Shown here: positions 1-64,000 of the stretch, piece by piece
How positions within the stretch are numbered: position 1 is the first letter of the stretch
Layout of the letters: the number at the start of each line of letters is the position of its first letter
Virus record (IMG/VR): IMGVR_UViG_3300007735_000800
Span: 1-64,000 of that record
DNA: 64,000 nucleotides
DNA from: a virus
Direction: 5' to 3' (one strand)
Program-made: the position numbers and the translations under genes
The notes under the pieces: model-generated
What the model saw: only the letters and a program-made list of their open reading frames with translations
Database searches by the model: none
Told to the model about the DNA's origin: nothing

Positions 1-42
1 GGGACATGCCCCTATGATAAGGGATAAGTTAGAATCTGTCAA
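1..42 (-). promoter_or_regulatory. Leaderless early-type promoter and start of a gene leaving the left edge
   Basis: On the minus strand TTGACA (42-37), a 17-base spacer, TATCAT (19-14) and six bases lead straight to an ATG at 7-5. Only ATGTCCC of the gene is inside the window, so its product cannot be judged. The predicted transcript start falls on the ATG, so the mRNA would be leaderless. Four more genes within the next 1.4 kb have exactly the same spacing. Confidence 0.75.
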
Positions 43-137
43 CCGATGCGCGAAGAAATATTTGAGATTATATTATCGGGCGCACCATCCAGGCCGGCGA
101 CTACTATCCGGCGAGCGAAGCGAGCCGGTGGACGGAC

Positions 138-164
138 TCAGGCCGGCGCTGCGCGCCGGCCTGA
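138..164. terminator. GC-rich hairpin, probable terminator
   Basis: A perfect 12-bp inverted repeat (138-149 with 153-164) has a 3-base loop and a GGCCGGCGC core. It lies downstream of the minus-strand gene at 247-492. No U-tract follows, so the termination role is inferred from position and from two similar hairpins at 1279 and 1647. Confidence 0.55.
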
Positions 165-187
165 TAGTAGCCCCCATAAACAGCCTA

Positions 188-206
188 GCCCCGAACGAAT
201 CGGGGC
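188..206. terminator. Second hairpin downstream of the 247-492 gene
   Basis: A 7-bp perfect stem (GCCCCGA at 188-194, TCGGGGC at 200-206) with a 5-base loop lies between the 247-492 gene and the larger 138-164 hairpin. It may be the proximal terminator of that gene. No T-run follows on either strand. Confidence 0.4.
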
Positions 207-246
207 AGGGAGCGAATCCTTTTCGGCTGTTACGAGCACCACCTCG

Positions 247-492
247 TTAGATCATGTCCCTCCGGGGCGCGATGAGAACGCCGTAGGCGATGTTGTGGAT
301 CATCTCGTACACCTCGCGCTTCGACTTGAACCCGCCGATGCCCACGACTCCGGCTTCGCAGTTGCGTTGCAGTTGCCATCCGCCGTAGGCTCCCTGGAGG
401 CAGAAGGAGCCCTTCTCGCCCGGCTTCACGCCGAGGTGGAGGTTGAGGCAGGCGAGGGCTTCGTTGACTTGCTTGATGGTGGTGCGCTTCAT
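247..492 (-). CDS. Small early-type protein of unknown function (81 aa)
   Basis: The product is 81 residues, GC-rich in codon use and read from an ATG placed six bases after a TACAAT -10 box, so translation is probably leaderless. It resembles, by general pattern only, short phage proteins with an N-terminal helix (KQVNEALACLN), a Gly/Trp-containing middle (YGGWQLQ) and a SKREVYEMIHNIAYGV helix. No catalytic motif is visible. It sits in a group of small, individually promoted genes typical of early host-takeover regions, which is inferred from layout. No function is assigned. Confidence 0.75.
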   Translation of the reverse strand: MKRTTIKQVNEALACLNLHLGVKPGEKGSFCLQGAYGGWQLQRNCEAGVVGIGGFKSKREVYEMIHNIAYGVLIAPRRDMI

Positions 493-527
493 GGTTGTAT
501 TGTACCGTAGGTGGTGCGTGTTGTCAA
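493..527 (-). promoter_or_regulatory. Leaderless sigma70-type promoter
   Basis: TTGACA (527-522), a 17-base spacer, TACAAT (504-499) and six bases precede the ATG at 492. There is no room for a ribosome-binding site in the transcript. Confidence 0.85.
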
Positions 528-542
528 GCGACCCGGAAAGAT

Positions 543-890
543 TTAGTGGTTGATTTCCGGGGGCGCGGAGGGGATGAACGCTTCGTGGATGCTGTCCACG
601 CGGAAGGATCGCAGCCCGCCCGCCGAGTGGTCGAAGTACAGGATGGATGCGGGGTAGGCGTTGTCCGTGGCGAGGTTCTCGATATCATCGTCCGTGCCAA
701 AGGCCTTGACGATGGAGGGGTTGCGCGTGGCCATGCGCGTGGCGATCACGCCATCGGTCTTCCGGTACTGGAGGCAGACCCAGCCCGCGTTGAGCGCGGT
801 GTACAGCATGGCCCGGTTGTCGGCGTAGCGCGGGTGCGAGGCGTTGAAGACGAGGGGGAGGACGATGGGGCGGGTGTCGATGGTGCTCAT
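543..890 (-). CDS. SH3/Sm-like fold (WYL_2-type) small phage protein
   Basis: This 115-residue protein has the pattern of the WYL_2 (formerly DUF2693) phage family, a predicted Sm-like SH3 barrel. A strand with KTDGVIATRMAT (around residues 44-55) is followed by ILYFDHSAGGLRSFRVDSI near residues 83-101, corresponding to the usual hydrophobic-D-x(4-5)-RSFR-x-D-I block. The role of the family is unknown. The start is the ATG six bases after TACAAT. A related C-terminal domain may occur in the AT-rich gene at 26632-27330. The assignment is from pattern memory, without a search. Confidence 0.72.
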   Translation of the reverse strand: MSTIDTRPIVLPLVFNASHPRYADNRAMLYTALNAGWVCLQYRKTDGVIATRMATRNPSIVKAFGTDDDIENLATDNAYPASILYFDHSAGGLRSFRVDSIHEAFIPSAPPEINH

Positions 891-925
891 GCACCCATTG
901 TAACCTATGGCCGGTGGTTTGTCAA
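891..925 (-). promoter_or_regulatory. Leaderless sigma70-type promoter
   Basis: TTGACA (925-920), a 17-base spacer, TACAAT (902-897) and six bases precede the ATG at 890. Confidence 0.85.
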
Positions 926-961
926 GCGACCTGCAGAAAGAAATATTTCTTTCCGAATGGG

Positions 962-996
962 TTGACAGGACAGCAGGTAGGCCGTATCATGGGGGC
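962..996 (+). promoter_or_regulatory. Leaderless sigma70-type promoter
   Basis: TTGACA (962-967), a 17-base spacer, TATCAT (985-990) and GGGGGC lead into ATG at 997. The 36-base gap to the divergent promoter at 891-925 contains no other signal. Confidence 0.85.
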
Positions 997-1254
997 ATGA
1001 GCACCCCTACCGACAACCACGAGCACGAACACTTCCCCTGCGACTGCCACCGCCCCGAGTACGCCTACACGGACAGCCTCTGCCCGATGTGCGAGGAGGA
1101 GCGCGAGCGGGAGCGCGAGAAGCGCATGGAGCAGGAGAGGCGCTGCGATGAGGCGGATCAGCAGGCGTTCGCGGATGCCTGCGGGAGCATGACGCAGGAT
1201 GACTGGGATGCAGACAACGACTGGCTAGCGAGCGCGGGATGGGGCGAGATGTAA
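997..1254 (+). CDS. Small Cys/His-containing acidic protein (85 aa)
   Basis: The start at 997 is chosen because the promoter places the transcript start there; an upstream in-frame ATG at 907 would lie before the promoter. The 85-residue product opens MSTPTDNH, has a possible metal-binding set (CDCH near residue 15, CPMC near 28), then a highly charged Glu/Arg helix and an acidic Trp-containing tail. Start context, length and Cys layout resemble the neighbouring 1369-1626 gene, suggesting distant paralogy. Function is unknown. Confidence 0.75.
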   Translation: MSTPTDNHEHEHFPCDCHRPEYAYTDSLCPMCEEEREREREKRMEQERRCDEADQQAFADACGSMTQDDWDADNDWLASAGWGEM

Positions 1255-1278
1255 GCCCACCGCCTACCACCCAGCCCC

Positions 1279-1303
1279 ATGCCGGCCCCGTAGGGGCCGG
1301 CAT
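1279..1303. terminator. GC-rich hairpin terminator
   Basis: A perfect 11-bp stem (1279-1289 with 1293-1303, core GCCGGCCCC) with a GTA loop lies 24 bases after the stop codon of the 997-1254 gene. It shares the GCCGGC core with the hairpins at 138 and 1647. Confidence 0.65.
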
Positions 1304-1333
1304 GGTCATTCGAAGAAATATAATGGGAAATGG

Positions 1334-1368
1334 TTGACAAACTTCCCACCTGCCCTTATCATAGGGGC
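1334..1368 (+). promoter_or_regulatory. Leaderless sigma70-type promoter
   Basis: TTGACA (1334-1339), a 17-base spacer, TATCAT (1357-1362) and AGGGGC lead into ATG at 1369. The sequence from -10 to the start codon nearly repeats that at 985-1005. Confidence 0.85.
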
Positions 1369-1626
1369 ATGAGCACCACCTGCAACAACGATGAAACCCC
1401 CCGCCCCGAGCCCGTGTGCCCCCGCTGCGGCTGCAGCGATGACGCGCCCAACAGCCACGACCTCTGCGAAACTTGCGTGGAGGAAATGGATGCCGGGTAC
1501 GAGGCCGATGACGAATGGGCCCCGGAGGACCCCGGCATCGATGGGGACCACCCCACCGGGTACGAGGCCGATGACGAACGCCCCTACGGGTGGGATGTGC
1601 CCGAGGAGGAATACCCGGACTGGTAA
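1369..1626 (+). CDS. Small zinc-ribbon-like acidic protein (85 aa)
   Basis: The 85-residue product has two CxxC pairs (CPRC near residue 18 followed by GC, and CETC near 35), suggesting a small zinc ribbon. The second half is very acidic and contains the repeated element GYEADDE twice. Start context, length and Cys layout resemble the 997-1254 gene. The small size, acidic charge and own early-type promoter fit a host-modifying early phage protein, but that is inference. Confidence 0.75.
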   Translation: MSTTCNNDETPRPEPVCPRCGCSDDAPNSHDLCETCVEEMDAGYEADDEWAPEDPGIDGDHPTGYEADDERPYGWDVPEEEYPDW

Positions 1627-1646
1627 CCCCAGTCCTCCCAGCCCTC

Positions 1647-1675
1647 CGATGGCCGGCGCGAAGCGCCGGCCATCG
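1647..1675. terminator. GC-rich hairpin terminator
   Basis: A perfect 13-bp stem (1647-1659 with 1663-1675) with a GAA loop lies 20 bases after the stop of the 1369-1626 gene. It contains the GGCCGGCGC core also found at 138-164. A short T-containing stretch follows. Confidence 0.7.
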
Positions 1676-1867
1676 TTGTTATTTGAAATAACAAATTTAA
1701 TTGGTAGACGAGTGTCCGAGTAGTGATTTGGGTCCCATATGACGGCGCGTTATCGGACGCGCTAGCCCCACCCCCCTTCAATTTTCTCAAATTTTCTCAA
1801 ATATTCTTGATGGTCTAAAAATTTTTTGGCCACCCCCATACCCCCAAACCTCAAAATACATGATATG
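1676..1867. other. Composition switch, no gene seen
   Basis: Base composition changes here from clearly GC-rich to strongly AT-rich. I see no ORF with a plausible start, no promoter and no complete tRNA. AATTGGTAGACG near 1697 resembles a tRNA D-arm, but no acceptor or T-arm pairs with it. Confidence 0.6.
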
Positions 1868-1877
1868 CCAAAAAAAA

Positions 1878-1903
1878 TTTTGGGCCCCCGAAGAGGCCCA
1901 AAA
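1878..1903 (-). terminator. Rho-independent terminator of the late cassette
   Basis: The stem TTTTGGGCC (1878-1886) with GGCCCAAAA (1895-1903) is flanked by an A-run at 1870-1877, which reads as a U-run on the minus strand. It follows the stop of the 1938-2441 gene. Confidence 0.85.
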
Positions 1904-1937
1904 AGTTCATTTAAAAATTTTATATCTTTTTATTGGC

Positions 1938-2441
1938 TTATCTGTCTCTCTTCTTATTTTTTGCCAATGCGATTGCTAGATTTTTCTTTTTTGCCTTCTT
2001 GCCTCTTCCTGGTTCTGAACCACCTTTTCTTCGTCGGTCTGATCGCTCTTGGAATATCTCATCGCTTCCAACCTGCAATGCCGGTCCTTTGCCCACCATT
2101 GAAGCGTAGATTGGATTGTCTTGTACGGTTGGTCTGCCCGAGTTTGATACGATTTCCCGTGTAAGGTATTCTTGGTCACTCCCTACGTTTCGGATGGCTC
2201 CCATGCCGGGATATACGGAAAATCGTGCTGTTTTTCTGGCACCCTTGCCGAGAGGATTTCCTTGTTTGGTGACTTCTGTTCCGATAATGCGGGGGACGGG
2301 TTCGCCTGTGTAAGGATCCACGTCATCCACATCGAGGTGAACTATGCTCTTCTTCCTGTACTCCAAGAGTTGTTCTAGTTGGTTGACTTGTTCTTGAAGT
2401 TGTTCGCAAAGATTTTTGTAGTAATTTGTTAAGTAGTCCAT
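1938..2441 (-). CDS. Candidate internal head protein, MDYLTNYYK-type N-terminus (167 aa)
   Basis: The start at 2441 is chosen because a late box, TATAAATA, lies five bases upstream; longer in-frame readings would start before the promoter. The N-terminus MDYLTNYYKNLCEQLQ closely matches the 2495-3190 protein and leads into QLLE at residues 24-27, which fits the L/I-x-E cleavage rule of T4 gp21 protease. The rest is Gly/Arg/Lys-rich and basic, ending in a Lys/Arg-rich tail. T4 internal proteins have the same plan: cleaved targeting peptide plus small basic domain. The packaging role is inferred. Confidence 0.75.
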   Translation of the reverse strand: MDYLTNYYKNLCEQLQEQVNQLEQLLEYRKKSIVHLDVDDVDPYTGEPVPRIIGTEVTKQGNPLGKGARKTARFSVYPGMGAIRNVGSDQEYLTREIVSNSGRPTVQDNPIYASMVGKGPALQVGSDEIFQERSDRRRKGGSEPGRGKKAKKKNLAIALAKNKKRDR

Positions 2442-2454
2442 TGAAATATTTATA
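2442..2454 (-). promoter_or_regulatory. T4-type late promoter, leaderless
   Basis: TATAAATA (2454-2447) is followed by five bases and then the ATG at 2441. T4 late transcripts start about six bases after the box, which here falls on the ATG. Confidence 0.85.
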
Positions 2455-2461
2455 AAAAAAA

Positions 2462-2485
2462 ACCGAGATGTTTTTGGATCTCGGT
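2462..2485 (-). terminator. Terminator directly upstream of a late promoter
   Basis: ACCGAGAT (2462-2469) pairs with ATCTCGGT (2478-2485) around an 8-base loop, and T-runs follow on both strands. On the minus strand the U-run merges into the late box at 2454, so one gene ends and the next begins within about 40 bases. Confidence 0.85.
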
Positions 2486-2494
2486 TTTTTGTTT

Positions 2495-3190
2495 TTAGCG
2501 AATTGGTGCCGAACCTCTGCCAGGAATTGTTCCTCCACCCTTTCTTGGTGTTGGGGGTACTCCGCTGTCTCTTGGTTGAGGTGGTATTGGATTGTCTTTT
2601 TTCCATTTTGGATCCTGTTTTTGCCACCATTTAAAGTAATTATACCATTCTTTTTGATATTCTGGATCTTGGCTTCCTTTTGGATATCCTCTTGGATCCG
2701 GTTTATCAGGTTGTTGTGGGGCCGGTTGTTGTGGGGCCGGTTGTTGTGGAGGGGGTTGTTGTGGAGGGGGTTGGGGAGCTGGTGGTTGTGGCGCTGGGGG
2801 TTGTGGGGCTGGGGGTTGGGGGGGTATTTGTCCACCTCCTCCAAATCCTCCTCCAAATCCATTATTACCGACAGCATCAAATCTAGTCGGTTCATTTGGC
2901 TCTTGATCAACTCGGCTTCTGGTTGCTCCACTACGTTGCATATCACCACCATATTCAAATCTATCAGAGGGCTCTTGATCAACTCGGGTTCTGGTTCCTC
3001 CACTACGTTGCATATCACCACCATATTCAAATCTTCTATTCTTAGAATATCTGTTAAAGGCAGAGTTTAGGTCGAACGGTATGTCTTCATTTAACATTAA
3101 TGATTTTTTATAAATTGCAGATTCTAAAATATTAATTTTGACCTGTAATTGTTCTGATAAATTTTTGTAATAATTTGTCAAGTAGTCCAT
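2495..3190 (-). CDS. Candidate internal head protein with repeats and Pro/Gln-rich tract (231 aa)
   Basis: The N-terminus MDYLTNYYKNLSEQLQ is nearly identical to that of the 1938-2441 protein and leads to NILE at residues 20-23, an I-x-E motif. The body has a 24-residue unit repeated twice (beginning RFEYGGDMQRSG), a Gly-rich patch, about 45 residues of QPPAPQPP-type repeats and a basic Gly/Pro tail. It appears largely disordered. The start is five bases after the late box TCTAAATA. A delivered or packaged head protein is the best guess; no enzymatic domain is visible. Confidence 0.72.
   Translation of the reverse strand: MDYLTNYYKNLSEQLQVKINILESAIYKKSLMLNEDIPFDLNSAFNRYSKNRRFEYGGDMQRSGGTRTRVDQEPSDRFEYGGDMQRSGATRSRVDQEPNEPTRFDAVGNNGFGGGFGGGGQIPPQPPAPQPPAPQPPAPQPPPQQPPPQQPAPQQPAPQQPDKPDPRGYPKGSQDPEYQKEWYNYFKWWQKQDPKWKKDNPIPPQPRDSGVPPTPRKGGGTIPGRGSAPIR
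2708..2823. repeat. G-rich minisatellite encoding the Pro/Gln tract
   Basis: Short units of the type GGTTGTTGTGGGGCC and GGTTGTTGTGGAGGG are repeated imperfectly. On the minus strand they encode QPPAPQ/QPPPQQ repeats. The runs of four or more G give some G-quadruplex potential. Confidence 0.75.
2901..3035. repeat. 72-bp tandem duplication inside a CDS
   Basis: Bases 2901-2963 and 2973-3035 match except for a few positions, giving a 72-bp period. It encodes two copies of a 24-residue unit in the 2495-3190 protein. Confidence 0.85.
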
Positions 3191-3209
3191 GAATTTATTT
3201 AGATAAATA
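3191..3209. promoter_or_regulatory. Overlapping divergent late promoters
   Basis: On the minus strand TCTAAATA (3203-3196) lies five bases from the ATG at 3190. On the plus strand GATAAATA (3202-3209) serves the 3226 gene, leaving a short leader with the ribosome-binding site AAAGGAA. The two boxes overlap by two bases. Confidence 0.7.
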
Positions 3210-3225
3210 TGTAAAAGGAAATTTT

Positions 3226-3408
3226 ATGCTAACAAAAATTAAAAATTTCGTAAAGAAGGTTACTGTGCTTGAATGGGTAGTCCTCGGAATCGCCATATTG
3301 GCTCTCTGGCTTGCCGTTGCCCCAAAGCACGCTCCAGCACACAAAGGTCCTCACGGTGGCAATAAGGCCGTGGAAAAGGCCGTTGAAGTGGAAGCCGAGA
3401 AGAAGTAA
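3226..3408 (+). CDS. Small single-span membrane protein (60 aa)
   Basis: Residues 1-11 are basic, residues about 14-33 form one hydrophobic membrane segment (VLEWVVLGIAILALWLAVAP), and the rest is a His/Pro/Lys/Glu-rich soluble tail. It is the only plus-strand gene in the late cassette and has its own late promoter and ribosome-binding site. A small, late, single-span protein could be a holin-like or envelope-acting lysis protein, or an entry factor, but there is no family match to decide. Confidence 0.72.
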   Translation: MLTKIKNFVKKVTVLEWVVLGIAILALWLAVAPKHAPAHKGPHGGNKAVEKAVEVEAEKK

Positions 3409-3429
3409 GTTAAAAAATTTAACAAAAAA

Positions 3430-3458
3430 AAATTTGAGTCCTTTTGGGGCTCAAATTT
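3430..3458. terminator. Bidirectional terminator
   Basis: AAATTTGAG (3430-3438) pairs with CTCAAATTT (3450-3458), flanked by an A-run on the left and a T-run on the right. It serves the converging 3226-3408 and 3464-4093 genes. Confidence 0.85.
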
Positions 3459-3463
3459 TTTAT

Positions 3464-4093
3464 TTAGTCTCCGGTGTAGTGTCCGAATGGTGCATTAGGA
3501 TTTCTTGGTCTTCCTTTTGAATCTCTTCGACCCATTATGATGTCTGCTCTGAGGTTCTCATCTTCCACGAATTGATTGTGTTCTGGGCGTGCATTCAATT
3601 CTTTTCTAGTGAGGTCTCTGAGAACGACCAATCCCCTGGCTTGATCTTTTAGGTCCTGTGGATCGACATAGGATTGGCTGAATTGCTTCATTGCATTTTG
3701 GCGGGCTGCGCTGCTAAATTTGTATGAGGAAAGTGGACGACCTCTGTAATTGGTTCCGGAGATATGGGCTTTCAGGGCATCGGATTTTCTTGTAGACATT
3801 TCTCTATACAAATCTTCGATTGCTCTGTTCTGTCTACTTAGATTGCGGTCAATCCTAGCATATTCACGGTTCGGGTATCGTCCACCAAAACTGTCAACAC
3901 GCAAATCTCCTTCTTGGTCATCTCTCATGGTTGCTGTGTTTGGTGGCGGATCTCCAGCATCATTGTATGCTGTGGTCAGTGGAATGAAATTTGGACGACC
4001 CATTTCATTCAAGGTAATTTGTTTTTCAAGAATCAACTTTGCGTTGTGCTGTAGATTATTTGTAAAATTTAAATTATCCGTTGAAAATCTCAT
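3464..4093 (-). CDS. Candidate internal head protein (209 aa)
   Basis: The N-terminus contains NLNFTNNLQHNAKLILEK; LNFTNN recalls the LNLS-N element of the next two genes, and LILE at residues 20-23 fits the L/I-x-E protease motif. The rest is hydrophilic and rich in Arg, Asn and Asp, with no recognisable enzyme domain. It is the third member of a run of co-oriented genes with tiny gaps (1-2 bases), so it is probably co-transcribed with 4095-5510. Membership of the targeted family rests mainly on the N-terminus and context. Confidence 0.68.
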   Translation of the reverse strand: MRFSTDNLNFTNNLQHNAKLILEKQITLNEMGRPNFIPLTTAYNDAGDPPPNTATMRDDQEGDLRVDSFGGRYPNREYARIDRNLSRQNRAIEDLYREMSTRKSDALKAHISGTNYRGRPLSSYKFSSAARQNAMKQFSQSYVDPQDLKDQARGLVVLRDLTRKELNARPEHNQFVEDENLRADIIMGRRDSKGRPRNPNAPFGHYTGD

Positions 4094-4094
4094 T

Positions 4095-4565
4095 TTAGTT
4101 TTTCTTTCTGTGCTTCCTGGTTTTTAGAAACGAAATTGCCTGACGTAGGTCGGAGACATCTGCAACTCCCTCATTCTCAAATTCTGTTCCAAATACTTTT
4201 GCATATTTTTTCTGTGATCTTCGAATGTCAGCGTCAAGAGCTCTGATCTTGGGACTTCCTGGAACCTTTGGTCCAGAACGCTTTATGTCTCCAACGACGC
4301 GTTTGAATGATTTAACTTGTTGAGGATTGATTCCATGAGACTGTGGAGATTCAATTGCCTTTTCAAGAGCGATCAAGTCATCCATCCGCAGCATCCCTGC
4401 TTTCTGGCCTCTTAATTTTCTTCTTTCATCTGGATCATGTATCTCAGCTTCAACTAATGCGTTAAATAAAATATCATCTAATTGGGCTTCTTGAATTTGC
4501 CTTACTGCATCATGGTAATTGTTTGAAAGATTTAAATGATCTTTAAATGGATTGTAATTTTTCAT
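4095..4565 (-). CDS. Candidate internal head protein, NPFxDHLNLS-type N-terminus (156 aa)
   Basis: The first 27 residues (MKNYNPFKDHLNLSNNYHDA, then VRQIQEA) align with those of the 4567-5064 protein. The I-Q-E/A sequence at residues 24-27 is a good match to the T4 gp21 cleavage consensus. The remainder is a helical, Lys/Arg-rich domain ending KTRKHRKKN, unlike any sibling's C-terminus. The arrangement of a shared short head with a different tail suggests a common targeting signal on different cargoes. Confidence 0.72.
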   Translation of the reverse strand: MKNYNPFKDHLNLSNNYHDAVRQIQEAQLDDILFNALVEAEIHDPDERRKLRGQKAGMLRMDDLIALEKAIESPQSHGINPQQVKSFKRVVGDIKRSGPKVPGSPKIRALDADIRRSQKKYAKVFGTEFENEGVADVSDLRQAISFLKTRKHRKKN

Positions 4566-4566
4566 T

Positions 4567-5064
4567 TTATAATGTGTAGGTTGTTGAGTAACGTCCGAGG
4601 GTATTTTTTGAAGTTGGTCCAGAAATTATTCTTGTATTAAAATCAGTAGAATCTGGTTCCCAATAATTTGGAAGATTTATTCCAGCAATTCCCCTTTCAC
4701 GCAATTTTTTAATTTCATCGGGAGTTAGCACACCAGAAGTAGGAGACATGCCAGCAGCAATTCTAACTTTTCCGGAAAAAGTTCTACCCGATCTTTCTGC
4801 GGCTCTCATTTCTTTTCTTTTTTCTGTCTCTGCGGCAATGGCATCCAGTTCTTCTCTAGTTCGCATTCTGGAACTTCTTTCTTTTGGGGAACTGAAACCT
4901 CTAATAAAATCCGAATGAGTAACTCTACTGCCCCCTACATACGGACCACGTGAATCACCTATTCTTGTTCCAGGAATAATTTTGGCTTCCAAAATTTGTT
5001 TAGCCGCATCATATAAATTTGGAGAAAGATTTAAGTGATCGTTGAAAGGGTTGCAGTTATTCAT
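4567..5064 (-). CDS. Candidate internal head protein, mosaic of two siblings (165 aa)
   Basis: The N-terminus (NPFNDHLNLSPNLYDAAKQ followed by ILEA) matches the 4095-4565 protein. The C-terminus instead matches the 5067-5510 protein: INLPNYWEP versus IDLPDTWNP, and LGRYSTTYTL versus LGKYSQTYRF at the very end. It is therefore a recombinant between two family types, direct evidence of module exchange. I-L-E/A near residues 24-27 is the predicted protease site. The middle is charged and probably helical. Confidence 0.74.
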   Translation of the reverse strand: MNNCNPFNDHLNLSPNLYDAAKQILEAKIIPGTRIGDSRGPYVGGSRVTHSDFIRGFSSPKERSSRMRTREELDAIAAETEKRKEMRAAERSGRTFSGKVRIAAGMSPTSGVLTPDEIKKLRERGIAGINLPNYWEPDSTDFNTRIISGPTSKNTLGRYSTTYTL

Positions 5065-5066
5065 TT

Positions 5067-5510
5067 TTAGAACCTATATGTTTGTGAATATTTTCCAAGA
5101 GTGCCGGATGTACCCATACTACCAAGATTTTTTTCACTTGCAGATAATATTCTTCTTCTAGAAGAATAATTATAATCATCAGCGGGATTCCATGTATCTG
5201 GAAGATCTATCTGTGGTATATTCTTTAATTCATCATTTCTTTTTTTGTCTTCTACATAATCACTAAAATCACGAGGTTTACCATAGTTAAAACCAAATGG
5301 AAAGCCAGGAGTGCCTGGTGGTACTTGTGTATTTCTTTTTTTATTTCTAGTTCTTGGATCTAATCTAGAGTCACCTGGGCGATATGGTCTTTTTCGTTTA
5401 GGAGGATCAGGAGGTCCTCCACCAAATCCACCTCCACCTTCCAATAAAGAATAAATTCTTTTTTCAAGGTCTTCGCATAGCTTTTTATAATAAAGAGCAG
5501 TATAATCCAT
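5067..5510 (-). CDS. Candidate internal head protein, MDY-type N-terminus (147 aa)
   Basis: The N-terminus MDYTALYYKKLCEDLEKRI is of the same type as the 1938 and 2495 proteins, and SLLE/G at residues 21-25 fits the L/I-x-E rule, followed by a Gly-rich linker. The C-terminal 45 residues match those of the 4567-5064 protein. The body is basic (KRKRPYRPGD, RNKKRN). A late promoter gives a leaderless start at 5510. It is probably the first gene of the 5510-to-3464 transcription unit. Confidence 0.74.
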   Translation of the reverse strand: MDYTALYYKKLCEDLEKRIYSLLEGGGGFGGGPPDPPKRKRPYRPGDSRLDPRTRNKKRNTQVPPGTPGFPFGFNYGKPRDFSDYVEDKKRNDELKNIPQIDLPDTWNPADDYNYSSRRRILSASEKNLGSMGTSGTLGKYSQTYRF

Positions 5511-5523
5511 AAAATTATTTATT
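5511..5523 (-). promoter_or_regulatory. T4-type late promoter, leaderless
   Basis: AATAAATA (5523-5516) and five bases precede the ATG at 5510. The box lies over the last codons of the upstream 5515-5958 gene. Confidence 0.75.
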
Positions 5524-5958
5524 ATTTTTTAATTCCTGGATTTTATCAAACAATTTTTCTTTTTCAGCATCAACAGAAACCGTCAAATTTATTAAATTTA
5601 GTTTTTCAATATCGTACTCCTCAATTTTCTTTTTTCTTATCAAAGAATCTTTTGGAATATTTGGATCATAATTGCTGAATCCAGGCATCTTTAATGGACA
5701 AGTGAGGTAAGGATAATCTAATTTGGCATAGACTCCCTCTTCTCTCATTAACCATGTATGCGAGTGATCACCACAACCACATCTACCACAATAGTAAAAA
5801 CTTGATTTTTCACTAGCCTTTAAATTTTGACATGGTCTGATTTCATCATTTCCATAACAAGAAATATATCGTAATTTTTTTGTTTCTGGATCTGTTTTTT
5901 TATTTGAAGTTCCACGGGAGGCTATTGCCATAGCCAACAACATCATTTTTTTTATCAT
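5515..5958 (-). CDS. Cys-rich (zinc-ribbon-like) protein next to baseplate genes (147 aa)
   Basis: Cysteines lie in the arrangement C...C...CGRCGCGDHSH...TCP, suggesting a metal-binding knuckle at residues about 35-80. The same order, including the ...P-x-(L/I)-TCP ending, occurs in the 20251-20814 protein, so the two look like paralogs. It overlaps the upstream wedge gene by 4 bases (ATGA-type coupling), implying co-translation with the baseplate operon. The N-terminus is hydrophobic but too short to call a signal peptide. A baseplate or fibre assembly role is possible; function is unknown. Confidence 0.7.
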   Translation of the reverse strand: MIKKMMLLAMAIASRGTSNKKTDPETKKLRYISCYGNDEIRPCQNLKASEKSSFYYCGRCGCGDHSHTWLMREEGVYAKLDYPYLTCPLKMPGFSNYDPNIPKDSLIRKKKIEEYDIEKLNLINLTVSVDAEKEKLFDKIQELKNNK

Positions 5959-6578
5959 GGTGTTTGATATAAAGCTATAGTTCCAGCAGGATAAACGTAT
6001 TGTTCCAAGAATGGTTTATATTTACTTGGAACATTTGCCCTTACTATAAAAAATCCTGCTGAACTTGTATCTATTATAACATCATCTTGAGGTAAGTTGA
6101 GCAATGTGGTTAAAAGATATTTTATTGCTTTTGGTGAACCTTTTAAGTTAAAATAATTTGCATCAGCCTGTATTGCAAATTTTTTTATGTTGTCTAGTAA
6201 ATCACGATTATCCGATGTGGATGAAAAATCGGCACCAGGAAAATATACATCTGCCAGACATTCTAAGAGAGAATTGTTTATTCTCTGTGGATCGTGAATT
6301 GTTTCCCACTCAATGTACGCACCATATCCATGCTCAACGCTAAAAAGCCATCTTAAATAAGATTTTACTATTTGTACTATTGTAACATTATCTGGATCAT
6401 TTTCTGATTCTCTTATTATCCAATTAGGAAACAATGATTGTATTGTTAGATCGTCACCCTTCCAATATTCTCCCTGAATTGCATAAAAATCAGATCCATA
6501 TGTGCTCTTTGCTATATTAACAAATTCATTAATCTTTCTCTCTAAGCTAACCGGAATGTGATTGAATAATAATATCAT
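5955..6578 (-). CDS. Baseplate wedge protein, gp7/gpI-like (207 aa)
   Basis: It directly follows gp25 and gp6, matching the conserved contractile-tail order gpW/gp25 - gpJ/gp6 - gpI/gp7. The C-terminal third (from KGSPKAIKYLLTTLLNLP) resembles the P2 gpI-type domain found at this position. T4 gp7 is far longer (about 1000 residues), so this would be a minimal version. It overlaps gp6 and the following Cys-rich gene by 4 bases each. Gene order gives more support than sequence. Confidence 0.68.
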   Translation of the reverse strand: MILLFNHIPVSLERKINEFVNIAKSTYGSDFYAIQGEYWKGDDLTIQSLFPNWIIRESENDPDNVTIVQIVKSYLRWLFSVEHGYGAYIEWETIHDPQRINNSLLECLADVYFPGADFSSTSDNRDLLDNIKKFAIQADANYFNLKGSPKAIKYLLTTLLNLPQDDVIIDTSSAGFFIVRANVPSKYKPFLEQYVYPAGTIALYQTP

Positions 6579-7651
6579 TGTGTATATACCAAATTTATTC
6601 CCGCAACTGCTCTGTCTGAAAGATATGAAATAAGGGCTGTTGAATTTTCAGATGAAAGGCCATCAACGTAAATATTTACGGTGCAGGGTGCTACAGTTGA
6701 ATTTGCGACAGTTATGTCACTTGACTGTGTTATTCCGCCAATGTTGGAATTTAAAATTGCTTTTTCGTAGTCATCTAATGTGACACATCTGTGTTGTGCA
6801 GTTGCAGCAAATTGAACTTTTGCCTTTGCTGTTTCTGGAACTAGATAATCGTAACCCCCATCCGGAGTATCAGATGTCAAGAAAGTTATTCCAGTTATTG
6901 GAGAGACAGATCCCTGGTTTCCTTTTGCTCCATTTGATATGACTGCTTTGCAATAAACTGTATACGCGGTTGTTATTGAAAATGATTCTGGTAGATTTGT
7001 TGTTACCAAATATCCATTTGAAGTATTCAGAACTGTAAAATAATATTGCCCAGATGAATTTTCAGTGCTTGATTTGTCAACCTTTGTCCATTTTGTTTCT
7101 GTTCCGGAATTATCTACCATATAAAAACTTATGGTATCTGGATCTACTGTTAGAGGTAATATAATTGAATTGGAAGTATAATCCCAATTTGTATACTGTC
7201 CTATGGCTGTCCCGCAGTATAAGGTTATGGTCTGCGCAGAACTGGCTGGAACACTTTCTGTGTTAAAAAATAATATGGAACTTCCATCGGTAGCAGTTCC
7301 ATTAAACGGGGTGTAGTCTGACAATGCGGTTCCAGAAGTTTGAACATTTACTGTTGTGCTAGCTGATTTTTTTACCTCCAGCAATACCGAAGCATTTGAA
7401 GCAGCTCCAACTATTGAAGGCAACAAAGATGCAGTTGATAAAAATGATTCTTTGTATCCAAATTGTGAGTATATTCCATTGTATGCGGTTGCTGTAGCTA
7501 AAATGTCAACTAACATGCTAGCAGCACTGGCATTATTGTCAAAATCGATATCCGAAAGAGTTGGTTCACTTTTCAAAAAGTTTTTTATTGATGTTACTAT
7601 TGATGTGTAATCCAAAGAAGCCACATTTAAATTTTTAAATTGAAGAGTCAT
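6575..7651 (-). CDS. 6: Baseplate wedge subunit gp6 (gpJ-like, short)
   Basis: The N-terminal half has the gp6/gpJ pattern: LKSEPTLSDIDFDNNASAAS, repeated hydrophobic helices and a GYKESFLSTA segment; the C-terminal part (QHRCVTLDDYEKAILNSN) is typical of baseplate J proteins. The start at 7651 is preferred because its ATG overlaps the gp25 stop (ATGA); an in-frame start 24 bases upstream would lie inside gp25. At 358 residues it is about half of T4 gp6 (660), so wedge architecture is probably simpler. It forms the wedge core with gp25 and gp7. Confidence 0.88.
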   Translation of the reverse strand: MTLQFKNLNVASLDYTSIVTSIKNFLKSEPTLSDIDFDNNASAASMLVDILATATAYNGIYSQFGYKESFLSTASLLPSIVGAASNASVLLEVKKSASTTVNVQTSGTALSDYTPFNGTATDGSSILFFNTESVPASSAQTITLYCGTAIGQYTNWDYTSNSIILPLTVDPDTISFYMVDNSGTETKWTKVDKSSTENSSGQYYFTVLNTSNGYLVTTNLPESFSITTAYTVYCKAVISNGAKGNQGSVSPITGITFLTSDTPDGGYDYLVPETAKAKVQFAATAQHRCVTLDDYEKAILNSNIGGITQSSDITVANSTVAPCTVNIYVDGLSSENSTALISYLSDRAVAGINLVYTQ

Positions 7652-8028
7652 TGAAAGTTTACCTCTATTGTGCAAGCTGCAGCTTGTTGATCTGTATTAT
7701 CTAGCAAAGAAAATAAAACATTTAATATTACTTTAGTTTCATTTGAGTATGCCACTGTAACTTTTACATTTGTTATTTCTTTTATTCCAGATTTTATGTA
7801 ATTTTCCAAATTTGTTTCTAACAGTTTTTTATTGGAAGATGGGTTGAATATAAAAGAATAATAATCGGAACCCAAATTCATTGCTGATGGGATTTCTCCC
7901 TTTTGCAATTTACATATATTTTCTATTTTTTGCACATATGAATTATATTCGGAAACAACAGCAAGATCTTTTGTAGCTGTAGTAGTAGAAACTTTATTTC
8001 CGAGTATATTGAAATCTAGGGTTGGCAT
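7648..8028 (-). CDS. 25: Baseplate wedge subunit gp25
   Basis: This 126-residue protein matches T4 gp25 (132 residues) in length and layout, with an N-terminal strand, the region NLGSDYYSFIFNPSSNKKLL, and the closing domain containing IKSGIKEITNVKVTVAYSN. gp25 is the conserved wedge component of all contractile tails and nucleates sheath attachment. It heads the gp25-gp6-gp7 operon behind a leaderless late promoter. Confidence 0.88.
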   Translation of the reverse strand: MPTLDFNILGNKVSTTTATKDLAVVSEYNSYVQKIENICKLQKGEIPSAMNLGSDYYSFIFNPSSNKKLLETNLENYIKSGIKEITNVKVTVAYSNETKVILNVLFSLLDNTDQQAAACTIEVNFQ

Positions 8029-8042
8029 TACAAATATTTATA
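8029..8042 (-). promoter_or_regulatory. T4-type late promoter, leaderless
   Basis: TATAAATA (8042-8035), TTTGTA and ATG (8028): a consensus box six bases from the start codon. Confidence 0.87.
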
Positions 8043-8046
8043 CACA

Positions 8047-8802
8047 TCAGGTAGCATGCGATGTGGCTGGACCACCCTCATATTCATCTTGCGATGTAGT
8101 TTGTTTTGGAAATATGTCAGTAACAACCAATGATGTTTCATGTGCACCGGTATTCAAATAAGTGTTTTTTGTTGAAACAACATAATATTTTTTAGATATC
8201 ATCGAAGGAATTTGATTGATAGGATAACCGCTTATATTGTCTGCTTTTATTGTAATTATATCACCAGGTCTTATTGACGTATCCCCGGCTATGGTAATAC
8301 TTATTTTCGAACCATATTTTACCGAATCTAAAAATTCTCTTCTCTTTGGTGGTGTTGCTTTTGGTGTGTTCCAAAAGGTAGCTACATTTAATCTAAATTT
8401 TAAATAATTTATAAAATTGTCACCAACATCCGGACAAGTACAACTAAAAGGTGATTCCGGGCTTCCCCAAAGACAGCCTAACCAGCTTTCACCAAGAGTT
8501 GCTTCTATTTTCTCACATTCTACGGAATCTTGTCCAGTCAGTGTGCTTAATATATTTGGAATTGGCGGCGATGGAACACTTGGACCTGAAAACGCTGTTG
8601 CCGGGTCAACGCCCAGTACACTGCCTATGAATGAAATATTTGGGAATCTTTCATAGCATTCACTTAAACTAATTGGAGCACTTGTTATGCCTCTTGTTAT
8701 TTGTGCATTGGCGCAAGAGTATGAATCTCTTGAAGATACTGTATTTGTTGCATTAAAAGTTTTTGTAGCGCCTATTGTTTTATAATGTCCGGGGGTAGCC
8801 AT
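8047..8802 (-). CDS. Putative baseplate hub protein, C-terminal hub-like barrel (251 aa)
   Basis: The C-terminal part contains SIRPGDIITIKADNISGYP followed by YYVVSTKNTYLNTGAHET and a beta strand, the pattern of the second barrel of phage hub proteins (gp27/gpD type). The first half is Pro/Ser/Cys-rich. It lies 11 bases downstream of the 677-residue gene, so both may form parts of the hub. T4 gp27 is a single 391-residue protein, so a split or enlarged hub is inferred. A late tail-tip protein of another class cannot be excluded. Confidence 0.5.
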   Translation of the reverse strand: MATPGHYKTIGATKTFNATNTVSSRDSYSCANAQITRGITSAPISLSECYERFPNISFIGSVLGVDPATAFSGPSVPSPPIPNILSTLTGQDSVECEKIEATLGESWLGCLWGSPESPFSCTCPDVGDNFINYLKFRLNVATFWNTPKATPPKRREFLDSVKYGSKISITIAGDTSIRPGDIITIKADNISGYPINQIPSMISKKYYVVSTKNTYLNTGAHETSLVVTDIFPKQTTSQDEYEGGPATSHAT

Positions 8803-8813
8803 AGTTTACTCCA

Positions 8814-10847
8814 TTATGCACAGGGCCCGTCTACGACGTTTTCTGCACTGAACGAATACAAATATTTTCCTTCAAAGTTATTTAATATTGCAGTATCCGT
8901 GACTCCAGCATCTGTCAAAATTTTTATCATTGATGTTTTGTACATTCTCACTACATGTCTGGTTTCATTTGTGTTTGTGTATGGAGAAGGATTCGTAGAA
9001 TTTCCATAAATTCCAATTGGACGGTATTTAAGGCTACTTAATGGACCAGATGCGCCAAGATCTTCGCTGTACCAACCGGGTCCATAGTATGCCGTATTAA
9101 CACCAAATGGTGGGCTCATATTAAATCTTTCATTTAAATTTATAGCCCAAGTTGTTATATCACTACTATCACTTCCCTCTGTTTCACTTACTTCCCATTC
9201 CTCAAGAGCTCTTATCGCTGGGTTTGGGGTTGAAGGTGTTTGCCATGTTGTCGGATTGTATGTTATCTTTTTCCAAGAATAAAGATATTTCATGGCTTCA
9301 TTGGATTTTCCATTTGTTGCGTATGGAGAAACCTCTGGCTTGTATCCAGTGATAACAGCAAAAAATGATTCTTGTTCTTCCTCTTGAACACAACATAATA
9401 CGTATTTTACAAAATTTTGTTTTTCTATATCTCTTATAAAATTTAATTTGTCACTATCTCCATCGTATTGATCATATACCTCCCAGCGTATATTAATAAC
9501 TTTTTGAAGATTTGATTTAGTCTCACTTAAATCTGTGGCTCCGGGTATGGTTGTTATTGGTTCCGGTGTTTCACCACTAGCTTGATTAAATTCATATGGA
9601 TCTACTGGAGTAAAATCAAACATGTTATGCCACATTTCAGTATTATCAACGTATGGATAATGATTGTAGCTTCCCATAAAATTTGTAGCTACATACTGAT
9701 CTGCTTGGCCTGGTTCCTGGCTAATTAAAGCCACTCTGGAAGAATTGTCTACAGAACCCAAATTATCATAATATCCCCAGTGATTTTTATCTATAAGTTC
9801 ATCTGCACCGGGAGGAACTTTGTCTTCCACTCCCTCAGAATTTATTATTTCAATATCATATTTTTGTCCATCGTCTTGAAACTGGTATGCAAGTTCATAA
9901 TATGGATATTGTATATTTATGGTATCATTTAAAACTTTTGGTGTTTTTCTTATGTAAAAATATTTTTTTGATATAAACTGATCTGCAGGGGATGTAGTTA
10001 ATAAGTATATTTTTTTGTATGGTTTTTCATCATTACTTAAAAGCTGAAATGGTGTATCACTGTTATATACGGAATAATAATATCCACGATCATTCATTTT
10101 TTGTATTGCATGCAGATCATCATCTAGATTTTCATAAAAATATTTAAAATTAATTACATTGTCAAATTCTGTCCAAAACATATATCTTGGCTCTTGTGTA
10201 ACATAATTGCATGCTAGAGTAGAGAGATAATACATGTACTGTAAATAATTGTCACTCGGACTTTCATTTCTGTAGTCCATCGGATTCAAAGGTCTATATA
10301 AAATATAATTTGAAGTGTAATCATTAAAATTTAATGTTGGTGCTTTTGCGTATTCGTAATCGTTTGTAACGGAATCTTGTAAATAATTGTAAACAAAATC
10401 ACTGTTAAAATTATGAGTCTTATAAACTTTTGGTTTATTTGTATTCATTATTTGCAACAGTGAGTGCTGTTGAGAATGCTTGTACATCTCATTGCTAAAA
10501 TTAATTGTTACAAAATTTTCTTCAGTTTCTGATGCAGCGTTGTTTAAATATGATGTTCCGGTTATAGTAAAAGTAGATTTGCTGTTATCTAAAAAAGTTA
10601 ATTCAATATAGTCTATATCATAATTTTTGATATAAGTCATTATATCCGAAGTATCTCTTACTGTTAGTGCACCGTTTGGCAATAAATCAAAAATACTTTC
10701 TAAAAATTCTATTCTTTCAAATTGACAAAATCCATTTTTTTTATCTATTATTGATAATTTAAAATTTGGATCTGTTGTTGTTTTAAGAATGATATCTACT
10801 ATATTAGAAGATACTGGATTATCTTGTATTCTATTTGGAGCTGGCAT
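8814..10847 (-). CDS. Large baseplate or hub structural protein (677 aa)
   Basis: The opening (SIIDKKNGFCQFERIEFLES, then FDLLPNGALTVRDTSD) resembles the first barrel of hub-type tail proteins, where a residue pattern of the kind L-P-x-G-x-(L/F)-x-(V/I)-x-D recurs. The long Tyr/Asp/Asn-rich middle has no recognised domain. It sits between the gp53-like gene and the gp27-like C-terminal gene, with gaps of 2 and 11 bases. I read it as the main hub or hub-extension protein; it could instead be a wedge or tail-tip protein. Confidence 0.5.
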   Translation of the reverse strand: MPAPNRIQDNPVSSNIVDIILKTTTDPNFKLSIIDKKNGFCQFERIEFLESIFDLLPNGALTVRDTSDIMTYIKNYDIDYIELTFLDNSKSTFTITGTSYLNNAASETEENFVTINFSNEMYKHSQQHSLLQIMNTNKPKVYKTHNFNSDFVYNYLQDSVTNDYEYAKAPTLNFNDYTSNYILYRPLNPMDYRNESPSDNYLQYMYYLSTLACNYVTQEPRYMFWTEFDNVINFKYFYENLDDDLHAIQKMNDRGYYYSVYNSDTPFQLLSNDEKPYKKIYLLTTSPADQFISKKYFYIRKTPKVLNDTINIQYPYYELAYQFQDDGQKYDIEIINSEGVEDKVPPGADELIDKNHWGYYDNLGSVDNSSRVALISQEPGQADQYVATNFMGSYNHYPYVDNTEMWHNMFDFTPVDPYEFNQASGETPEPITTIPGATDLSETKSNLQKVINIRWEVYDQYDGDSDKLNFIRDIEKQNFVKYVLCCVQEEEQESFFAVITGYKPEVSPYATNGKSNEAMKYLYSWKKITYNPTTWQTPSTPNPAIRALEEWEVSETEGSDSSDITTWAINLNERFNMSPPFGVNTAYYGPGWYSEDLGASGPLSSLKYRPIGIYGNSTNPSPYTNTNETRHVVRMYKTSMIKILTDAGVTDTAILNNFEGKYLYSFSAENVVDGPCA

Positions 10848-10849
10848 AA

Positions 10850-11680
10850 TTAAGATTCGTAATCTTGTTCAATCAAGTTGAATGATTTGTATCCAACCGA
10901 ATATGGACTAAAAGCTTTTATAGTTATACTACTTAATTCAGCCGAATCCATGTAAGAAACTTCAGCTGAAGTTATTCCTGTTGGTTCATAAGGAGAAGAG
11001 CCCTTTGCCAAAATTGGCAGTTCAGAATCCAATAACAAATATGTCGTATCTATTGTGTTTTGTTTGTACGATGATTCTTTTGTAATTGTGTCTTGTGCTT
11101 TTACTTCTGTTAAATTTATCCCATAAGGAGTAGCAGATATATCAGTTTCATAATAGTTGGTCGCCCCCTTCGCTATTATTTGTATATCTGATCCGGAAAT
11201 TAAAGTCAATCCTTGAAGTTCTTTTAAATAAGTTCTCCTAGAGAAGCTATTGTATTCCTTTGAAAGTGCAAACCCACCAGTTAAGCTAAAATTTCCAACA
11301 TAACTAAATTGCCATGGAGACCCAGCTGTTCCAGTAAATGGTGTAACTAAAGAACCTTTCGGGGCATACATGTCATATGAGCCGTTTGATCCCCATATTG
11401 TTGTTGTTGTTTCAAAATCTAAAATTTCTGCAGAAGTTGATTGTTTTGTTAAAGTAAATGGATTTATTGTTTTATTTGCTAATAAAAATAACCAAATAGA
11501 ATTTGCATCTTTGTATAAGGAATAACCAGCTTCAACTAGAGTTTGAGATTTATCTACATCTAAATTTTGAGTTTGAATATTAGATTCACTTATTTCGTAA
11601 TAACTTGTAAAATCCACAAGAGTAAACGAACCCAATGTGGTTTCATAACTTCTTTTTGGTAGTGAGTTAGAATAATTCAT
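10850..11680 (-). CDS. 53: Baseplate wedge protein, gp53-like
   Basis: Residues about 50-80 (AGYSLYKDANSIWLFLLANK followed by TINPF) match the typical gp53 motif, where a LysM-like fold carries Y-x-L-Y-x(3)-x-W-x(3)-LAN. The protein is 276 residues against 196 in T4, with additional Ser/Thr-rich beta segments. It overlaps gp48 at a shared base (TAATG-type junction). gp53 closes the inter-wedge contacts of the baseplate. Confidence 0.65.
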   Translation of the reverse strand: MNYSNSLPKRSYETTLGSFTLVDFTSYYEISESNIQTQNLDVDKSQTLVEAGYSLYKDANSIWLFLLANKTINPFTLTKQSTSAEILDFETTTTIWGSNGSYDMYAPKGSLVTPFTGTAGSPWQFSYVGNFSLTGGFALSKEYNSFSRRTYLKELQGLTLISGSDIQIIAKGATNYYETDISATPYGINLTEVKAQDTITKESSYKQNTIDTTYLLLDSELPILAKGSSPYEPTGITSAEVSYMDSAELSSITIKAFSPYSVGYKSFNLIEQDYES

Positions 11681-12498
11681 TATGGTCTAAAAGTTCCAAA
11701 GTATTTAGTTGATATTTCAGATTTTGAAAGAACCGCATTTGTGGGAGGATCATAAGTTCCAGTTTCAAATTCAGCAAAAGACAATGCCATCATTGTTATG
11801 TTAGAATTTCCATTTGGCAAATATCTTACTATTGGATCAGTCTTATCATTTTTCTTTACATATATGCTTGCCAAAACACATGGTAAAGGTTCTCCCAGCC
11901 AATTTGCTGTTAGATTTGAGGATGATAAAGATGATGAATTATTGTAACCACCGGTGACTGTCATTGCCCATATATTTTGAGGATAGGTTCTTTCTGGCAA
12001 TCCTGTAGCTACTGACGGATATGAAGCTTTTCTAAAAGTTCCAACTATGTTCTCAACTTGAATACTTTCTGCTTCATTTTTTGGAACAAATATGTATTCA
12101 AAATAGTATTTTTTGCGAGCTTCGGATATTAAAGTAGCTTCAGTTACGTTGGAAAATCTTCTATAGGTAGATGTGGAATACATATATTCATCCTGAAATG
12201 CACCCCCCTGTAATAATCTATTCCACAGAGTATCAAAATTTTTAATTCCACCGCTATTGGCCAAACCAGCTTCCGATAAAACCGGTCCCACTGGATTGGT
12301 TCCTTCACCATATTCATGTTCAACTGTATAACTTGGCTCTTTTGGCATCGGTAAACTTATAGTGGCAAAATTTCTATTTATAATGCCATACCGTGTCCGA
12401 TCTTCATTTATCAATGAATATTCAGCAGCGTAAAAATTTAACCATAGAGGTTGTTCTATAGCATAATTTCCTAAAGGATATTGATAATATAAAGCCAT
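11680..12498 (-). CDS. 48: Baseplate tail-tube cap protein gp48
   Basis: The second half has the gp48/tube-fold pattern: KKYYFEYIFVPKNEAESIQV, then VGTFRKASYPSV, and PCVLASIYVKKN followed by NITMMALSFAEFETG. T4 gp48 is 364 residues; this is 272. It forms the platform on which gp54 and the tail tube assemble. It is the first gene of the 12498-to-8047 late operon. Confidence 0.72.
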   Translation of the reverse strand: MALYYQYPLGNYAIEQPLWLNFYAAEYSLINEDRTRYGIINRNFATISLPMPKEPSYTVEHEYGEGTNPVGPVLSEAGLANSGGIKNFDTLWNRLLQGGAFQDEYMYSTSTYRRFSNVTEATLISEARKKYYFEYIFVPKNEAESIQVENIVGTFRKASYPSVATGLPERTYPQNIWAMTVTGGYNNSSSLSSSNLTANWLGEPLPCVLASIYVKKNDKTDPIVRYLPNGNSNITMMALSFAEFETGTYDPPTNAVLSKSEISTKYFGTFRP

Positions 12499-12531
12499 TA
12501 CAAATATTTATCTTTTTTCATAAATATTTTT
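12499..12531. promoter_or_regulatory. Divergent leaderless late promoters
   Basis: On the minus strand GATAAATA (12512-12505) lies six bases from the gp48 ATG (12498). On the plus strand CATAAATA (12519-12526) lies five bases from the gp4 ATG (12532). The whole 33-base gap is just the two promoters. Confidence 0.85.
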
Positions 12532-12951
12532 ATGGCATACAAAACTACATTCAAACCAAAAAATGTAAAAAAGTATGTAGGTGATGTGTCAAAAATCAAA
12601 TGTCGTTCTTTATGGGAACGAAATATATGCAAGTTTTGCGATGAACACGATAACGTAATTAAATGGTCTTTTGAGGAAATAGTTGTACCATACATGAGCC
12701 CCATAGACCAAAAAATTCACAATTATTTTCCAGATTTTTTGATTCAATTTAACGATAAAAATCAAATAAAATCTTGGATGGTTGAGGTAAAACCCAAAAA
12801 ACAAACATATTTAAAAGAGGATGCTTCAAAAAAAGAAAAGATAACCTGGCTGATAAACAGCGCAAAATGGAAAGCAGCCGAGGCTTACTGCAAGAAGAAC
12901 AACATGGAATTCAAAATAATAACGGAAAAAGAGATATTCAATAATGGCTAA
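12532..12951 (+). CDS. 4: Head completion protein gp4 (TnsA-like nuclease fold)
   Basis: It matches T4 gp4 (150 residues) along its length: GDVSKIKCRSLWERNICKFC near residues 17-36, HNYFPDFLIQF near 62-72 and VEVKPKKQT near 83-91. These supply the E, D and ExK residues of a TnsA/restriction-like fold. gp4 is needed late in head maturation, before tail joining. The start is fixed by the leaderless late promoter. Confidence 0.87.
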   Translation: MAYKTTFKPKNVKKYVGDVSKIKCRSLWERNICKFCDEHDNVIKWSFEEIVVPYMSPIDQKIHNYFPDFLIQFNDKNQIKSWMVEVKPKKQTYLKEDASKKEKITWLINSAKWKAAEAYCKKNNMEFKIITEKEIFNNG

Positions 12952-13516
12952 TCAAAATTCAATACAAACAATTAAAAATTATTTTGAAAGACACAATGGT
13001 TTGCAGTTGGCTAATAGATTCCAGGTTAACTTTTCTGGATTGCCTCTTGGAATTTGGAGAGGTCCAATAGAAATACAAGCTCAACAAATTGAGCTCCCAC
13101 CCAGATCTATAAGTACTGTTCAAGATGGTTTAATAGGTTTCGGAAATGGTAGATTTGTTCCAAGAAGTCAGAATATATTGCCTGGACCGGGTGTAATAAT
13201 AGCTTTTCCAATAACGAATGATAATTATCTTTTAGAATTTTTTAATAATTGGTTTAATTACATTTATACAGGTCCAAGATCAAATAACAATTATACAAAT
13301 CCATTCGTAGTTCAGTACTATGATAATTCGGTATTCAATAGTACAATGTATCTTGATTATTTGGATCCAAACGGTGAAGTAAATAGCACCATGACTTTTT
13401 ATGAAGTGTTCCCTGCGGAAATACAACCAATCAGATTGAGTATGACAACTCCAGATAGCTATGTTAGTTTAGTTGTTACTTTTGGTTTTAGAGATTTTGT
13501 ACATAATTTTAATTAA
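12944..13516 (+). CDS. Tail-tube-fold protein, possible gp54 tube initiator (190 aa)
   Basis: The pattern NGLQLANRFQVNFSGLP, then IELPPRSIST, then a late ITMTFYEVFP-like strand (here STMTFYEVFPAEIQPI) fits the tail-tube fold shared by gp19, gp48 and gp54. Since gp48 is upstream and two gp19 genes are at 36 kb, the baseplate-side initiator gp54 is the likeliest identity. It is shorter than T4 gp54 (320). It overlaps gp4 by 8 bases. Confidence 0.6.
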   Translation: MANQNSIQTIKNYFERHNGLQLANRFQVNFSGLPLGIWRGPIEIQAQQIELPPRSISTVQDGLIGFGNGRFVPRSQNILPGPGVIIAFPITNDNYLLEFFNNWFNYIYTGPRSNNNYTNPFVVQYYDNSVFNSTMYLDYLDPNGEVNSTMTFYEVFPAEIQPIRLSMTTPDSYVSLVVTFGFRDFVHNFN

Positions 13517-13524
13517 GGTTTAAT

Positions 13525-14190
13525 ATGAATGAAATAAATGATTTAATTTTAAATTTACTTCCAGAGTATGAATGTTTACTTCCATTTTCAAACAAGAATG
13601 TGGTTTTTACCCCATTTAAAGTTAAAGATGCTAAAAATATAGCAATATTATTGGAAGAAAAAAATAAAAATTCTATAAAAAATATTTTTGTCCAAATTTT
13701 AAAAAATAATGTAAAAAATATTGATGTTATGGATTTGTGTTTAGCTGATGCTGAATATCTTTTTCTTCAAATACGAAGCAAAAGCGTTGATGAGCAATTA
13801 AATGTTAAAGTAAACGACATTCCCCAAAAGATAAACATCTCATCGATAAAAGGAAGAAATTCCTTAATAGATGAAGAAATAAAAATTTTTGATAATGTTT
13901 CTTTGCGCTTAAAAACTCCTTTACTTAAAGATTTATTAAATACGGATTTGGATGATGATAATGCCATCATACTTAAATCAATAAAATCAATAACAATTAA
14001 AAATCAAATTTATGATATTTCAAAATATCTATCATCTGAAGCAAAAGAAGTTTTAGATAATATGTCACTGAAAACTTTAAACTTAATAAAATCACATCTT
14101 TCGAAGCAGCCTGAATTGTATGCTCTTATAGAGCATGAAGGAAAAGAAAGAGAGGTATCAGGCTTTCTAACTTTTTTTATCTTTCGGTGA
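13525..14190 (+). CDS. 26: Baseplate hub assembly protein gp26
   Basis: It has the T4 gp26 baseplate-protein family pattern: LPFSNKNVVFTPFKVKDAK near residues 20-40, an IDVMDLCLADAEYLFLQIRS block near 66-88, and a C-terminal helical region. It has 221 residues against 208 in T4. gp26-family proteins are assembly factors of the hub and tape measure, comparable in position to tape-measure chaperones of other tails. A T7 slippery run lies 10 bases before its stop and could give a longer product. Confidence 0.8.
   Translation: MNEINDLILNLLPEYECLLPFSNKNVVFTPFKVKDAKNIAILLEEKNKNSIKNIFVQILKNNVKNIDVMDLCLADAEYLFLQIRSKSVDEQLNVKVNDIPQKINISSIKGRNSLIDEEIKIFDNVSLRLKTPLLKDLLNTDLDDDNAIILKSIKSITIKNQIYDISKYLSSEAKEVLDNMSLKTLNLIKSHLSKQPELYALIEHEGKEREVSGFLTFFIFR
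14172..14178 (+). promoter_or_regulatory. Predicted -1 ribosomal frameshift site at the gp26 end
   Basis: Read in the gp26 frame, this is T-TTT-TTT, a perfect X-XXY-YYZ slippery heptamer ending 10 bases before the TGA at 14188-14190. A -1 slip enters the open frame continuing to 14366, giving a fusion of about 280 residues. Many phage tail operons make such chaperone fusions this way. No stable downstream hairpin is obvious. Confidence 0.6.
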
Positions 14191-14366
14191 GTTTTTTTGA
14201 TTTAAAGGATTATTATGTCACAAATTTTAATTTGATAAACAATTATAAATGGACTTTATTTGATTTGGAAAATATGTTGTTCTGGGAAAGAGAAATTTAC
14301 ATAAATCTTTTAGCAGACCATAATGAAAAGTTGATGAGATCTAAAAATTTTAAGCAAATAAAATAA
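14187..14366 (+). CDS. Short ORF after gp26, frameshift extension or gp51-like (59 aa from GTG)
   Basis: The frame is open from upstream of the gp26 stop to TAA at 14364-14366. It reads SFFDLKDYYVTN, then LFDLENMLFWEREIYINLL near its centre; the FxREIYxxLL pattern resembles short proteins following gp26 in T4-like phages. There is no in-frame ATG at the front and no ribosome-binding site for the GTG at 14187, which overlaps the gp26 stop as GTGA. It is therefore made either by coupling or, more likely, as a -1 frameshift fusion with gp26. Confidence 0.65.
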   Translation: MSFFDLKDYYVTNFNLINNYKWTLFDLENMLFWEREIYINLLADHNEKLMRSKNFKQIK

Positions 14367-14367
14367 A

Positions 14368-14823
14368 ATGGAAAATAAAAAAGAAAAAGAATTTCAAGAA
14401 GTTCCCGATTCAATATCTTTGGATATAAATGCGGAAAAAACTACTTTCAATACTTTAATTCAGCCACCCGAAATGGGTTCTGAAGAAGATGAAGTATATG
14501 TTGAAACAGATCAAGAATCCACATCACAGCTTACAGAATTACCTTCGATAGAATCTGAAACTTTTAAAACACCTGAAATGGCCAGTGCAGATATAAATCC
14601 ACCACAAAGTGCAGATTTAGTAAAAGAAGAATTTGATATATTTAAAAATAAATTTGAAAATTCTGTATTACCATTTATTTCTGATTTAACTAATTCCGTA
14701 TCAAACAGCCTCTCCAGAAAAGATGGAGATAGAAATCTAGAAAAAAGAACTTCAAAAAGTGATATTATATTCGTTTTTGATGATAGGCTTATTGAAATAA
14801 CCAATTATCCAAAGTGGGTATAA
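14368..14823 (+). CDS. Acidic protein of unknown function in the hub operon (151 aa)
   Basis: The product is acidic and Ser/Thr/Glu-rich over residues 1-85, then has a helix (FDIFKNKFENSVLPFISDLT) and a short hydrophobic end (DIIFVFDDRLIEITN). It starts one base after the preceding ORF and ends at a terminator, so it is the last gene of the gp4-gp26 unit. In T4 this position holds hub genes 27-29; no similarity to them is seen. An assembly factor is possible. Confidence 0.65.
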   Translation: MENKKEKEFQEVPDSISLDINAEKTTFNTLIQPPEMGSEEDEVYVETDQESTSQLTELPSIESETFKTPEMASADINPPQSADLVKEEFDIFKNKFENSVLPFISDLTNSVSNSLSRKDGDRNLEKRTSKSDIIFVFDDRLIEITNYPKWV

Positions 14824-14848
14824 AAAAAGCCCCTTTCGGGGCTTTTTT
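14823..14848. terminator. Bidirectional terminator between the hub operon and gp32
   Basis: AAAAAAGCCCC (14823-14833) pairs with GGGGCTTTTTT (14838-14848) around a TTTC loop. It is symmetric, with U-runs on both strands, and ends both converging units. Confidence 0.93.
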
Positions 14849-15705
14849 CATTCATTCTCCATCTCGGAGAAGTATTGCAGTGGATCCTTTTCCTCTGCAT
14901 CGTCCGACACTGAAGTTTCTTGAACATCATCTTCAATGCTCTTGTTCTCAGTAAATTGAGATCTGACATCATCTCCGATAGACTTCTTAAACCGTGCATT
15001 CAACTCATCAAAACTCTTAAATTGACTCTTGTCAATAAATGGCTTTAGAGGGTATTGCTTTTTCCAAAGTTCCTCTAGCTTCTTATCATCACCACCAAAA
15101 AGTGGAGCTGGTGCCGCAAACTCACTTCTGTCGTAATTCACATAACCACCGACATTACGAATTTTAATCTTGAAGTCAGCCCCAGTCCAAAAATTAAAAG
15201 GATCAACCGCAACTTCATCTTGAAATTCTGGATTTGCAAGACTTTGAATCTTTTGAAAAATTTTGGTTCCGTACTGATAGAGAAATACCTTACCCTTGTT
15301 TTCAGGATTTGCAGGATCTTCTACAACAAGAATATTTGAAATGTAAGTCAATTTACGTTTACGCTGACGAGCAATATTTTTGTCATCTTCAATGCCGCTG
15401 TTCCACAGCTCAGTATTTGAAGCACACACAGGGCATTTATCTCCAATAGAAGTTGGGCAGTTCTCATAAAACCATCCACCCTTTCCTTTGAAAGTATGGC
15501 TATACACTGAAACAAATGGAGTGTCTTCTCCCTCTACTTCTGGTAGAAAGCGAATTACAGCATATCCATTGCCGGCTTTATCGATGCCCGGCTTCCATAG
15601 CCTTTCATCTTTATAACCGTCCTTTGATGTCATCTTTTCGATGCGTTCGCTAAGTGATGCAATTGAGTTCTTACTCTTTTTCTTAAAGTCTGAAAAGTTT
15701 CCCAT
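14848..15705 (-). CDS. 32: Single-stranded DNA-binding protein gp32
   Basis: It matches T4 gp32 (301 residues): a basic N-terminal LAST-like segment (KKKSKNSIASLSERIEKM), the OB-fold core, zinc ligands around residues 80-95 (CPTSIGDKCPVC) and a strongly acidic C-terminal tail used to recruit replication proteins. It has 285 residues. It coats ssDNA in replication, recombination and repair. A sigma70-type promoter and a hairpin leader lie upstream, suggesting translational self-control as in T4. Confidence 0.95.
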   Translation of the reverse strand: MGNFSDFKKKSKNSIASLSERIEKMTSKDGYKDERLWKPGIDKAGNGYAVIRFLPEVEGEDTPFVSVYSHTFKGKGGWFYENCPTSIGDKCPVCASNTELWNSGIEDDKNIARQRKRKLTYISNILVVEDPANPENKGKVFLYQYGTKIFQKIQSLANPEFQDEVAVDPFNFWTGADFKIKIRNVGGYVNYDRSEFAAPAPLFGGDDKKLEELWKKQYPLKPFIDKSQFKSFDELNARFKKSIGDDVRSQFTENKSIEDDVQETSVSDDAEEKDPLQYFSEMENE

Positions 15706-15773
15706 AGTTAATCCCGAGGATCTACCTCGGCCTTTCTGTTTTTAATTATACAGCAAATTCCCATATCAGTCAA
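15706..15773 (-). promoter_or_regulatory. gp32 promoter and hairpin leader
   Basis: TTGACT (15773-15768), a 17-base spacer and TATAAT (15750-15745) start a transcript with a leader of about 35 bases. The leader contains a 6-bp hairpin, CCGAGG with CCTCGG (15730-15725 with 15719-15714, 5-base loop), 8 bases before the ATG. T4 gp32 represses its own mRNA through a leader structure, and this hairpin is a candidate equivalent. Confidence 0.7.
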
Positions 15774-16002
15774 TAGGAAGTTTTTTAGTTTTCTTTTTTG
15801 ATTTCAAAAAATTTACGTTTTTTGCTTCTTGCTCTATTTTTTCAATTATTGGTTTTGTTAAAAGTTTTCCCGCAGCAGATGGGTCTAAATCCATTTCTTC
15901 TGAAAGTTCTAGAACACAATCCATAAAGGAAAGACCAGTGCTTTGAACTCGGTGTATTACTTTATTTGAAAATTTTTCTTTTGCAGCATCATCTATATAC
16001 AT
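15766..16002 (-). CDS. 33: Late transcription coactivator gp33
   Basis: The 78-residue product aligns with the core of T4 gp33: LSFMDCVLELSEEMDLDP versus T4 MSYLEATTAFLEENSIPE, and KPIIEKIEQEA versus SGIIEKIQSEA. gp33 bridges host RNA polymerase and the gp45 clamp and works with sigma gp55 at TATAAATA promoters. It lies just upstream of gene 32, close to the T4 33-59-32 order, although gene 59 is absent here. It is shorter than T4 gp33 (112) at the N-terminus. Confidence 0.85.
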   Translation of the reverse strand: MYIDDAAKEKFSNKVIHRVQSTGLSFMDCVLELSEEMDLDPSAAGKLLTKPIIEKIEQEAKNVNFLKSKKKTKKLPID

Positions 16003-16046
16003 ATTCTATCCTATCACATATAATATTTAAATCAACTATTTAACCA

Positions 16047-16054
16047 TCTAAATA
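16047..16054 (+). promoter_or_regulatory. Possible late promoter of the 16083-18348 unit
   Basis: TCTAAATA, the variant box also used at 3196-3203, lies 28 bases before the ATG at 16083. The leader carries the ribosome-binding site AGGAAATAA. Confidence 0.55.
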
Positions 16055-16082
16055 TTGTAGAACTATTTATAGGAAATAACAG

Positions 16083-17030
16083 ATGGCCAACGATATCGAT
16101 GACAACATTATTATTGAAACTGCAGGTCTTACAGCTTCGGTAGCTACTGATGTGGCACAATTTAGCGGAGATACTGCCCACTTTCAAATTGTAAAAATTG
16201 CACATGGAATCGGTGGTACTGCTTCTATGGTATCGAGCACCAGCCCCCTTCCAGTAACAATTGCTGCAGGATTGACTGCCACAATTTCAGGTTTTACCGG
16301 GACAATAAATGTCCAAGGTATTGGTGGAGGTACACCACTCCCAGTAAGTGGGACGATAACTGCAACTGGTTTAACTTCAAGTCCGGTTTATGTAAAAACT
16401 TTTACCGGATCTCAGGTTGAAGTTACGGGAGGAAGACTATACACCACAGCTGATTCAATTTCCGTATACGGACCATCCGGTGCAACTTTTTTATCTGTAA
16501 AGATAGTTGGATCCACTGGTTGGAACATTGGCACCGTAGGTGATGCTCTTAAAGTAAATATATCTGGCGCTACATTTGAGGCAACAATACCCGCAACAGT
16601 TAGTGTTGTTGGAGTTTCTGGTGCAACTGCTGTAAACGTTACTGTTGGTAACACCGTTTGGATAAACAATACGGCAATCACAACTGGAATTACCGATATA
16701 TATTCCCAAGTAGTTGGCCTCAGAACAGATCTTCAAGCTCTTGGCGTTGGTAGACCAACTTCATTTAAGACAGGAAAACTGGCAGCAACTTCTGCAAGTG
16801 CATCGCAAATGGATTCTTCTGGATTTACCTGCCTTGCCGGAATTAATATAAGAGCACTATCAACAAACACAGATTTTATTTATCTTGGAAATACATCTGC
16901 ACTTATAGGAAGTTCTTTTGGATATGCTCTGGATCCTGGAGAAAATGTATTCCTCGATATTCAAAACACAAATAAAATTTACGCAATTTCGAATACTGGA
17001 ACACAAACTATAACATACATGGCTTCATAA
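16083..17030 (+). CDS. Putative virion surface or fibre protein, Gly/Thr-rich (315 aa)
   Basis: The sequence is rich in Gly, Thr, Ser, Val and Ile with short beta-strand-like repeats (TISGFTGTI, TGTITATGL-type elements), few charges and no cysteine-rich or enzymatic motif. Such composition is common in phage fibres and capsid or tail decorations. It has a good ribosome-binding site and ends one base before the next gene. A virion role is inferred from composition, late-type promoter and neighbour. Confidence 0.6.
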   Translation: MANDIDDNIIIETAGLTASVATDVAQFSGDTAHFQIVKIAHGIGGTASMVSSTSPLPVTIAAGLTATISGFTGTINVQGIGGGTPLPVSGTITATGLTSSPVYVKTFTGSQVEVTGGRLYTTADSISVYGPSGATFLSVKIVGSTGWNIGTVGDALKVNISGATFEATIPATVSVVGVSGATAVNVTVGNTVWINNTAITTGITDIYSQVVGLRTDLQALGVGRPTSFKTGKLAATSASASQMDSSGFTCLAGINIRALSTNTDFIYLGNTSALIGSSFGYALDPGENVFLDIQNTNKIYAISNTGTQTITYMAS

Positions 17031-17031
17031 C

Positions 17032-18348
17032 ATGCCTTCATATGTTTTAAACGCTACTAAAAAATTTCAAAATTATGGTTTAGTTTTGTATGGATCGACA
17101 TATGATCCCGCATTCACACAAGGTTACATACAATCTAAACCAAATGTTTCTGTATTGGGTTCATCTTGTTATATTGATTATTCTGGTACATATTTGACAA
17201 GTGACCTAACCTACTTAACAAAAGTATTTAAAAACACTCCATCGGCAACGGGATTTACGTTTTCTGGTGCAAATTATTACGATCAATCAGCAAATGTTTT
17301 ATTGGATATAAGTGGTTATTTCACTTTAAATCAGATCACCAATAATGATAAATTAATTATTGGAAATATTGTTTCTGGATTTACTTATGCGACTAATTAC
17401 AAATATTTTGATAAATCGAATTTTACATCTATTCCCCAGTTTAGCACAACATATACATCTGGTGCTACCTCTATAAATTATATTTTAAATAATTTAGTAA
17501 ATAATACCAGCAAATCTTTTTTAAATTCCGGCTTTATAGGTTCGGTGTACGGAGAAGAAGAATATGTTGAATTCTCTGGGACAACATCAAACGCTGGAAA
17601 ACTTGTTGTAGATTCTGCAATGGCATTAAAGGATAATAGAGAAGTATTATACGTAGGTGTAACGCTGTCAAATGAAAATTTGGCAACTCAAAATATTACT
17701 GTTACACATTATCTTAGAGGAAATGCTAATCCAGAAATAATAGCAAAAAGCCAAAAACAAATTGGATCTTATGTCATATTTGACAACCAAAATGAATTAT
17801 TTGATTGCTTTGAAAATCAAAATCAATATCAAGCATTTTTAAGATCACAATCATATGATGCTGTTGGTTCCACATTAAATGCTTATTGGGTTCCATGTCT
17901 GTCCTGTGCAAGACTTACCGATAATGGTTTTGATGCCAATGATGCAGATAAATCTTTCTTAATTGATTCTACTGTTCTACTATCAGTAAATCAACAAATA
18001 TCTGCAACATTAAATGGTGATGCCAGTGATTACACCTTATCGTATCTTTATACTCTACAATCAAATTATTCTCAGATAGATTCTTTGGCTGATACATCGG
18101 AAATAACTTTATCTGTGAATAATGGATTTAAACTTGATTTAAGTCATCCAACATTAAAAGGATTTGCTGTAAATGCTTACCTTGATCCAGAACAAAAAGT
18201 TCCTCTCTCATCAAATTATTATTTGATAGGAACTCCGGGATTTGATCAGGCTTCGGTGGTATACAGAAGAAGCACGTTGAGTCCTAAGAAAATTTATTTT
18301 GTTTTTAACGGGCCGGCTGAATTAAGTTTAGAATTATCACTAAATTAA
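17032..18348 (+). CDS. Putative virion protein of unknown function (438 aa)
   Basis: It follows the 16083 gene with a 1-base gap and precedes a strong terminator, so the two form one late unit. It is rich in Ser, Tyr, Asn and Thr and predicted to be mainly beta. A central part (ALKDNREVLYVGVTLSNENL) and a C-terminal part with alternating hydrophobics suggest an ordered fold. No family is recognised. Composition favours a fibre, collar or decoration protein. Confidence 0.6.
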   Translation: MPSYVLNATKKFQNYGLVLYGSTYDPAFTQGYIQSKPNVSVLGSSCYIDYSGTYLTSDLTYLTKVFKNTPSATGFTFSGANYYDQSANVLLDISGYFTLNQITNNDKLIIGNIVSGFTYATNYKYFDKSNFTSIPQFSTTYTSGATSINYILNNLVNNTSKSFLNSGFIGSVYGEEEYVEFSGTTSNAGKLVVDSAMALKDNREVLYVGVTLSNENLATQNITVTHYLRGNANPEIIAKSQKQIGSYVIFDNQNELFDCFENQNQYQAFLRSQSYDAVGSTLNAYWVPCLSCARLTDNGFDANDADKSFLIDSTVLLSVNQQISATLNGDASDYTLSYLYTLQSNYSQIDSLADTSEITLSVNNGFKLDLSHPTLKGFAVNAYLDPEQKVPLSSNYYLIGTPGFDQASVVYRRSTLSPKKIYFVFNGPAELSLELSLN

Positions 18349-18374
18349 AAACCCCCTTATCACTAAGGGGGTTT
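18349..18374. terminator. Bidirectional terminator
   Basis: AAACCCCCTTA (18349-18359) pairs perfectly with TAAGGGGGTTT (18364-18374) around TCAC. It lies between the converging 17032 and 18398 genes. Confidence 0.9.
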
Positions 18375-18397
18375 CAGGTAAATTATATTATCTAGTG

Positions 18398-18634
18398 TCA
18401 GCGACTGCGATTGCGGACAATTCGATAATATGAACGTCCATTTCGGGGCTCACGAACCACTGCGTAGTTCATATCAAAACGATCAAAAGCCTCTCTAAGA
18501 TCGTGCATTGTTGCACGCATGTTTCCTACACGGAAACGCTTTCTGGCTTCACCTGCAGTTAGCGTGTTGCCACTGCGCATGTAATCAAAAACTCTCTGAA
18601 TCTTAGTAGGACGGTCAACTGTAGTAATTTCCAT
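18398..18634 (-). CDS. Small winged-helix DNA-binding protein (78 aa)
   Basis: The sequence has a helix-turn-helix layout: TKIQRVFDYMRSGNTLTAGE (helix and turn), ARKRFRVGNMRATMHDLREA (recognition helix) and a basic wing (REPRNGRSYYRIVRNRSR). This resembles short HTH proteins of other phages. Its codons are more GC-rich than those of its neighbours, recalling the left island. It has its own sigma70-like promoter with an SD. The palindromic -35 region upstream is a plausible operator for it, which is inference. Confidence 0.78.
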   Translation of the reverse strand: MEITTVDRPTKIQRVFDYMRSGNTLTAGEARKRFRVGNMRATMHDLREAFDRFDMNYAVVREPRNGRSYYRIVRNRSR

Positions 18635-18665
18635 ATAAATTTCCTTTCTTATAAGAAGTTGCTAT

Positions 18666-18694
18666 ATATTAGCACCTGATACTTGACTGTCAAG
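18666..18694 (-). promoter_or_regulatory. Promoter with palindromic -35 region
   Basis: Minus strand: TTGACA (18693-18688), a 16-base spacer and TAATAT (18671-18666), followed by a leader with AAAGGAAA. The -35 lies within the perfect palindrome CTTGAC-T-GTCAAG (18682-18694), so a second -35 (TTGACT) points to the plus-strand gene at 18729. Confidence 0.6.
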
Positions 18695-18728
18695 CAATTC
18701 CCTAAATAATACTGACTGAGGAGGCCCT

Positions 18729-19328
18729 ATGGCTCATAGCAATCGTCAGTTCGTAAAATTTGTGAGATCCCATCTTGCAGAATACGGTATGAAACTTATT
18801 ATTGGCCGTGGAAAGCATGTAAATACAGATGGTTTCCGTTGTTCTGGTTATTTTGATGAGTACGGGAGAACAATTGCGGTTGCTAAAAAATCTAATGAAT
18901 TTATGCAAGTTTTAGTGCATGAATATTGTCATTTTTTACAATATATAAACAATTCTAGAATTTATAAAAAGTGTTATGATGCGTCTTTTATCGTAGATCA
19001 ATGGCTAAAAGGCAAAAATTATCCTATCAAAAAGGTAAAAAGAGCATTTTTCTTGGTAAGAGCCATGGAAAGAGACTGTGAAAGACGCGCTTTAAAAATT
19101 ATTAAAGATTTTAATCTTAAAATTGACAGTAAAATGTACGCAAAACGCGCACATGTATACATTTATAGCCATTTTTTGATGGAAAAAACCAGAAAATTTG
19201 ATTCTTTTAAGAGAAATCCATACTATAGCAAGTATGTTCTCAAAATTATGCCATCAAACATGGCGGTTTTAAGCCACAAATCTATTCCACCAAAAATTTA
19301 TTCTATGCTAGAGTCTTTTACGATCTGA
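18729..19328 (+). CDS. HExxH metallopeptidase-like protein (199 aa)
   Basis: VLVHEYCHFLQY at residues 61-72 contains the zinc-peptidase motif HExxH (HEYCH, 64-68), and a downstream helix with ERDCERRA (114-121) can supply the third ligand. The overall plan resembles small SprT/ImmA-like metalloproteins. The N-terminal half is basic. It is read from an AGGAGG-type site 7 bases before the ATG and overlaps the 3' end of the converging 19298 gene by 31 bases. Its substrate is unknown. Confidence 0.75.
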   Translation: MAHSNRQFVKFVRSHLAEYGMKLIIGRGKHVNTDGFRCSGYFDEYGRTIAVAKKSNEFMQVLVHEYCHFLQYINNSRIYKKCYDASFIVDQWLKGKNYPIKKVKRAFFLVRAMERDCERRALKIIKDFNLKIDSKMYAKRAHVYIYSHFLMEKTRKFDSFKRNPYYSKYVLKIMPSNMAVLSHKSIPPKIYSMLESFTI

Positions 19329-19666
19329 GACTTTAGATATTTTGGTGTAAATTTTACAATCTCTTCATTTCCATATGGCCATCTGTCGTGTTTTGACATG
19401 AACCCATAGTGTATCAACGCGTCTACATGTTCATCTAGCATGTCTAGAGTTACCTGATCAATATAGTGCTTGAAGTTTCCATCCAATTCTATTGGATTTA
19501 GATCCTTGCAGTTTTTGTATTCTGCAACGGCAAGATCAGAAACTTTTGCGAGATTTCCAAGGACTTCAAGAGACTTGGCGCATTGAAAAAAAAGATCCTT
19601 TTTGACAGGATCTTCTTCTTTGCGAGCCAAGTTTCTTATTTCGTAAACTAGCTCAGGGATTTTCAT
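19298..19666 (-). CDS. Hypothetical helical protein (122 aa)
   Basis: It has no recognised family. It is predicted to be mainly helical, with charged N-terminal helices (KIPELVYEIRNLARKEEDP) and a C-terminal domain containing HYGFMSKHDRWPYGNEE. It is 10 bases downstream of the DUF5856-like gene, so the two are probably co-transcribed. It is read from AAGGAG before the ATG. Confidence 0.65.
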   Translation of the reverse strand: MKIPELVYEIRNLARKEEDPVKKDLFFQCAKSLEVLGNLAKVSDLAVAEYKNCKDLNPIELDGNFKHYIDQVTLDMLDEHVDALIHYGFMSKHDRWPYGNEEIVKFTPKYLKSQIVKDSSIE

Positions 19667-19676
19667 TCGTAACTCC

Positions 19677-20039
19677 TTACGTTAGCGTGAGGAGGTACTT
19701 GGTCTTTTGTACCAAACCAAGCATCTCATCTCTAATATTTAACAATGCTGTTTGGTCATTCCCTACTTCTTTTGTAACTTCATTCATCAAATATTCTTCA
19801 AGTGAATCTAAAACTTTTTGTGGTGTTGTTTTTCCTGGACCATTAAATTGCAAAGAGTTTATTTGGCTTACTTCTTGTTTTCCAAATACTCCCATATAAG
19901 TCTCAGCAAATGTGTCTAGAAGATCATCTAGGCCCTCATAAGCGCCACCCAATGCTTGATGTGCAGCATATGATTGCGTTCCCCAGTGATGAAGGCGAAG
20001 TTCGTTTTGAAAATTTAATATTTTTTGAATACAGGCCAT
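19677..20039 (-). CDS. DUF5856-like (ferritin/Dps-like helical) phage protein
   Basis: The first 60 residues, ILNFQNELRLHHWGTQSYAA followed by HQALGGAYEGLDDLLDTFAE, match the conserved front of DUF5856 proteins common in large myophages. The L-H-H-W and later Asp/Glu positions recall the helical core of ferritin-like proteins, though metal binding is not established. It has 120 residues. Its role is unknown. Confidence 0.75.
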   Translation of the reverse strand: MACIQKILNFQNELRLHHWGTQSYAAHQALGGAYEGLDDLLDTFAETYMGVFGKQEVSQINSLQFNGPGKTTPQKVLDSLEEYLMNEVTKEVGNDQTALLNIRDEMLGLVQKTKYLLTLT

Positions 20040-20041
20040 TT

Positions 20042-20242
20042 TTATTCCTTGTGTAGTTGTGTTATTGCTATAAAATCCATTGGAACATCTTCTTTGTTTT
20101 TTGCTGCTCTTTTCTTTGCTCTTTTAAAGTCAGCTTCTGTCAATAGAAGAGGTGTTGCATTTCCTTTAGAATCTATATGGGCTACAAAATAATAGTAAGC
20201 ACTTTCTGTTGGCTTTCTATTTTTATTTTTTTGTCTTCCCAT
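20042..20242 (-). CDS. Small basic late protein (66 aa)
   Basis: The product is basic (KNKNRK near the start, KRAKKRAAKNK in the middle) and has a short beta region (AYYYFVAHIDSKGNATPLL). It has its own leaderless late promoter and ends 2 bases before the DUF5856-like gene, so it heads a late unit. No family is recognised. Confidence 0.68.
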   Translation of the reverse strand: MGRQKNKNRKPTESAYYYFVAHIDSKGNATPLLLTEADFKRAKKRAAKNKEDVPMDFIAITQLHKE

Positions 20243-20255
20243 AAAAATATTTATG
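20243..20255 (-). promoter_or_regulatory. T4-type late promoter, leaderless
   Basis: CATAAATA (20255-20248) and five T's precede the ATG at 20242. It overlaps the last codons of the upstream Cys-rich gene. Confidence 0.83.
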
Positions 20256-20814
20256 TATTGTTTCCATTAATTAAAAAATCTTTTAAAGATGAGGCCATTC
20301 CAGTAATTGAATTTTTTAAATCTTTAATATTAAATCCAGTACCGTTCTCCATTCCAAATTTTCCTTTTGGACATGTTATCTTTGGCATGTAGAGTTTTTC
20401 TGATAAGGCTGCTCTAGGATTTCCAACAGAACAACCACATCCACCAGTACACCATCCAATTGAATCTTTATTATCTTTATTTTTTAAGTATTCACAAGAT
20501 AGACAAATATCTTTTCTTTTTTGGAAAATAGATTCATCTACCTTTCCTTCTGTTATCTGTGATGTTTCGGCTTTTATATATGAAGTTACTTTTTCTTTTA
20601 ATTTTGGTGCCTTCACCTTTTCTTCTTTTATTTCTTCAGGGTATGGAGTTCTGCTTGGACATTTTATACAATAAAATGCAGTCGGGCTCTCAGTTAAATT
20701 TAAATCGCATTTTGTTTTGCATTGATCTTTATCTATTGACCAATGCTTACAATTGAATTCCGCTATTCTTATTGTTTTTCCGGTGCAAGTAAAAGTTTTA
20801 TTTGTACTAAACAT
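20251..20814 (-). CDS. Cys-rich (zinc-ribbon-like) protein downstream of the adhesin (187 aa)
   Basis: There are two Cys clusters. The N-terminal one (C at about 10, 22, 32, 36, then CIKC at 49-52) is of unknown type. The second (ICLSC, then WCTGGCGCS, then ITCPKG) resembles the cluster in the 5515-5958 protein, with LK after the first Cys and the TCP ending. It starts 2 bases after the 890-residue adhesin gene. A metal-binding fibre-assembly or tip protein is possible; the function is not known. Confidence 0.7.
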   Translation of the reverse strand: MFSTNKTFTCTGKTIRIAEFNCKHWSIDKDQCKTKCDLNLTESPTAFYCIKCPSRTPYPEEIKEEKVKAPKLKEKVTSYIKAETSQITEGKVDESIFQKRKDICLSCEYLKNKDNKDSIGWCTGGCGCSVGNPRAALSEKLYMPKITCPKGKFGMENGTGFNIKDLKNSITGMASSLKDFLINGNNT

Positions 20815-20815
20815 G

Positions 20816-23488
20816 TTAAAATATATTGAAGGTAAATGAGGTCACATTGTCTTGACATACTGTTGTTGCATTTGGTAGATCAGTATCTTGACACGGTGTA
20901 CAAAGTCCAGCTGGCCAGACACACCAGTTGTATGATGCACTACCATCTGTTTGGTCACAATCAATTCTAACTTTACATAGATAAGTTGGATCGGCAGTTC
21001 CAACTGTGTCGCTAACATATCCACAACGACTTATCCAAGGTCCCCAATGAGAATTTAAGTTTGAATAACTTTCTTCCCAATCCCATTGAGATATTCTTGA
21101 TTCTGTATATCTTTCAGCATACGATCCAACATTTGGCAATTCCTTCGCGTCTACAAATGCCGATACAGTTTGCTTTAAATGATATCCAAGTGGAGTTACA
21201 TAAAATTTTACAATTGCTGTGGGGTTATCTACTGTTCCACCCAAACTATACTCCGGAGTTGCCCAGTCAATATAATCACCACCACAGTTATAAGAGTTTT
21301 CTTTCCTTCTGCTATACCAAACTTTTGCATTTGCTTCCATTGTGAATGGAGCGCCCATTGAATTGAATGCACTGGCAATTTTTGATAATTTTAATGCTTT
21401 TGATTCATCTATTTTTACAATATATCCAGCTTCTGGAAAATTTCCATTTGTTGCACACATACTAATGTTGGTATACCCATCTGGTGTAGGATAAAAAACT
21501 GGTAAAGGTATACCTGAGGGATTTGTTATGTCAAAATTTGGTGGGAGACATTGATAAGTTATCGTAAGACCTACTTGTCTTTCATTTTCTAATAGCGCTT
21601 CTGCTTGGTAATCAGGTGGATGTGAAGACAGATTATAAGTTATATTTTTAGAACCATCTAATACTGGGTCTACAGGCAATCCCATAGGGGCACTGTACCC
21701 AAGATCGCTGAAATATGTTGTCAAGATACCAGACATAGATATGTCTTGTCTTCGGCCAGTCGGAATACATCTTCCACCAGATATTTCTGTACATGGAAAG
21801 CTATTCCACCATTCCGCAACACACGTTTCACCAGTAAAAATAAAATTTAAACAATCTGGTTCAACTATACAACATTTTTCATATACATCAGGTTCTACAA
21901 TCCTTGTGCATTGGTTGGTCGTATTGCTGCACAAATCTGAAATATATTCATTCCACGTATTTACTCCATTTGGCAATTGTGTATATACCGGTTCTACACA
22001 TATTTTTTTTGCATTTAAAGATTCTAGAGTGGTTCCCCATTCAAACCATCCCGGTTGAATTTTACTTATTAAATAATAATACCCCCTGTATATTCCTATA
22101 TAAATATCAGGATAATCCTCTAGTTTATCCGGATCACAGCAAATAACATTTTGTGGTGCTTCATCGCATCCACATGATGCACAAAAACCAGGAACTTTAC
22201 ACTGTCTTGTTCCAAAAAGATAACGACAGCAGGGGGAATAAAATCCACCGATACCACCACCGTAAAGCGCATTATATGCATCACATAGAGCACCCTCTCC
22301 ACCAGTACACTCTCCAAAAGGAGCCCATTTTATATCTTCTGGCATAGTGTTTGGGTCATCGCTTTTAAAAACAGATTCGCATGTTTCTGGGCATGTTCCA
22401 GGAATTAATAAGTATGATTCTCCACCCAAAGTAAAAGTAATACCATAAACACGAAAACCAGATGGATCTGGACCAGCTTGGTCTATCAAGTAATCGTATT
22501 GTGCTTGATTTAAGCATAAAAATAACGGACCTGTTGGGACATCGTTTATAGCATCTCCACATGGACACCAACGATCTATCCAATAAGCGACTACTTCACC
22601 ACCCAATCCAGATGGATTCGTATTTTCTATTCCTCCTGGTTGACCATTTTGTTTTGCACCAGATTTTCTGTTTCCTCCGAATCCGGCGTATCTGGATATA
22701 AATGGATTACACATAGCCCCGGGACCATCATCGGAACCATCAAATGCATACTTTATTCTGTTTAAATTTTGAGTACTAGATCCGCCACCACCACCAGAAG
22801 AATCTCCACCGCCACCTCCACCAAACTTACCACCACCACCACCACCGCCCAAACCAAGATTAAATGGTGTTTGAGTTTGAAATGCACCTCTACCGCCCCT
22901 TGTTACATTTCCAGCAGTTGCATTTCCACCACCAGGAGCTCCTGGAGAAGTTTGTGAAGCGCCTTTGCCTCCATTTAAACCTGAACCAATTACTCCAGAG
23001 GTAATTCCTCCATGACCACCATATCCCACCACGCCTCTTCCAGAACCACCACCACCAGCCACAATCGCTCCAGAATGGCTCGTTGCGGTAGCATTGATTC
23101 CCAGTACACTTCCACCTCCACCCATCCCAGCGGTCGTATACGCAACACCACCGCCAGCATATCCTGTTGAATTTTGTCCGGTATTTCCTGCAGTACCACC
23201 TGCACCGGCTAAAATTTTATAATTTAATTGGGCATTTATTTTATATTCTGCGTATGCTGCATTACCACCTTTAGATGCAGTATTGCTGTTGGCCCCACCA
23301 CCACCGCCACGAGAAATATATAAAACATCACGAGAGCTATCAAAATTACCATTTACGTTTGGTCTATTTAAAAGATTTGGAAATATGGTAGTTGAGGAAT
23401 TGTTGGATATGACTATAGTTGCAAACGCCTTGCATGGAATAGCTATATAAGTTCCACCAGGCTCACAGCAACATGCTTTTTTAGTCAT
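20816..23488 (-). CDS. Large glycine-rich, Cys-rich tail fibre or adhesin (890 aa)
   Basis: Residues about 55-290 are a glycine-rich domain with many GGGGG runs separated by short strands, as in phage adhesin tips and the generic Gly-rich fibre domain. Residues about 300-890 are rich in Cys, Tyr, Pro and Trp with numerous CxxC pairs, suggesting small disulfide- or metal-stabilised modules. The N-terminus contains ACCCEPGG. A late promoter with a ribosome-binding site drives it. Receptor binding is inferred from composition and length. Confidence 0.65.
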   Translation of the reverse strand: MTKKACCCEPGGTYIAIPCKAFATIVISNNSSTTIFPNLLNRPNVNGNFDSSRDVLYISRGGGGGANSNTASKGGNAAYAEYKINAQLNYKILAGAGGTAGNTGQNSTGYAGGGVAYTTAGMGGGGSVLGINATATSHSGAIVAGGGGSGRGVVGYGGHGGITSGVIGSGLNGGKGASQTSPGAPGGGNATAGNVTRGGRGAFQTQTPFNLGLGGGGGGGKFGGGGGGDSSGGGGGSSTQNLNRIKYAFDGSDDGPGAMCNPFISRYAGFGGNRKSGAKQNGQPGGIENTNPSGLGGEVVAYWIDRWCPCGDAINDVPTGPLFLCLNQAQYDYLIDQAGPDPSGFRVYGITFTLGGESYLLIPGTCPETCESVFKSDDPNTMPEDIKWAPFGECTGGEGALCDAYNALYGGGIGGFYSPCCRYLFGTRQCKVPGFCASCGCDEAPQNVICCDPDKLEDYPDIYIGIYRGYYYLISKIQPGWFEWGTTLESLNAKKICVEPVYTQLPNGVNTWNEYISDLCSNTTNQCTRIVEPDVYEKCCIVEPDCLNFIFTGETCVAEWWNSFPCTEISGGRCIPTGRRQDISMSGILTTYFSDLGYSAPMGLPVDPVLDGSKNITYNLSSHPPDYQAEALLENERQVGLTITYQCLPPNFDITNPSGIPLPVFYPTPDGYTNISMCATNGNFPEAGYIVKIDESKALKLSKIASAFNSMGAPFTMEANAKVWYSRRKENSYNCGGDYIDWATPEYSLGGTVDNPTAIVKFYVTPLGYHLKQTVSAFVDAKELPNVGSYAERYTESRISQWDWEESYSNLNSHWGPWISRCGYVSDTVGTADPTYLCKVRIDCDQTDGSASYNWCVWPAGLCTPCQDTDLPNATTVCQDNVTSFTFNIF

Positions 23489-23503
23489 TCAAAATCCTCA
23501 TTT

Positions 23504-23511
23504 TATTTATA
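23504..23511 (-). promoter_or_regulatory. T4-type late promoter with leader
   Basis: TATAAATA (23511-23504) lies 15 bases before the adhesin ATG (23488). The short leader holds TGAGGAT as a ribosome-binding site. Confidence 0.82.
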
Positions 23512-23881
23512 GCACTTGAAGTCCTTCATCATTTGTGTAATAAATTTTATGAAACGCTTCATTACACCATTTTGCACAAATAGGACAGGGCTTTGAATTT
23601 CTAAATTCACCAAATCTATTAAATCTAAAATTCAATAGAATTAATTTTTCACCACGCAAGTTGTCTGGAACTTTTCTATATGCATCCAATTCAGAATGCA
23701 TATCAGGAGTTCTATATCCCAACTTTATTGTGTCGGGATGAGTTTTAAAAATATTTTGACCAATGGATATAATTTTTTTCTTGTATATTACAAGAGAAAT
23801 ATGCTTTTTTTGCCTTTCCATGGCCATAGAAAGTGGCTTGGCAATTGGCAAATAATTTTCAATAACGGATTCTATTTTCAT
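23507..23881 (-). CDS. Cytidine-deaminase-fold protein (124 aa)
   Basis: MHSELDAY (residues 61-68) supplies the HxE zinc/catalytic motif and KPCPICAKWC (97-106) the PCxxC motif, with the expected strand after it (HKIYYTND). Spacing and length fit the deaminase superfamily, including dCMP deaminases and nucleic-acid deaminases. Unlike T4 dCMP deaminase (193 residues) it is short and lacks an obvious allosteric insert. It overlaps the Sm-like gene by one base. Whether the substrate is a nucleotide or nucleic acid cannot be told. Confidence 0.75.
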   Translation of the reverse strand: MKIESVIENYLPIAKPLSMAMERQKKHISLVIYKKKIISIGQNIFKTHPDTIKLGYRTPDMHSELDAYRKVPDNLRGEKLILLNFRFNRFGEFRNSKPCPICAKWCNEAFHKIYYTNDEGLQVL

Positions 23882-24189
23882 TAGTCACTAAGCTTCAACT
23901 TAGACGTTGAATCGAGCTTCTTTGTTGGAGTCACAAGACCACTATTCAAACTTGAATCATATTGTTCTTTTAGTTCATCCAAAGCCTCAACTGAGAAAGC
24001 AATGAATGTTTTTGGAATTTGAACTCCCTTGGATACTTTAGTGTATATCATCCAAGGCATAAGTCCAATTTGTCCCTGTCGCATTGGAACTAAAATTGCA
24101 GGATCTTTTAGAATTACATGAGTGTCCGTTTCTTCAAATCTTGATAAGATCTCTTCACCAGAATTTAATCTAAATATTTTTACATTCAT
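23881..24189 (-). CDS. Sm-like (LSm) phage protein (102 aa)
   Basis: The N-terminal 70 residues have the LSm-like barrel pattern of cyanophage Sm-like proteins: a first strand NVKIFRLNSGEEILSRFEE, a turn and a VILKDPAIL strand, followed by a P-W-M-I-Y element. A structure of a phage-derived Sm-like protein is known, but RNA binding in phage is not proven. The C-terminus is a Ser/Lys-rich tail. A second member lies at 44012-44653. Confidence 0.75.
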   Translation of the reverse strand: MNVKIFRLNSGEEILSRFEETDTHVILKDPAILVPMRQGQIGLMPWMIYTKVSKGVQIPKTFIAFSVEALDELKEQYDSSLNSGLVTPTKKLDSTSKLKLSD

Positions 24190-24238
24190 AATAGTTCCTT
24201 TGTTTCAAAGAATATAATACACTTTTTAATAATAGCAA
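24190..24238 (-). promoter_or_regulatory. Possible sigma70-like promoter and leader hairpin
   Basis: TTGCTA (24238-24233), a 16-base spacer and TATATT (24216-24211) lie upstream of the Sm-like gene. The leader contains CTTTG-AAA-CAAAG followed by AAAGGAA as a ribosome-binding site. Confidence 0.45.
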
Positions 24239-24249
24239 GAATTAATACC

Positions 24250-24924
24250 ATGAAATCATTTAAACAATTTTTAATAGAACAATCTCAAAATCAGCAGATT
24301 AAATGTGATATAAATGGTATATGTAAGATTATTAGACAATATGAATCGGGTGGTAATGAAACAAAAATACTTTCAAGATATCTTGACAGTAAAGATCTTC
24401 CAACAATAGGACATGGACATTTAATTACTCCAGAATCTGAACAAATTTTTTCTGACGTTTTTCCGGCAGAACACCAATCAGATCCTGATTTTGGCAAAAA
24501 AGTTCTTTCAGGACAAGCATCACTAACTCCAGCTCAAGTTGAGACATTATTTGCCAGAGATGTTCAAGTTCGTCTTCCCAGTGTTGTAAAAATAATTCCA
24601 AATTTTAATTCAATGACTTCTGAACTACAAGGAGAACTTGTATCAGAATACTTTAGAGGTATGTTAGGCAAATCACCAAAAGCAGTAGAATTAATAAATC
24701 AAAATAAATTTGATGAAGCTGCTACAGAATACATAAATGCATCGGAATACCGTGAAGCCAAAAAAGAAAAATCAAAAAATCGCGGAATAGGAATTCGCAT
24801 GGATAATTTGGCAAATGCCCTTAAAACGGAATTGCAACGTCGCAAGGAACGTCAGCAGTCTTCGCAACCCACCAATCAGGCTCCTCCGAATAACTCCACT
24901 TCGCAAAACGCACCTTCTCGTTAA
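24250..24924 (+). CDS. T4-type lysozyme (GH24) with possible capsid-targeting N-terminus
   Basis: Residues 30-60 hold the GH24 active-site pattern: QYESGG (E32 as T4 E11), an Asp near 46-49 (as D20) and LPTIGHGHLIT (T52 as T26). The helical lobe (NQNKFDEAATEYINASEY) and an IRMDNLANAL helix follow. The N-terminus MKSFKQFLIEQ strongly recalls the T4 internal-protein targeting peptide (MKTYQEFIAEA) and has L-I-E at the cleavage position. The last 30 residues are Gln/Asn/Pro-rich. It may be packaged or act in entry; ordinary endolysin action is the alternative. Confidence 0.85.
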   Translation: MKSFKQFLIEQSQNQQIKCDINGICKIIRQYESGGNETKILSRYLDSKDLPTIGHGHLITPESEQIFSDVFPAEHQSDPDFGKKVLSGQASLTPAQVETLFARDVQVRLPSVVKIIPNFNSMTSELQGELVSEYFRGMLGKSPKAVELINQNKFDEAATEYINASEYREAKKEKSKNRGIGIRMDNLANALKTELQRRKERQQSSQPTNQAPPNNSTSQNAPSR

Positions 24925-25384
24925 GGTAATACTTTCTATACGCAACAACAGCGTTGCTATCTTTATATTGATCTGGCATTGCTTGAGCAAAGGGAGTCAA
25001 GGACCCCTTTGGGATATTAACAGGAATATCATAAAGTTCATCCAAAAGCATTTGCTCCATAACATGAACTTTATTGTATCTACGGGTATACTCTTTGCAA
25101 AGAGCATATGCATGTCTCCAAAGCCACATGTAATTGGCCTTTGTCTCTCTGGCCCAAATAGTGCATGGGTGATTAACCATCGTAGCCTTGCAGATATTTT
25201 TCTTCGTACAAATAAATGTCTTGTATTTTCTCTTACCAGTATTGACCTCAAGAGGATCGCCATCCAAAACATGGTGTGCGGTAGAAAGCAACTGGCAAGA
25301 TTCAAGAATCATCTTGACGACATGTTTATCGCACATCATTCGGGCAGAAGTTGCAGCGTCACTGTCAAGTACAAAAATATTCAT
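24821..25384 (-). CDS. Conserved phage protein of unknown function (187 aa)
   Basis: Sequence features shared with a family found in many large marine-type myophages are recognisable: CDKHVVKMILESCQLL near residue 18, NHPCTIWARE near 70, LTPFAQAMPDQYK near 130 and AYRKYYLNEK near 147. The invariant-looking His, Cys, Trp and Asp residues suggest an enzyme, but the reaction is unknown to me. Its last 104 bases overlap the 3' end of the converging lysozyme gene. It overlaps guaC by 4 bases upstream. Confidence 0.78.
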   Translation of the reverse strand: MNIFVLDSDAATSARMMCDKHVVKMILESCQLLSTAHHVLDGDPLEVNTGKRKYKTFICTKKNICKATMVNHPCTIWARETKANYMWLWRHAYALCKEYTRRYNKVHVMEQMLLDELYDIPVNIPKGSLTPFAQAMPDQYKDSNAVVAYRKYYLNEKVRFAKWSYSEEPDWWVAKTADVPCDVAIPF

Positions 25385-26412
25385 ATTTCATTGCTCTCAA
25401 ATACGTTGTTAATGGTTCTGTTGACTCTTATCAGTCTACCACGATTATAGAGATCTGGCAAGTCAAAAGCACCAACATATGAACAAGCAGATCTAATCCC
25501 ACCAAAAATTTCTTGAATGGTCTTTTTTACAGATCCCTTATAAGGAACCTCAACTGTTCTTCCTTCAGAGGCTCTGTAATCAGAAAGACCACCATTGTAT
25601 TTTTCATTTGCTGTTTTACTACTCATTCCGTAATGGAGCATTTTTAGCTCTCCATGTTCTCCATGTCTTATTTCACCGCCACACTCATCGTGACCGGCAA
25701 AGATACCACCAGCCATCACAAATGCAGCACCAGCAACAAATGATTTTGCAAAATCACCTGGATGAATTATACCACCATCAGCAACGATCCCAATACCTAA
25801 CGCATTTGCGGTTTCCACACACTCTAGCACCGCTGAGAGCTGTGGGTACCCCACTCCGGCTATTCTCCTGGTCAAACACATTGATCCCGATCCTATTCCC
25901 ACTTTTACCAGATCTGCACCAGCCTCTGACAATGCCACGACCCCCTCTGGGGTTACTATATTTCCTGCAATCAATATCGATTTCGGCCATTTTTGTCTAA
26001 CCTTTCTTGTAAAATTATGAAATTCTTTCATGTAGCCATTAGCTACATCTACGCAAACAAATGTAGGGTCACTTATACTTGATGTGTCTACAAACAATTT
26101 ACTATCAGAATCCAATCCAAGAGTTAAAGTTACATATTTTTCTCTATCAGGATAGCTTGTAGCAAAGTTAGAATAATAGTCTCCACCTTTTCTCAGACAC
26201 GTAACAACTTTATATTCTGAAAGAGCCAAGGCCATATTGTGTGTTCCTATTGTTGACATATTTGCCGCCATAATAGGAACTCCAGACCAAGTTGATCCTG
26301 AATTTAAAACAGTATCCACTTCAAGGGATACATCTTTTCTAGATTTTACATCACTTATTCCCGGTACAATCAGAACATCATTATAATCTAATTTAGTGTC
26401 GTTTATTGTCAT
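25381..26412 (-). CDS. guaC: GMP reductase (phage-encoded)
   Basis: This 343-residue protein has the size and motifs of GMP reductase: LDYNDVLIVP at the front, VDVANGY near 121, VGIGSGSMCLTRR (catalytic Cys at 179) and AGVGYPQLSAVLEC, then FVMAGGIFAGHDE. The C-terminal YRASEGRTVEVPYKG and GGIRSACSYVGA blocks match GuaC rather than the larger IMP dehydrogenase with CBS domains. It converts GMP to IMP with NADPH, feeding adenine nucleotide synthesis. It appears leaderless behind a TTGACA promoter. Confidence 0.88.
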   Translation of the reverse strand: MTINDTKLDYNDVLIVPGISDVKSRKDVSLEVDTVLNSGSTWSGVPIMAANMSTIGTHNMALALSEYKVVTCLRKGGDYYSNFATSYPDREKYVTLTLGLDSDSKLFVDTSSISDPTFVCVDVANGYMKEFHNFTRKVRQKWPKSILIAGNIVTPEGVVALSEAGADLVKVGIGSGSMCLTRRIAGVGYPQLSAVLECVETANALGIGIVADGGIIHPGDFAKSFVAGAAFVMAGGIFAGHDECGGEIRHGEHGELKMLHYGMSSKTANEKYNGGLSDYRASEGRTVEVPYKGSVKKTIQEIFGGIRSACSYVGAFDLPDLYNRGRLIRVNRTINNVFESNEI

Positions 26413-26447
26413 TGACTATATAATGGCACAATATCTTTGAGTGTCAA
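26413..26447 (-). promoter_or_regulatory. Promoter of guaC, probably leaderless
   Basis: TTGACA (26447-26442) is followed by an AT-rich -10 region (ATTATATA) that ends four to six bases before the ATG at 26412. The exact hexamer is ambiguous (ATTATA with N17 or TATATA with N19), but either leaves essentially no leader. Confidence 0.65.
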
Positions 26448-26623
26448 TTAATATTTTCTTCTTCAATTTTTTTTATTATATCCCTGAGAGATATCATCTT
26501 TTGGGCAAGTTCTTTTGAAGACAATTTTTCTTTTAAATAGTTCTCGTAATTGGATATTACTAATTTTGCTTCTCTGAAGAGCAAAGCATAAAGATGATCT
26601 TTTTTTGTGTTTGGTGTATCCAC
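26444..26623 (-). CDS. Small helical late protein with GTG start (59 aa)
   Basis: The frame runs from GTG at 26623 to TGA at 26444. It is chosen because a late box lies exactly five bases before the GTG. The product is helical and charged (YALLFREAKLVISNYENYL, then KLSSKELAQKMISLRDIIKK). Function is unknown. Its stop overlaps the -35 of the guaC promoter. Confidence 0.65.
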   Translation of the reverse strand: MDTPNTKKDHLYALLFREAKLVISNYENYLKEKLSSKELAQKMISLRDIIKKIEEENIN

Positions 26624-26636
26624 AAAAATATTTATT
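26624..26636 (-). promoter_or_regulatory. T4-type late promoter, leaderless GTG
   Basis: AATAAATA (26636-26629), five T's and GTG at 26623. The box overlaps the last codons of the upstream gene. Confidence 0.72.
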
Positions 26637-27330
26637 CAATTTCACTTGAATCGTCGCGGACGAAACGAATTAAAGTTTCCAAATAAAAAGAAGACCAGTC
26701 TCCTTTTATTAAATTCCACACCAAAATTCTTCTTCCGGCCAAACCCGAAAATGCATCATATCTAACATCTGATTGAGATTGTGGAACAAGTTCTTCTGAA
26801 AGAGTACATATTAATCTATCCGCTCTTCCATCTATTCTTACAAATTCTACGGTACATATACCGCTCAAAAGTTCGAATAGGAGCTCTGTTTGAGATATAT
26901 AGCTTGCTTTGAAGTATTTTTCTTTTGTTGTTATTACAATTTCTGCCAATTGATCTACTGAGGGATCGTATGTTTTATTTTCTGCCAAAGCTGTAGTAAA
27001 TTTTATAAAATTTTCAGAAGAACCAAAATATCCTTTTAAAAAGTCATTAAAAAGTTTGTCTTTTGTTGATATAGTTTTGTATAAAGATGATCTGTAATCT
27101 GATTCAAAATAATCTTCTACTTGTTTATCTTCGATATAGGAAGGATCGGCCACTTCAGAATCTAAAAAAGAATCTTCTATGTCTTTTTGCTGTTTATTAT
27201 ATGTTTCGGGATCATATACCAAATGTGAAAAAAGAACATCATTTTTTACAGGATTTTTATAAATGTTTTCTCCTATGGGAGGTACATTTGGTAACAACAA
27301 ATCTGGTGTTTTATCTTCTTCTTCTGCCAT
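26632..27330 (-). CDS. Phage protein with C-terminal SH3/WYL_2-like domain (232 aa)
   Basis: The N-terminal 85 residues are acidic with a Tyr/Asp-rich stretch and appear flexible. A middle helical domain follows (LFNDFLKGYFGSSENFIKFT). The last 75 residues have TVEFVRIDGRADRLICTL and RRILVWNLIKGDWSSFYLET, the same layout as the SH3-like protein at 543-890. It overlaps its upstream neighbour by one base. A virion-associated role is possible; no function is assigned. Confidence 0.65.
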   Translation of the reverse strand: MAEEEDKTPDLLLPNVPPIGENIYKNPVKNDVLFSHLVYDPETYNKQQKDIEDSFLDSEVADPSYIEDKQVEDYFESDYRSSLYKTISTKDKLFNDFLKGYFGSSENFIKFTTALAENKTYDPSVDQLAEIVITTKEKYFKASYISQTELLFELLSGICTVEFVRIDGRADRLICTLSEELVPQSQSDVRYDAFSGLAGRRILVWNLIKGDWSSFYLETLIRFVRDDSSEIE

Positions 27331-27578
27331 TAAAATTCAAATATTGTTTTATTTTTATCTGAATTGTAAGATTTTAATTTTTCTTTTTTTGTTTCTAGAT
27401 ATTGCAAAAATACATTTTCAAGTTGTTTTGGAAGTTCTACAAAGTATTTTGTAAAGGGTTTTCTTTTTTCCTTTTCAATATCCAATAATATGTTTTCAAA
27501 ATCCCTTATTAAAGATGTTTTATTTTCCGGGGATATTTTTGATAAAACAAACTTTAAATTTTCTTCTTTTTTTATCAT
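27330..27578 (-). CDS. Hypothetical protein (82 aa)
   Basis: A Lys/Glu-rich helical protein (LKFVLSKISPENKTSLIRDF, then KPFTKYFVELPKQL). It overlaps the genes on both sides by 1-4 bases, so it belongs to the 27799-to-26632 late unit. No family is recognised. Confidence 0.65.
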   Translation of the reverse strand: MIKKEENLKFVLSKISPENKTSLIRDFENILLDIEKEKRKPFTKYFVELPKQLENVFLQYLETKKEKLKSYNSDKNKTIFEF

Positions 27579-27799
27579 TGATCAAAAGGCATTCCAAAGC
27601 TTTTTCGCTGTGGTTTAAAATCTTGTAAAAGTTTCTGTCTATAGTCTTCATGGTTTATTTTTGGCTGTGGAATGTAGTTAACGGAAGAATTGGATCTTTT
27701 GTACTCTTCAGATAAAGGTGAAACCTTATTTTTATGTTTTTTGTGCAATTCTGCTATTGTTTCTTCCAAAGATTTTTTATTATTTTGTGAGTTCAACAT
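27575..27799 (-). CDS. Hypothetical protein (74 aa)
   Basis: A basic, probably disordered protein with a helical start (SLEETIAELHKKHKNKV) and Pro/Lys-rich end. It is the first gene of its unit, with a late box and AGAGGAA upstream. No family is recognised. Confidence 0.65.
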   Translation of the reverse strand: MLNSQNNKKSLEETIAELHKKHKNKVSPLSEEYKRSNSSVNYIPQPKINHEDYRQKLLQDFKPQRKSFGMPFDQ

Positions 27800-27817
27800 A
27801 AAAATTATTCCTCTAGT

Positions 27818-27837
27818 TATTTATCATAAATATTCAT
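27818..27837. promoter_or_regulatory. Overlapping divergent late promoters
   Basis: On the plus strand CATAAATA (27825-27832) lies five bases from the gp13 ATG (27838), giving a leaderless start. On the minus strand GATAAATA (27825-27818) gives a leadered transcript for the 27575-27799 gene. Confidence 0.8.
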
Positions 27838-28638
27838 ATGGTACCAGTAACACGCCAAGAATTCATAGATTATTGCTATAGATCTTTAGGAGCTCCAGTA
27901 GTTCAAATAAATGTAGATCCTTTGCAGGCAGAAGATAGATTGGATGAGGCTTTGGAGTATATGTATGAGCGTCATTTTGATTTCAATCAAAGGGCGCTAT
28001 ATCTTTATCAAATCACTCAAAACGATATTAACAACAAATATTTTGACACAACCCAATTCGGTCCAGCTTTGGGCGCGACAGGATCATGGCCTCTGGCCAC
28101 AGACATTAGAACAATAACAAAAGTGTATAGACCATCAGACGTTTCTGGTGACTACATGTTTGATCTAAGATATCAATTGACATTATTCGATTTCTTTGGT
28201 TTGTATTTTAACCAGGGTGGAATGCAGACTGGACCCATGGCAAGTTACATGGAATCGATGAGTTACTTGAAATTAATAAATGATGTTTTTAATTATCCAG
28301 TATCATATACATTTACAAAAACAACCAATAGATTGTTTTTGGATACGCAATATTCAGCTCTAGTTCCTGGAAGTTATCTTTTGGTTGAAGCTTATGTTCA
28401 AATTAACCCATCTGAATATCCAAAAGTTTGGGCAGATCGTGTATTTAAAAAATATTACACAGCATTATTGAAAAAACAATGGGCACAAAATTTAATGAAA
28501 TTTGCAGGAGTGCCTTTACCGGGTGGGGCACAGCTTAATGCCGGTGCCCTAATGGCTGAAGCAACCAATGAATTGGCTGCAATAGAAGAAAAACTGATAA
28601 AAACGCAAGAATTGCCTCCAGACCCATTAATAGGATAA
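27838..28638 (+). CDS. 13: Neck protein gp13
   Basis: This 266-residue protein matches T4 gp13 (309): LDEALEYMYERHFDFN near residue 40, SGDYMFDLRYQLTLFD near 101, and the C-terminal WAQNLMKFAGVPLPGGAQLN followed by an EATNEL helix. gp13 and gp14 form the neck ring closing the head and accepting the tail. It heads the large plus-strand late block. Confidence 0.9.
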   Translation: MVPVTRQEFIDYCYRSLGAPVVQINVDPLQAEDRLDEALEYMYERHFDFNQRALYLYQITQNDINNKYFDTTQFGPALGATGSWPLATDIRTITKVYRPSDVSGDYMFDLRYQLTLFDFFGLYFNQGGMQTGPMASYMESMSYLKLINDVFNYPVSYTFTKTTNRLFLDTQYSALVPGSYLLVEAYVQINPSEYPKVWADRVFKKYYTALLKKQWAQNLMKFAGVPLPGGAQLNAGALMAEATNELAAIEEKLIKTQELPPDPLIG

Positions 28639-28639
28639 T

Positions 28640-29290
28640 ATGCCAACAAACCCATACTTTTCCAATTATCAAGGAGAACAGGATTTAGTAGAAGGTATCA
28701 CGATAGAAGTGATACAAGCTACTGGCGTGGATTGTATTTACATACCTAGAGAATATTTGTCAATTGATAAAATTTTTGGAGAAGACCCTGGTTCATATTT
28801 TAATAATGCATATAAATTGGAGATGTACTTACAAAGTTATAAAGGTTTTGAAGGTACCGACATTGTTACGCAATTTGGCCTTGAAATACGAGATAAAGTT
28901 TACTTGGTATTTGCAAGAAAAAGATTTAAACAAGAAGTTACAGATAAAAATTCTAATATTAAAAGACCCAGAGAAGGTGATTTAATTTATTTTCCACCTT
29001 CAAAATCTTTATTTGAGATAAACTTTGTAGAACATGAAAATCCATTTTATCCTCTTGGAAGACTGTATTCTTATTTCATAACCGCAGAGTTGTTCACTTA
29101 TAGCTATGAAAAAGTACAAACACCGATTGATCAAATCAATAAGGTCATGTCAGAAACAAGACAAACAAATTATGAAAACATGTTTGTATTAAATAATGGA
29201 ACGGGATCGTTTAATCCCGGAGATACGGTTCAATTATATACATCAACTATACCATTTCCAAATACATTTAACTTTAATGAGATCACATAA
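28640..29290 (+). CDS. 14: Neck protein gp14
   Basis: It follows gp13 as in T4 and has the gp14 pattern: NPYFSNYQGEQDLVEGITIE, DCIYIPREYLSIDKIFGEDP and the beta-rich core with KVYLVFARKRFKQEV and INFVEHENPFYPLGR. It has 216 residues against 256 in T4. It forms the neck with gp13. Confidence 0.9.
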   Translation: MPTNPYFSNYQGEQDLVEGITIEVIQATGVDCIYIPREYLSIDKIFGEDPGSYFNNAYKLEMYLQSYKGFEGTDIVTQFGLEIRDKVYLVFARKRFKQEVTDKNSNIKRPREGDLIYFPPSKSLFEINFVEHENPFYPLGRLYSYFITAELFTYSYEKVQTPIDQINKVMSETRQTNYENMFVLNNGTGSFNPGDTVQLYTSTIPFPNTFNFNEIT

Positions 29291-29292
29291 CT

Positions 29293-31986
29293 ATGGGATA
29301 CTTATGGAATAGATCATCTAGGCAACCAATACCCTACACCCATATAATGGGTTGGGGTAAGGTTGGAAATATTTTAAGTTACGGCACCAAGACATCTTTA
29401 AATGACTTTGCCGGAACAATTTCCTTTATAGAAGCAAGACCAACAGCATTTGGATTTAGTTATGAAGATGCGAATGTTTCCATGGAAAATGCTGTATTTT
29501 CTGGAAATATTGGTTGGGGAATATTTACAAAAAATGATGGTACAAAAATAACTAAAGGTGAAATGCAAGTAAATAATAATTCCATTCCATTAGATGTTCT
29601 CAGACCATGGTCATATTTAATAAGTGGTGCATCTGCTTACAATATAAATTTGGTAAATTCAAATATCATTTGCGCTGGTAGCAATTATTTTTTGGCTGCT
29701 TATGGAAACACTTTAATTGGTTTTGGTGGAAATTCGTATGGACAATGCAACCCACCAATTACTTCTACTGCAAATTTAATTCAAGTTTCAGCTGGATTTG
29801 GTCATTCGGTTGCTCTCTATAATGATGGGACAATATCTTCATGGGGGTTAAATAATAAAAACCAAACATCTGTTCCAGTTGGTTTAACGGCGAGTCAAAT
29901 AGCATCTGGTTATTATCATAATATTGCACTTAAGGGAGATAAAACTGTAGTATGCTGGGGTTCAAACGATGAAGGGCAGTGCAATGTCCCAGCGGGATTA
30001 AGTGGAATATCTTTTATTGCTGCTGGATTCAGACACAGTTTGGCAATAAGAGAAAATGGAACTGTTGTTTGTTGGGGTGACAATTCCAGCGGCCAATGTA
30101 ACGTTCCAGCTGGTGCAACTGGAGCTGCACAGATTGCCGGGGGTTCGGCACACACAGCTTTGTTGAAAGCCGATGGAAGTGTACTGTGTTGGGGTGGGAC
30201 TGGATTCAGACAATCCATTTTACCTGTTTTTCCGGATACAGCGTCAGATCCAGCAACACAATATGCAATATTTAAAAATCGACTTTATTCTCCTCTTGGT
30301 ATAACTGGTGCGGCAACAAAAGTATTTTGTACCGAAAACGCAACTTTTGCTTTATGTACTGGAAAAAGAGATAGAGGAAATTATATGTGGGCGGCTGTAC
30401 CAGGTACACTCGGATTAACTGGATTGGTTGCGGTTTATGCAACGCAATTCTTAATGGGCCCAACAGGTGCAAGCGCTATGAGTGGAATGTCTTTCTATAC
30501 AAAGTTAGAAGGATATGATCCTACAAGACATGATTACTATACTTACCCCAGTCAACCATCATACGGTCAATCTGTGTGGCCAAATGGAATTAATACTGCT
30601 TGGTGGAGTAATCAAAAATTAGACAAATGTTGGGTATCTGGATATCAACCAAATGGTATTTACAAGATATATGATTCATATTTTTCACCACCTGATCTTA
30701 GTGGATGTTCTATTAGACCAAGGCAATGGGGTGCTCCTTGGATAGAAAGTTCTTTAGATGCTATGCACAATATTTTGGGTTATATTAGAAAAAATACAAC
30801 CGAATATGGTTGGAACAATTTTAATTCAGGATATTGGCCAAACATAATAATCACCAAAAAACACACAGTGTGCATCGGCCACTATGCAGGAAATAATACA
30901 AATCTTTATGGCGTAAGATGGTTGAGGCGAGATGGCACCGTTATAACAAGAGATTTGACAAGAATTTCTAATCTGTATTTTCAAAGTGTTGGTGTGAATC
31001 CAGATTTATACTTATACGAAATGAATACTGAATTAACTCAGGATGATTTAAATAATATTTCAGTATATAATGTATGGCCTAAATTTTCTGGATTTACTGG
31101 TTCTAAAACGATTGATACTTATGCATGGGTATGGAAAGGTTTAACTTACATAGATTACAACAGTATTGAAATGATGTCACAGGTAGGTCGTCGTCTATGG
31201 TATTTGGATGGGCAAGATAGAGTTTATTCTAAGAGAGTGTTGGGTACATATGCAAATCCACAAACAAATTATAGACCTACTATGTTAAAAACAATATCGG
31301 GCAAACCCCACAAATATGAACCGGATGATATTGAGTGCACCACTTTTCCTGGGGACAGTGGCACTCCTGTTTTTATAACAGCAGCAAGACAAACAGGATA
31401 CACTGAACCGTTGGAAGCCGCATATTTTGCGGGGCAGGGGATAACGGTAGGAAGAACTTTATTCTGTGGTACATTTGACTATGGAACCGGAGAATATGGA
31501 TCTACATTTGTTAATGAAATTAATTCTATTTTGATAAGCAGGGGTTTAACTGGAAATGAATTGATCAAACAAATAGATGTGGACTCTGTCGGTAAATCTC
31601 TACCATGGACTGCTCCTGTGACCGGATTTGACGAATACGCTTTGAATTCTAGTTCACCAAATTATTCAGGTGTTGTATCTGCAGCATTAGGAGGCCCAGA
31701 AACAAATACAGTCACCTTAATAGGTGAAGGTGTCGTAGATTCTTGGGATTCAACAAATAATATTTTGACGTTATCTGGTATAAGTGGTTCATTCCATACG
31801 CCAGGTTTAACATACTATTCTATAATACAAAATTTAAATGATTCTACTGTAAATTATTCGAAAATAAATCCATATATTATTCCAATAAATAATGGTTTGG
31901 GGACAACGGCTGGATCTAACAACATATTAGAATCTGAAGCAGCAGGATATACTTTTGATCCTAACAATCCATTTGGAGATGAATAA
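29293..31986 (+). CDS. Virion protein with RCC1-type propeller repeats and trypsin-like domain (897 aa)
   Basis: Residues about 125-310 hold RCC1-like repeats (SSWGLNNKNQTSVP, VVCWGSNDEGQCNVPAG, VVCWGDNSSGQCNVPAG, VLCWGGTG). Residues about 500-740 look like a trypsin-like protease: IITKKH (H524), NPDLYLYEMN (D571) and FPGDSGTPVF (S689). The C-terminus is Asn/Ser-rich. It is inserted between gp14 and gp15, where T4 has no gene, 2 bases after gp14 and overlapping gp15 by one base. It may be a neck appendage that binds or cleaves host surface protein or itself. Confidence 0.75.
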   Translation: MGYLWNRSSRQPIPYTHIMGWGKVGNILSYGTKTSLNDFAGTISFIEARPTAFGFSYEDANVSMENAVFSGNIGWGIFTKNDGTKITKGEMQVNNNSIPLDVLRPWSYLISGASAYNINLVNSNIICAGSNYFLAAYGNTLIGFGGNSYGQCNPPITSTANLIQVSAGFGHSVALYNDGTISSWGLNNKNQTSVPVGLTASQIASGYYHNIALKGDKTVVCWGSNDEGQCNVPAGLSGISFIAAGFRHSLAIRENGTVVCWGDNSSGQCNVPAGATGAAQIAGGSAHTALLKADGSVLCWGGTGFRQSILPVFPDTASDPATQYAIFKNRLYSPLGITGAATKVFCTENATFALCTGKRDRGNYMWAAVPGTLGLTGLVAVYATQFLMGPTGASAMSGMSFYTKLEGYDPTRHDYYTYPSQPSYGQSVWPNGINTAWWSNQKLDKCWVSGYQPNGIYKIYDSYFSPPDLSGCSIRPRQWGAPWIESSLDAMHNILGYIRKNTTEYGWNNFNSGYWPNIIITKKHTVCIGHYAGNNTNLYGVRWLRRDGTVITRDLTRISNLYFQSVGVNPDLYLYEMNTELTQDDLNNISVYNVWPKFSGFTGSKTIDTYAWVWKGLTYIDYNSIEMMSQVGRRLWYLDGQDRVYSKRVLGTYANPQTNYRPTMLKTISGKPHKYEPDDIECTTFPGDSGTPVFITAARQTGYTEPLEAAYFAGQGITVGRTLFCGTFDYGTGEYGSTFVNEINSILISRGLTGNELIKQIDVDSVGKSLPWTAPVTGFDEYALNSSSPNYSGVVSAALGGPETNTVTLIGEGVVDSWDSTNNILTLSGISGSFHTPGLTYYSIIQNLNDSTVNYSKINPYIIPINNGLGTTAGSNNILESEAAGYTFDPNNPFGDE

Positions 31987-32657
31987 TGTTTCCCAATGAA
32001 TACTATAATAATAGAAGTTTAAGAAAATTGGTAGTAGGTTTTGGATCTCTATTCAGTGATATAAACATTCATCATACTATGAAATCTGGTAATGCGAGTG
32101 AAGATATACAGATCAAAGTACCAATAACCTACGCACCACAAGAAAAATTTATTAGAAGATTGTTGGAACCATCATCAATTTCAGATGGAACAAGAATAGA
32201 AACTCAACTTCCAAAAATGAGTTATATAATGAGCTCCGTCAATCCCGATCCTTCTAGAAGAATAAACAAATTAACTTCTCTTCAAGCTACTACCGGGTCT
32301 GCTGGAGATTGTAGTAACACTGGATATGAAGTAACAGAAAGAATTCCGGTAAACGTAGCTTTTGTCTTGTATCTATATACAAGACATATAGATGATACTC
32401 TTCAAATAGTAGAACAAATTTTGCCTTATTTTAATCCAGATCACATAATTTCCATGGACATGAATAATGCACAAACCGATGTACGAATTCCAATTACATT
32501 AGTTTCAAATAACATAAATGAAAAATTTGATGGTGATTTTGGTGGTAGACGTGTAAACATATCATCATTATCTTTTGTTGCAAAATCATTTATATACGGA
32601 AAAGTAAAAGAACTTACAAAAATAGACACGTTTGACATAAATATTGATAGTCTTTAA
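31986..32657 (+). CDS. 15: Tail terminator gp15
   Basis: The front (SLRKLVVGFGSLFSDINIHH) and the block VPITYAPQEKFIRRLLEP match T4 gp15 (272 residues; here 223). The middle ITERIPVNVAFVLYLYTRH-like strand (here VTERIPVNVAFVLYLYTRHI) is typical. gp15 caps the tail tube and sheath and joins the neck. Confidence 0.9.
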   Translation: MFPNEYYNNRSLRKLVVGFGSLFSDINIHHTMKSGNASEDIQIKVPITYAPQEKFIRRLLEPSSISDGTRIETQLPKMSYIMSSVNPDPSRRINKLTSLQATTGSAGDCSNTGYEVTERIPVNVAFVLYLYTRHIDDTLQIVEQILPYFNPDHIISMDMNNAQTDVRIPITLVSNNINEKFDGDFGGRRVNISSLSFVAKSFIYGKVKELTKIDTFDINIDSL

Positions 32658-32659
32658 TT

Positions 32660-33103
32660 ATGAATATTAATAAAAATTTAGCTTCTTTTTTTAATGTGCC
32701 TCAAAATAATGTAGACAAAAAACCATCATCCGGTGGAACTTTTGACAGTGCAAATTTTCAAAAAGATTATGAGATGGTTCAATCCAATCTCAAAGATCTT
32801 ATTGGAAATGGAAACATAGCACTTGAAAGTGCTCTTAAAGTTGCAACAGAATCAGATTCTCCAAGAGCATTTGAAGTTGTTGCTATATTATTAAAAACAA
32901 TGGCAGATTTAAATAACAACGTTTTGGATGTACATAAAAAGGCAAAAGACACAACAGCTCCTCTAAAAACTGAGGTAAAGCAAACAAACAATTCTGTATT
33001 TATTGGGTCTACCAAAGATCTTCAAAATCTGTTAAATAAAGAAAGAAGTACTGAAAAAGATATTGTGGAAGCAGAAATTGTAAATGAGCAACAGCCAAAA
33101 TAA
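32660..33103 (+). CDS. 16: Small terminase subunit gp16
   Basis: Its position before gp17, 147-residue length (T4: 164) and helical content support gp16. The central region (NGNIALESALKVATESDSPR, then FEVVAILLKTMADLNNNVLD) matches the T4 gp16 oligomerisation helices. Its end overlaps gp17 by 20 bases. gp16 regulates the packaging motor. Confidence 0.87.
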   Translation: MNINKNLASFFNVPQNNVDKKPSSGGTFDSANFQKDYEMVQSNLKDLIGNGNIALESALKVATESDSPRAFEVVAILLKTMADLNNNVLDVHKKAKDTTAPLKTEVKQTNNSVFIGSTKDLQNLLNKERSTEKDIVEAEIVNEQQPK

Positions 33104-34736
33104 AGAAGGTTATAGAAACAATTCTAAACTAAAACTTCCAGGAGTTGAACTTAATTACACAGAAGATCAGCTCAAGGAGTATGTTAAATGCGCAAAAGAT
33201 CCTGTTTATTTTTGTGAAAAATACATAAAAGTAAAAACTCTTGATAAAGGAATTGTTCCATTCAATCTTTATCAGTACCAAAAAAACTTTGTAAATGCAA
33301 TTAATGATAATCGATTTGTAATTTCAAAATGGCCCCGCCAATGTGGTAAATCAACGTGTGTTACAAGTTATATTTGTCATTATATTAATTTTAATCAAAG
33401 CGTAAATGTAGCAATTCTTGCAAACAGATTGAAAACTGCTAAAGAAGAATTATTTTCAAAACTTCAATTGGCTTATGAAAACCTTCCACATTTTCTTCAA
33501 CAAGGCGTGGTTGAATGGAATAAAACTTCTTTTAAACTAGAAAATGGTTCTAGAGTTATGTGCGATGCCACCTCGTCTTCAGCAATTCGTGGTGGTTCAT
33601 ATAACTTGCTTCTTCTTGATGAGTATGCGTTCTTGCCCCCCCATGTTGCTGAAGAATTTTATACATCAACATATCCGACAATTTCTGCCGGTACAACAAC
33701 AAAGCTTATAATAGTATCTACACCCAATGGTATGAATCATTTTCATAAACTTTGGGTTGATGCAAATAGACCTTCTGGACACAAATTAAAAAATAAATTT
33801 GTTCCTCTTGAGGTTTCATGGAGAGAAACACCAATAAGTCCTGGAAAACCAGATCTGAGAAATGATAAATGGGCAGAAGAACAAATAGCCAATACAAGTC
33901 CAGAGCAATTTGAACAGGAATATGGGTGTAGTTTTCTTGGATCCTCAAATACATTAATTTCAACAACCAAATTGAGCGTACTTGCTCCCGAGGATTGTTT
34001 ATCAGAAGATTCAGAAGGATTAAAAATTTTTGAAAAAGCAGATAAAGACAAAGTCTATTTTTTGATGGCTGATGTCTCTAGAGGTCAGGGTTCAGATTAC
34101 TCCGCTTTTGTAGTTGTAGAGGGATCAAAGAGTCCATATAAAGTTGTGGCAACTTTTAGAAATAATACAATAAGTCCATTTGCATTTCCTAATGTGATTA
34201 AAAAGGTTGCAGAACAATATAACAATGCATATGTTTTGGTCGAGACAAATGACATAGGTGGTCAGGTTTCTGCTATCCTATACAATGACTTGAGTTATGA
34301 AAATGTACTGATGACACGGATGATGGGAAGAAAGGGACAAGTTCTTTCCCAGGGATTTGCAAGTGGCAAGAGCGAATTTGGTCTCAGAACAACAGCTCAA
34401 ACAAAAAAATTGGGCTGTGCAATATTAAAAAGATTGGTGGAAGAGGATAAAATTTTACTAAATGATGAAAGAATAATACAGGAATTGATGTCTTTCGTCT
34501 CAAAATCCAACACCTTCAAAGCAGAAGAAGGTCAGCACGATGATTTGGTAATGTCCTTGGTATTTTTTGCCTGGTTATGTCGCCAAGAATATTTTGCAGA
34601 TTTAATTGAATCTGCATATTTAAATTATGAAGAGGCAAAAAAACCAGAAGAAGAAAACACGTTGTTTATGTTAAGTAACACAAATGACGATGATGAAAAA
34701 TTCAGTGACGGTACCGCTGTTTGGTATCCCGCTTAA
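33084..34736 (+). CDS. 17: Large terminase subunit gp17
   Basis: The 550-residue protein has the Walker A variant WPRQCGKST (residues 83-91), Walker B LLLLDEYAF near 174, and the nuclease-domain DVSRGQGSDYSAF with later Asp residues, as in T4 gp17 (610). It powers DNA translocation into the head and cuts the concatemer. Confidence 0.95.
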   Translation: MSNSQNKEGYRNNSKLKLPGVELNYTEDQLKEYVKCAKDPVYFCEKYIKVKTLDKGIVPFNLYQYQKNFVNAINDNRFVISKWPRQCGKSTCVTSYICHYINFNQSVNVAILANRLKTAKEELFSKLQLAYENLPHFLQQGVVEWNKTSFKLENGSRVMCDATSSSAIRGGSYNLLLLDEYAFLPPHVAEEFYTSTYPTISAGTTTKLIIVSTPNGMNHFHKLWVDANRPSGHKLKNKFVPLEVSWRETPISPGKPDLRNDKWAEEQIANTSPEQFEQEYGCSFLGSSNTLISTTKLSVLAPEDCLSEDSEGLKIFEKADKDKVYFLMADVSRGQGSDYSAFVVVEGSKSPYKVVATFRNNTISPFAFPNVIKKVAEQYNNAYVLVETNDIGGQVSAILYNDLSYENVLMTRMMGRKGQVLSQGFASGKSEFGLRTTAQTKKLGCAILKRLVEEDKILLNDERIIQELMSFVSKSNTFKAEEGQHDDLVMSLVFFAWLCRQEYFADLIESAYLNYEEAKKPEEENTLFMLSNTNDDDEKFSDGTAVWYPA

Positions 34737-34739
34737 AAT

Positions 34740-34747
34740 TATAAATA
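34740..34747 (+). promoter_or_regulatory. T4-type late promoter with leader
   Basis: TATAAATA lies 22 bases before the gp18 ATG; TTAGGGAAAA in the leader is the ribosome-binding site. Confidence 0.82.
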
Positions 34748-34769
34748 TTTTTATAATTTAGGGAAAACC

Positions 34770-36068
34770 ATGACAACAATACCCCCAACCTTTAATTCTT
34801 TTGTGACCCCATCAGTATATTCGACACAAAATACAACAAATGATTTGTATGTAGGTTTTGTAGCTGGAAATACTTATGTTGTACCTACCTTTGGAAATGC
34901 GGGTGCTTGCGCTACCACGGTTGATCCCGGTGGTCTATTCGGATGGTTAATATATTCAAGAACAAGTATTGCCAACCCTGCAAAAGGTTTAACGAGTGAC
35001 CAATATCTTTTATATTCTACTCCAACAGATTTCTTGAATGACTTAAATGCACTAAAAGGTGTGACACAGTGTGTTTTGTCTTTGGCTAATTCGGGTGGGA
35101 CCTATTCCTTCTTTACAAGAAATGCGGCAACCTCTAGTAATGTAGGTTCAACAATAACACCAACAACTATAGGTGCTGACTTTTTACATGCTTTGCATGC
35201 TCTTGCATATGGTGTAAATTTGGTAATAACCGGAACAACCGGTGGTTTAGAAAATTTTGATTTAATAAATTCAAGTAATATAGAAGTTTTGATGGGACAA
35301 ACTGCAAATGCATCTCTGTCTAGTTATTTGTTAGACAATCCATATGTTGTTGGAATATTCCCTTCTAATGGTTATACTGCAGCAAATTTTGATTTATTTA
35401 TTCCCAGTGGCGTAACAAATGCAGATTTTACTGATAGAATTTTCAATATTTACGGTAATGTAAACTACAACATTTCAACATCAACATTATACGCAAATTC
35501 TACGATGAATTATACTACGACACCAGTAGCCCATGTTGTAGGTGCATTTGCAAATTCTAAAAATCAAAATCAATACTATTTAACAGTTGCCGGTGACAAT
35601 CTTTCAGTACCGTTAAATGGAAAAATCTCCAATCCAATATCATGGTACACAACTACAAAGAAAGACATATTTAAAAAGAACAGAGTAAATTTTTATACTT
35701 ATGTTTCCACTCCTTTCTTGGGTTCAGACTTAGTCGGTGCCACTGCCGGAACAAGCACTTCTTATACATCCGATGAAAGAATTGGTGTTGCAAATCTAAA
35801 GAATACAATAGAAAAATCAGTCAATGATATTTTGTTGACATATTTATTCAATGTAAATAACTCGATTACCAGGGCTTCTATAACCACTCAAGTTGAACTT
35901 TATATTGAATCTATAAATGAATATTTGGTTCCCTCCGCAACAATAATAACTTGTGATGGAACCAATAACACAGATAATTCTTCCACACTCACTGTCGATA
36001 TAACAGTAAAACCAATACAATCTGCATCTGAGCTAGTGATCAGGGTTTCGGTTTCTGACGTAGCATAA
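34770..36068 (+). CDS. 18: Tail sheath protein gp18 (short)
   Basis: The position between gp17 and gp19 and the C-terminal half support gp18: an extended N-terminal region, then RIGVANLKNTIEKSVNDILL and TLTVDITVKPIQSASELVIR, which is the usual sheath C-terminal domain. It has 432 residues against 659 in T4, so the outer protrusion domains are probably reduced. Abundant synthesis is suggested by its own consensus late promoter and good ribosome-binding site. Confidence 0.85.
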   Translation: MTTIPPTFNSFVTPSVYSTQNTTNDLYVGFVAGNTYVVPTFGNAGACATTVDPGGLFGWLIYSRTSIANPAKGLTSDQYLLYSTPTDFLNDLNALKGVTQCVLSLANSGGTYSFFTRNAATSSNVGSTITPTTIGADFLHALHALAYGVNLVITGTTGGLENFDLINSSNIEVLMGQTANASLSSYLLDNPYVVGIFPSNGYTAANFDLFIPSGVTNADFTDRIFNIYGNVNYNISTSTLYANSTMNYTTTPVAHVVGAFANSKNQNQYYLTVAGDNLSVPLNGKISNPISWYTTTKKDIFKKNRVNFYTYVSTPFLGSDLVGATAGTSTSYTSDERIGVANLKNTIEKSVNDILLTYLFNVNNSITRASITTQVELYIESINEYLVPSATIITCDGTNNTDNSSTLTVDITVKPIQSASELVIRVSVSDVA

Positions 36069-36076
36069 AATAAAAC

Positions 36077-36628
36077 ATGCCAACAGTAAGCAATTCCAAT
36101 TCAATACAAGCATTTAAACAAAATTTTAACGGTGGAACCCGTTCAAACAGATTTGAAGTAATATCATCTTCTGGATGGCCTAGTGGCGTTCAATACAATG
36201 CATTGAATAGTAAATTTAAAATTTATTCTACTTCTATGCCAAAAGCAGAAGTCGGAACAATAACTGTTGGATACCGTGGCAGACCTTTTAATCTTGCAGG
36301 AGATAGATCATATCCAACATGGCAGCTAAATGTTTATGATGATAGAGATACAAAAAATTTGTGGAAATCTTTTCAACAATGGAAAGAATTGATGGATGGG
36401 CATGTAAACCATAAAGTATATAATGCTGATTTTCCTTATAAAAATTTACAAAAAACTTGGGTTTTAAATCAATTAGATTTAAACGAAAATATACTTAGAA
36501 CAATAACTTTAAAAAATTGCTGGCCTAGCCAAGTTGGAGGCTTGCTTTTTGATTCAACATCATCAAGCCAGTCCAGTTTTTCTGTAACCATGGTATTTGA
36601 TTGGTACGAAATCACGAAAGGCATTTAA
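36077..36628 (+). CDS. 19: Tail tube protein gp19, first copy
   Basis: The 183-residue protein has the gp19 pattern: IQAFKQNFNGGTRSNRFEV at the start, GRPFNLAGDRSYPTWQLNVY in the middle and a C-terminal SVTMVFDWYEI strand (T4 gp19: 163). The next gene is a paralog. Either could be the major tube protein. Confidence 0.88.
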   Translation: MPTVSNSNSIQAFKQNFNGGTRSNRFEVISSSGWPSGVQYNALNSKFKIYSTSMPKAEVGTITVGYRGRPFNLAGDRSYPTWQLNVYDDRDTKNLWKSFQQWKELMDGHVNHKVYNADFPYKNLQKTWVLNQLDLNENILRTITLKNCWPSQVGGLLFDSTSSSQSSFSVTMVFDWYEITKGI

Positions 36629-37201
36629 ATGGCGAAGATATCAATAGCCGATTTCAAATCAAATTTTCAAGGTGGTACCAGAGAAAATAGATTTAGAGTA
36701 AGTGGTATAATTCCAGGAAACGGAGAATTCAGTACTTTTCATATAAGAACTACTCAAATACCAACATTTTCAACAACTACTATTGAATATGGTTATTTTG
36801 GAAGAAAAGCTTTTTATCCTGGAGAAAAACAATATCAACCTTGGTCAGTAAGAATAATTGATGATACAGGACAGATACAGGATCTTTGGAAAAAATTTAA
36901 TAGATGGCAAAATAAAATTAATGATCATAAAACTAATAATTCTCAACTTTTAACCAATCAAACCAGTTACAAAGGATATGGTTGGAGAGTAGATCATTTA
37001 GATCTCAATGGCGATCTTGGTACCGGAAATATAGAAAAATCATTCTATATGCATGGATGTTGGCCAAAAGTTGTAGATTCTATACTTTTGAGTATGACAA
37101 ATCCAAATGCTTTAAATGAATTTAATGTAATATTCTTATATGATTGGATTGAATTGGGTTCCAAAGGAACAAAAATTACAAGATCAGTAGGGTCCTCTTA
37201 A
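36629..37201 (+). CDS. Tail tube protein gp19 paralog, second copy
   Basis: It has 190 residues and shares with the preceding protein the opening ADFKSNFQGGTRENRFRV, the element YFGRKAFYPGEKQYQPW and the final NVIFLYDWIEL strand. It directly abuts the first copy. One copy may be the bulk tube subunit and the other a specialised ring; which is which is not visible. Confidence 0.85.
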   Translation: MAKISIADFKSNFQGGTRENRFRVSGIIPGNGEFSTFHIRTTQIPTFSTTTIEYGYFGRKAFYPGEKQYQPWSVRIIDDTGQIQDLWKKFNRWQNKINDHKTNNSQLLTNQTSYKGYGWRVDHLDLNGDLGTGNIEKSFYMHGCWPKVVDSILLSMTNPNALNEFNVIFLYDWIELGSKGTKITRSVGSS

Positions 37202-37226
37202 TTCAGTATAACTATAATAGAACACT

Positions 37227-38804
37227 ATGGAAATTGATATTTTTGGTTTTGAATTCGGAAAAAAGGTACCCACAAAGCAAGAAAAACAAGATATTGCTTT
37301 GCAGAAGTTTACTGCCCCAGAAACATTTGATGGTACTGTAACAGTAGAGGCTGGCGGCTATTATAGTTCATCTATTGATTATACTGGAACACTAAAAGAC
37401 GAAAATAGTTCTGTAATACAATACAGAAACATGTCTGTGTATCCAGAGGTCGATAATGCCATCGAAGAGATAGTAAACGCTAGCATTGTCAAAGGAGTGG
37501 ATGGTAAACCATTAAAACTTGATTTAAAAAATCTACCAGTTTCTGAACCTATTAAAATTAAAATTTACAAAGAATTTGATACTTTAGTAAAACTTTTAGA
37601 TTTTAATCATAAATCCTATGAAATTTTTAGAAGATGGTACATTGATTCTAAATTATTTTATAATTTAATAATTGATAAAGATAGACCTCAAGATGGTATT
37701 AAAGATATTCTTCCAATAGATCCTTTAAAAATAAAAAAGGTAAGAAAAGTAAAAAAAGAACAAGAACGAACAAAACATAGTTCTGTTTCTTTGATTAAAG
37801 AAATTGAAGAATATTATCTTTATACAGATTCCGATAAAGAATCATTTTTATTGACTGGTCCACAGGGCCTTCATTTGTCCCTGGATAGCGTCGTATATGT
37901 ACCATCCGGTGTGGTTGATTTAAACAGCAAACGCGTCCTGGGGTATTTACACAAGGCTGTAAGACCTTTGAACATGTTAAGGCAACTAGAAGATTCTCTT
38001 CTAGTTTACCGGGTAGCAAGAGCACCAGAACGTAGAGTATTTTACGTTGACGTAGGTCAGCTGCCAAAACAAAAAGCCGAGCAATACATGCGGGATATGA
38101 TGAGTAGATTCCGTAACAGGGTTGTTTATAATCAAAATACCGGAGAGGTAAGAGATGAAAGAAATCATCTCTCAATATTGGAAGATTATTGGATTCCAAG
38201 AAGAGAAGGATCTCAGGGAACACAAATCACAACTCTTCCCGGCGGAAACGCCATGTCACAAATAGAGGATGTTGATTACTTTAAAAAGAAGCTTTATAAT
38301 TCTTTGAATGTTCCTCTAAACAGACTTGCAGCAGATCAATCTGGGTTCAATATGGGTCGTTCGGTAGAAATTACCAGAGAAGAAGTTAAATTTTACAAAT
38401 TTGTTGATAGACTTAGACATCATTTTTCTAAACTTTTCTTAGATATGTTGAGAGTGCAGCTTCTTTTACGTGGGATAATAACAGAAGAAGATTGGAAAGT
38501 ATTAAAGCAGGAAATAGTGTTTGTTTACAATACAGACAATTATTTCTGGGATCTAAAGGAAGCAGAAATTTTGGCAGAAAGAATTAAAATGATTTCTTAT
38601 GTCGAACCCTATGTTGGTAAATATTTTTCTACAGATTACATAAAGAGAAAAATATTGCATCAAACTGAAAATGATATTGCTGAGATTGATAAACAAATGA
38701 AAGAAGACAAGATAAAAATGCAGCAAGAACAACTTGCTATGATGGCACAGCAACAAGCCATGCAGATGCAGGGAATGGCACCTCCAGAGGAGCAGCAGCA
38801 ATGA
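37227..38804 (+). CDS. 20: Portal protein gp20
   Basis: It has 525 residues, as in T4 (524), with characteristic blocks: YPEVDNAIEEIVNASIV near residue 71, LPGGNAMSQIEDVDYFKKKL near 345 and LYNSLNVPLNRL. The C-terminus is a Gln/Met-rich helix. gp20 is the dodecameric portal through which DNA enters. It overlaps the next gene by 4 bases. Confidence 0.94.
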   Translation: MEIDIFGFEFGKKVPTKQEKQDIALQKFTAPETFDGTVTVEAGGYYSSSIDYTGTLKDENSSVIQYRNMSVYPEVDNAIEEIVNASIVKGVDGKPLKLDLKNLPVSEPIKIKIYKEFDTLVKLLDFNHKSYEIFRRWYIDSKLFYNLIIDKDRPQDGIKDILPIDPLKIKKVRKVKKEQERTKHSSVSLIKEIEEYYLYTDSDKESFLLTGPQGLHLSLDSVVYVPSGVVDLNSKRVLGYLHKAVRPLNMLRQLEDSLLVYRVARAPERRVFYVDVGQLPKQKAEQYMRDMMSRFRNRVVYNQNTGEVRDERNHLSILEDYWIPRREGSQGTQITTLPGGNAMSQIEDVDYFKKKLYNSLNVPLNRLAADQSGFNMGRSVEITREEVKFYKFVDRLRHHFSKLFLDMLRVQLLLRGIITEEDWKVLKQEIVFVYNTDNYFWDLKEAEILAERIKMISYVEPYVGKYFSTDYIKRKILHQTENDIAEIDKQMKEDKIKMQQEQLAMMAQQQAMQMQGMAPPEEQQQ

Positions 38805-39226
38805 AAAACTTAACAAGCAATATAATCGCCAATGGCATTAGATCTTTATTGCAGGAAAATGATGATGCATTTAAGAAAAGTCTTATAAATTGTTTGTCTT
38901 TAAAACTTAATGAATCTATAAAAGAGTCAGAAAAAGAATTTGCAATTAATTTATTAAAGTCAAAAAATCAATTGCCAGAATCAACAGACTTAAAGTATTT
39001 TATAGAATTTGTTGAAAATTATGACGATGTTTTAAATAATAAATTAAAATTAAAAAATCAAACTGTCATAAATATTAATGAATCAGATTTAAATGATCTA
39101 AAAGATTTGTTTGATTGTTTAAATTCAAAAAATCGTAAAATAATGATTTCAGAAATATTAGAATCACCACAAAAATTAAAACAAAATTTAAATTTTTATA
39201 GGAAGGCCCGAGGAATACTAAAATGA
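38801..39226 (+). CDS. Candidate prohead core protein after gp20 (141 aa)
   Basis: It occupies the T4 gene 67/68 position between portal and protease. It is helical and Lys/Glu/Asn-rich. An early L-Q-E/N (SLLQEN, residues 16-21) could be a gp21 site. T4 gp68 has 141 residues, the same length, but no clear sequence match is visible. It overlaps the next ORF as ATGA. Confidence 0.62.
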   Translation: MKNLTSNIIANGIRSLLQENDDAFKKSLINCLSLKLNESIKESEKEFAINLLKSKNQLPESTDLKYFIEFVENYDDVLNNKLKLKNQTVININESDLNDLKDLFDCLNSKNRKIMISEILESPQKLKQNLNFYRKARGILK

Positions 39227-39384
39227 AACAAAATGTAAGACAGATTCTTAAAAGTGTAATTGAAGAAAATGCTGTAAATTTTAAAAACCAAACAAATAAA
39301 ATTTTATATTCCAAGGTTGGAGATAAATTAAAACAAGAATATGTGAATGTTTCTAGAAAATTATTTAATAATAAAGGCCAATAA
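39223..39384 (+). CDS. Small candidate prohead core protein (53 aa)
   Basis: This ORF starts at an ATG overlapping the preceding stop and ends directly before the gp21 ATG. The 53-residue product is helical and basic (MKQNVRQILKSVIEEN, then KLKQEYVNVSRKLFNN). Position suggests a gp67/gp68-type minor core component. Tight coupling on both sides supports that it is translated. Confidence 0.62.
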   Translation: MKQNVRQILKSVIEENAVNFKNQTNKILYSKVGDKLKQEYVNVSRKLFNNKGQ

Positions 39385-40029
39385 ATGAAACTTATCACAG
39401 AACTAACAGAAGACATAAAATATGTAAAGGAAAACGTGGGTAATGGCGATAAAAATTATTACATTGAGGGCATATTCATGCAATCAGATGTTAAAAATCG
39501 CAATGGCCGCATATATCCTAAAAATACTTTGGCCAAAGAAACAAGCAGATACATCAACGAATATGTCAATAAGGGTCGTGCCCTCGGTGAATTAAACCAT
39601 CCAACTGGACCAACTGTAAATCTTGATAGAGTATCACACATTGTCAAAGAACTTCAAGAAGATGGAAAAAACATCTATGGTAAGGCTAAAGTTCTTGATA
39701 CCCCAATGGGTAAGATTGTAAAAAATTTAATTGATGAAGGAGCTCAACTTGGAGTTTCAACTCGTGGTATGGGTTCTTTAAAATCAAGAAATGGATACCA
39801 AGAAGTTCAAGAAGATTTCATGTTAGCTGCAATTGATATTGTTGCAGATCCATCTGCTCCAAATGCTTTTGTAAATGGAATCATGGAAGGTAGAGAATGG
39901 ATGTTTGAGAATGGAATTTGGTCGGAAAGACAGTACCAAGGTGCTCGCAAATTAATTTCCAACTCTTCTTCAAGAAATTTAGAAAAAAATATAGTAAAAG
40001 TATTCAAAAACTACTTTAGGAATATTTAA
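39385..40029 (+). CDS. 21: Prohead core protease gp21
   Basis: The 214-residue protein (T4: 212) has the family catalytic elements: GRALGELNHP (His near 71) and GVSTRGMGSLKS (Ser near 125), in the herpes/phage prohead protease fold. It matures the prohead by cutting after L/I-x-E in core, capsid and internal proteins. This is the protease predicted to act on the 1938-5510 family. Confidence 0.92.
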   Translation: MKLITELTEDIKYVKENVGNGDKNYYIEGIFMQSDVKNRNGRIYPKNTLAKETSRYINEYVNKGRALGELNHPTGPTVNLDRVSHIVKELQEDGKNIYGKAKVLDTPMGKIVKNLIDEGAQLGVSTRGMGSLKSRNGYQEVQEDFMLAAIDIVADPSAPNAFVNGIMEGREWMFENGIWSERQYQGARKLISNSSSRNLEKNIVKVFKNYFRNI

Positions 40030-40832
40030 TGGCGATTATAGATGACCATACCACAAGATTACTTTTGGAGGCTGTTAATAAACCAACAACCAGACAAAAG
40101 AAATTGAAGAAAAAGGCTACAGGAAAAAGCACAATTTCTGGTGGTTATGGCACGGGTGCCCCAAAGAGAGATGATGTTTCTCCTTTAAAGGCAAGTCCTG
40201 AACAAATATGGTTTGGAGCACAAACTAAAACACCACCCGGAACAGATCTTCCCACGCAAGCAATGTGGGGATATCATAAAAATTGGGTAAACAGAGCTTT
40301 GGAAGGTGTTACAGCTGGTAGTCTATACAGTATGGTAGATTCTTTAGCGCAAGGAGTCGGTGCTGGTGTTGGTTCTCTATTTGGTTTAGACCCAAATAAA
40401 AGTGCATATTGGACTGGAAAATTAATAAACAACCCTTTAGTTAAAAATCCAGCATCAGCTGCTGTCATTGAATTTGGTGTAAAACAAGCAGTTAGAACAA
40501 AAATAGCTCAAGAATATTTGGGTGGAACTCCAACAGGATTTTTTCAGCCAGGGACAGCTGAAGCTGAAATGGCTGATTTTTTCGTAGATGTAATAAGTGC
40601 AAAAGATAAACCAATTGCTGGAAAAAATAGATTTGGTAGACTTGGTCAAGCAGTAGCAGCAAAATTGCCCGAAATAGCTGCCATGGGCATTGATCCATTA
40701 GATTTTGCTACCGAATTGTTTGGTGCAAATGCTGCACTAAAGGCATACTCAAATATTGCAGGTAAAAGTGCTGCAGATGCAGCTGGTGCTGGTGGGTATT
40801 TACAAAAGGGTCGTTCTAAAGGAATTTATTAA
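40029..40832 (+). CDS. Candidate internal head protein between gp21 and gp22 (267 aa)
   Basis: The gene lies between protease and scaffold, where T4 has none. It overlaps gp21 as TAATG. The N-terminus MAIIDDHTTRLLLEAV contains L-L-E/A at residues 12-15, a good gp21 site, followed by a basic stretch (RQKKLKKKATGK) and Gly/Ala-rich helices. By the same logic as the 1938-5510 cassette it could be a cleaved internal protein. It could alternatively be an extra core protein. Confidence 0.65.
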   Translation: MAIIDDHTTRLLLEAVNKPTTRQKKLKKKATGKSTISGGYGTGAPKRDDVSPLKASPEQIWFGAQTKTPPGTDLPTQAMWGYHKNWVNRALEGVTAGSLYSMVDSLAQGVGAGVGSLFGLDPNKSAYWTGKLINNPLVKNPASAAVIEFGVKQAVRTKIAQEYLGGTPTGFFQPGTAEAEMADFFVDVISAKDKPIAGKNRFGRLGQAVAAKLPEIAAMGIDPLDFATELFGANAALKAYSNIAGKSAADAAGAGGYLQKGRSKGIY

Positions 40833-40836
40833 AAAT

Positions 40837-40844
40837 TATAAATA
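40837..40844 (+). promoter_or_regulatory. T4-type late promoter of gp22
   Basis: TATAAATA lies 24 bases before the gp22 ATG (40869); AAGGA in the leader is the ribosome-binding site. Confidence 0.82.
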
Positions 40845-40868
40845 ATTAAAGTTCAAGGATCTATTGAC

Positions 40869-41906
40869 ATGAATAAAAGAAACAACAAAAAAGATTTACA
40901 AGAAGTAATGAATGCTATGCAAGCTAACGGTGTAGCATTTACTCCAGATGGTCGTGGAGAAATAATCCCACAACCAATCGTAACCGCTAATAATTTAGCA
41001 AAAGCCCAGGTTCCTACTCCAGCTGCTGCTATGGCCGGAGCTTTTCCTGCTATGGGTGCTCCAGCTCCAATGCAACAATCTGCTCCGGAGCCTGAAGAAG
41101 AGGAAGAAGAAGAGGAAGAGGATGAAGACGAAGTAACAGAAGTAGAGGAAGCTGCCCGCATTCAATTCCGTTCAGCTCTAATTGAACTTCTTGGTGAAAA
41201 TGTTTCAGAATCTCTAGTTTCTCAACTTGAGGGAATTTTCGAAGCTGCTGTTCAAGAAAGAGTCAATGCTCATTTGAATGAAACTTTAGAAAATGTAGAT
41301 GGTAATGTAAAAAATTACCTAAATCAAGTAACAGAGAGCTTGGTTGAAAAAGTTGACGACTATCTAGATTATGTCGTAGAAGAATGGATGCAAGAAAATA
41401 CAGTTGCAGTTGAACAAGGCATCAAGACTCAAATTGCTGAAAATTTTATCGGCGGTCTAAAGAACTTGTTTGAAAATCATTACATCGACGTTCCAAATGA
41501 TAAGTATAATGCTTTAGATGAGCTTTATGCCCAAAATATTTCATTGCAACATACATTAAACAATGCCATCAATGAGAATCTAAATCTTCGCAAAGAAATC
41601 AATCTAACTGAGTGTGCTGGTGTCTTTGTTTCCGAAACAAGAGATCTTGCCGATACTCAAATTGCCAGATTGCAATCTTTGATGGAAAACGTTACCTTTA
41701 ATACAACTGATGAATACCGTGAAAAATTGGTAGCAATAAAGGACAACTATTTGCAATCGCAAAATTTTGTTCGTCCAGTTGTTCAACCAATTCCACAACC
41801 AACAATTATTACAGAAGAAATGACATTTTCGCCAGTCAGAAATACTGAATCATCCACAGTCGATCAGTATGCTGATGTAATTGGAAAACTCAACAGAAAA
41901 GTTTAA
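40869..41906 (+). CDS. 22: Prohead scaffold protein gp22
   Basis: The 345-residue protein lies directly before gp23 and has the expected features: an Ala/Pro/Met-rich region, an extremely acidic run (EEEEEEEEDEDE near residue 80) and a long helical coiled region including QVTESLVEKVDDYLDYVVEE, typical of gp22. It is longer than in T4 (269). The core is degraded by gp21 during maturation. Confidence 0.88.
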   Translation: MNKRNNKKDLQEVMNAMQANGVAFTPDGRGEIIPQPIVTANNLAKAQVPTPAAAMAGAFPAMGAPAPMQQSAPEPEEEEEEEEEDEDEVTEVEEAARIQFRSALIELLGENVSESLVSQLEGIFEAAVQERVNAHLNETLENVDGNVKNYLNQVTESLVEKVDDYLDYVVEEWMQENTVAVEQGIKTQIAENFIGGLKNLFENHYIDVPNDKYNALDELYAQNISLQHTLNNAINENLNLRKEINLTECAGVFVSETRDLADTQIARLQSLMENVTFNTTDEYREKLVAIKDNYLQSQNFVRPVVQPIPQPTIITEEMTFSPVRNTESSTVDQYADVIGKLNRKV

Positions 41907-41917
41907 TTTTACAAAAT

Positions 41918-41925
41918 TATAAATA
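41918..41925 (+). promoter_or_regulatory. T4-type late promoter of gp23
   Basis: TATAAATA followed by a 28-base gap containing the strong ribosome-binding site CAGGAG before the gp23 ATG. Confidence 0.86.
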
Positions 41926-41953
41926 ATTTTAACTCACAGGAGATATTACTAAA

Positions 41954-43360
41954 ATGAATTTTCAAGACAATACGCCATATGATATTTTAACAGAGAAGTG
42001 GAATCCCGTGCTCGATCACGGCGCTCTTCCAACTATCGCTGATGATTACCGTAAGAAGGTCACTGCTGTCCTTCTTGAAAACCAAGAGCAATCAATTCGT
42101 GCTCAACACCTAACAGAAGACATGAGCTCCAATAACTTGGGAATGCCATCAAGCTTCACCAACAATGGTAGCGTTGCTGGATATGATCCAGTACTCATTT
42201 CGTTGGTTCGTCGCGCTATGCCAAATTTGATGGCATACGACATCTGTGGTGTTCAGCCAATGACCGCCCCAACTGGCCTCATTTTCGCAATGCGTGCCAA
42301 CTATGGTGGTTTCAGCTATGGTGCTACAGCTGGTTATGCTGAAGCAATGTTCCAAGAAGCCCAACCAAACTACGGTGGTTCTGGTTATACTATAGGATTG
42401 GATTACCGTGGATTTACAGCAGGCTACGGTCTCTGTGGTTCTTGCGGTCCAACCTCCGGTAACCCAACTACTAATGGAATTAGATCCTATACCGCAGCAC
42501 AATTCAGTGCTTTCCGTGGCATGTTGACCTCAACAGGTGAAGCTCTTGGTTCACCAACAGTTTTCAATCAAATGGCTTTCTCAATTGACCGTGTTGCCGT
42601 ACAAGCTCGTACACGCGCTCTAAGCAGCAACTACACAATTGAATTAGCACAAGATTTGAAAGCCGTTCACGGTCTTGATGCTGAAGCCGAACTCGCCAAC
42701 CTACTCAGCACTGAAATTCTTGCTGAAATCAACCGCGAGATCGTCCGCACCATCTACTACGTTGCTCGTAAGGGTTCTGTCCAATCAGATTTGACTGTTA
42801 CAGGTGAATATGATTTGAATTCAGATTCTGATGGTCGTTGGTCAGCTGAAAGATTCCGTGGTCTCACTTTCCAAATTGAGCGTGAGTGCAACGCAATCTC
42901 CAAGGAAACCCGTCGTGGTAAGGGCAACTTCATCATCTGCGATAGCGATACCGCAGCTGCCCTCGCCATGTCTGGCTTCATGAGCCTAAGCCCAGGAATC
43001 GCTCCACAACTCAATGTTGATGATACCCAAGGAACTTTTGCTGGTATCCTAAGTGGAAAGATTCGTGTTTATATCGATCCTTACACCCCACTCGGTGTAA
43101 ACTTCTTCTGCGCCGGCTATAAGGGCGAGTCACCATATGATGCAGGTTTGTTCTACTGCCCATACGTTCCTCTCCAAATGGTTCGTGCAGTTGATCCAAA
43201 TACCTTCCAGCCAAGAATTGCCTTCAAGACCCGTTATGGTGTCGTAGCCAACCCTTACGTCCTAAACGGAACTGCTCCAGATGGCGAAGCTTTAACTCAA
43301 GGTATCAATCAATACTACCGCTTGACTCAAGTCAAGAACCTACACGGTATGACACTCTGA
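41954..43360 (+). CDS. 23: Major capsid protein gp23
   Basis: The 468-residue protein (T4: 521) has the gp23 signature LVRRAMPNLMAYDICGVQPM near residues 77-96 and the HK97-fold core. The sequence QHLTE/D near residue 56 aligns with the T4 maturation cleavage FLTE/A, confirming the L/I-x-E rule for this phage's protease. The codons are more GC-rich than those of neighbours, as expected of a very highly expressed gene. Confidence 0.96.
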   Translation: MNFQDNTPYDILTEKWNPVLDHGALPTIADDYRKKVTAVLLENQEQSIRAQHLTEDMSSNNLGMPSSFTNNGSVAGYDPVLISLVRRAMPNLMAYDICGVQPMTAPTGLIFAMRANYGGFSYGATAGYAEAMFQEAQPNYGGSGYTIGLDYRGFTAGYGLCGSCGPTSGNPTTNGIRSYTAAQFSAFRGMLTSTGEALGSPTVFNQMAFSIDRVAVQARTRALSSNYTIELAQDLKAVHGLDAEAELANLLSTEILAEINREIVRTIYYVARKGSVQSDLTVTGEYDLNSDSDGRWSAERFRGLTFQIERECNAISKETRRGKGNFIICDSDTAAALAMSGFMSLSPGIAPQLNVDDTQGTFAGILSGKIRVYIDPYTPLGVNFFCAGYKGESPYDAGLFYCPYVPLQMVRAVDPNTFQPRIAFKTRYGVVANPYVLNGTAPDGEALTQGINQYYRLTQVKNLHGMTL

Positions 43361-43383
43361 TAGTGTAAAATAAGTTAATAGAG

Positions 43384-43410
43384 AACCTCCCGAGAAATCG
43401 GGAGGTTTTT
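43384..43410 (+). terminator. Rho-independent terminator after gp23
   Basis: AACCTCCCGA (43384-43393) pairs with TCGGGAGGTT (43398-43407) around a GAAA loop, followed by a T-run. Confidence 0.95.
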
Positions 43411-43417
43411 CTTTTAG

Positions 43418-43430
43418 GATAAATATTTTT
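43418..43430 (+). promoter_or_regulatory. T4-type late promoter, leaderless
   Basis: GATAAATA (43418-43425), five T's and ATG at 43431, only seven bases after the gp23 terminator's T-run. Confidence 0.85.
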
Positions 43431-44021
43431 ATGGCAGAAAACATTTGTCAAGATAACGTAAATCCACTTTACAATAATTACTTTCAATTTGTAATTAATC
43501 GTGGAACACGGCGTCTTGAGTTTATGGTGCAGAAAGTAAACTTACCAGGAATAACCGTTCCAGATCAAAGGCAACCTACAATTTTTGGTACAACTGTTCC
43601 CGTACCAACATTAGTTGCAGATTTTGATCCTCTAAACATAGAGTTCATGGTAGATGCAGATATGGTAAATTGGTTATCCTTATATTCTTGGATAAAGAAT
43701 ATTACAAATATTCAAGATGCAACCACGGATAATTTAAATGAATATCAAAAATGGCATTGGACAGCTTCTTTAATAATACCAAGTCCAATTGTAAATAACA
43801 GTACAAACGATAGAGCAATAACAAAAACAAATCCACTTGTTGTAAATTTTACAAATATTATTCCAATCAAATTGTCTGGACTTATATTCAGATCAGACGC
43901 TCAAGATGCTCAACAATTGCAATCTTCATGTACCTTTAAGTATTCTTACTATACAATAGATAATAAACACAACCCACCGTCAAATTTGACAAACACAACA
44001 AGAACCCAACCTTACATATAA
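43431..44021 (+). CDS. Tail-tube-fold protein (196 aa)
   Basis: The pattern NNYFQFVINRGTRRLEFMVQ, VNLPGITVPDQRQ and DFDPLNIEFMVDADMVNWLS followed by a YSWIKNI helix is that of the tube-like fold in gp19/gp54/gp48 proteins. Its own leaderless promoter separates it from gp23. Together with 12944, 36077 and 36629 it is one of four small tube-fold proteins. The exact role, such as tube initiator or extra ring, is not determined. Confidence 0.65.
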   Translation: MAENICQDNVNPLYNNYFQFVINRGTRRLEFMVQKVNLPGITVPDQRQPTIFGTTVPVPTLVADFDPLNIEFMVDADMVNWLSLYSWIKNITNIQDATTDNLNEYQKWHWTASLIIPSPIVNNSTNDRAITKTNPLVVNFTNIIPIKLSGLIFRSDAQDAQQLQSSCTFKYSYYTIDNKHNPPSNLTNTTRTQPYI

Positions 44022-44653
44022 TCTTCTGGATTGTCTGACCAAGCTTCTGCACTATTTGGGTTGGCCTGTGGATCGTATGGTAGTTTAGAGGACTCTCTTT
44101 TGCCTTTAGAGCGCTTCTTCTTCTTCTTTTGCTCTTCGGGCTTCGGTTTTATTTCTTCGTCTCTAAAGCCATCCTGGAGCTCTTCTTCTGTTATTATTTC
44201 TATGCCCTCGTAGGTTTCAATCAAGTCATTTACAAAATTTACAAATTCATCATTATTGAAAAGATTATTTAAAAGTTCCAATCCTGGTTGTACGTCTGTC
44301 AATTCTTCGCTGCCGGCAGATACCACAGATTTTGGATCACTTTGCATGGCAACAAAGAATATTTCGTACATTTTTTCCAGTTCTATATTTGGTTGACCTA
44401 TGTATATCACAGAAGATCGAAATATTGATATTTCGGATCCTTTAATATTTGCAAGGTAATTTGTTAATTTAACATAATCAAGAAGATTCCCATTTTGATC
44501 TTTTGATGTATATGTTTCCAACTTAGCTGGTAATTTTATTGTAATTTTATCAGGGCTTGATTCATTTACTAAACCAACTAGTTCTTCACCTGAAACTAAT
44601 TTTAAAACTCTCAGTATTCCTGAGATTGGATCTTCGGGAAGTGACTCGGACAT
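44012..44653 (-). CDS. Sm-like (LSm) phage protein with long acidic/basic tail (213 aa)
   Basis: Residues about 12-85 have the LSm-like pattern ILRVLKLVSGEELVGLVNES, IKLPAKLET and SVIYIGQPN, as in the 23881-24189 protein. The C-terminal half is very acidic, then Lys/Arg-rich (KKKKKRSKGKRE). The start at 44653 is preferred to an ATG 6 bases upstream because it gives proper spacing from GGGAGG. It overlaps the converging tube-like gene by 10 bases. Confidence 0.72.
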   Translation of the reverse strand: MSESLPEDPISGILRVLKLVSGEELVGLVNESSPDKITIKLPAKLETYTSKDQNGNLLDYVKLTNYLANIKGSEISIFRSSVIYIGQPNIELEKMYEIFFVAMQSDPKSVVSAGSEELTDVQPGLELLNNLFNNDEFVNFVNDLIETYEGIEIITEEELQDGFRDEEIKPKPEEQKKKKKRSKGKRESSKLPYDPQANPNSAEAWSDNPEDYM

Positions 44654-44674
44654 CTGCATGTCCTCCCTTCCTTA

Positions 44675-46174
44675 TTATTTATCTTTTGGTAGCTCCATTG
44701 AGACTATCTTGTAGTCAAACTTTTCTTTTTTGTATATCTTTACACGCTCTTCAAAATGTTTGAGCACATGGTTTTTCTGTGACTTCCACGAAAGATCATC
44801 AACAATATCAAAAACCTTTAGAGTTTTTTTCTTTTCTGATACTCTAAGTCCTCTTCCTATGCTTTGCAGCAAACGAATTACCGATTTAGTAGGAGAGGCA
44901 AAAATAATATTATCAAGGTTGACAATGTTGATGCCAGCAGAAGTAGTACCAAAAGACGCAACCAAAATGGCATCTTTTTCACGATCCACGACTCTGCGGA
45001 TGTATTCTCTTGTCTCAGCTTCTGTCTTTCCAGATATAAAATATACTTTTCTATCGCATCCATCTGCCTGTATGAGATCCGCGAGTGGCTTTCCATGGAT
45101 CTCAACGTAGTTGAAGAGTATGAGTGTGTTTCCTTTTGTTTTGAGGGCAAGGTCTCTGATGAATTGATTTCTTTTTTCATTGGTTACAATCCACTTAATT
45201 TCATCTGGATACTTCTGCTTTTTTAGCAGTTGCTTCTCTTCCTCTGTATATTTAAGAATTATGCAATCTATACCAAGAGTTGCAAGCAACCCTTTTGTCA
45301 TAAGACCTTTGGTTTGTATGAACTGAACAGCTGGCCCTAAAATACCTTCTATGCTCAACCTATGTGCTTGTGTTTGTTGGAGGGTTCCGGTTGTGCCGAT
45401 CCTAAACCAAGCTTTTGATAATTTTTGTCCAATAAAATTTATTGATTCGGCCTTTGCTTGATGGCATTCATCAAAGAAAACTGCATCAAACTGTTGAAAC
45501 CATTCTTTAGGTAGCTTGTATATTGATTGCCAAGTTGAAACAACAATTTGTTTGTTGGTATCTTTATCTTCTCCAGCAAATATTTTATGTATGTATTTTT
45601 TACAAGACCAAGATTTGTCTTGAGAGCAATAATCAAAAAAATCAGATTCCATCTGATTTACCAATCCTACCGTGGGAACTAATATTAAAATTTTACGATC
45701 TGTACCGATAACCTTTTGCAGATATCGAACCAAGACGTATATTATCAAACTTTTTCCAGATCCTGTCGGAGATATTATAACCGATCTGTGATTGTTCAGG
45801 CCATGAAGTATTGCCTGTTCCTGGTGAACATGCATCTGCACATCTTTTTTTCGGACAGATACTTTCAGAGATTTGTAGAATTCCGAAAGTTCTTCCTTTG
45901 TTATGCATAAAGGGTTTTTTGTCTCTTTAATATTTATGGTGTATTTTCTATCTTCACAAAATTTTTGAAGATATGTTTTTAACCCTCTTGGGAGTGTGGA
46001 TGACAGAATATCATATAAACGAATCTTTCCATCCCACAGCCTACGTTTAAACATAGGCATATATTGCGCTCCGGGAACCATAAATGAAAAATAGTCCCTA
46101 AGTTCTTTCTTTAATGCTTGTTCTGTTTTGATGTAGTAGCGAACTTCATCAATAGATTCAACTTCAATATCCAC
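44675..46174 (-). CDS. uvsW: UvsW helicase
   Basis: This 499-residue SF2 helicase (T4: 503) has SPTGSGKSLI (Walker A, near residue 135), FFDECHQA (DExH box, near 234), the GTTGTLQQ motif III and a C-terminal SIGRGLR motif VI. UvsW unwinds R-loops and branched DNA and ends origin-dependent replication. In T4 it is strictly late; here too a late promoter directly abuts its GTG start. Confidence 0.93.
   Translation of the reverse strand: MDIEVESIDEVRYYIKTEQALKKELRDYFSFMVPGAQYMPMFKRRLWDGKIRLYDILSSTLPRGLKTYLQKFCEDRKYTINIKETKNPLCITKEELSEFYKSLKVSVRKKDVQMHVHQEQAILHGLNNHRSVIISPTGSGKSLIIYVLVRYLQKVIGTDRKILILVPTVGLVNQMESDFFDYCSQDKSWSCKKYIHKIFAGEDKDTNKQIVVSTWQSIYKLPKEWFQQFDAVFFDECHQAKAESINFIGQKLSKAWFRIGTTGTLQQTQAHRLSIEGILGPAVQFIQTKGLMTKGLLATLGIDCIILKYTEEEKQLLKKQKYPDEIKWIVTNEKRNQFIRDLALKTKGNTLILFNYVEIHGKPLADLIQADGCDRKVYFISGKTEAETREYIRRVVDREKDAILVASFGTTSAGINIVNLDNIIFASPTKSVIRLLQSIGRGLRVSEKKKTLKVFDIVDDLSWKSQKNHVLKHFEERVKIYKKEKFDYKIVSMELPKDK
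44676..44683 (-). promoter_or_regulatory. T4-type late promoter of the 44012-44653 gene
   Basis: GATAAATA (44683-44676) overlaps the end of uvsW. The leader contains GGGAGG before the ATG. Confidence 0.72.
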
Positions 46175-46186
46175 ATAATATTTATG
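46175..46186 (-). promoter_or_regulatory. T4-type late promoter of uvsW
   Basis: CATAAATA (46186-46179) lies four bases before the GTG start at 46174, overlapping the end of uvsY. It would give a leaderless or one-base-offset mRNA. Confidence 0.7.
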
Positions 46187-46619
46187 ATATTCCGTTCATC
46201 ATTTTATTCCATTCGATGGCAGATTTAATCATAAAATTTCTGTTATTTAATGATTTAATAAACTCTTCAACCATCTTGAGTTTTACTTCAGTCACAGCCA
46301 ATTTTGATTTTAGTTCTATTACTTTTACATCTGCTTCAACAAATTGCTCAACATCGCTTTTTAGCAAAGTAAGATCCGAAGGCTCTTCCCCCCAGGCTTC
46401 CAATTCTTCTTTGGAGGCTTTACCGGTATAAATTTTCCATTTCCTCAATTTTAAAACAGCCAAGTCGTTTTGGTGTTTTGTCAAAAGTAATTTGACATCT
46501 GCAAGTATTGTTAAATACTTGGAGTGTATTTGAGGTATCTTAAGAGACTCTATACCTAACTCTGTAGAGTCTATTTGAGAGTCTTTAGTAATAAGTTCTT
46601 TAAGGTTATCTAGATTCAT
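46182..46619 (-). CDS. uvsY: UvsY recombination mediator
   Basis: The 145-residue protein (T4: 137) matches UvsY: MNLDNLKELITKDSQIDSTE versus T4 MRLEDLQEELKKDVFIDSTK, HSKYLTILADVKLLL, and the YTG motif (YTGKASKEE) followed by a helical C-terminus with SLNNRNFMIKSAI. It loads UvsX recombinase onto gp32-coated ssDNA. It lies upstream of uvsW as in T4, under its own sigma70-like promoter. Confidence 0.9.
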   Translation of the reverse strand: MNLDNLKELITKDSQIDSTELGIESLKIPQIHSKYLTILADVKLLLTKHQNDLAVLKLRKWKIYTGKASKEELEAWGEEPSDLTLLKSDVEQFVEADVKVIELKSKLAVTEVKLKMVEEFIKSLNNRNFMIKSAIEWNKMMNGIS

Positions 46620-46642
46620 CTTTAATACTCTTTTTTAGAGTT

Positions 46643-46670
46643 ATTCTAAAGTACCTTTAGATAAAGTCAA
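46643..46670 (-). promoter_or_regulatory. Sigma70-like promoter of uvsY
   Basis: TTGACT (46670-46665), a 16-base spacer and TAGAAT (46648-46643). The leader contains a small hairpin (ACTCT with AGAGT) before the ATG at 46619. Confidence 0.6.
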
Positions 46671-46680
46671 ATAAATATTC

Positions 46681-46708
46681 TTGACAATTATATAAAGTAA
46701 TCTATAAT
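46681..46708 (+). promoter_or_regulatory. Sigma70-type promoter of the sugar module
   Basis: TTGACA (46681-46686), a 16-base spacer and TATAAT (46703-46708) lie 17 bases before the first ATG of the glycan cluster, with GAGGAC as ribosome-binding site. An AATAAATA late-like box overlaps just upstream (about 46669-46676). Confidence 0.85.
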
Positions 46709-46725
46709 TTATTTGAGGACTATAC

Positions 46726-47361
46726 ATGCAGATCGACTTACGTGAAATTCCAGTTGTTTGGATAAATCTGGATTCGGCAAAAAAGAATGCTGAAACCATG
46801 GAAGAAAGATTTAAAAAGTTTGGATTTAAAAATACACATAGAAAATCCGGACTAATAATTCCACCTCCACCCAATACAGATAAAAGCATTGCTCATTTTA
46901 GGGGATGTGGACAATCACATATAGACATTTTAGATGATGAAAATTATTCAACACCACTTCTTGTTTTGGAGGATGATGTTGAGTTTATTGAAAATTTTAA
47001 TCCTGTAATAGATATACCAGAAGAATCTGATGGAATTTATCTTGGTGTATCAAGTGGAAATCTTTTTTACAAATCATGTAGGAAAGATCAAAATTACCTT
47101 CGAATAGCAGGAATATTGGCTGCACATGCCATATTGTATGTAACCCCTAGATTCAGAGCAGCGATGTCTGAAGCTGGTAAATATTGTTTATATGAAATAA
47201 ATCAACCATGGGATGTTGGAACTGCAGCTATACAAGTAAATTATAACGTGTATACACCCAATATACCACAAATATTTCAATGTGATGATAGAGAAAATGC
47301 CAATAAATGGCAAAGACTCACGGATAAACCTCTGGAAGATAGAAAGTTTATTTTTCCATGA
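46726..47361 (+). CDS. GT25-like glycosyltransferase (211 aa)
   Basis: The opening VVWINLDSAKKNAETMEERF is the GT25 signature (hydrophobic-N-L-x(3)-x-R-x(3)-M), and LLVLEDDVEF (near residue 82) is its D-D metal-binding motif. HFRGCGQSHIDIL replaces the usual G-C-x-x-S-H-x-x-x-W block. It is the first gene of the sugar module. GT25 enzymes modify lipooligosaccharide or protein glycans; the acceptor here is unknown. Confidence 0.72.
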   Translation: MQIDLREIPVVWINLDSAKKNAETMEERFKKFGFKNTHRKSGLIIPPPPNTDKSIAHFRGCGQSHIDILDDENYSTPLLVLEDDVEFIENFNPVIDIPEESDGIYLGVSSGNLFYKSCRKDQNYLRIAGILAAHAILYVTPRFRAAMSEAGKYCLYEINQPWDVGTAAIQVNYNVYTPNIPQIFQCDDRENANKWQRLTDKPLEDRKFIFP

Positions 47362-48185
47362 TAACATTTAATTCACTGGGCAGATTCGGAAAACTTGGAA
47401 ACCAGATGTTTCAGTACGCAGCATTAATTGGTCTAGCAGAAAAAAATGGATATGAGTACGGAATTCCATATTCCAACAGGGAATGGGGAATTAGTGCATG
47501 GTATGATTGTAAATTATTTTTACCGGATTTATTTAACATTACTGCCAAAGACTCAAGCTCAATTGACAACAAACACAAATTTAGATATGATCAATTAATT
47601 TATAATGAGAAGTTTTTTTCATTGCCGGATAATATAGATATTTTAGGGTATTATCAAAGTGAAAAATATTTTACACACTGCAAAGATAAAATTTTAAAAG
47701 AGTTTTCTTTTAAAAATGATGATTTGGTAAACAAAACAAAAGAAGAATTTGATAACAAAAAATTTATAGGTCTTCACATTAGACGTGGTGATTATTTAAA
47801 AATACCGCACATACATAAAACATGTAATCAAGAATATTACATTAAATCAATAAATAAAATTTTAGATAATGTAAAAGATGAACATTTTTTATATGTTTTT
47901 AGTGATGACATAGAATGGTGTAAACACAATTTAAATTTTAATATTAAAACTTTTTTTGATGATTCTCCAGAATCTGAAGAAAAATACTATACAAACCAGG
48001 AAAAAACTTTAATAAAAATGAGTTTATGCAATCATTTTATTTGCGGTAATAGTTCTTTTAGTTGGTGGGGATCTTATCTTATCAAAAATTCAAATAAAAT
48101 TGTCTGCATGCCAAATCAATGGTTTGGAGAAGGTATAAAAGAATCTTGGTCTGACATTTATTATGATGGGGTTTCAATAATATGA
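47358..48185 (+). CDS. GT11-type fucosyltransferase-like enzyme (275 aa)
   Basis: It has GKLGNQMFQYAALIGLAEKN at the N-terminus, LHIRRGDYLK (the HxRRGDY GDP-binding motif) near residue 139, FSDDIEWCK near 178, and NSSFSWWGSYL near 230. These are the GT11 alpha-1,2-fucosyltransferase motifs, a family that also includes colitosyltransferases. It overlaps its neighbours by 4 bases. The donor is probably GDP-fucose or GDP-colitose made by genes 52451-55572. Confidence 0.88.
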   Translation: MITFNSLGRFGKLGNQMFQYAALIGLAEKNGYEYGIPYSNREWGISAWYDCKLFLPDLFNITAKDSSSIDNKHKFRYDQLIYNEKFFSLPDNIDILGYYQSEKYFTHCKDKILKEFSFKNDDLVNKTKEEFDNKKFIGLHIRRGDYLKIPHIHKTCNQEYYIKSINKILDNVKDEHFLYVFSDDIEWCKHNLNFNIKTFFDDSPESEEKYYTNQEKTLIKMSLCNHFICGNSSFSWWGSYLIKNSNKIVCMPNQWFGEGIKESWSDIYYDGVSII

Positions 48186-49003
48186 ATAAGCTTCACATCA
48201 TAACAGATGCATTTAACAACAGTTCTTGCTTAAATTATCTTCCAAAAACTTTTAAATGGGTATTCAATACATATCCTTCTGACAATGGTCCAGTTGTATA
48301 TTTTGATTCTTCAATATTTACTAAAATAAATGATGAATATTCTGGAACAAGATATGGTTGGTTAGGAGAATCTTCAGAAATTATTGCACCATTGATAATG
48401 GGAGTTACATCAAATAAAGATGTATTAAAATTAAGATATAAAAAAATTTTTACAAATGACAGAAGAATTGTCAGTATAGATCCAACTTTTTTTGTTTATA
48501 ATCCCCCAGCATCAAACATGCCGTGGGTAAAAGAAAGAGAAGTATTTACAAAAACAAAATTGTGTTCATACATCACAAGCTTCAAGCAATTCACGTCAGG
48601 TCACATTAAAAGAATGGAATTGTTTGAAAAATTAAAAGATAATCCAAAATTCAAAGATCATATATTTGGAAGAGATTATAGATTTATTGAAAACAAAATT
48701 GATGGGCTTAAGGATTATATGTTTTCTATAGTTGTAGAAAATAGTATCTATCCAAAGTATTATACAGAAAAAATTACTGATTGTTTTGCCACAGGAACAA
48801 TACCAATATATTATGGGGATGAGTCTATATGTGAAGATTTTGATAGATCTGGAATTATATTTTTAAATGAACTTGAATCATTTGATGATTTAAATGAAGA
48901 GTTATATAAAAATAAATTAAGTAGTGCAAAAAATAATTTAATAAAATTAAACTCCATGAAATCAGCTGATGATTACATTTACGAAAACATATTAAATGAT
49001 TAA
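48182..49003 (+). CDS. GT10-like fucosyltransferase (273 aa)
   Basis: The C-terminal half has the GT10 pattern YMFSIVVENSIYPKYYTEKI followed by DCFATGTIPIYYGDESICED. The N-terminal domain is unlike the next GT10 protein, so the two probably have different acceptors. It overlaps its neighbours by 4 and 8 bases. Confidence 0.8.
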   Translation: MNKLHIITDAFNNSSCLNYLPKTFKWVFNTYPSDNGPVVYFDSSIFTKINDEYSGTRYGWLGESSEIIAPLIMGVTSNKDVLKLRYKKIFTNDRRIVSIDPTFFVYNPPASNMPWVKEREVFTKTKLCSYITSFKQFTSGHIKRMELFEKLKDNPKFKDHIFGRDYRFIENKIDGLKDYMFSIVVENSIYPKYYTEKITDCFATGTIPIYYGDESICEDFDRSGIIFLNELESFDDLNEELYKNKLSSAKNNLIKLNSMKSADDYIYENILND

Positions 49004-49865
49004 ATTACATATATCAAATTTTTGGCCATCGTTTGATTACACTAATAATTTTTTTGTAGAATTATTTAAAGATATTTACACACAAGATATAATTTTTACA
49101 AATATCAACGATTGCAATTTATGTTTGATTGCGGATTGCAATATTCCACCAGAATTAGATAAAACAAAAACAAAAACCATTTGTTTTACCGGAGAACCAA
49201 AAAAAATAGATTTTTCTTTATGTGATTATTATCTTACTTTTGATCCCGATTCCGACAATAATATAAGACTGCCTTTATGGTATATTTACATTAATTTTTA
49301 TAATTTAAATAATCAAAAAAATCCTATTCCAGCAGTAAAACCAAGTGAGATTGACGATAATATCTGGCTAAATAAATTAAAAAATAATTTTTGTATAGCT
49401 CCTTTTTCTGTTGCTACTAAAGCTAGAATTGAATTTTATAATTTATTAAATTACTATAAACCAACATATGGATTTGGCCTACCTTTTGGTAACGGAGATC
49501 AAGATAGAAATGAATTAAAAAAATATGACGTAATTTCTAATTTTAAATTTTGCATGACTTTTGAAAATACTTGCAAACAGGGATATGTTACTGAAAAAAT
49601 TTTACAAGCTAAAACAGCCGGATGTATCCCAATATATTGGGGAGATGAATATGTTACAAAAGATTTTAATCCAAATAGTTTTATATATGTAAATAAATTT
49701 AAATCTTTTAATGAATGCTTAGAGTATGTAAAATACGTAGATAACAATTTTGAAGAATACAATAAATATTGTAAAGAACCATTATTTTTAAATGATATTG
49801 AAACAAATTTAAATATAATAAAAACAAAAATTAAAAATAAATTAGCCGATAAGATAGGAAAATAA
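48996..49865 (+). CDS. GT10 fucosyltransferase (289 aa)
   Basis: FCMTFENTCKQGYVTEKILQ followed by AKTAGCIPIYWGDEYV is the canonical GT10 alpha-1,3-fucosyltransferase core, with FCIAPFSVATKARIEFYNLL upstream as the donor-domain entry helix. It is close in type to the preceding gene. GDP-fucose is the usual donor in this family. Confidence 0.85.
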   Translation: MIKLHISNFWPSFDYTNNFFVELFKDIYTQDIIFTNINDCNLCLIADCNIPPELDKTKTKTICFTGEPKKIDFSLCDYYLTFDPDSDNNIRLPLWYIYINFYNLNNQKNPIPAVKPSEIDDNIWLNKLKNNFCIAPFSVATKARIEFYNLLNYYKPTYGFGLPFGNGDQDRNELKKYDVISNFKFCMTFENTCKQGYVTEKILQAKTAGCIPIYWGDEYVTKDFNPNSFIYVNKFKSFNECLEYVKYVDNNFEEYNKYCKEPLFLNDIETNLNIIKTKIKNKLADKIGK

Positions 49866-49870
49866 TTATT

Positions 49871-50401
49871 ATGGAACATTTTTATAAAAATTTGGGAGAA
49901 GATTGGTTTTCATATTCTGAATTATACAATAATATTGTAAAAACACACGGAAGTGGAAGTCATTTTGTTGAAGTTGGATCTTGGAAGGGGAGAAGTTCTG
50001 CTTATATGGCAGTAGAAATTAATAATTCTGGTAAAAATATTAAATTTGATTGTGTTGATATTTGGGAAAAATCAGAAGAATACAGTGAAGAAAATTTATA
50101 TGAACAGTTTTTAACAAATATTAAACCAGTAAAACATATTATAAATCCAATTAAAATGAAATCAGTGGATGCTTCTAAATTATATGAAGATAACAGTTTA
50201 GATTTTGTTTTTATTGATGCTTGTCATTTTTATGAATGTGTAAAAGAGGATTTAGAAGCTTGGTATCCAAAAGTAAAATTAAATGGAATTATTGCTGGTC
50301 ACGATTTTCATTCAGAAAATATTAGAAAAGCAGTAGAAGAACAATTTCCAGAATTTTATTTTAGTCAACAACAAAATATTTGGTTGAAAACAAAAAAATA
50401 A
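49871..50401 (+). CDS. SAM-dependent methyltransferase-like protein (176 aa)
   Basis: HFVEVGSWKGRSSAYMAVEI (residues 33-52) is motif I of class I methyltransferases, and DFVFIDACHFYECVKEDLEA is the post-III region of the Methyltransf_24-type family found in glycan clusters. It has 176 residues. It may methylate a sugar of the synthesised glycan. Confidence 0.78.
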   Translation: MEHFYKNLGEDWFSYSELYNNIVKTHGSGSHFVEVGSWKGRSSAYMAVEINNSGKNIKFDCVDIWEKSEEYSEENLYEQFLTNIKPVKHIINPIKMKSVDASKLYEDNSLDFVFIDACHFYECVKEDLEAWYPKVKLNGIIAGHDFHSENIRKAVEEQFPEFYFSQQQNIWLKTKK

Positions 50402-50421
50402 AAAATTATGTCTTAAATAAT

Positions 50422-51153
50422 ATGATTAAAACAAAAATTTTAAGTATACCAAATTCAAATAGAAAAGACGATATAAAAAAACAAATGGAAAAAAACCATA
50501 TTTGTTTTGATTTTTTTGATGCAATTACTCCAAAAGATTTTTATTTAACACAAGAAAAAAATATTACAAAAATAATATTAAAAGACTCAATATATTTTAT
50601 AAATTCTGAAGTTGTAAATCCAATTATAAAAAGAAATTACATGAGAGTTGGAGAGGTTGCATGTGCAATATCACATATTAAAATATGTGAAAACCTTTTA
50701 AATAATGAAGAAGATGATTATTATCTAGTATTAGAAGACGATACAGTATGTTTAAAAGATATTGAAAAACTTTATTTACTTAAAAATTACATTAAAAATA
50801 ATATTAATAAACAAGATTTAATCTATCTTTTAAATTATTCTCCATCTTTTCAACAAAGAAAACCCTGGTATTATGATTTATGTGAAAAAATAGAAGATCA
50901 TTTTTATGTTTTAAAAAACAATCCAAGTATCTTTTTAGAAGCAACTAATGCATTTATTATTAATAAAAATTTTTGTAAAAAATATTTAGAAATAGTGAAA
51001 AATATCGGACTGATTGGTCCAGCAGATAGCGCGTTAATACATATGTTTGCCAATAAACATATATCTGTTTCAATAACAGATTTAGATTATTTTTCTCCCA
51101 TATTTGAAAATAATCCAAGTTTTGTACATCAAACAGAAAAAATATCAATATAA
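50422..51153 (+). CDS. GT25-like glycosyltransferase (243 aa)
   Basis: The start at 50422 is preferred because the protein then opens MIKTKILSIPNSNRKDDIKK, the normal GT25 beginning. RVGEVACAISHIKICENLL and YYLVLEDDTVC supply the conserved S-H and D-D motifs. ATNAFIINKNFCKKYLE completes the family pattern. The first GT25-like gene is at 46726. Confidence 0.82.
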   Translation: MIKTKILSIPNSNRKDDIKKQMEKNHICFDFFDAITPKDFYLTQEKNITKIILKDSIYFINSEVVNPIIKRNYMRVGEVACAISHIKICENLLNNEEDDYYLVLEDDTVCLKDIEKLYLLKNYIKNNINKQDLIYLLNYSPSFQQRKPWYYDLCEKIEDHFYVLKNNPSIFLEATNAFIINKNFCKKYLEIVKNIGLIGPADSALIHMFANKHISVSITDLDYFSPIFENNPSFVHQTEKISI

Positions 51154-51193
51154 TATTTGATTTATTTAAAATATTATTAATAATTCATCTTCA

Positions 51194-52108
51194 ATGAAGA
51201 ACATACATTTTTATAATTTATTTCATAATGGTGATTTACATTATTCTAGAGAATTTGTAAAAGATATTATTAATAAAGTAAAAAATAAATATAAAATTGG
51301 TTATTATATTAAAAAATTAGAATCATCATCATTAAATGATATTGATATTGAATTTAAAAATGTAGATAAAAATAATATTTTGTCTACATTTTTAATTTCA
51401 AATTGCCAAAAAATTATAAAAGAAGAACAAAATGATATTTTTGTAAATACATGGATAGGTACAAATAATGCCAAATATGTAAGCAAACATAAATGTTCTT
51501 TAAAAAGTAATTATTTGCTTTATAAAGATATTTTTGCTTTTTTAGATATACCAATAGATTCAATTTCAAATTATATACCATCTATAGATTATTCAAAATT
51601 TAAAATAGAATCTATAGATAAATTTTTTAATAACAATAAACAAAATTTTTATTGCCTAATATCAAATGGACCGGTACACTCTGGTCAAGCTAATTGTTTT
51701 GATTTATCAAATATTATAAACATTCTTAGTAAAAAATATTTAAATATTGGTTTTATTTTAACCCATAAAACAAATTTGGAACATTCATCAAATATTTTTT
51801 ATACAAATGATATAATAGGTTTACAAAAAGATTTAAATGAAATTTCATATTTATCACTAAAATGTAAAATTATTTTTGGTAGGGCTAGTGGGCCTTATTG
51901 CTTCTCACATGTTAAAGAGAACATGTTTGATATAGATAAAACAATAATAGCCAATTCAAATTTTATAGAAGAGGGTCTATGGGCAATGGAAGATGATTTT
52001 GAAAACAAAAAACATTGTAAACAAATTTGGTTGAATACAGCTTCTGATGAAGAATTAATGAATATAATTCAAAATGAAATAGATGTTAAATTGGAAAGTA
52101 AAATATGA
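51194..52108 (+). CDS. Putative glycosyltransferase (GT-B-like, 304 aa)
   Basis: No family is certain. The C-terminal part (ISNGPVHSGQANCFDLSNII, later LNEISYLSLKCKIIFGRASG followed by PYCFS) recalls the donor-binding half of heptosyltransferase-like GT-B enzymes. The base composition is among the most AT-rich in the window. Its context between a GT25 and the sugar-nucleotide genes supports a glycan role. Confidence 0.55.
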   Translation: MKNIHFYNLFHNGDLHYSREFVKDIINKVKNKYKIGYYIKKLESSSLNDIDIEFKNVDKNNILSTFLISNCQKIIKEEQNDIFVNTWIGTNNAKYVSKHKCSLKSNYLLYKDIFAFLDIPIDSISNYIPSIDYSKFKIESIDKFFNNNKQNFYCLISNGPVHSGQANCFDLSNIINILSKKYLNIGFILTHKTNLEHSSNIFYTNDIIGLQKDLNEISYLSLKCKIIFGRASGPYCFSHVKENMFDIDKTIIANSNFIEEGLWAMEDDFENKKHCKQIWLNTASDEELMNIIQNEIDVKLESKI

Positions 52109-52470
52109 GCATATCAAATAATATTGAACAAATAATAAAAGAAACAGTCTCTAAAACCTTAGAGAAAAAAAACATACCCGAAAATCCATCTGATTATTAT
52201 TTTACAGACAATATAGCTGAGACTATCGAAAAACTCTGCATACTTCATATAAGAACATGGTTTTTAGAGGACATGGCTGGAGTTTGTAAAACAGATTCTG
52301 AGTTAGCAGATATAAAAAGAAAAGTAGACATTTGCTTCAAACAAAAAAGGCCAGCTTTAATTCAAGCAATAAATAGAATGGTAGATGCTGCTATATTAGA
52401 TGGAAAAAGTTTAAAAGAAGATTCTGTAAAAATTTATAAGGGATTTGTTAATGATTCAGCTACCAATTAA
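52105..52470 (+). CDS. DUF4254-like protein in glycan cluster (121 aa)
   Basis: The segment ILHIRTWFLEDMAGVCKTDS followed by ELADIKRKVDICFKQKRPAL resembles DUF4254 proteins, which are common in polysaccharide clusters. It is helical. It overlaps the preceding gene by 4 bases and the following by about 20. Its biochemical role is unknown. Confidence 0.6.
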   Translation: MSISNNIEQIIKETVSKTLEKKNIPENPSDYYFTDNIAETIEKLCILHIRTWFLEDMAGVCKTDSELADIKRKVDICFKQKRPALIQAINRMVDAAILDGKSLKEDSVKIYKGFVNDSATN

Positions 52471-53620
52471 ACTAGTTAAAGATACGATTTCATCGTCAGA
52501 AATAGATTTATTGTGTGACTGGTTAAAAACCTATCCACAATTAACTAAAGGCAAATTAACTGAACAATTTGAAGCAGAGTTTGCAAATTGGACTGGTACA
52601 AAATATTCTGTTTTTGTTAATTCAGGATCATCAGCAAACTTAGCTATGATCTATGCATTAAAAGTATCAAATAAACTAAAAAATGAAAAAATTGTTGTCC
52701 CATGTGTTTCTTGGGTTACCACGGTAAGTCCAATTATTCAATTTGGAATGAAACCAATTTTATGTGAAACAGATAAAGATAGTTTGGGCATTGACATAAA
52801 TCATTTTGAAAAAATTTGTAAAGAAGAATCTCCCGCCTGTTTGTGCCTAGTACATGTTTTAGGATTTCCAAACAAGATGAAAGAGATTAAAGAAATTTGT
52901 AAAAAATACGATGTAATACTATTAGAAGATTCTTGTGAAAGTGTTGGTACAGAATATGAAGGAAAAAAAACGGGTACCTTTGGGCTGATGTCTTCTTTTT
53001 CAACATATTTTGGTCATCATTTTTCTACAATAGAAGGTGGTTTTATTTGCACTGATGACTTTGAATTATATGAAGTATTAAAATCAATCAGATCGCATGG
53101 TTGGAGTAGAGATCTATCTGAACAAACTAAAAACCGCCTGCAGTCAGAGCATCAAATTGATGATTTCAGAAACCTATACACTTTTTATTTTCCCGGTTTT
53201 AATTTAAGAGCAACAGATGTTCAAGCTTTTTTGGGATTGAATCAATTAAAGTCTTTGAATGAAAAAAATAATAAAAGATATAAAAATTTATTGACATATC
53301 ACTCAAATATAAAAAATAGTTATTGGAAAATTAAGTTTAATAATTATGTAAGTAATTTTGCTTATCCAATAATACACCCATTAAAGAATAAAATTGTAGA
53401 AAAATTAAAAGAAAATCAAATAGAGTGCAGACCATTAATTTGTGGTAGTATGTCCAGACAACCATTTTTTTATCAAAGGTATGGTATTGTTGAACACAAT
53501 TTTTCAGATATAATTCATGATTATGGATTATATTTACCCAATAATCCAGATATGACCGAAGAAGAAGTATTGTATATTTCAAATACAGTTAACTCAATAA
53601 CAAAAAATATAAATGAATAA
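52451..53620 (+). CDS. DegT-family PLP enzyme, ColD/E1-like 3-dehydratase (389 aa)
   Basis: The start is the ATG at 52451, preceded by AAGGGA; a TTG six bases upstream is less likely. The protein has the DegT fold: VNSGSSANLAMIYAL (PLP phosphate), VVPCVSWVTTVSPI, LLEDSCESVGTEYEGKKTGT. The segment STYFGHHFSTIEGG has His where aminotransferases have the Schiff-base Lys, as in ColD and the E1 3-dehydratases, which remove the C3 hydroxyl of 4-keto-6-deoxyhexoses. With Gmd next door, GDP-4-keto-6-deoxymannose is the likely substrate. Confidence 0.85.
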   Translation: MIQLPIKLVKDTISSSEIDLLCDWLKTYPQLTKGKLTEQFEAEFANWTGTKYSVFVNSGSSANLAMIYALKVSNKLKNEKIVVPCVSWVTTVSPIIQFGMKPILCETDKDSLGIDINHFEKICKEESPACLCLVHVLGFPNKMKEIKEICKKYDVILLEDSCESVGTEYEGKKTGTFGLMSSFSTYFGHHFSTIEGGFICTDDFELYEVLKSIRSHGWSRDLSEQTKNRLQSEHQIDDFRNLYTFYFPGFNLRATDVQAFLGLNQLKSLNEKNNKRYKNLLTYHSNIKNSYWKIKFNNYVSNFAYPIIHPLKNKIVEKLKENQIECRPLICGSMSRQPFFYQRYGIVEHNFSDIIHDYGLYLPNNPDMTEEEVLYISNTVNSITKNINE

Positions 53621-54557
53621 AAACTCTAAAATATTTGTTGCGGGACATAAAGGACTTGTTGGTTCTGCTTTGATGAGAAAACTCCATGAAAATGGATTTA
53701 CAAACTTAATAACAAAAACTAAAGATGAATTGGATTTGAGAAATCAAATTGACGTTAAGTATTTCTTCGATAAAGAGAGGCCAGATTACGTATTTCTAAG
53801 TGCCGCAAAGGTCGGAGGAATTGGCTGGAATAAGAATTGTCCAGCAGAATTTATATACGATAATTTGCAAATACAAAACAATATAATTCACAGCGCGTAT
53901 TTAAATGGAGTCAAAAAACTTTTGTTTCTTGGATCGGCGTGCATTTATCCCAAGATTACACCTCAACCAATTAAAGAAGAATATTTGATGACGGATCAGC
54001 TTGAACCAACAAATGAAGGATATGCTTTATCAAAAATTGTTGGTTTAAAAATGTGTCAATACTACACAAAACAATATGGATTCAATGCCATATCATTGAT
54101 GCCAGCTAATTTGTATGGAATCAATGATAATTTTAATGTAGAAAAATGCCACGTTATACCAGCATTGATACGTAAATTTATTGATGCAAAAGAAAATAAT
54201 GAATCATCTGTGGTGTGTTTTGGTGATGGTACTCCGACACGAGAATTTTTGTTTTCTGACGATCTTGCTGATGCATGTTTATTCTTAATGAAAAATTATA
54301 ATTCTCCAGAAATAATTAACGTTGGTTCAGGTATGGATGTAACCATAAAAGAACTAGCGGAAACAATAAAAAGTAAAATAGGATTTAATGGAGAAATTAT
54401 TTGGGATACATCAAAACCAAATGGAACTTCACTGAGAAAAATATGTAATAAAAAAATAAATTCTATGGGCTGGAACGCCACAACCAAACTAGAAGATGGA
54501 ATATCGAAAACAATAGATTGGTATTTGTCAAATAGAAAAAATTATTATAGAAATTAA
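53613..54557 (+). CDS. fcl: GDP-L-fucose synthase / ColC-like epimerase-reductase (314 aa)
   Basis: An extended-SDR protein with GHKGLVGSAL (NADPH site), LGSACIYPK and TNEGYALSKI (catalytic S, Y-x3-K), LMPANLYGINDNF, and KPNGTSLRK near the end, matching Fcl/WcaG (about 321 residues). The same family includes ColC, which performs 3,5-epimerase/4-reductase steps to GDP-colitose. Which product it forms cannot be told by sequence alone. It overlaps ColD-like by 8 bases. Confidence 0.87.
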   Translation: MNKNSKIFVAGHKGLVGSALMRKLHENGFTNLITKTKDELDLRNQIDVKYFFDKERPDYVFLSAAKVGGIGWNKNCPAEFIYDNLQIQNNIIHSAYLNGVKKLLFLGSACIYPKITPQPIKEEYLMTDQLEPTNEGYALSKIVGLKMCQYYTKQYGFNAISLMPANLYGINDNFNVEKCHVIPALIRKFIDAKENNESSVVCFGDGTPTREFLFSDDLADACLFLMKNYNSPEIINVGSGMDVTIKELAETIKSKIGFNGEIIWDTSKPNGTSLRKICNKKINSMGWNATTKLEDGISKTIDWYLSNRKNYYRN

Positions 54558-54591
54558 TTGAATACTTTAAAATATAAAATATACTACTAAT

Positions 54592-55572
54592 ATGAATAAA
54601 AAAGCTTTAATTATTGGTGCAAACGGCCAAGATGCGTCATATTTGGCTGAATTATTAATTGAAAAACAATATGTAGTTCACGGTACAATCAGAAGAAATT
54701 CTGTACCAGAATCTCAGACAACCAGAATTCAACATTTGCACGATAATAATTTAATTACCCTGCATTATGCAGATCTTACGGACCCAATTAGCATTGAAAG
54801 CGTAATTCAAAAAATACAACCAGATGAAATATATCATTTAGCTGCACAGTCTCATGTTCAAATTTCTTTTGATTTACCTCACTATACTTTAGAAGTAAAT
54901 GGTTGTGGAACGCTGTCTGTATTAGAAGCAGTCAGGCGGTTTTCACCACATTCTAAAGTTTACCATGCAGCAACATCTGAGATGTTTGGAAATTCAAAAG
55001 ACCCAGATGGTTACCAGAGAGAAACTACACCAATGGTTCCGGTGAGCCCATATGGATGCGCTAAACTATATGCACATACTTTATGCAGAAATTATAGCCA
55101 GGCTTATAATATTTTTGCTTGCTCTGGAATTCTTTTTAATCACGAATCTCCAAGAAGAGGGATAAACTTTGTTACAAATAAAGTAGCAAATCAAGCAGTT
55201 AAAATTAAATTAGGTTTGGCGGACAAATTAGTTCTTGGGAATCTTGAAGCCAAACGTGATTGGGGGCATGCAAAGGATTATGTAGAAGCAATGTGGCTTA
55301 TGTTACAAAAACCAACTCCAGAAAGTTATGTTATTGCTACTGGAGAAACTAGAACTGTAAGAGAAATGACACTGTACATTTTTAATAAATTAAATTTAAA
55401 TTTTGACAAATATGTGTCTACAGATGAAAAATATTGTAGACCAGAGGAATTACACTATTTAAAAGGTGATGCAACAAAAGCTTATACAGAATTAGGATGG
55501 AAACCAAAAATAAAATTTGAAACTATGATGGATGAAATGGTAGATTTTTGGATAAAAAATTATAAAAAATAA
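54592..55572 (+). CDS. gmd: GDP-mannose 4,6-dehydratase
   Basis: It has GANGQDASYLAELL (NAD(P) site), IYHLAAQSHVQISFDLP, AATSEMFGNS (catalytic T/S-E) and SPYGCAKLYAHTL (Y-x3-K), then RDWGHAKDYVEAMWLM, all typical of Gmd. It is 326 residues, slightly shorter than most Gmd (about 370). It makes GDP-4-keto-6-deoxymannose for both fucose and colitose branches. Confidence 0.92.
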   Translation: MNKKALIIGANGQDASYLAELLIEKQYVVHGTIRRNSVPESQTTRIQHLHDNNLITLHYADLTDPISIESVIQKIQPDEIYHLAAQSHVQISFDLPHYTLEVNGCGTLSVLEAVRRFSPHSKVYHAATSEMFGNSKDPDGYQRETTPMVPVSPYGCAKLYAHTLCRNYSQAYNIFACSGILFNHESPRRGINFVTNKVANQAVKIKLGLADKLVLGNLEAKRDWGHAKDYVEAMWLMLQKPTPESYVIATGETRTVREMTLYIFNKLNLNFDKYVSTDEKYCRPEELHYLKGDATKAYTELGWKPKIKFETMMDEMVDFWIKNYKK

Positions 55573-55581
55573 TTAATAACT

Positions 55582-56250
55582 ATGAATATTAAACAATTTA
55601 TATTTGACAATTCACCAATAAATAAATGTGGGCAAAGATGTCCAATTATTTTAGAAGCTGGAACAGCTCATGGGTTTGATACGGTTGAATTTGCTAAAAC
55701 ATATCCAGATGGTGTAATTTATGGAATTGAACCTATTACAGCGATGTATGATCATACATACATGTTAACAAAATCTTTTAATAATGTAAAACTATTTAAA
55801 AAAGCATTATCCGATAAAAATGGCAGCGCGGAAATGTATGTTTCATATTATTATGGTAGCCCAACAGGTTCTAGTTCGATACTGGAACCAAAAGACCATG
55901 TACATTTACATCCGGAAATAACATTTAACAATAAAGAAATTGTTGAAACAATTACGCTCGATGATTTTGTGGAAGAACAAAACATATCACATATTGATTT
56001 TATGTGGTTAGATTTGCAGGGATATGAACCAATTGTATTAAATAAATCAATAAAAACTCTTAAAAAGAGTAGGTATTTACACTGCGAAGTTACTATGATT
56101 GAATATTATAAAGATAATATAAAATATCCAGAGTTTAAAAAATTTTTAAATGATAATAATTTTGAAGTTTTAGATGAAAGTGAAATTTTTACTCCAAATG
56201 GAATTAAAAAAGCTGGAAATGTTTTGTTTAAAAATAAATCATATAATTAA
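55582..56250 (+). CDS. FkbM-type methyltransferase (222 aa)
   Basis: ILEAGTAHGFDTVEFAKTYP gives motif I, IDFMWLDLQGYEPIVLNKS is the FkbM D-x-Q/E-G motif, and the GTAHG and SRYLHCEVTMIEYY elements complete it. FkbM enzymes O-methylate sugars and related compounds. A second FkbM follows immediately, 11 bases downstream. Confidence 0.8.
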   Translation: MNIKQFIFDNSPINKCGQRCPIILEAGTAHGFDTVEFAKTYPDGVIYGIEPITAMYDHTYMLTKSFNNVKLFKKALSDKNGSAEMYVSYYYGSPTGSSSILEPKDHVHLHPEITFNNKEIVETITLDDFVEEQNISHIDFMWLDLQGYEPIVLNKSIKTLKKSRYLHCEVTMIEYYKDNIKYPEFKKFLNDNNFEVLDESEIFTPNGIKKAGNVLFKNKSYN

Positions 56251-56261
56251 GGTAAAATAAA

Positions 56262-56897
56262 ATGTATTATTCTCAGTATAATCAAGATAAAATTTTAAAT
56301 ACTAGAATTTTTAAAAATAAAAAAAATGGATTTTTTATAGATATAGGTGCACATGATGGAATAACATATTCCAATTCATATTTTTTTGAAAAAGAATTGG
56401 AATGGACAGGTATATGTGTGGAACCAAATCCATCCGTATTTAAACAATTACAAAAAAATAGAAAATGTACTTTAATAAACAAACCTGCTTGGATAGAAAA
56501 TAAAAAAGAAGTATTTTTTACAATTACAGGACATTCTGAAATGTTGAGTGGATTATACGACACATATCATCCAAAACATCTAAAAAGAATAAAGTCGGAA
56601 ATAGATGATTTAAATCAAAAATTTGAAATCACTGAAGTTGAATGTTTTGATTTAAATGAATATTTAATAAAAAATTCTATAAATAATATTGATTTTATTA
56701 GTTTAGACACCGAAGGAAGTGAATTTAAAATTTTAAAAAATATTGATTTTTCTCAAATTTCTATAAAAGTTATTGTAATAGAAATACCATATGATCAAAA
56801 TGAAGTAATAAATTTTTTAGAAAATAAAAATTTTTATCTATATGCATATGCTCAAAATTCAGATTTAATTTTTGTTAATAACAGCTATAAATTTTAA
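56262..56897 (+). CDS. FkbM-type methyltransferase (211 aa)
   Basis: FIDIGAHDGITYSNSYFFEK (motif I), WTGICVEPNPSVFKQL, and NIDFISLDTEGSEFKILKNI are clear FkbM elements. It is the last gene of the sugar module. The next gene, gp55, has its own promoter 27 bases after the stop. Confidence 0.86.
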   Translation: MYYSQYNQDKILNTRIFKNKKNGFFIDIGAHDGITYSNSYFFEKELEWTGICVEPNPSVFKQLQKNRKCTLINKPAWIENKKEVFFTITGHSEMLSGLYDTYHPKHLKRIKSEIDDLNQKFEITEVECFDLNEYLIKNSINNIDFISLDTEGSEFKILKNIDFSQISIKVIVIEIPYDQNEVINFLENKNFYLYAYAQNSDLIFVNNSYKF

Positions 56898-56924
56898 TTA
56901 AAAAATTAAAAATATTCTTTATTA

Positions 56925-56958
56925 TTGACAATTAATTTTTTTGTGTTAAAATATAAAT
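56925..56958 (+). promoter_or_regulatory. Leaderless sigma70-type promoter of gp55
   Basis: TTGACA (56925-56930), a 16-base spacer, TAAAAT (56947-56952) and ATAAAT lead into GTG at 56959. The -10 to start spacing of six bases equals that of the GC-rich island genes. Confidence 0.85.
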
Positions 56959-57528
56959 GTGAAAAAACCAAAGAAAAAAAAATCTAAACCGTCTGATGCT
57001 GATTATGTAGACAATCAGGCGTTATATGATGCTTTGGTAGAATTTAAAAAGAAGATAAGAGAATCTGAAAACAGCGGAAAGAAAAAACCAAAACTTCCCG
57101 ATTTTATAGGCGAGTGCATACTAAAAATTGCATCTCGCCTTTCTTATCGACCAAATTTTGCCAACTATCCTTATAGAGAAGAAATGGTATCTGACGCAGT
57201 TTTAAATTGTATTACTTATATTGAAAATTTTGATCCAAAACTCTCAACCAGTCCATTTGGTTATCTAACGCAAATATGTTGGTTTTCATTCGTTAGGATT
57301 ATAAACAAAGAGAAAAAAGAAAAATATGTTCAATACAAGTTTGCAGAACAAAAAAATAATAAAGATTTTCAAAATTGGTTTAATGAAGTATATGCTGGTA
57401 TTGACATTGGAAGAAAAGATTTCTTTGGTTTGACCGATTCGGATATGGAACGGTTTGATAAAATGACTGAACCTAAGGTAAAGAAGAAAAGAAAAAGAAA
57501 AGTAAAAGAAGACATGTTTGAACTATGA
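56959..57528 (+). CDS. 55: Late sigma factor gp55
   Basis: It matches T4 gp55 (185 residues; here 189): YVDNQALYDALVEFKKKI, YPYREEMVSDAVLNC, then IENFDPKLSTSPFGYLTQI and RIINKEKKEKYVQYKFAEQ. gp55 is the minimal sigma that recognises TATAAATA. The Lys-rich ends may aid DNA or polymerase contact. The GTG start is set by the leaderless promoter; translation of gp47 starts 4 bases before its stop. Confidence 0.93.
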   Translation: MKKPKKKKSKPSDADYVDNQALYDALVEFKKKIRESENSGKKKPKLPDFIGECILKIASRLSYRPNFANYPYREEMVSDAVLNCITYIENFDPKLSTSPFGYLTQICWFSFVRIINKEKKEKYVQYKFAEQKNNKDFQNWFNEVYAGIDIGRKDFFGLTDSDMERFDKMTEPKVKKKRKRKVKEDMFEL

Positions 57529-58571
57529 AAGCCGTAATATTGAATGACACCCATTTTGGATACAAAGCAGATTCTCCGATAGTTTTAGAATACTTTCTAT
57601 CCTTCTTTGAAAGGCAGTTGTTTCCTTACCTAAAAGAAAACAAAATTACAACAATATTTCACCTAGGTGATGTATTTGACCGAAGAAAATACATCAACTT
57701 CAAAACCCTAAATGAAGTAAGAACCAGGTTCTTTGAACCTTTGCGTGATATGGGAATAAAGGTTATTGCAATTTGTGGTAACCATGATACGTATTACAGA
57801 AACAACAATAGAGTAAATTCACTGGATGAACTTATTTCTTATTATGGTAACTGGGAAATTTATTCTGAGCCAACAGAAATAAAAACTAGTTCGGGGTGTG
57901 TTGCCCTGGTTCCTTGGATAAATCCTGAAAATCAAGAAAAATCTGCTGACTTTATAATAAACACAACCTGTCCGGTTTTATTTGGTCATTTGGAATTATT
58001 GGGATTTCAAACTATTCGTGGTACATTTGTGGATCAAGGTTATGACCCAAGATATTTTAACAAATTTGAATGTGTTCTTTCTGGGCATTATCACATCAAG
58101 TCTAGTCGTGACAATATCCATTATTTGGGCACGCAATATCAGATGGCTTTCTCGGACGTTTGGGAGTCAAAGGGGTTCCACGTATTTGACTTCAAGGATC
58201 GTACTTTATCGTTTATTGAAAATCCAAGGAAGCTTTTCCACACGTTTGATTATAATGAAGACAACCCGGAAAAGATCGATTATCAGAACTTCAAAGATTG
58301 TTATGTCAAAATTTTTATCAAGAAGCGCACTAAGGCTGCAGCTTTTGAAAAGTACATTGATAAATTCTATGAAGCAGGTGTGGCAGAATTGGCAATAACG
58401 GACGAGGTATCGACAAATCCAGAATTGGTGGCAGTAGATGTGCACAAGGATACATTGCAGCTTCTTCATGAAGAAATTGAAACAATAAACGACAAATCTG
58501 TTGATAAAAAAATACTTGCAAAGATCATAGATGAGGCTTATAATTCTGCATTGTCAAAGGATGAAGAGTGA
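57525..58571 (+). CDS. 47: Recombination nuclease subunit gp47 (SbcD/Mre11-like)
   Basis: The 348-residue protein (T4: 339) has the phosphoesterase motifs LNDTHFGYKAD, FHLGDVFDRRKYIN, ICGNHDTYYRN and LSGHYHI, which bind two Mn2+ in Mre11/SbcD nucleases. With gp46 it resects DNA ends for recombination-dependent replication. It overlaps gp55 and gp46 by 4 bases. Confidence 0.95.
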   Translation: MKAVILNDTHFGYKADSPIVLEYFLSFFERQLFPYLKENKITTIFHLGDVFDRRKYINFKTLNEVRTRFFEPLRDMGIKVIAICGNHDTYYRNNNRVNSLDELISYYGNWEIYSEPTEIKTSSGCVALVPWINPENQEKSADFIINTTCPVLFGHLELLGFQTIRGTFVDQGYDPRYFNKFECVLSGHYHIKSSRDNIHYLGTQYQMAFSDVWESKGFHVFDFKDRTLSFIENPRKLFHTFDYNEDNPEKIDYQNFKDCYVKIFIKKRTKAAAFEKYIDKFYEAGVAELAITDEVSTNPELVAVDVHKDTLQLLHEEIETINDKSVDKKILAKIIDEAYNSALSKDEE

Positions 58572-60289
58572 TTGAATTTTTAAAAGTCAGATTTAAAAAC
58601 TTTGGTTCGTTTGGAAACAACTTTTCAGAAATTGATTTAAATAGCAGAAAGACAACGTTGGTCACGGGAACCAATGGTCATGGTAAATCTTTTGCTTTGT
58701 TGGATTCTCTTTGTTTTGGTTTGTTTGGCAAGCCATTCCGACCAATAAATATACCACAGTTGATAAATACAGTTAATGGAAAAAACTGTTTAGTTGAAAT
58801 TGAATTTAACAGATCTAACTCTCATTATTTGGTTCGTCGTGGATTGGCTCCCAAAATTTTTGAAATTCATAAGGATGGTAAGCTTTTAGATCAAAATGCC
58901 AAGTCCAAAGATTATCAAGAAATGTTTGAGGAACAGATCCTGGGATTTGATTATTCTGCCTTTAAACAGGTCGTAATCCTCGGCAAATCCAACTTCATAC
59001 CATTCATGCAGCTGACTCCCATGGAGCGCAGGAAGATCATAGAAGGACTCCTAGAGCTCGATATACTGGCTGACATGAATGTATATGTAAAGGGGCAGTT
59101 GGGTTCTTTGAAAGTCGATATTGCTGAACAGAACAGCCTTTTAAAGATATCCCATGAAAAGATAAAATCCCAAAAAGAATTTATAGAACAAGTGAAAACT
59201 AGTAATGCTGGAGATATAAAAATTCTTGAGGGAAGAATTAAAGAATACAAAGATCAAATTGGTGAAGACAATAGAACACTAAAAACTTTACTTGAGGATC
59301 ATTCCGATAAATCCACGCAGATCTCAGATTTAAAAAAGAAAATTGCATCTCTTAAAGATGTTCCTGGTATGCTAATCAAATTGGAAACATTAAAAATTTC
59401 ATTGCTTGATGACATAAAGGCACTGGAAGAGAATGCAACTTGTAAGTGTTGCTTACAGGTTCTTCCAGTTGAACAAAAGCAAAAGCACATTCAAGAAAAA
59501 AGAACAAAGTCAAAAGAATGTTTTGATGCTTTAAAGGTTGCGACAAAGAAGAATCAAGATTTAGAGCAGTACAATAAAAATTTGGAAAAAATGTCGCAAG
59601 AAGCGGAAATATTAGTAAATGACATTAATGGCATCAAATATAGAATTGGAAATGGTGAATCCAATATCAAAGTTTTGGAGAAAGACATAAAGGAAAAACA
59701 AGCAGCCAACAACCTGACTACTTTACTAGCCAGTTTGGCTGATTCGGAAAGTAAAAAAGATGAAATTGCAAAACAAGTTGAAAAACTCATTCAAGAACAA
59801 ATTCATCACGATGTTGTATATGATATCCTCAAAGATGGCGGGCTCAAGAGCCGCATTATCAAACATTATGTTCCCATCATCAATGGACTCGTCAACAAGT
59901 TCCTCGGAAAACTTAATCTCTATGTTGATTTCACCATCGATGAGGAATTCAAGGAAACAATCAAGTCTCGATATAGAGATGCATTCTCATATTCCTCTTT
60001 CTCTGAGGGAGAGAAACAGCGTATCGATTTGGCCATACTGCTGACTTGGCGTGAAGTGGCCAAGATGAAGAATAGCCTAAACTGCAATCTATTGATTTTT
60101 GATGAGATATTGGATTCGTCTTTGGATTCTTCGGGAACCGAGTCTTTTTTGAAGATATTGAATAAAATGAAAAATAAGTGTTCTATATTCATTATAAGCC
60201 ATAAGGCAGATTCTTTAGTCGATAAATTTGATCAATCATTACAATTTGAAAAGAAAAACAACTTTTCAAAGATAAAAGTAAACATATAA
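58568..60289 (+). CDS. 46: Recombination ATPase subunit gp46 (SbcC/Rad50-like)
   Basis: The 573-residue protein (T4: 560) begins at a GTG overlapping the gp47 stop (GTGA). It has a Walker A GTNGHGKS near residue 34, a long coiled coil interrupted by a Cys hook (CKCC near residue 293), the ABC signature YSSFSEGEKQRIDLAI near 477 and Walker B LLIFDEILDSS near 512. Confidence 0.95.
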   Translation: MIEFLKVRFKNFGSFGNNFSEIDLNSRKTTLVTGTNGHGKSFALLDSLCFGLFGKPFRPINIPQLINTVNGKNCLVEIEFNRSNSHYLVRRGLAPKIFEIHKDGKLLDQNAKSKDYQEMFEEQILGFDYSAFKQVVILGKSNFIPFMQLTPMERRKIIEGLLELDILADMNVYVKGQLGSLKVDIAEQNSLLKISHEKIKSQKEFIEQVKTSNAGDIKILEGRIKEYKDQIGEDNRTLKTLLEDHSDKSTQISDLKKKIASLKDVPGMLIKLETLKISLLDDIKALEENATCKCCLQVLPVEQKQKHIQEKRTKSKECFDALKVATKKNQDLEQYNKNLEKMSQEAEILVNDINGIKYRIGNGESNIKVLEKDIKEKQAANNLTTLLASLADSESKKDEIAKQVEKLIQEQIHHDVVYDILKDGGLKSRIIKHYVPIINGLVNKFLGKLNLYVDFTIDEEFKETIKSRYRDAFSYSSFSEGEKQRIDLAILLTWREVAKMKNSLNCNLLIFDEILDSSLDSSGTESFLKILNKMKNKCSIFIISHKADSLVDKFDQSLQFEKKNNFSKIKVNI

Positions 60290-60298
60290 ATATTTTAA
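60285..60298 (+). promoter_or_regulatory. T4-type late promoter, leaderless
   Basis: TATAAATA (60285-60292), TTTTAA and ATG at 60299, overlapping the gp46 stop. A late promoter thus sits inside the replication block. Confidence 0.85.
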
Positions 60299-60583
60299 AT
60301 GTTCAAGGGAACTTACAAGGCAAAAGATTCATATGGTAACCCCATTTACTACACAAATGGTGATGTTGTCCTCGATCAAGGAAGGGCATATAGATGCCTA
60401 TCAAATACCATATACGGACCTTTACAGAGCCCTGACAATTGGTATGTTACTGGATTAACGGAGCCTTATAGAGGAACCACTGCACCGATAAACCCAATAG
60501 AAAATCAAATATGGGTAACTGATTCGGGAACCAAATACATTTGGTTCAAAGATACAAATGGATTTCAGTGGATTGAAATTTGA
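60299..60583 (+). CDS. Late protein with carbohydrate-binding-module-like fold (94 aa)
   Basis: The N-terminal 50 residues (GTYKAKDSYGNPIYYTNGDV followed by VLDQGRAYRCLS, then PDNWYVTG) resemble CBM5/12-type chitin-binding modules, with aromatic residues in the usual places. A Gly/Pro-rich link and a short beta hairpin (NQIWVTDSGTKYIWFKDTNG) follow. It has its own late promoter between gp46 and gp45, so it is probably a structural protein, perhaps a virion carbohydrate binder. Confidence 0.68.
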   Translation: MFKGTYKAKDSYGNPIYYTNGDVVLDQGRAYRCLSNTIYGPLQSPDNWYVTGLTEPYRGTTAPINPIENQIWVTDSGTKYIWFKDTNGFQWIEI

Positions 60584-60613
60584 TTTGCAGAATAAAGAGG
60601 ATATAATAAAGAT
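60580..60613 (+). promoter_or_regulatory. Leaderless sigma70-type promoter
   Basis: TTGATT (60580-60585), a 16-base spacer, TATAAT (60602-60607) and AAAGAT lead into ATG at 60614. The geometry is the same as that of gp55. Confidence 0.72.
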
Positions 60614-60766
60614 ATGAACGAAGACAGTTTTGAGAAATTTACTAATCGCCGCAAGAATAAGCCATCTGTTTTTGGCAAAAAGCAACAGAACAGAAACAAG
60701 AGAGGCAATAGGCACGAACAGAAGCAAAAGCTCAATGACACTCTATACAAGAAAGAAGTAGAGTAA
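60614..60766 (+). CDS. Small basic protein before the clamp gene (50 aa)
   Basis: A 50-residue, strongly basic, Asn/Gln/Arg/Lys-rich protein (FTNRRKNKPSVFGKKQQNRN). T4 has small genes, including rpbA, at this place between 46 and 45, but no sequence match is visible. It ends 11 bases before gp45 and is probably co-transcribed with the replisome genes. Confidence 0.65.
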   Translation: MNEDSFEKFTNRRKNKPSVFGKKQQNRNKRGNRHEQKQKLNDTLYKKEVE

Positions 60767-60777
60767 AGGAATTATAT

Positions 60778-61449
60778 ATGACAACTGTGACTAAAATGCG
60801 TCTCTCAAAAGAGACTTTGACTATACTTAAAAACTTTTCCTCCATCAATTCTAATATCTTGATTAATCCGGGAAGCATTATCAAGACAAAATCTGCAAGC
60901 AGCAACATATATGCAGAAGCAAAAATTGAGGAAGAATTTGATGTATCGGTTCCCATCTGGGATCTAAATAAGTTTTTGGCAGTGGTTAGCATGTTTGCAA
61001 ACCCAGATCTTGAATTTACTGACAAGTATGTTGACATCTCAAATGGTAGATCATATGTCAGATACCATTATTCAAATCCAAAATTGCTATCGGTTCCAAC
61101 CAGAGAAATAAAGATACCAGATGCAATAATAAAATTTGACCTAAATGAAGAAAATCTCAACGAAATGCTGAGAGCTGCAAGCATTCTTCAGGTTGGCGAT
61201 ATTCAGATAACAGCAAAAGATGGTGTTTTGAGCATTGTTGTCGATGATTCTGGAAACAGCAGTTCAAATAGCTTTTCAATGATATTGGATGATAACTACA
61301 GCGGTCCAGATTACAGCGGTTCTTTCAACATCAATCACATCAAGTTTGTCCCTGGATCATATAAAGTACACCTTACGAATACCGTTGTCGCAAAGTTTGA
61401 ACATGAATCTGGCAATTTGTTTTACTACATTGCAATAAACAAGGGATAA
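60778..61449 (+). CDS. 45: Sliding clamp gp45
   Basis: The 223-residue protein (T4: 228) has the clamp layout, including MRLSKETLTILKNFSSINSN at the start and the repeated beta-rich halves, with VPIWDLNKFLAVVSMF and the C-terminal YYIAINKG. It is the processivity factor and the mobile enhancer of late transcription with gp55 and gp33. The 60-base-pair block of genes 45-44-62-regA is in T4 order. Confidence 0.93.
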   Translation: MTTVTKMRLSKETLTILKNFSSINSNILINPGSIIKTKSASSNIYAEAKIEEEFDVSVPIWDLNKFLAVVSMFANPDLEFTDKYVDISNGRSYVRYHYSNPKLLSVPTREIKIPDAIIKFDLNEENLNEMLRAASILQVGDIQITAKDGVLSIVVDDSGNSSSNSFSMILDDNYSGPDYSGSFNINHIKFVPGSYKVHLTNTVVAKFEHESGNLFYYIAINKG

Positions 61450-61450
61450 A

Positions 61451-62392
61451 ATGACAGAAATAAACAATTTGATTTGGGTCGAAAAATATCGACCCAAGAC
61501 TCTGTCTGATTGCATTCTTTCTACGGATTTGACCATCATATTCAACGGTATGGTCAAAGATGGCAAAATTCCCAACATGTTATTCTATGGCAAACCTGGA
61601 ACAGGCAAAACCACTGTGGCAAAGGCGCTTGCCAATGATCTGGGTTTAGATTGCATGATGATTAACTGCTCCGAGGAGAATGGTATTGATACCCTCAGAG
61701 TCAAGATAAGAGAATATGCATCCACGGTTTCTCTCACGGGAAATGGCAAAGTCATTATTTTGGATGAATTTGATTATGCTACAAAAGGCATTCAAACAGG
61801 TTTGCGTGGAGCTATAGAGGAGTTTGCAGATAATTGCAGATTTATAATCACATGCAATTATAAAAACAGGGTGATAGACCCATTGCACTCAAGATGCACT
61901 GGAGTAGATTTTAGCATACCCAATTCAGAAAAGGCTGCGATTGCCACCAGGATTCTGCAAAGGATAGAATCTATACTTAATTTTGAAAATGTTCCATATG
62001 AAAAACAAGTTTTGGCAAATGTGGTTAAAAAATATTTTCCAGATATTCGCAGAATCATCAATGAACTTCAAAAGTATTCTTCTTCTGGAAAGATTGATGT
62101 TGGCGTATTGGGACAAAACAGTTCAGATTCATTCAAAGAACTATTGGGGTACATGAAAACAAAGGATTTTGCATCCTGCAGAAAATGGGTTATTCAAAAT
62201 ATAGATCTCAATACAAGCGAGTTTTTTAAACGTCTATACAATGAGCTTTATACAGCTCTTAAACCAAGTTCAATTCCTGCAGCAATTTTGATTATAGCCG
62301 AGTATCAGTACAAATCTGCATTTGCAGCGGATCATGAAATCAATACTATGGCCATGTTGGTACAGATAATGATGGATTGTGAGTTTGCCTAA
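61451..62392 (+). CDS. 44: Clamp loader large subunit gp44
   Basis: It has WVEKYRPKTLSDCI at the start, FYGKPGTGKTTVAKAL (Walker A), VIILDEFDYA (Walker B) and LHSRCTGVDF (SRC motif), as in AAA+ clamp loaders. It has 313 residues (T4: 319). With gp62 it loads gp45 on DNA. Confidence 0.95.
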   Translation: MTEINNLIWVEKYRPKTLSDCILSTDLTIIFNGMVKDGKIPNMLFYGKPGTGKTTVAKALANDLGLDCMMINCSEENGIDTLRVKIREYASTVSLTGNGKVIILDEFDYATKGIQTGLRGAIEEFADNCRFIITCNYKNRVIDPLHSRCTGVDFSIPNSEKAAIATRILQRIESILNFENVPYEKQVLANVVKKYFPDIRRIINELQKYSSSGKIDVGVLGQNSSDSFKELLGYMKTKDFASCRKWVIQNIDLNTSEFFKRLYNELYTALKPSSIPAAILIIAEYQYKSAFAADHEINTMAMLVQIMMDCEFA

Positions 62393-62781
62393 TGGAACTA
62401 TTTGATTTTATCAACAACATCAATTACCATAAAAAGCCAGTCCTAGATGAGGACGAAAAGGCAGATAAATTTTATCTGCCTTTTATGGTAAATAAATATT
62501 ATTCTTTTTTTGCAGATACCATATTTTATGCAAATGAGATGAATTGCAACTGGGAGTTAGATAAAAAACTTCAACATGATTTTTATTTGAATGGAATAAG
62601 GAAAAAGAAAAGATTTAATGCTTGGGTTAAGAAAGATACCGAAGACGATATTGAAACTATAAAAAAAGCATATAATTACACAGAGTCTAAAGCTCAAGAA
62701 GTGCTAAATATACTTGGACCCGATGGTGTGAAAAAGTTAAAACTTTTTATGCTTAAAGGTGGAACTAATAGTAAAGAGTGA
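62392..62781 (+). CDS. 62: Clamp loader small subunit gp62
   Basis: Its place between gp44 and regA, length (129 residues; T4: 187) and the motif KKRFNAWVKKDTEDDIETIK match the T4 gp62 core (FDAWVKK-like region). It overlaps gp44 by one base (TAATG) and regA by 4 bases. Confidence 0.86.
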   Translation: MELFDFINNINYHKKPVLDEDEKADKFYLPFMVNKYYSFFADTIFYANEMNCNWELDKKLQHDFYLNGIRKKKRFNAWVKKDTEDDIETIKKAYNYTESKAQEVLNILGPDGVKKLKLFMLKGGTNSKE

Positions 62782-63212
62782 GTGATATGTCGGAAACATC
62801 AGATAAAATTTTTAATAATGTTGGCGTTCATATAAAACTTTTGGATCCAGAAGATTTTATGGTTGTCAGGGAAACCCTATCGAGAATAGGGGTATCACCC
62901 AAAGGAAAAAAAGTTTTATATCAATCCTGCCATTTAATACATAAAAATGAAGTTTATATCATAGCCCATTTTAAGGAATTGTTTTCCTTGGATGGGCTTC
63001 CTTCCAATGTATCCGAAGAAGATTTAAAAAGAAGAAATGCAATCATATCTCTATTAGAGGAGTGGGAACTCTTAGATGTTGTTGACAAAGAAAAAATTAA
63101 AGATAAGATGCAAATCAGCGGTCTTAAAATTATAAAACATGAAGAAAAGAATGACTGGCAATTAATACCAAAATTTAATCCAGGCACTCTACGTAAATTT
63201 TTTAATAGTTGA
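62778..63212 (+). CDS. regA: Translational repressor RegA
   Basis: It aligns well with T4 RegA (122 residues; here 144): LLDPEDFMVVRETLSRIGV versus T4 LKKPEDFLKVKETLTRMGI, VLYQSCHLIHK and AHFKELFSLDG. RegA binds the start regions of early mRNAs to stop translation. That many mRNAs here seem leaderless raises the question of how its sites are arranged. The start lies in the gp62 end. Confidence 0.95.
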   Translation: MSDMSETSDKIFNNVGVHIKLLDPEDFMVVRETLSRIGVSPKGKKVLYQSCHLIHKNEVYIIAHFKELFSLDGLPSNVSEEDLKRRNAIISLLEEWELLDVVDKEKIKDKMQISGLKIIKHEEKNDWQLIPKFNPGTLRKFFNS

Positions 63213-63219
63213 GGAAATA

Positions 63220-64000
63220 ATGTACAATCTAACTCTTAGCATGATCGTAAAAAACGAGGCACCAAATATTCTACGGTGCTTGGAATCTGTAGCCCCATTT
63301 ATTGATTATTATGTAATATGTGATACTGGGTCAACAGACAATACCAAAGAGATAATTAAAAATTTCTTTGACAGTAAAAACATACCAGGTGAAATATTGG
63401 ACCATGAATGGAAACACTTTGGTCATAATAGAACAGAGGCACTTAAAGCTTGTTATGGAAAAACTAAATGGGCCATGATGATTGATGCGGATGATTACCT
63501 ATCCGGAAAGTTACCAGTAGAAAAATTTGATGATAATTTGGATGGATATGTTGTAAAAATTACAAGAGGGCCATTTGAGTGGTATAGGGCACAATTGTTT
63601 AATTTAGGAAAGAAAAATTGGTGGTATGAAGAACCACTTCATGAATATGCTATATGTGAACAACCTATAAATGTCGTTAGACTTGAAGGTGATTACAGCT
63701 GGGAAGTAAGAACAGAAGGATGCAGATCTAGAGAATCCGGTGGGGACGATAGAGAAAAATACAGAAAAGATTATTATTTCCTTAAAAAATATCTTGAGGA
63801 CCATCCAGATAATGTAAGAACCCAGTTTTATCTTGCACAATCTGCATTTGATGCTCATATGTTTGATGTAGCTGAAATAGAATATGAAAAAAGAGCAAAA
63901 ATGGGAGGATGGGTTGAAGAGGTATTCTATTCTTGGATGAGAGTTGGAATATCCCGGGAATTGCAGAACAAACCTCTCCCAGAAGTTATAGACGCATTCT
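63220..64000 (+). CDS. GT2 glycosyltransferase with TPR-like region (partial)
   Basis: The frame starts at ATG 63220 after GAGGAA and runs off the right edge (260 codons visible). LSMIVKNEAPNILRCLESV, CDTGSTDNT and MMIDADDYLSG are the GT2 donor and metal motifs. Residues about 180-240 (LKKYLEDHPDNVRTQFYLAQ followed by SAFDAHMFDVAEIEYEKRA) look like TPR helices, a known combination. It adds to the sugar module although it lies after regA. Confidence 0.88.
   Translation, partial: MYNLTLSMIVKNEAPNILRCLESVAPFIDYYVICDTGSTDNTKEIIKNFFDSKNIPGEILDHEWKHFGHNRTEALKACYGKTKWAMMIDADDYLSGKLPVEKFDDNLDGYVVKITRGPFEWYRAQLFNLGKKNWWYEEPLHEYAICEQPINVVRLEGDYSWEVRTEGCRSRESGGDDREKYRKDYYFLKKYLEDHPDNVRTQFYLAQSAFDAHMFDVAEIEYEKRAKMGGWVEEVFYSWMRVGISRELQNKPLPEVIDAF

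Follow-up and report, generated by a model that had tools for sequence, protein, structure and literature searches.

The phage genome described here very probably belongs to a clade of T4-like phages that makes leaderless mRNA in both its early and its late class of genes, the best explanation we have for promoters that would place the start of transcription on the A of the ATG. Our analysis window covers the first 64,000 bases of a virus record that is 126,277 bp long. The original prediction had pointed to starts at 7(−), 492(−), 890(−), 997(+) and 1369(+), and each of these does carry TTGACA, 17 nt, TATCAT or TACAAT, 6 nt and ATG (Table 1). All five share the geometry, but they are not five independent promoters since 7(−) repeats, in variant form, a site near the opposite end of the record. 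The number given was also too low: about nine more starts in the GC-rich region have the same geometry when one −35 mismatch is allowed, and late, gp55-type promoters, which obey the same placement rule, had been overlooked. The proposal that the genes are leaderless, with +1 on the A of the ATG, is the best supported reading, judging by features that lie outside the search criteria.

Table 1. Coordinates of predicted promoters, open reading frames and repeated elements (window positions unless a locus is named).
Position	Strand	Feature	Remarks
5-42	−	Predicted leaderless early promoter, variant copy of DUF7178 gene promoter (record 126117-126154)	Coding part leaves window
490-527	−	Predicted leaderless early promoter of 81-aa gene, TTGACA-17-TACAAT-6-ATG	Sequence geometry
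247-492	−	81-aa ORF, start MKRTT	Clade relatives mostly keep −10 at 6 nt from ATG
888-925	−	Predicted leaderless early promoter of WYL_2-type gene, TTGACA-17-TACAAT-6-ATG	Sequence geometry
543-890	−	115-aa ORF	Pfam WYL_2 (E 2e-7)
962-999	+	Predicted leaderless early promoter, TTGACA-17-TATCAT-6-ATG	Sequence geometry
997-1254	+	85-aa acidic ORF	ORF
1334-1371	+	Predicted leaderless early promoter, TTGACA-17-TATCAT-6-ATG	Sequence geometry
1369-1626	+	85-aa ORF, CxxC-type zinc-ribbon-like motif	Weak DZR_2 match
2439-2453	−	Late-type box ATAAATA, 5 nt before ATG	
5508-5522	−	Late-type box ATAAATA, 5 nt before ATG of 147-aa gene	
12520-12534	+	Late-type box ATAAATA, 5 nt before ATG of head closure gene (12532-12951)	
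20240-20254	−	Late-type box ATAAATA, 5 nt before ATG of 66-aa gene	
27826-27840	+	Late-type box ATAAATA, 5 nt before ATG of head-tail adaptor gene (27838-28638)	
43419-43433	+	Late-type box ATAAATA, 5 nt before ATG of tail tube gene (43431-44021)	
Window 101-170; L010 9807-9871, 12200-12273, 13992-14062, 17042-17096, 18816-18881		Copies of the CTACTATC...GATAGTAG element	

A GC-rich island divided by the ends of the record

GC content is ~58% in the first 1.7 kb and ~30-40% in most of the remainder, and it is high again, up to 63%, at the far end of the record, beyond ~109 kb. Record positions 126113-126277 are the same as window positions 1-165 at 153 of 165 positions, and all 12 differences fall in the first ~35 nt. 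Because the ends overlap, the GC-rich region is a single island divided by the ends of the record, and 7(−) marks no separate gene: its promoter is another version of the one that precedes the DUF7178 gene at 126119(−). The spacers of the two versions differ, and TTGACA, 17 nt, TATCAT, AGGGGC and ATG are kept in both. An overlap whose first ~35 nt differ suggests that sequence from two strains was assembled and that the genome is circular or terminally redundant. A blastn search of the island against annotated phages gave no match.

The record also contains a phage-encoded permuted tmRNA at 105555-105832 (equivalent to L011 19278-19555; Rfam RF04321, 75.7 bits), and small paralogous proteins with the motif RDEARR...GWDCFK are encoded in a row at L010 3901-5540. 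The tRNA genes of the island (L010 14415-15797) lie close behind the same type of promoter, for example TACAAT, ~8 nt, tRNA-Lys, which suggests that these RNAs, too, may have little or no 5′ leader. In addition, we observed a repeated intergenic element, CTACTATC...GATAGTAG, of ~53-102 nt with an internal hairpin, the stem of which varies in sequence between copies with its complementarity kept. T-rich sequence and GGAC/CCGATAA repeats often come after it; the element is found as well in most of the close-relative loci (L014-L028 and L036), and lies at a median gap of 58 nt from the predicted leaderless promoter where it precedes one. It may act as a terminator that has a competing second pairing.

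Early promoters keep a fixed distance to the ATG

The original prediction had called for a count of the pattern against shuffled upstream regions. A broader form of it occurs 6 times in the window versus 1.0 in shuffles. A relaxed scan of the island (one −35 mismatch, spacer 16-18) identified 23 promoter-like sites, 14 of which have an ATG exactly 6 nt after the −10, compared with an average of 0.02 in Markov copies of the island (n = 200, never more than one site in a copy). Outside the island the −10-to-ATG distances are flat. We then combined the island with 16 relative loci, which were collected through one gene (query, the CobS-like ATPase of the island; 80-90% identity) and not as a random sample (genes were called throughout as simple ORFs); in this set 145 of 274 distinct promoter-like sites have the ATG at 6 nt. 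The next commonest distances in the range 0-15 are 7 nt (15 sites) and 0 nt (14 sites, most of them also with an ATG at 6). GTG is found at 6 nt in none of the 274, so the constraint falls on ATG. The extended −10 feature, a G located two bases upstream of the −10 box, occurs in 115 of the 145, as expected of strong promoters.

Matches to the exact pattern number nine in this record, 7-20 in each of the larger clade records, where they are mostly clustered in one stretch, and 18 in G001, another T4-like record (146 kb) in which gp55 is present. The reversed pattern is absent from this record and from all clade records. Thermus phage phiYS40, our positive control, has six exact matches and Streptomyces phage Sham three; P23-45, Kimona and lambda have none. 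In the window alone the numbers are small, with five sites and one of these not independent, and strong promoter matches followed by an ATG might there be put down to chance or to a by-product of the search. That explanation, which we give practically no chance, is refuted by the near-zero shuffled and reversed controls, by the sharp peak at 6 over distances 0-15 and by the absence of the early pattern from other T4-like phages (zero or one exact match each in T4, P-SSM2, AG-345-F15, S-SRM01, HTVC008M and syn9).

The original prediction took the repeated exactness of the sites as a sign of selection. The constant part is the 6 nt between −10 and ATG; the 17-bp spacer is not special: amongst the 145 sites the spacer is 17 nt in 104 and 16 nt in 40. 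The geometry might also have been fixed without selection if one promoter had been copied often and recently, and spacers within one genome do have short words in common, such as CACC/CCC. We consider this quite unlikely, given that spacers, the bases from −6 to −1 and the −10 variants (at least 12 kinds) differ widely, that spacer length varies between 16 and 17 and the 6 nt does not, that the two DUF7178 promoter versions retain the geometry despite 12 differing positions, and that late promoters, which are of another type, follow the same rule. Orthologues of CobT (~50-62% identity) likewise argue against copying: their −35 boxes have diverged (TTGACA, TTGACT, TTGCAA, CTGACT and CTACAC) and the −10 stays 6 nt from the ATG, with 7 in one case. 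In CobS orthologues the distance is 7 nt and the base before the ATG is C, so that the A is still the first purine after C.

Features that point to +1 on the A of the ATG

RNA polymerase prefers a pyrimidine at −1 and a purine at +1, and the base at −1 is a pyrimidine in 144 of the 145 sites (C in 133, T in 11). By convention we took the seventh base after the −10 as +1, and a slip of 1-2 nt would give leaders of 1-2 nt. Comparison of orthologues shows N-termini conserved from the ATG of the leaderless geometry. The opening codons of these genes are rich in A and C (for example AAC, AGC and ACC), with an A+C fraction of 0.77 in codons 2-7 of the predicted leaderless starts versus 0.55 for the remaining ATG starts in that DNA, and gene-body values of 0.52 and 0.50, respectively. 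CA repeats after the start codon are known to enhance leaderless translation (PMC9031893), and a TANNNT box ~12 bp before the start codon is an accepted bacterial sign of a leaderless gene (PMC3160421). A −10 box that places +1 on the start codon is what we find at the 145 sites, with no comparable peak at any other distance.

If transcription started 1-5 nt upstream, on the G-rich stretch that precedes the ATG at four of the five window sites, the messages would have very short leaders in which the G-run (AGGGGC, GGGGGC) would serve as a close ribosome-binding site. We regard such leaders as improbable: most relatives have ACGCGC, ACACCC or ACCGAC instead, the G at −3 or −2 is variable and the C at −1 constant, and a distance of 1-3 nt from the ATG is too close for Shine-Dalgarno pairing, the usual spacing of which is ~5-9 nt. 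On the sequences of the relatives we rejected the G-run as a ribosome-binding site; with +1 on the A it would not be one because it lies upstream of the predicted start. With genes delimited by a crude caller, Shine-Dalgarno-like 4-mers precede about one third of them in both regions, and the signal is weak everywhere.

Another box, the same placement: the late promoters

Both the ATAAATA box and a gp55 homologue, as in T4-like late promoters, are found in this phage. The gene for the gp55-type late sigma factor is at 56959-57528 (+) (phrog_234, E 1e-49), and its product would be expected to read the box. In the whole record ATAAATA stands 5 nt before an ATG 10 times and 6 nt before an ATG five times; genes for head closure, head-tail adaptor and tail tube have it at 5 nt, and baseplate genes have it at 6 nt. 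Across eight clade records there are 62 instances of ATAAATA-5-ATG versus eight at 9 nt. T4 late boxes start at −13 (PMC2988020), and with this placement the 5-nt spacing would have +1 fall on the A here too. Such a box is missing in front of most late and middle genes, and many messages are probably leadered or operon-internal.

Pelagibacter phage HTVC008M (NC_020484) has nine instances of ATAAATA-5-ATG versus one at 9 nt. Its late messages, too, may lack leaders, and the late geometry may reach beyond the clade. There was no clear excess of ATAAATA-5-ATG in the other five reference phages.

Phage identity and host

The phage carries homologues of the sliding clamp, gp44, gp46/47, UvsY and RegA, and its gene content (gp23-type capsid, terminase, gp44/45/46/47, UvsY, RegA) is that of a T4-like myovirus. 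The CobS-like ATPase had no match when used to scan 84,980 genomes, and the exact promoter gave 20 scattered matches in the same genomes, most of them titled Clostridia and relatives, with no convincing host group. Hints from individual genes conflict. All but one of the matches to DUF7178 are in actinophages, which may be a weak hint of a host in the Actinobacteria; the actinobacterial marker WhiB, which is not universal in actinophages, is in none of 15 records. Two proteins with dockerin type I-like repeats are encoded at L011 15072-17536, one of them also with FG-GAP/EF-hand matches, and the virion genes are nearest to those of cyanophages. There is not enough evidence to assign the phage to Actinobacteria from DUF7178 or to Planctomycetes from the dockerin-like proteins.

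Discussion

We propose that small early genes are arrayed in the GC-rich region and that most have a strong host-type (sigma70) promoter of their own, placed such that transcription would start on the A of the ATG. The ribosome would bind the 5′-terminal AUG directly, aided by an A+C-rich coding start (Met-Asn/Ser/Thr-Thr-Thr...). In late promoters, which the phage gp55-type sigma factor would read, the box is another one (ATAAATA, 5 nt, ATG) and the placement of +1 would be the same. This rule would be common to an uncultured clade of T4-like phages; T4 and the tested cyanophages do not have the early form of it. We infer that the island promoters are of the early class from their sigma70 type and from the genes present; the exact 5′ ends, leaderless translation and early timing are likewise what we infer from the DNA. 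The rule would be found in two unrelated promoter classes, and translation is its most economical cause: the host may be one that reads leaderless mRNA well, like Actinobacteria and Deinococcus-Thermus, or the phage may shift initiation towards leaderless mRNA. A phage-driven shift of this kind has been proposed for phiYS40 (PMC3594737).

The nearest precedent is phiYS40, which has many leaderless mRNAs, as this clade would. In phiYS40 these are middle and late messages in a Thermus host, shown experimentally (PMC3594737), whereas here they would come from near-consensus sigma70 early and T4-type late promoters, known from sequence geometry. The first leaderless phage mRNA to be known, that of lambda cI from PRM with its 5′-terminal AUG (PMC3160421), concerns a single gene, in contrast to the array of at least a dozen genes here. 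TA-led leaderless genes of Actinobacteria and Deinococcus-Thermus share the TANNNT mark ~12 bp upstream (PMC3160421), but these are cellular and their mark is a −10-like box, whereas here the genes are viral and the −35 is near consensus as well. T4 late promoters (TATAAATA, gp55) have the same box as those described here, and a gp55 homologue is present; T4, however, has ATAAATA-5-ATG twice and the 9-nt control once, whereas here the box is enriched at gene starts. A literature search that covered few of the subscription journals gave no report of a T4-like lineage with systematic leaderless promoters, or of one with leaderless messages in its early and late classes alike. Leaderless phage mRNA as such is already known from lambda cI and phiYS40.

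Leaderless mRNA in phages has been seen as a curiosity, as in lambda cI, or as a trait of unusual hosts. This clade would offer a natural system, with dozens of promoters, for what leaderless initiation requires, and its promoter array can be used as a marker to find further members. Programs that score ribosome-binding sites when calling genes will misplace or overlook its small early genes. The finding also raises the questions of why a lytic phage would drop the Shine-Dalgarno signal and whether initiation factors are hijacked, as proposed for phiYS40. We think it likely that the clade has rewired both sigma70 early and gp55 late promoters to place +1 on the A, with the first codons of early genes tuned for leaderless initiation, and that such phages may need or induce a leaderless-favouring state of the ribosome in their host.

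Follow-up and report, generated by a model that had tools for sequence, protein, structure and literature searches.

Six minus-strand genes of an uncultured phage very probably belong to a group of 15 or more genes across the genome that encode head-cargo proteins, which would carry interchangeable N-terminal labels, be cut by a gp21-type protease, and be delivered into the host. It also seems likely, if less secure, that a widespread uncultured T4-like clade has evolved at least 2 classes of capsid-targeting sequence (CTS) with no sequence relationship to that of T4, exchangeable on approximately 100 or more cargo families, with joints at the protease site and many leaderless mRNAs. The DNA analyzed here (the window) comprises bases 1–64000 of an IMG/VR virus record of 126,277 bases, and the remaining 62 kb of the genome were read in pieces.

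The cassette and its setting

The phage is a T4-like myovirus, with a gp23 gene at 41954–43360 whose product has approximately 53% identity to cyanophage major capsid proteins. The gp21 gene that the initial annotation had placed at 39385 was confirmed by Pfam and PHROG matches, and a gp22-type scaffold gene is encoded nearby (Table 1). The cassette itself adjoins baseplate genes. In relatives found through these baseplate neighbors, the baseplate block runs directly into gp13 without a cassette, and the type A label described below is absent from the short contigs of these relatives.

Table 1. Features of the window. A slash within a peptide marks the putative cut site or the joint between label and body.
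Feature	Coordinates	Strand	Remarks
Label protein type A, 147 aa	5067..5510	-	site LLE/G, residue 24; C-terminus common to 4567-5064
Type A label of 5067-5510, residues 1-24	5439..5510	-	
Label protein type B, 165 aa	4567..5064	-	site ILE/A, residue 26; mosaic of 4095 N-terminus and 5067 C-terminus
Type B label of 4567-5064, residues 1-26	4987..5064	-	
Label protein type B, 156 aa	4095..4565	-	joint LVE/AEI, residue 39
4095-4565 type B label (residues 1-39, ending in LVE)	4449..4565	-	
Label protein, loose type B, 209 aa	3464..4093	-	joint LNE/M, residue 30
3464-4093 type B label (residues 1-30, ending in LNE)	4004..4093	-	predicted helix 6-31, then disordered stretch
Label protein type A, 231 aa, Pro/Gln-rich body	2495..3190	-	sites ILE/S (23) or LNE/D (35)
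2495-3190 type A label, assuming cleavage at LNE (residues 1-35)	3086..3190	-	
Label protein type A, 167 aa	1938..2441	-	site LLE/Y, residue 27
Type A label of 1938-2441, residues 1-27	2361..2441	-	predicted helix 3-28
Late-promoter-like box, one mismatch to TATAAATA	5516..5523	-	-13 to -6 of 5067-5510 ATG
Late-promoter-like box, one mismatch to TATAAATA	3196..3203	-	-13 to -6 of 2495-3190 ATG
Late-promoter box TATAAATA, exact	2447..2454	-	-13 to -6 of 1938-2441 ATG
Terminator-like hairpin after 3464-4093	3427..3461	-	scan lists + strand; minus copy also followed by T
Terminator-like hairpin after 2495-3190	2457..2490	-	scan lists + strand; minus copy ends in T run
Terminator-like hairpin after 1938-2441	1878..1903	-	
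gp21-type prohead protease	39385..40029	+	PF03420, E 2e-40; PHROG 207, E 5e-82
gp22-type scaffold protein	40869..41906	+	PF25623, E 2e-51
Type C label (MKSFKQFLIE) on lysozyme-like protein	24250..24924	+	genome's sixth T4-like start, inside window

The initial annotation described the cassette as 6 genes for basic proteins. All 6 ORFs are present, and their full-length products have pI values of 9.3–9.8, against a median of 5.8 for the 79 other genes of the genome. For 1938-2441 and 2495-3190, the starts were revised to positions inside the longest ORF (2441 and 3190, respectively) because of label homology and, for 1938-2441, also because of an exact late-promoter box. Of the 2 or 3 types into which the N-termini had been sorted, 2 were retained: type A in 1938-2441, 2495-3190, and 5067-5510, and type B in 4567-5064, 4095-4565, and, more loosely, 3464-4093. 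The proposed mosaic structure of 4567-5064 holds at both ends: its N-terminus aligns with that of 4095-4565 at a score of 96, where shuffles reached at most 38, and its C-terminus with that of 5067-5510 at a score of 64, where they reached at most 43. The C-terminal ending common to 4567-5064 and 5067-5510, LGxYSxTYxx, has one further copy in the genome, at 86917–87834.

None of the 6 proteins matched a family in Pfam or PHROGs, the T4 IPI, IPII, and IPIII families included. Searches of the cassette DNA against cultured phages and of IMG/VR with the whole 4567-5064 protein yielded no match and no relative, respectively; relatives of the cassette proteins were found only by label-based searches. 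A confident helical domain was predicted for 3464-4093, for which a fold search returned no known fold.

In T4, the late-promoter box TATAAATA occupies positions −13 to −6 relative to the start of transcription (PMC1524935). At 106 ATGs of the label loci, TATAAATA begins precisely 13 nt upstream, compared with 0–23 cases for any other offset between 8 and 39, and 104 of these 106 ATGs start reading frames of 50 codons or more. Among the 84 distinct genes with such a box, 54 carry a label of type A, B, or C. When up to one mismatch was allowed, a box at −13 preceded 76 of 153 type A genes versus 43 of 751 other ORFs. Exact boxes in T4 itself lie 22–36 nt upstream and are usually followed by a Shine-Dalgarno sequence, and the gp23 gene of the window has a normal leader. 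If transcription starts where it does in T4, label mRNAs with a −13 box would lack a leader, and many label genes are predicted from their sequence to give leaderless late mRNAs. A literature search of incomplete coverage found no report of leaderless T4-type late mRNAs.

Within the cassette, such boxes precede 3 of the genes (Table 1), and the start codons of 4567-5064, 4095-4565, and 3464-4093 lie one to three bases past the preceding stop codon. The terminator-like hairpins suggest 3 putative transcription units: 5067-4567-4095-3464, 2495, and 1938.

Label types and their proposed cargo

The type A label (MDYxxxYYKNLxEQLQ..) spans approximately 23–35 residues, is predicted to be helical, and is rich in L and E. 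Type B reads ..FxDHLxxSxN..D.. (also written ..FxDHLxFSNN..), and a third label, type C, has the consensus MKSFKQFLxE. An alignment of 7 label sequences was too loose for searching. With the type A label as query, IMG/VR yielded 77 loci. A profile over all fetched IMG/VR loci found about 150–155 type A proteins, with dozens of unrelated bodies; the same loci contained 61 type C proteins, counted by pattern, and 15 type B proteins, counted by profile, and a wider type B scan added few extra loci. Label genes are often in tandem, with up to 7 per fetched locus. All 12 large label-bearing contigs contained type A and 9 contained gp21; as these contigs are fragments, its lack in the other 3 says little.

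Outside the window, the same genome encodes 3 more type A proteins (101349, 102464, and 106499), a looser one (106065), and 5 proteins that begin like T4 internal proteins (108967, 113083, 113673, 114380, and 114754), bringing its label-bearing genes to at least 15. Less clear N-termini ending in [LI]xE also occur, for example at 40029, 86917, 96645, and 97391. Within the limits of our searches, the type A label was not found in cultured phages (tblastn with label peptides gave chance-level hits only) and was not confirmed in any of 84,980 bacterial and archaeal species genomes, which left no hint of the host. No earlier report of type A or B labels was found in a literature search, the coverage of which was incomplete.

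Type C resembles the starts in the T4 record, MKTYQEFIAE (IPII, IPIII) and MKTFKEF (IPI). Its conserved positions are residues 4, 7, 8, and 10, the same residues that govern targeting and cutting in the T4 CTS (PMC9026906); part of this conservation is due to the pattern by which type C was collected. The motif has a strong N-terminal bias, with 75 copies three residues past an M and 17 elsewhere. None of the 6 cassette proteins has a CTS of the T4 form (M-K-x-[FY]-x-x-F-[LI]-x-E), which the genome shows instead in its type C proteins.

Clustering the bodies of the 227 label proteins gave 98 clusters, 65 with a single member. Their median pI is 8.7–8.9, versus 5.8, and 60% have a pI above 8. 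Family matches were few among 82 cargo representatives and included LysM, dockerin, EF-hand-like calcium motifs, one ADP-ribosyltransferase, one methyltransferase, and DUFs, while PHROG matches included endolysins and Alt-like enzymes. The basic and often low-complexity bodies, and a best model of 1938-2441 that is mostly of low confidence, would also fit labels that are packaging signals for proteins acting mainly inside the head, in core building, DNA condensation, or charge neutralization, and not as injected effectors. We regard this as unlikely, since 98 body clusters exceed a structural need and some of the cargo is enzymatic (ADP-ribosyltransferase, methyltransferase, lysozyme-like). 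Our leading guess, made by analogy, is a role in counter-defence or host take-over: IPI is an inhibitor of GmrSD (PMC3012670), and IPIII is needed on one Escherichia coli strain (PMC9391042). The functions of most of the cargo are unknown.

The predicted cut site and label exchange

In the initial annotation, all 6 N-termini ended in L/I-x-E. The motif is indeed present in all 6, but two or three of the cut sites had to be moved. For 3464-4093, the proposed ILE (residue 23) was abandoned, as the body common to its homologs begins after LNE (residue 30). For 4095-4565, homologs place the joint probably at LVE/AEI (39) rather than at the proposed IQE (26); IQE/A may be an extra site. The ILE/S (23) proposed for 2495-3190 is possible, and LNE/D (35) is listed equally. 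By itself, [LI]xE in all 6 proteins is suggestive and not decisive: 19 of 85 other genes (22%) have the motif with P1 at residues 20–35. It is the comparative data from relatives that make this evidence strong.

N-termini were aligned across relatives, as had been proposed as a check, and the conservation of type A ends right after [LI]xE, falling from approximately 2.5–4.3 bits over most of the first 20 residues to approximately 0.5 bit. The site lies at residue 23 in 51 of 140 canonical type A proteins. Of the 89 without it, 87 have a later site (residues 27–41, nearly all 27–31), where shuffles expect 18–28, and the last 2 have, by eye, LxE/A at residue 24. Where the early site is present, second sites are not in excess (14 versus 15.4 expected). 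Among 131 sites, P3 is L (93) or I (34), even though V was permitted, and P1' is most often A (55). This preference is that of T4 gp21, for which the cleavage rule is L/I-x-E (PMC9026906). It differs from the S/A-x-E site of phiKZ, the conserved joint being L/I-x-E. The counts are not independent and are inflated by the kinship of tandem genes.

Members of 7 body families are found under different labels (A/B, A/C, or B/C), joined at [LI]xE. For example, the bodies of a type B protein of locus L041 (MSYSFFPNDFTSLPNLQDQAFLMKQKQVNE/ASRPTFIPLTTAYDDS) and a type A protein of L076 (MNYLTQHYKNLAEQLQEKVVILQKAINE/AGRPTFIPMTVAYDDS) are 87% identical, and those of L076 and L084 90%, while only 1–2 of 12 residues are alike before the site in either pair. 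Similarly, bodies are 81% identical between L087 (type A, MHYLANYYKNLCEQLQEKVNFLEKQYLTE/VENWDEQ) and L067 (type C, MKKFKEFLRE/AVENWDEQ), and 44% between the 4095-4565 protein of the window (type B) and L037 (type C, MKSFKQHLEE/AEIYSPEQ). Body identity is 79–90% in three A/B pairs and 81% in one A/C pair, and across the swap pairs 0–2 of 12 residues agree ahead of the site. For 7 of 8 pairs, the change point determined without assuming a site falls at most 6 residues from the end of an [LIV]xE. The remaining pair, 4095/L037, requires gaps, and its joint was placed by local alignment. L069 and L078, in which B and A N-termini are fused and the true start is unclear, were excluded from this argument. 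Metagenome chimeras were rejected as a source of the swaps, as the joints recur at the same place inside intact ORFs.

Within the cassette, the body of 4095-4565 is homologous to proteins with T4-type labels in L037 and L049, and is the only one of the 6 for which a mature body behind a T4-form CTS was found; none was seen for the other 5. Loci L043 and L075/L076 have the body of 3464-4093 behind a type A label, and L033/L041 have it behind a different type B label. The 1938-2441 protein has at least 10 homologs, every one with a type A label.

These swaps at [LI]xE are the main and, at the level of sequence, decisive evidence that the labels are swappable. They include bodies under a T4-type targeting sequence and support the original proposal of exchangeable N-terminal targeting peptides ending at a gp21-type site. 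Since bodies are common to A, B, or C, the simplest reading is that types A and B would lead to the same place as type C; both are best interpreted as new labels for capsid targeting that gp21 would remove, cleavage being inferred.

The helical prediction of type A, its richness in L and E, and the position of the cassette beside baseplate genes would also fit coiled-coil or docking segments to the tail, baseplate, or head surface, in which [LI]xE, found by chance in 22% of genes at residues 20–35, would follow from helix composition. This is improbable: a single site is retained wherever it has moved, with no second-site excess when the early site is present, conservation ends at the site, the same bodies bear a T4-type CTS, and the baseplate block of relatives runs into gp13 without the cassette. 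That the N-termini merely reflect recent gene duplication with later divergence of the bodies, without any label function, is hardly tenable, for although type A genes are often in tandem and some bodies are related, duplication alone cannot account for these conserved bodies with unrelated labels, or for a sharp boundary located at the site.

The proposed head-targeting system compared with known phages

Head cargo with removable labels remains our preferred reading. It builds on what can be observed in the genes (the labels, their site, swaps at that site, the basic character of the bodies, and genes for gp21 and gp22), and infers core binding, cleavage, packaging, injection, and effector function from T4. 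Each cargo protein would be expressed late with a label of type A, B, or C, which would bind the prohead scaffolding core, so that the cargo is enclosed. The gp22-type scaffold is proposed as the binding partner, which is a guess by inference without binding data. A protease, expected to be the gp21-type enzyme of the window, would then cut after [LI]xE to free the basic mature protein, which would remain with the DNA and enter the host during infection. With the label discarded after cutting, any body could join any label at the cut site, and recombination has made such joints repeatedly. Against this explanation, neither type A nor type B is similar in sequence to the CTS of T4, not all label proteins are basic, injection rests on analogy only, and there is no virion proteomics.

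If correct, label searches would offer a sequence handle for head-packaged, probably injected proteins at scale in uncultured phages, and, with most cargo lacking a known family, a list of candidate host take-over and counter-defence proteins. Packaging studies could use the labels in place of the T4 CTS, and it would become testable how several unrelated short signals reach the same prohead core.

The closest parallel is formed by IPI, IPII, and IPIII of T4, which likewise combine a short N-terminal propeptide ending in L/I-x-E with basic, diverse mature proteins in a phage with gp21 and gp22; T-even internal proteins are diverse and have only the CTS in common (PMC3012670). The T4 CTS is matched by the genome's type C labels, but types A and B are dissimilar to it and longer (23–39 residues versus 10). 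Unlike in T4, one and the same body can bear different label types, no fewer than 15 label genes occur in this genome, and many label genes have their late box at −13 instead of at −22 to −36 with a Shine-Dalgarno sequence. T4 Alt is an ADP-ribosyltransferase that is packaged in the head and injected. A protein of relative L087 (1802-2404), a locus that also contains type A genes, similarly combines a type C label with an ADP-ribosyltransferase domain, although it is far shorter (201 aa) and does not come from the window. The inner-body and ejection proteins of phiKZ and SPN3US also form large head-internal sets, with propeptides removed by a gp21-related protease, and redundant sites have been reported in a phiKZ propeptide (PMC9026906). 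However, phiKZ sites are S/A-x-E, whereas those described here are L/I-x-E, in a T4-like phage with gp23 and a gp22-type scaffold. The system would thus work like the T4 CTS; by sequence, the 6 cassette labels fall outside the T4 CTS family, while the type C proteins belong to it.

Setting of the cassette and the record ends

In relatives, the gene at 5515-5958 continues directly into gp13; in the window the two genes are 22 kb apart, and the break is occupied by the cassette of six minus-strand genes with N-terminal labels, which are inferred to target the capsid. A small ORF of 60 aa with a hydrophobic segment was found within the cassette on the opposite strand. GC content is about 55-63% at both ends of the record, against about 35% elsewhere, which may reflect a chimeric assembly or, in a permuted genome, an island spanning the termini.

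Labels and the proteins that carry them

A T4-type label (consensus MKSFKQFLxE) was found on a lysozyme-like protein, an ADP-ribosyltransferase, and a methyltransferase, with a protein similar to the latter also present in L087. The N-terminus of the lysozyme-like protein is retained among homologs; in those from cultured phages, the match begins only at residue 16. Packaging of a lysozyme in the head would be unusual. Two type A proteins (MDYxxxYYKNLxEQLQ) have Gly-rich bodies in which the dockerin-like motif GDxNGDGxVDxxDL is repeated.

KKIKxYSWIHELNxAAxxAKLLNE/A (slash, presumed cut) is a possible additional label type. In two loci, a type B segment (FxDHLxxSxN) is immediately followed by a complete type A label at the N-terminus, reflecting either a fusion or an alternative start.

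Coordinates of features in the window and in fetched IMG/VR loci (L008-L010, pieces of the same genome)
Feature	Position	Remark
GC-rich ends	window 1-1900; genome about 116-126 kb (L009, L010)	
Late box	window 2447-2454, 3196-3203, 5516-5523	TATAAATA-type, -13 from ATG
Small ORF	window 3226-3408	
Lysozyme-like	window 24250-24924	
gp13	window 27838-28638	
Methyltransferase	L045 4688-5230	similar protein, L087 1260-2404 region
ADP-ribosyltransferase	L087 1260-2404 region	
Dockerin-like type A	L008 18850-19887; L009 465-1811	genome 101349-103813
KKIK-type N-terminus	L008 from about 14146 (genome 96645); also L013, L032, L039, L055	
B+A N-termini	L069 4889; L078 5938	

Late box and transcript starts

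Across the window and loci L011-L087, the late box TATAAATA was observed exactly 13 nt upstream of the ATG in many label genes and some non-label genes; the KKIK-type N-terminus likewise lies downstream of such a box. From this placement in the sequence, leaderless late mRNAs are predicted. In this respect these genes differ from T4.
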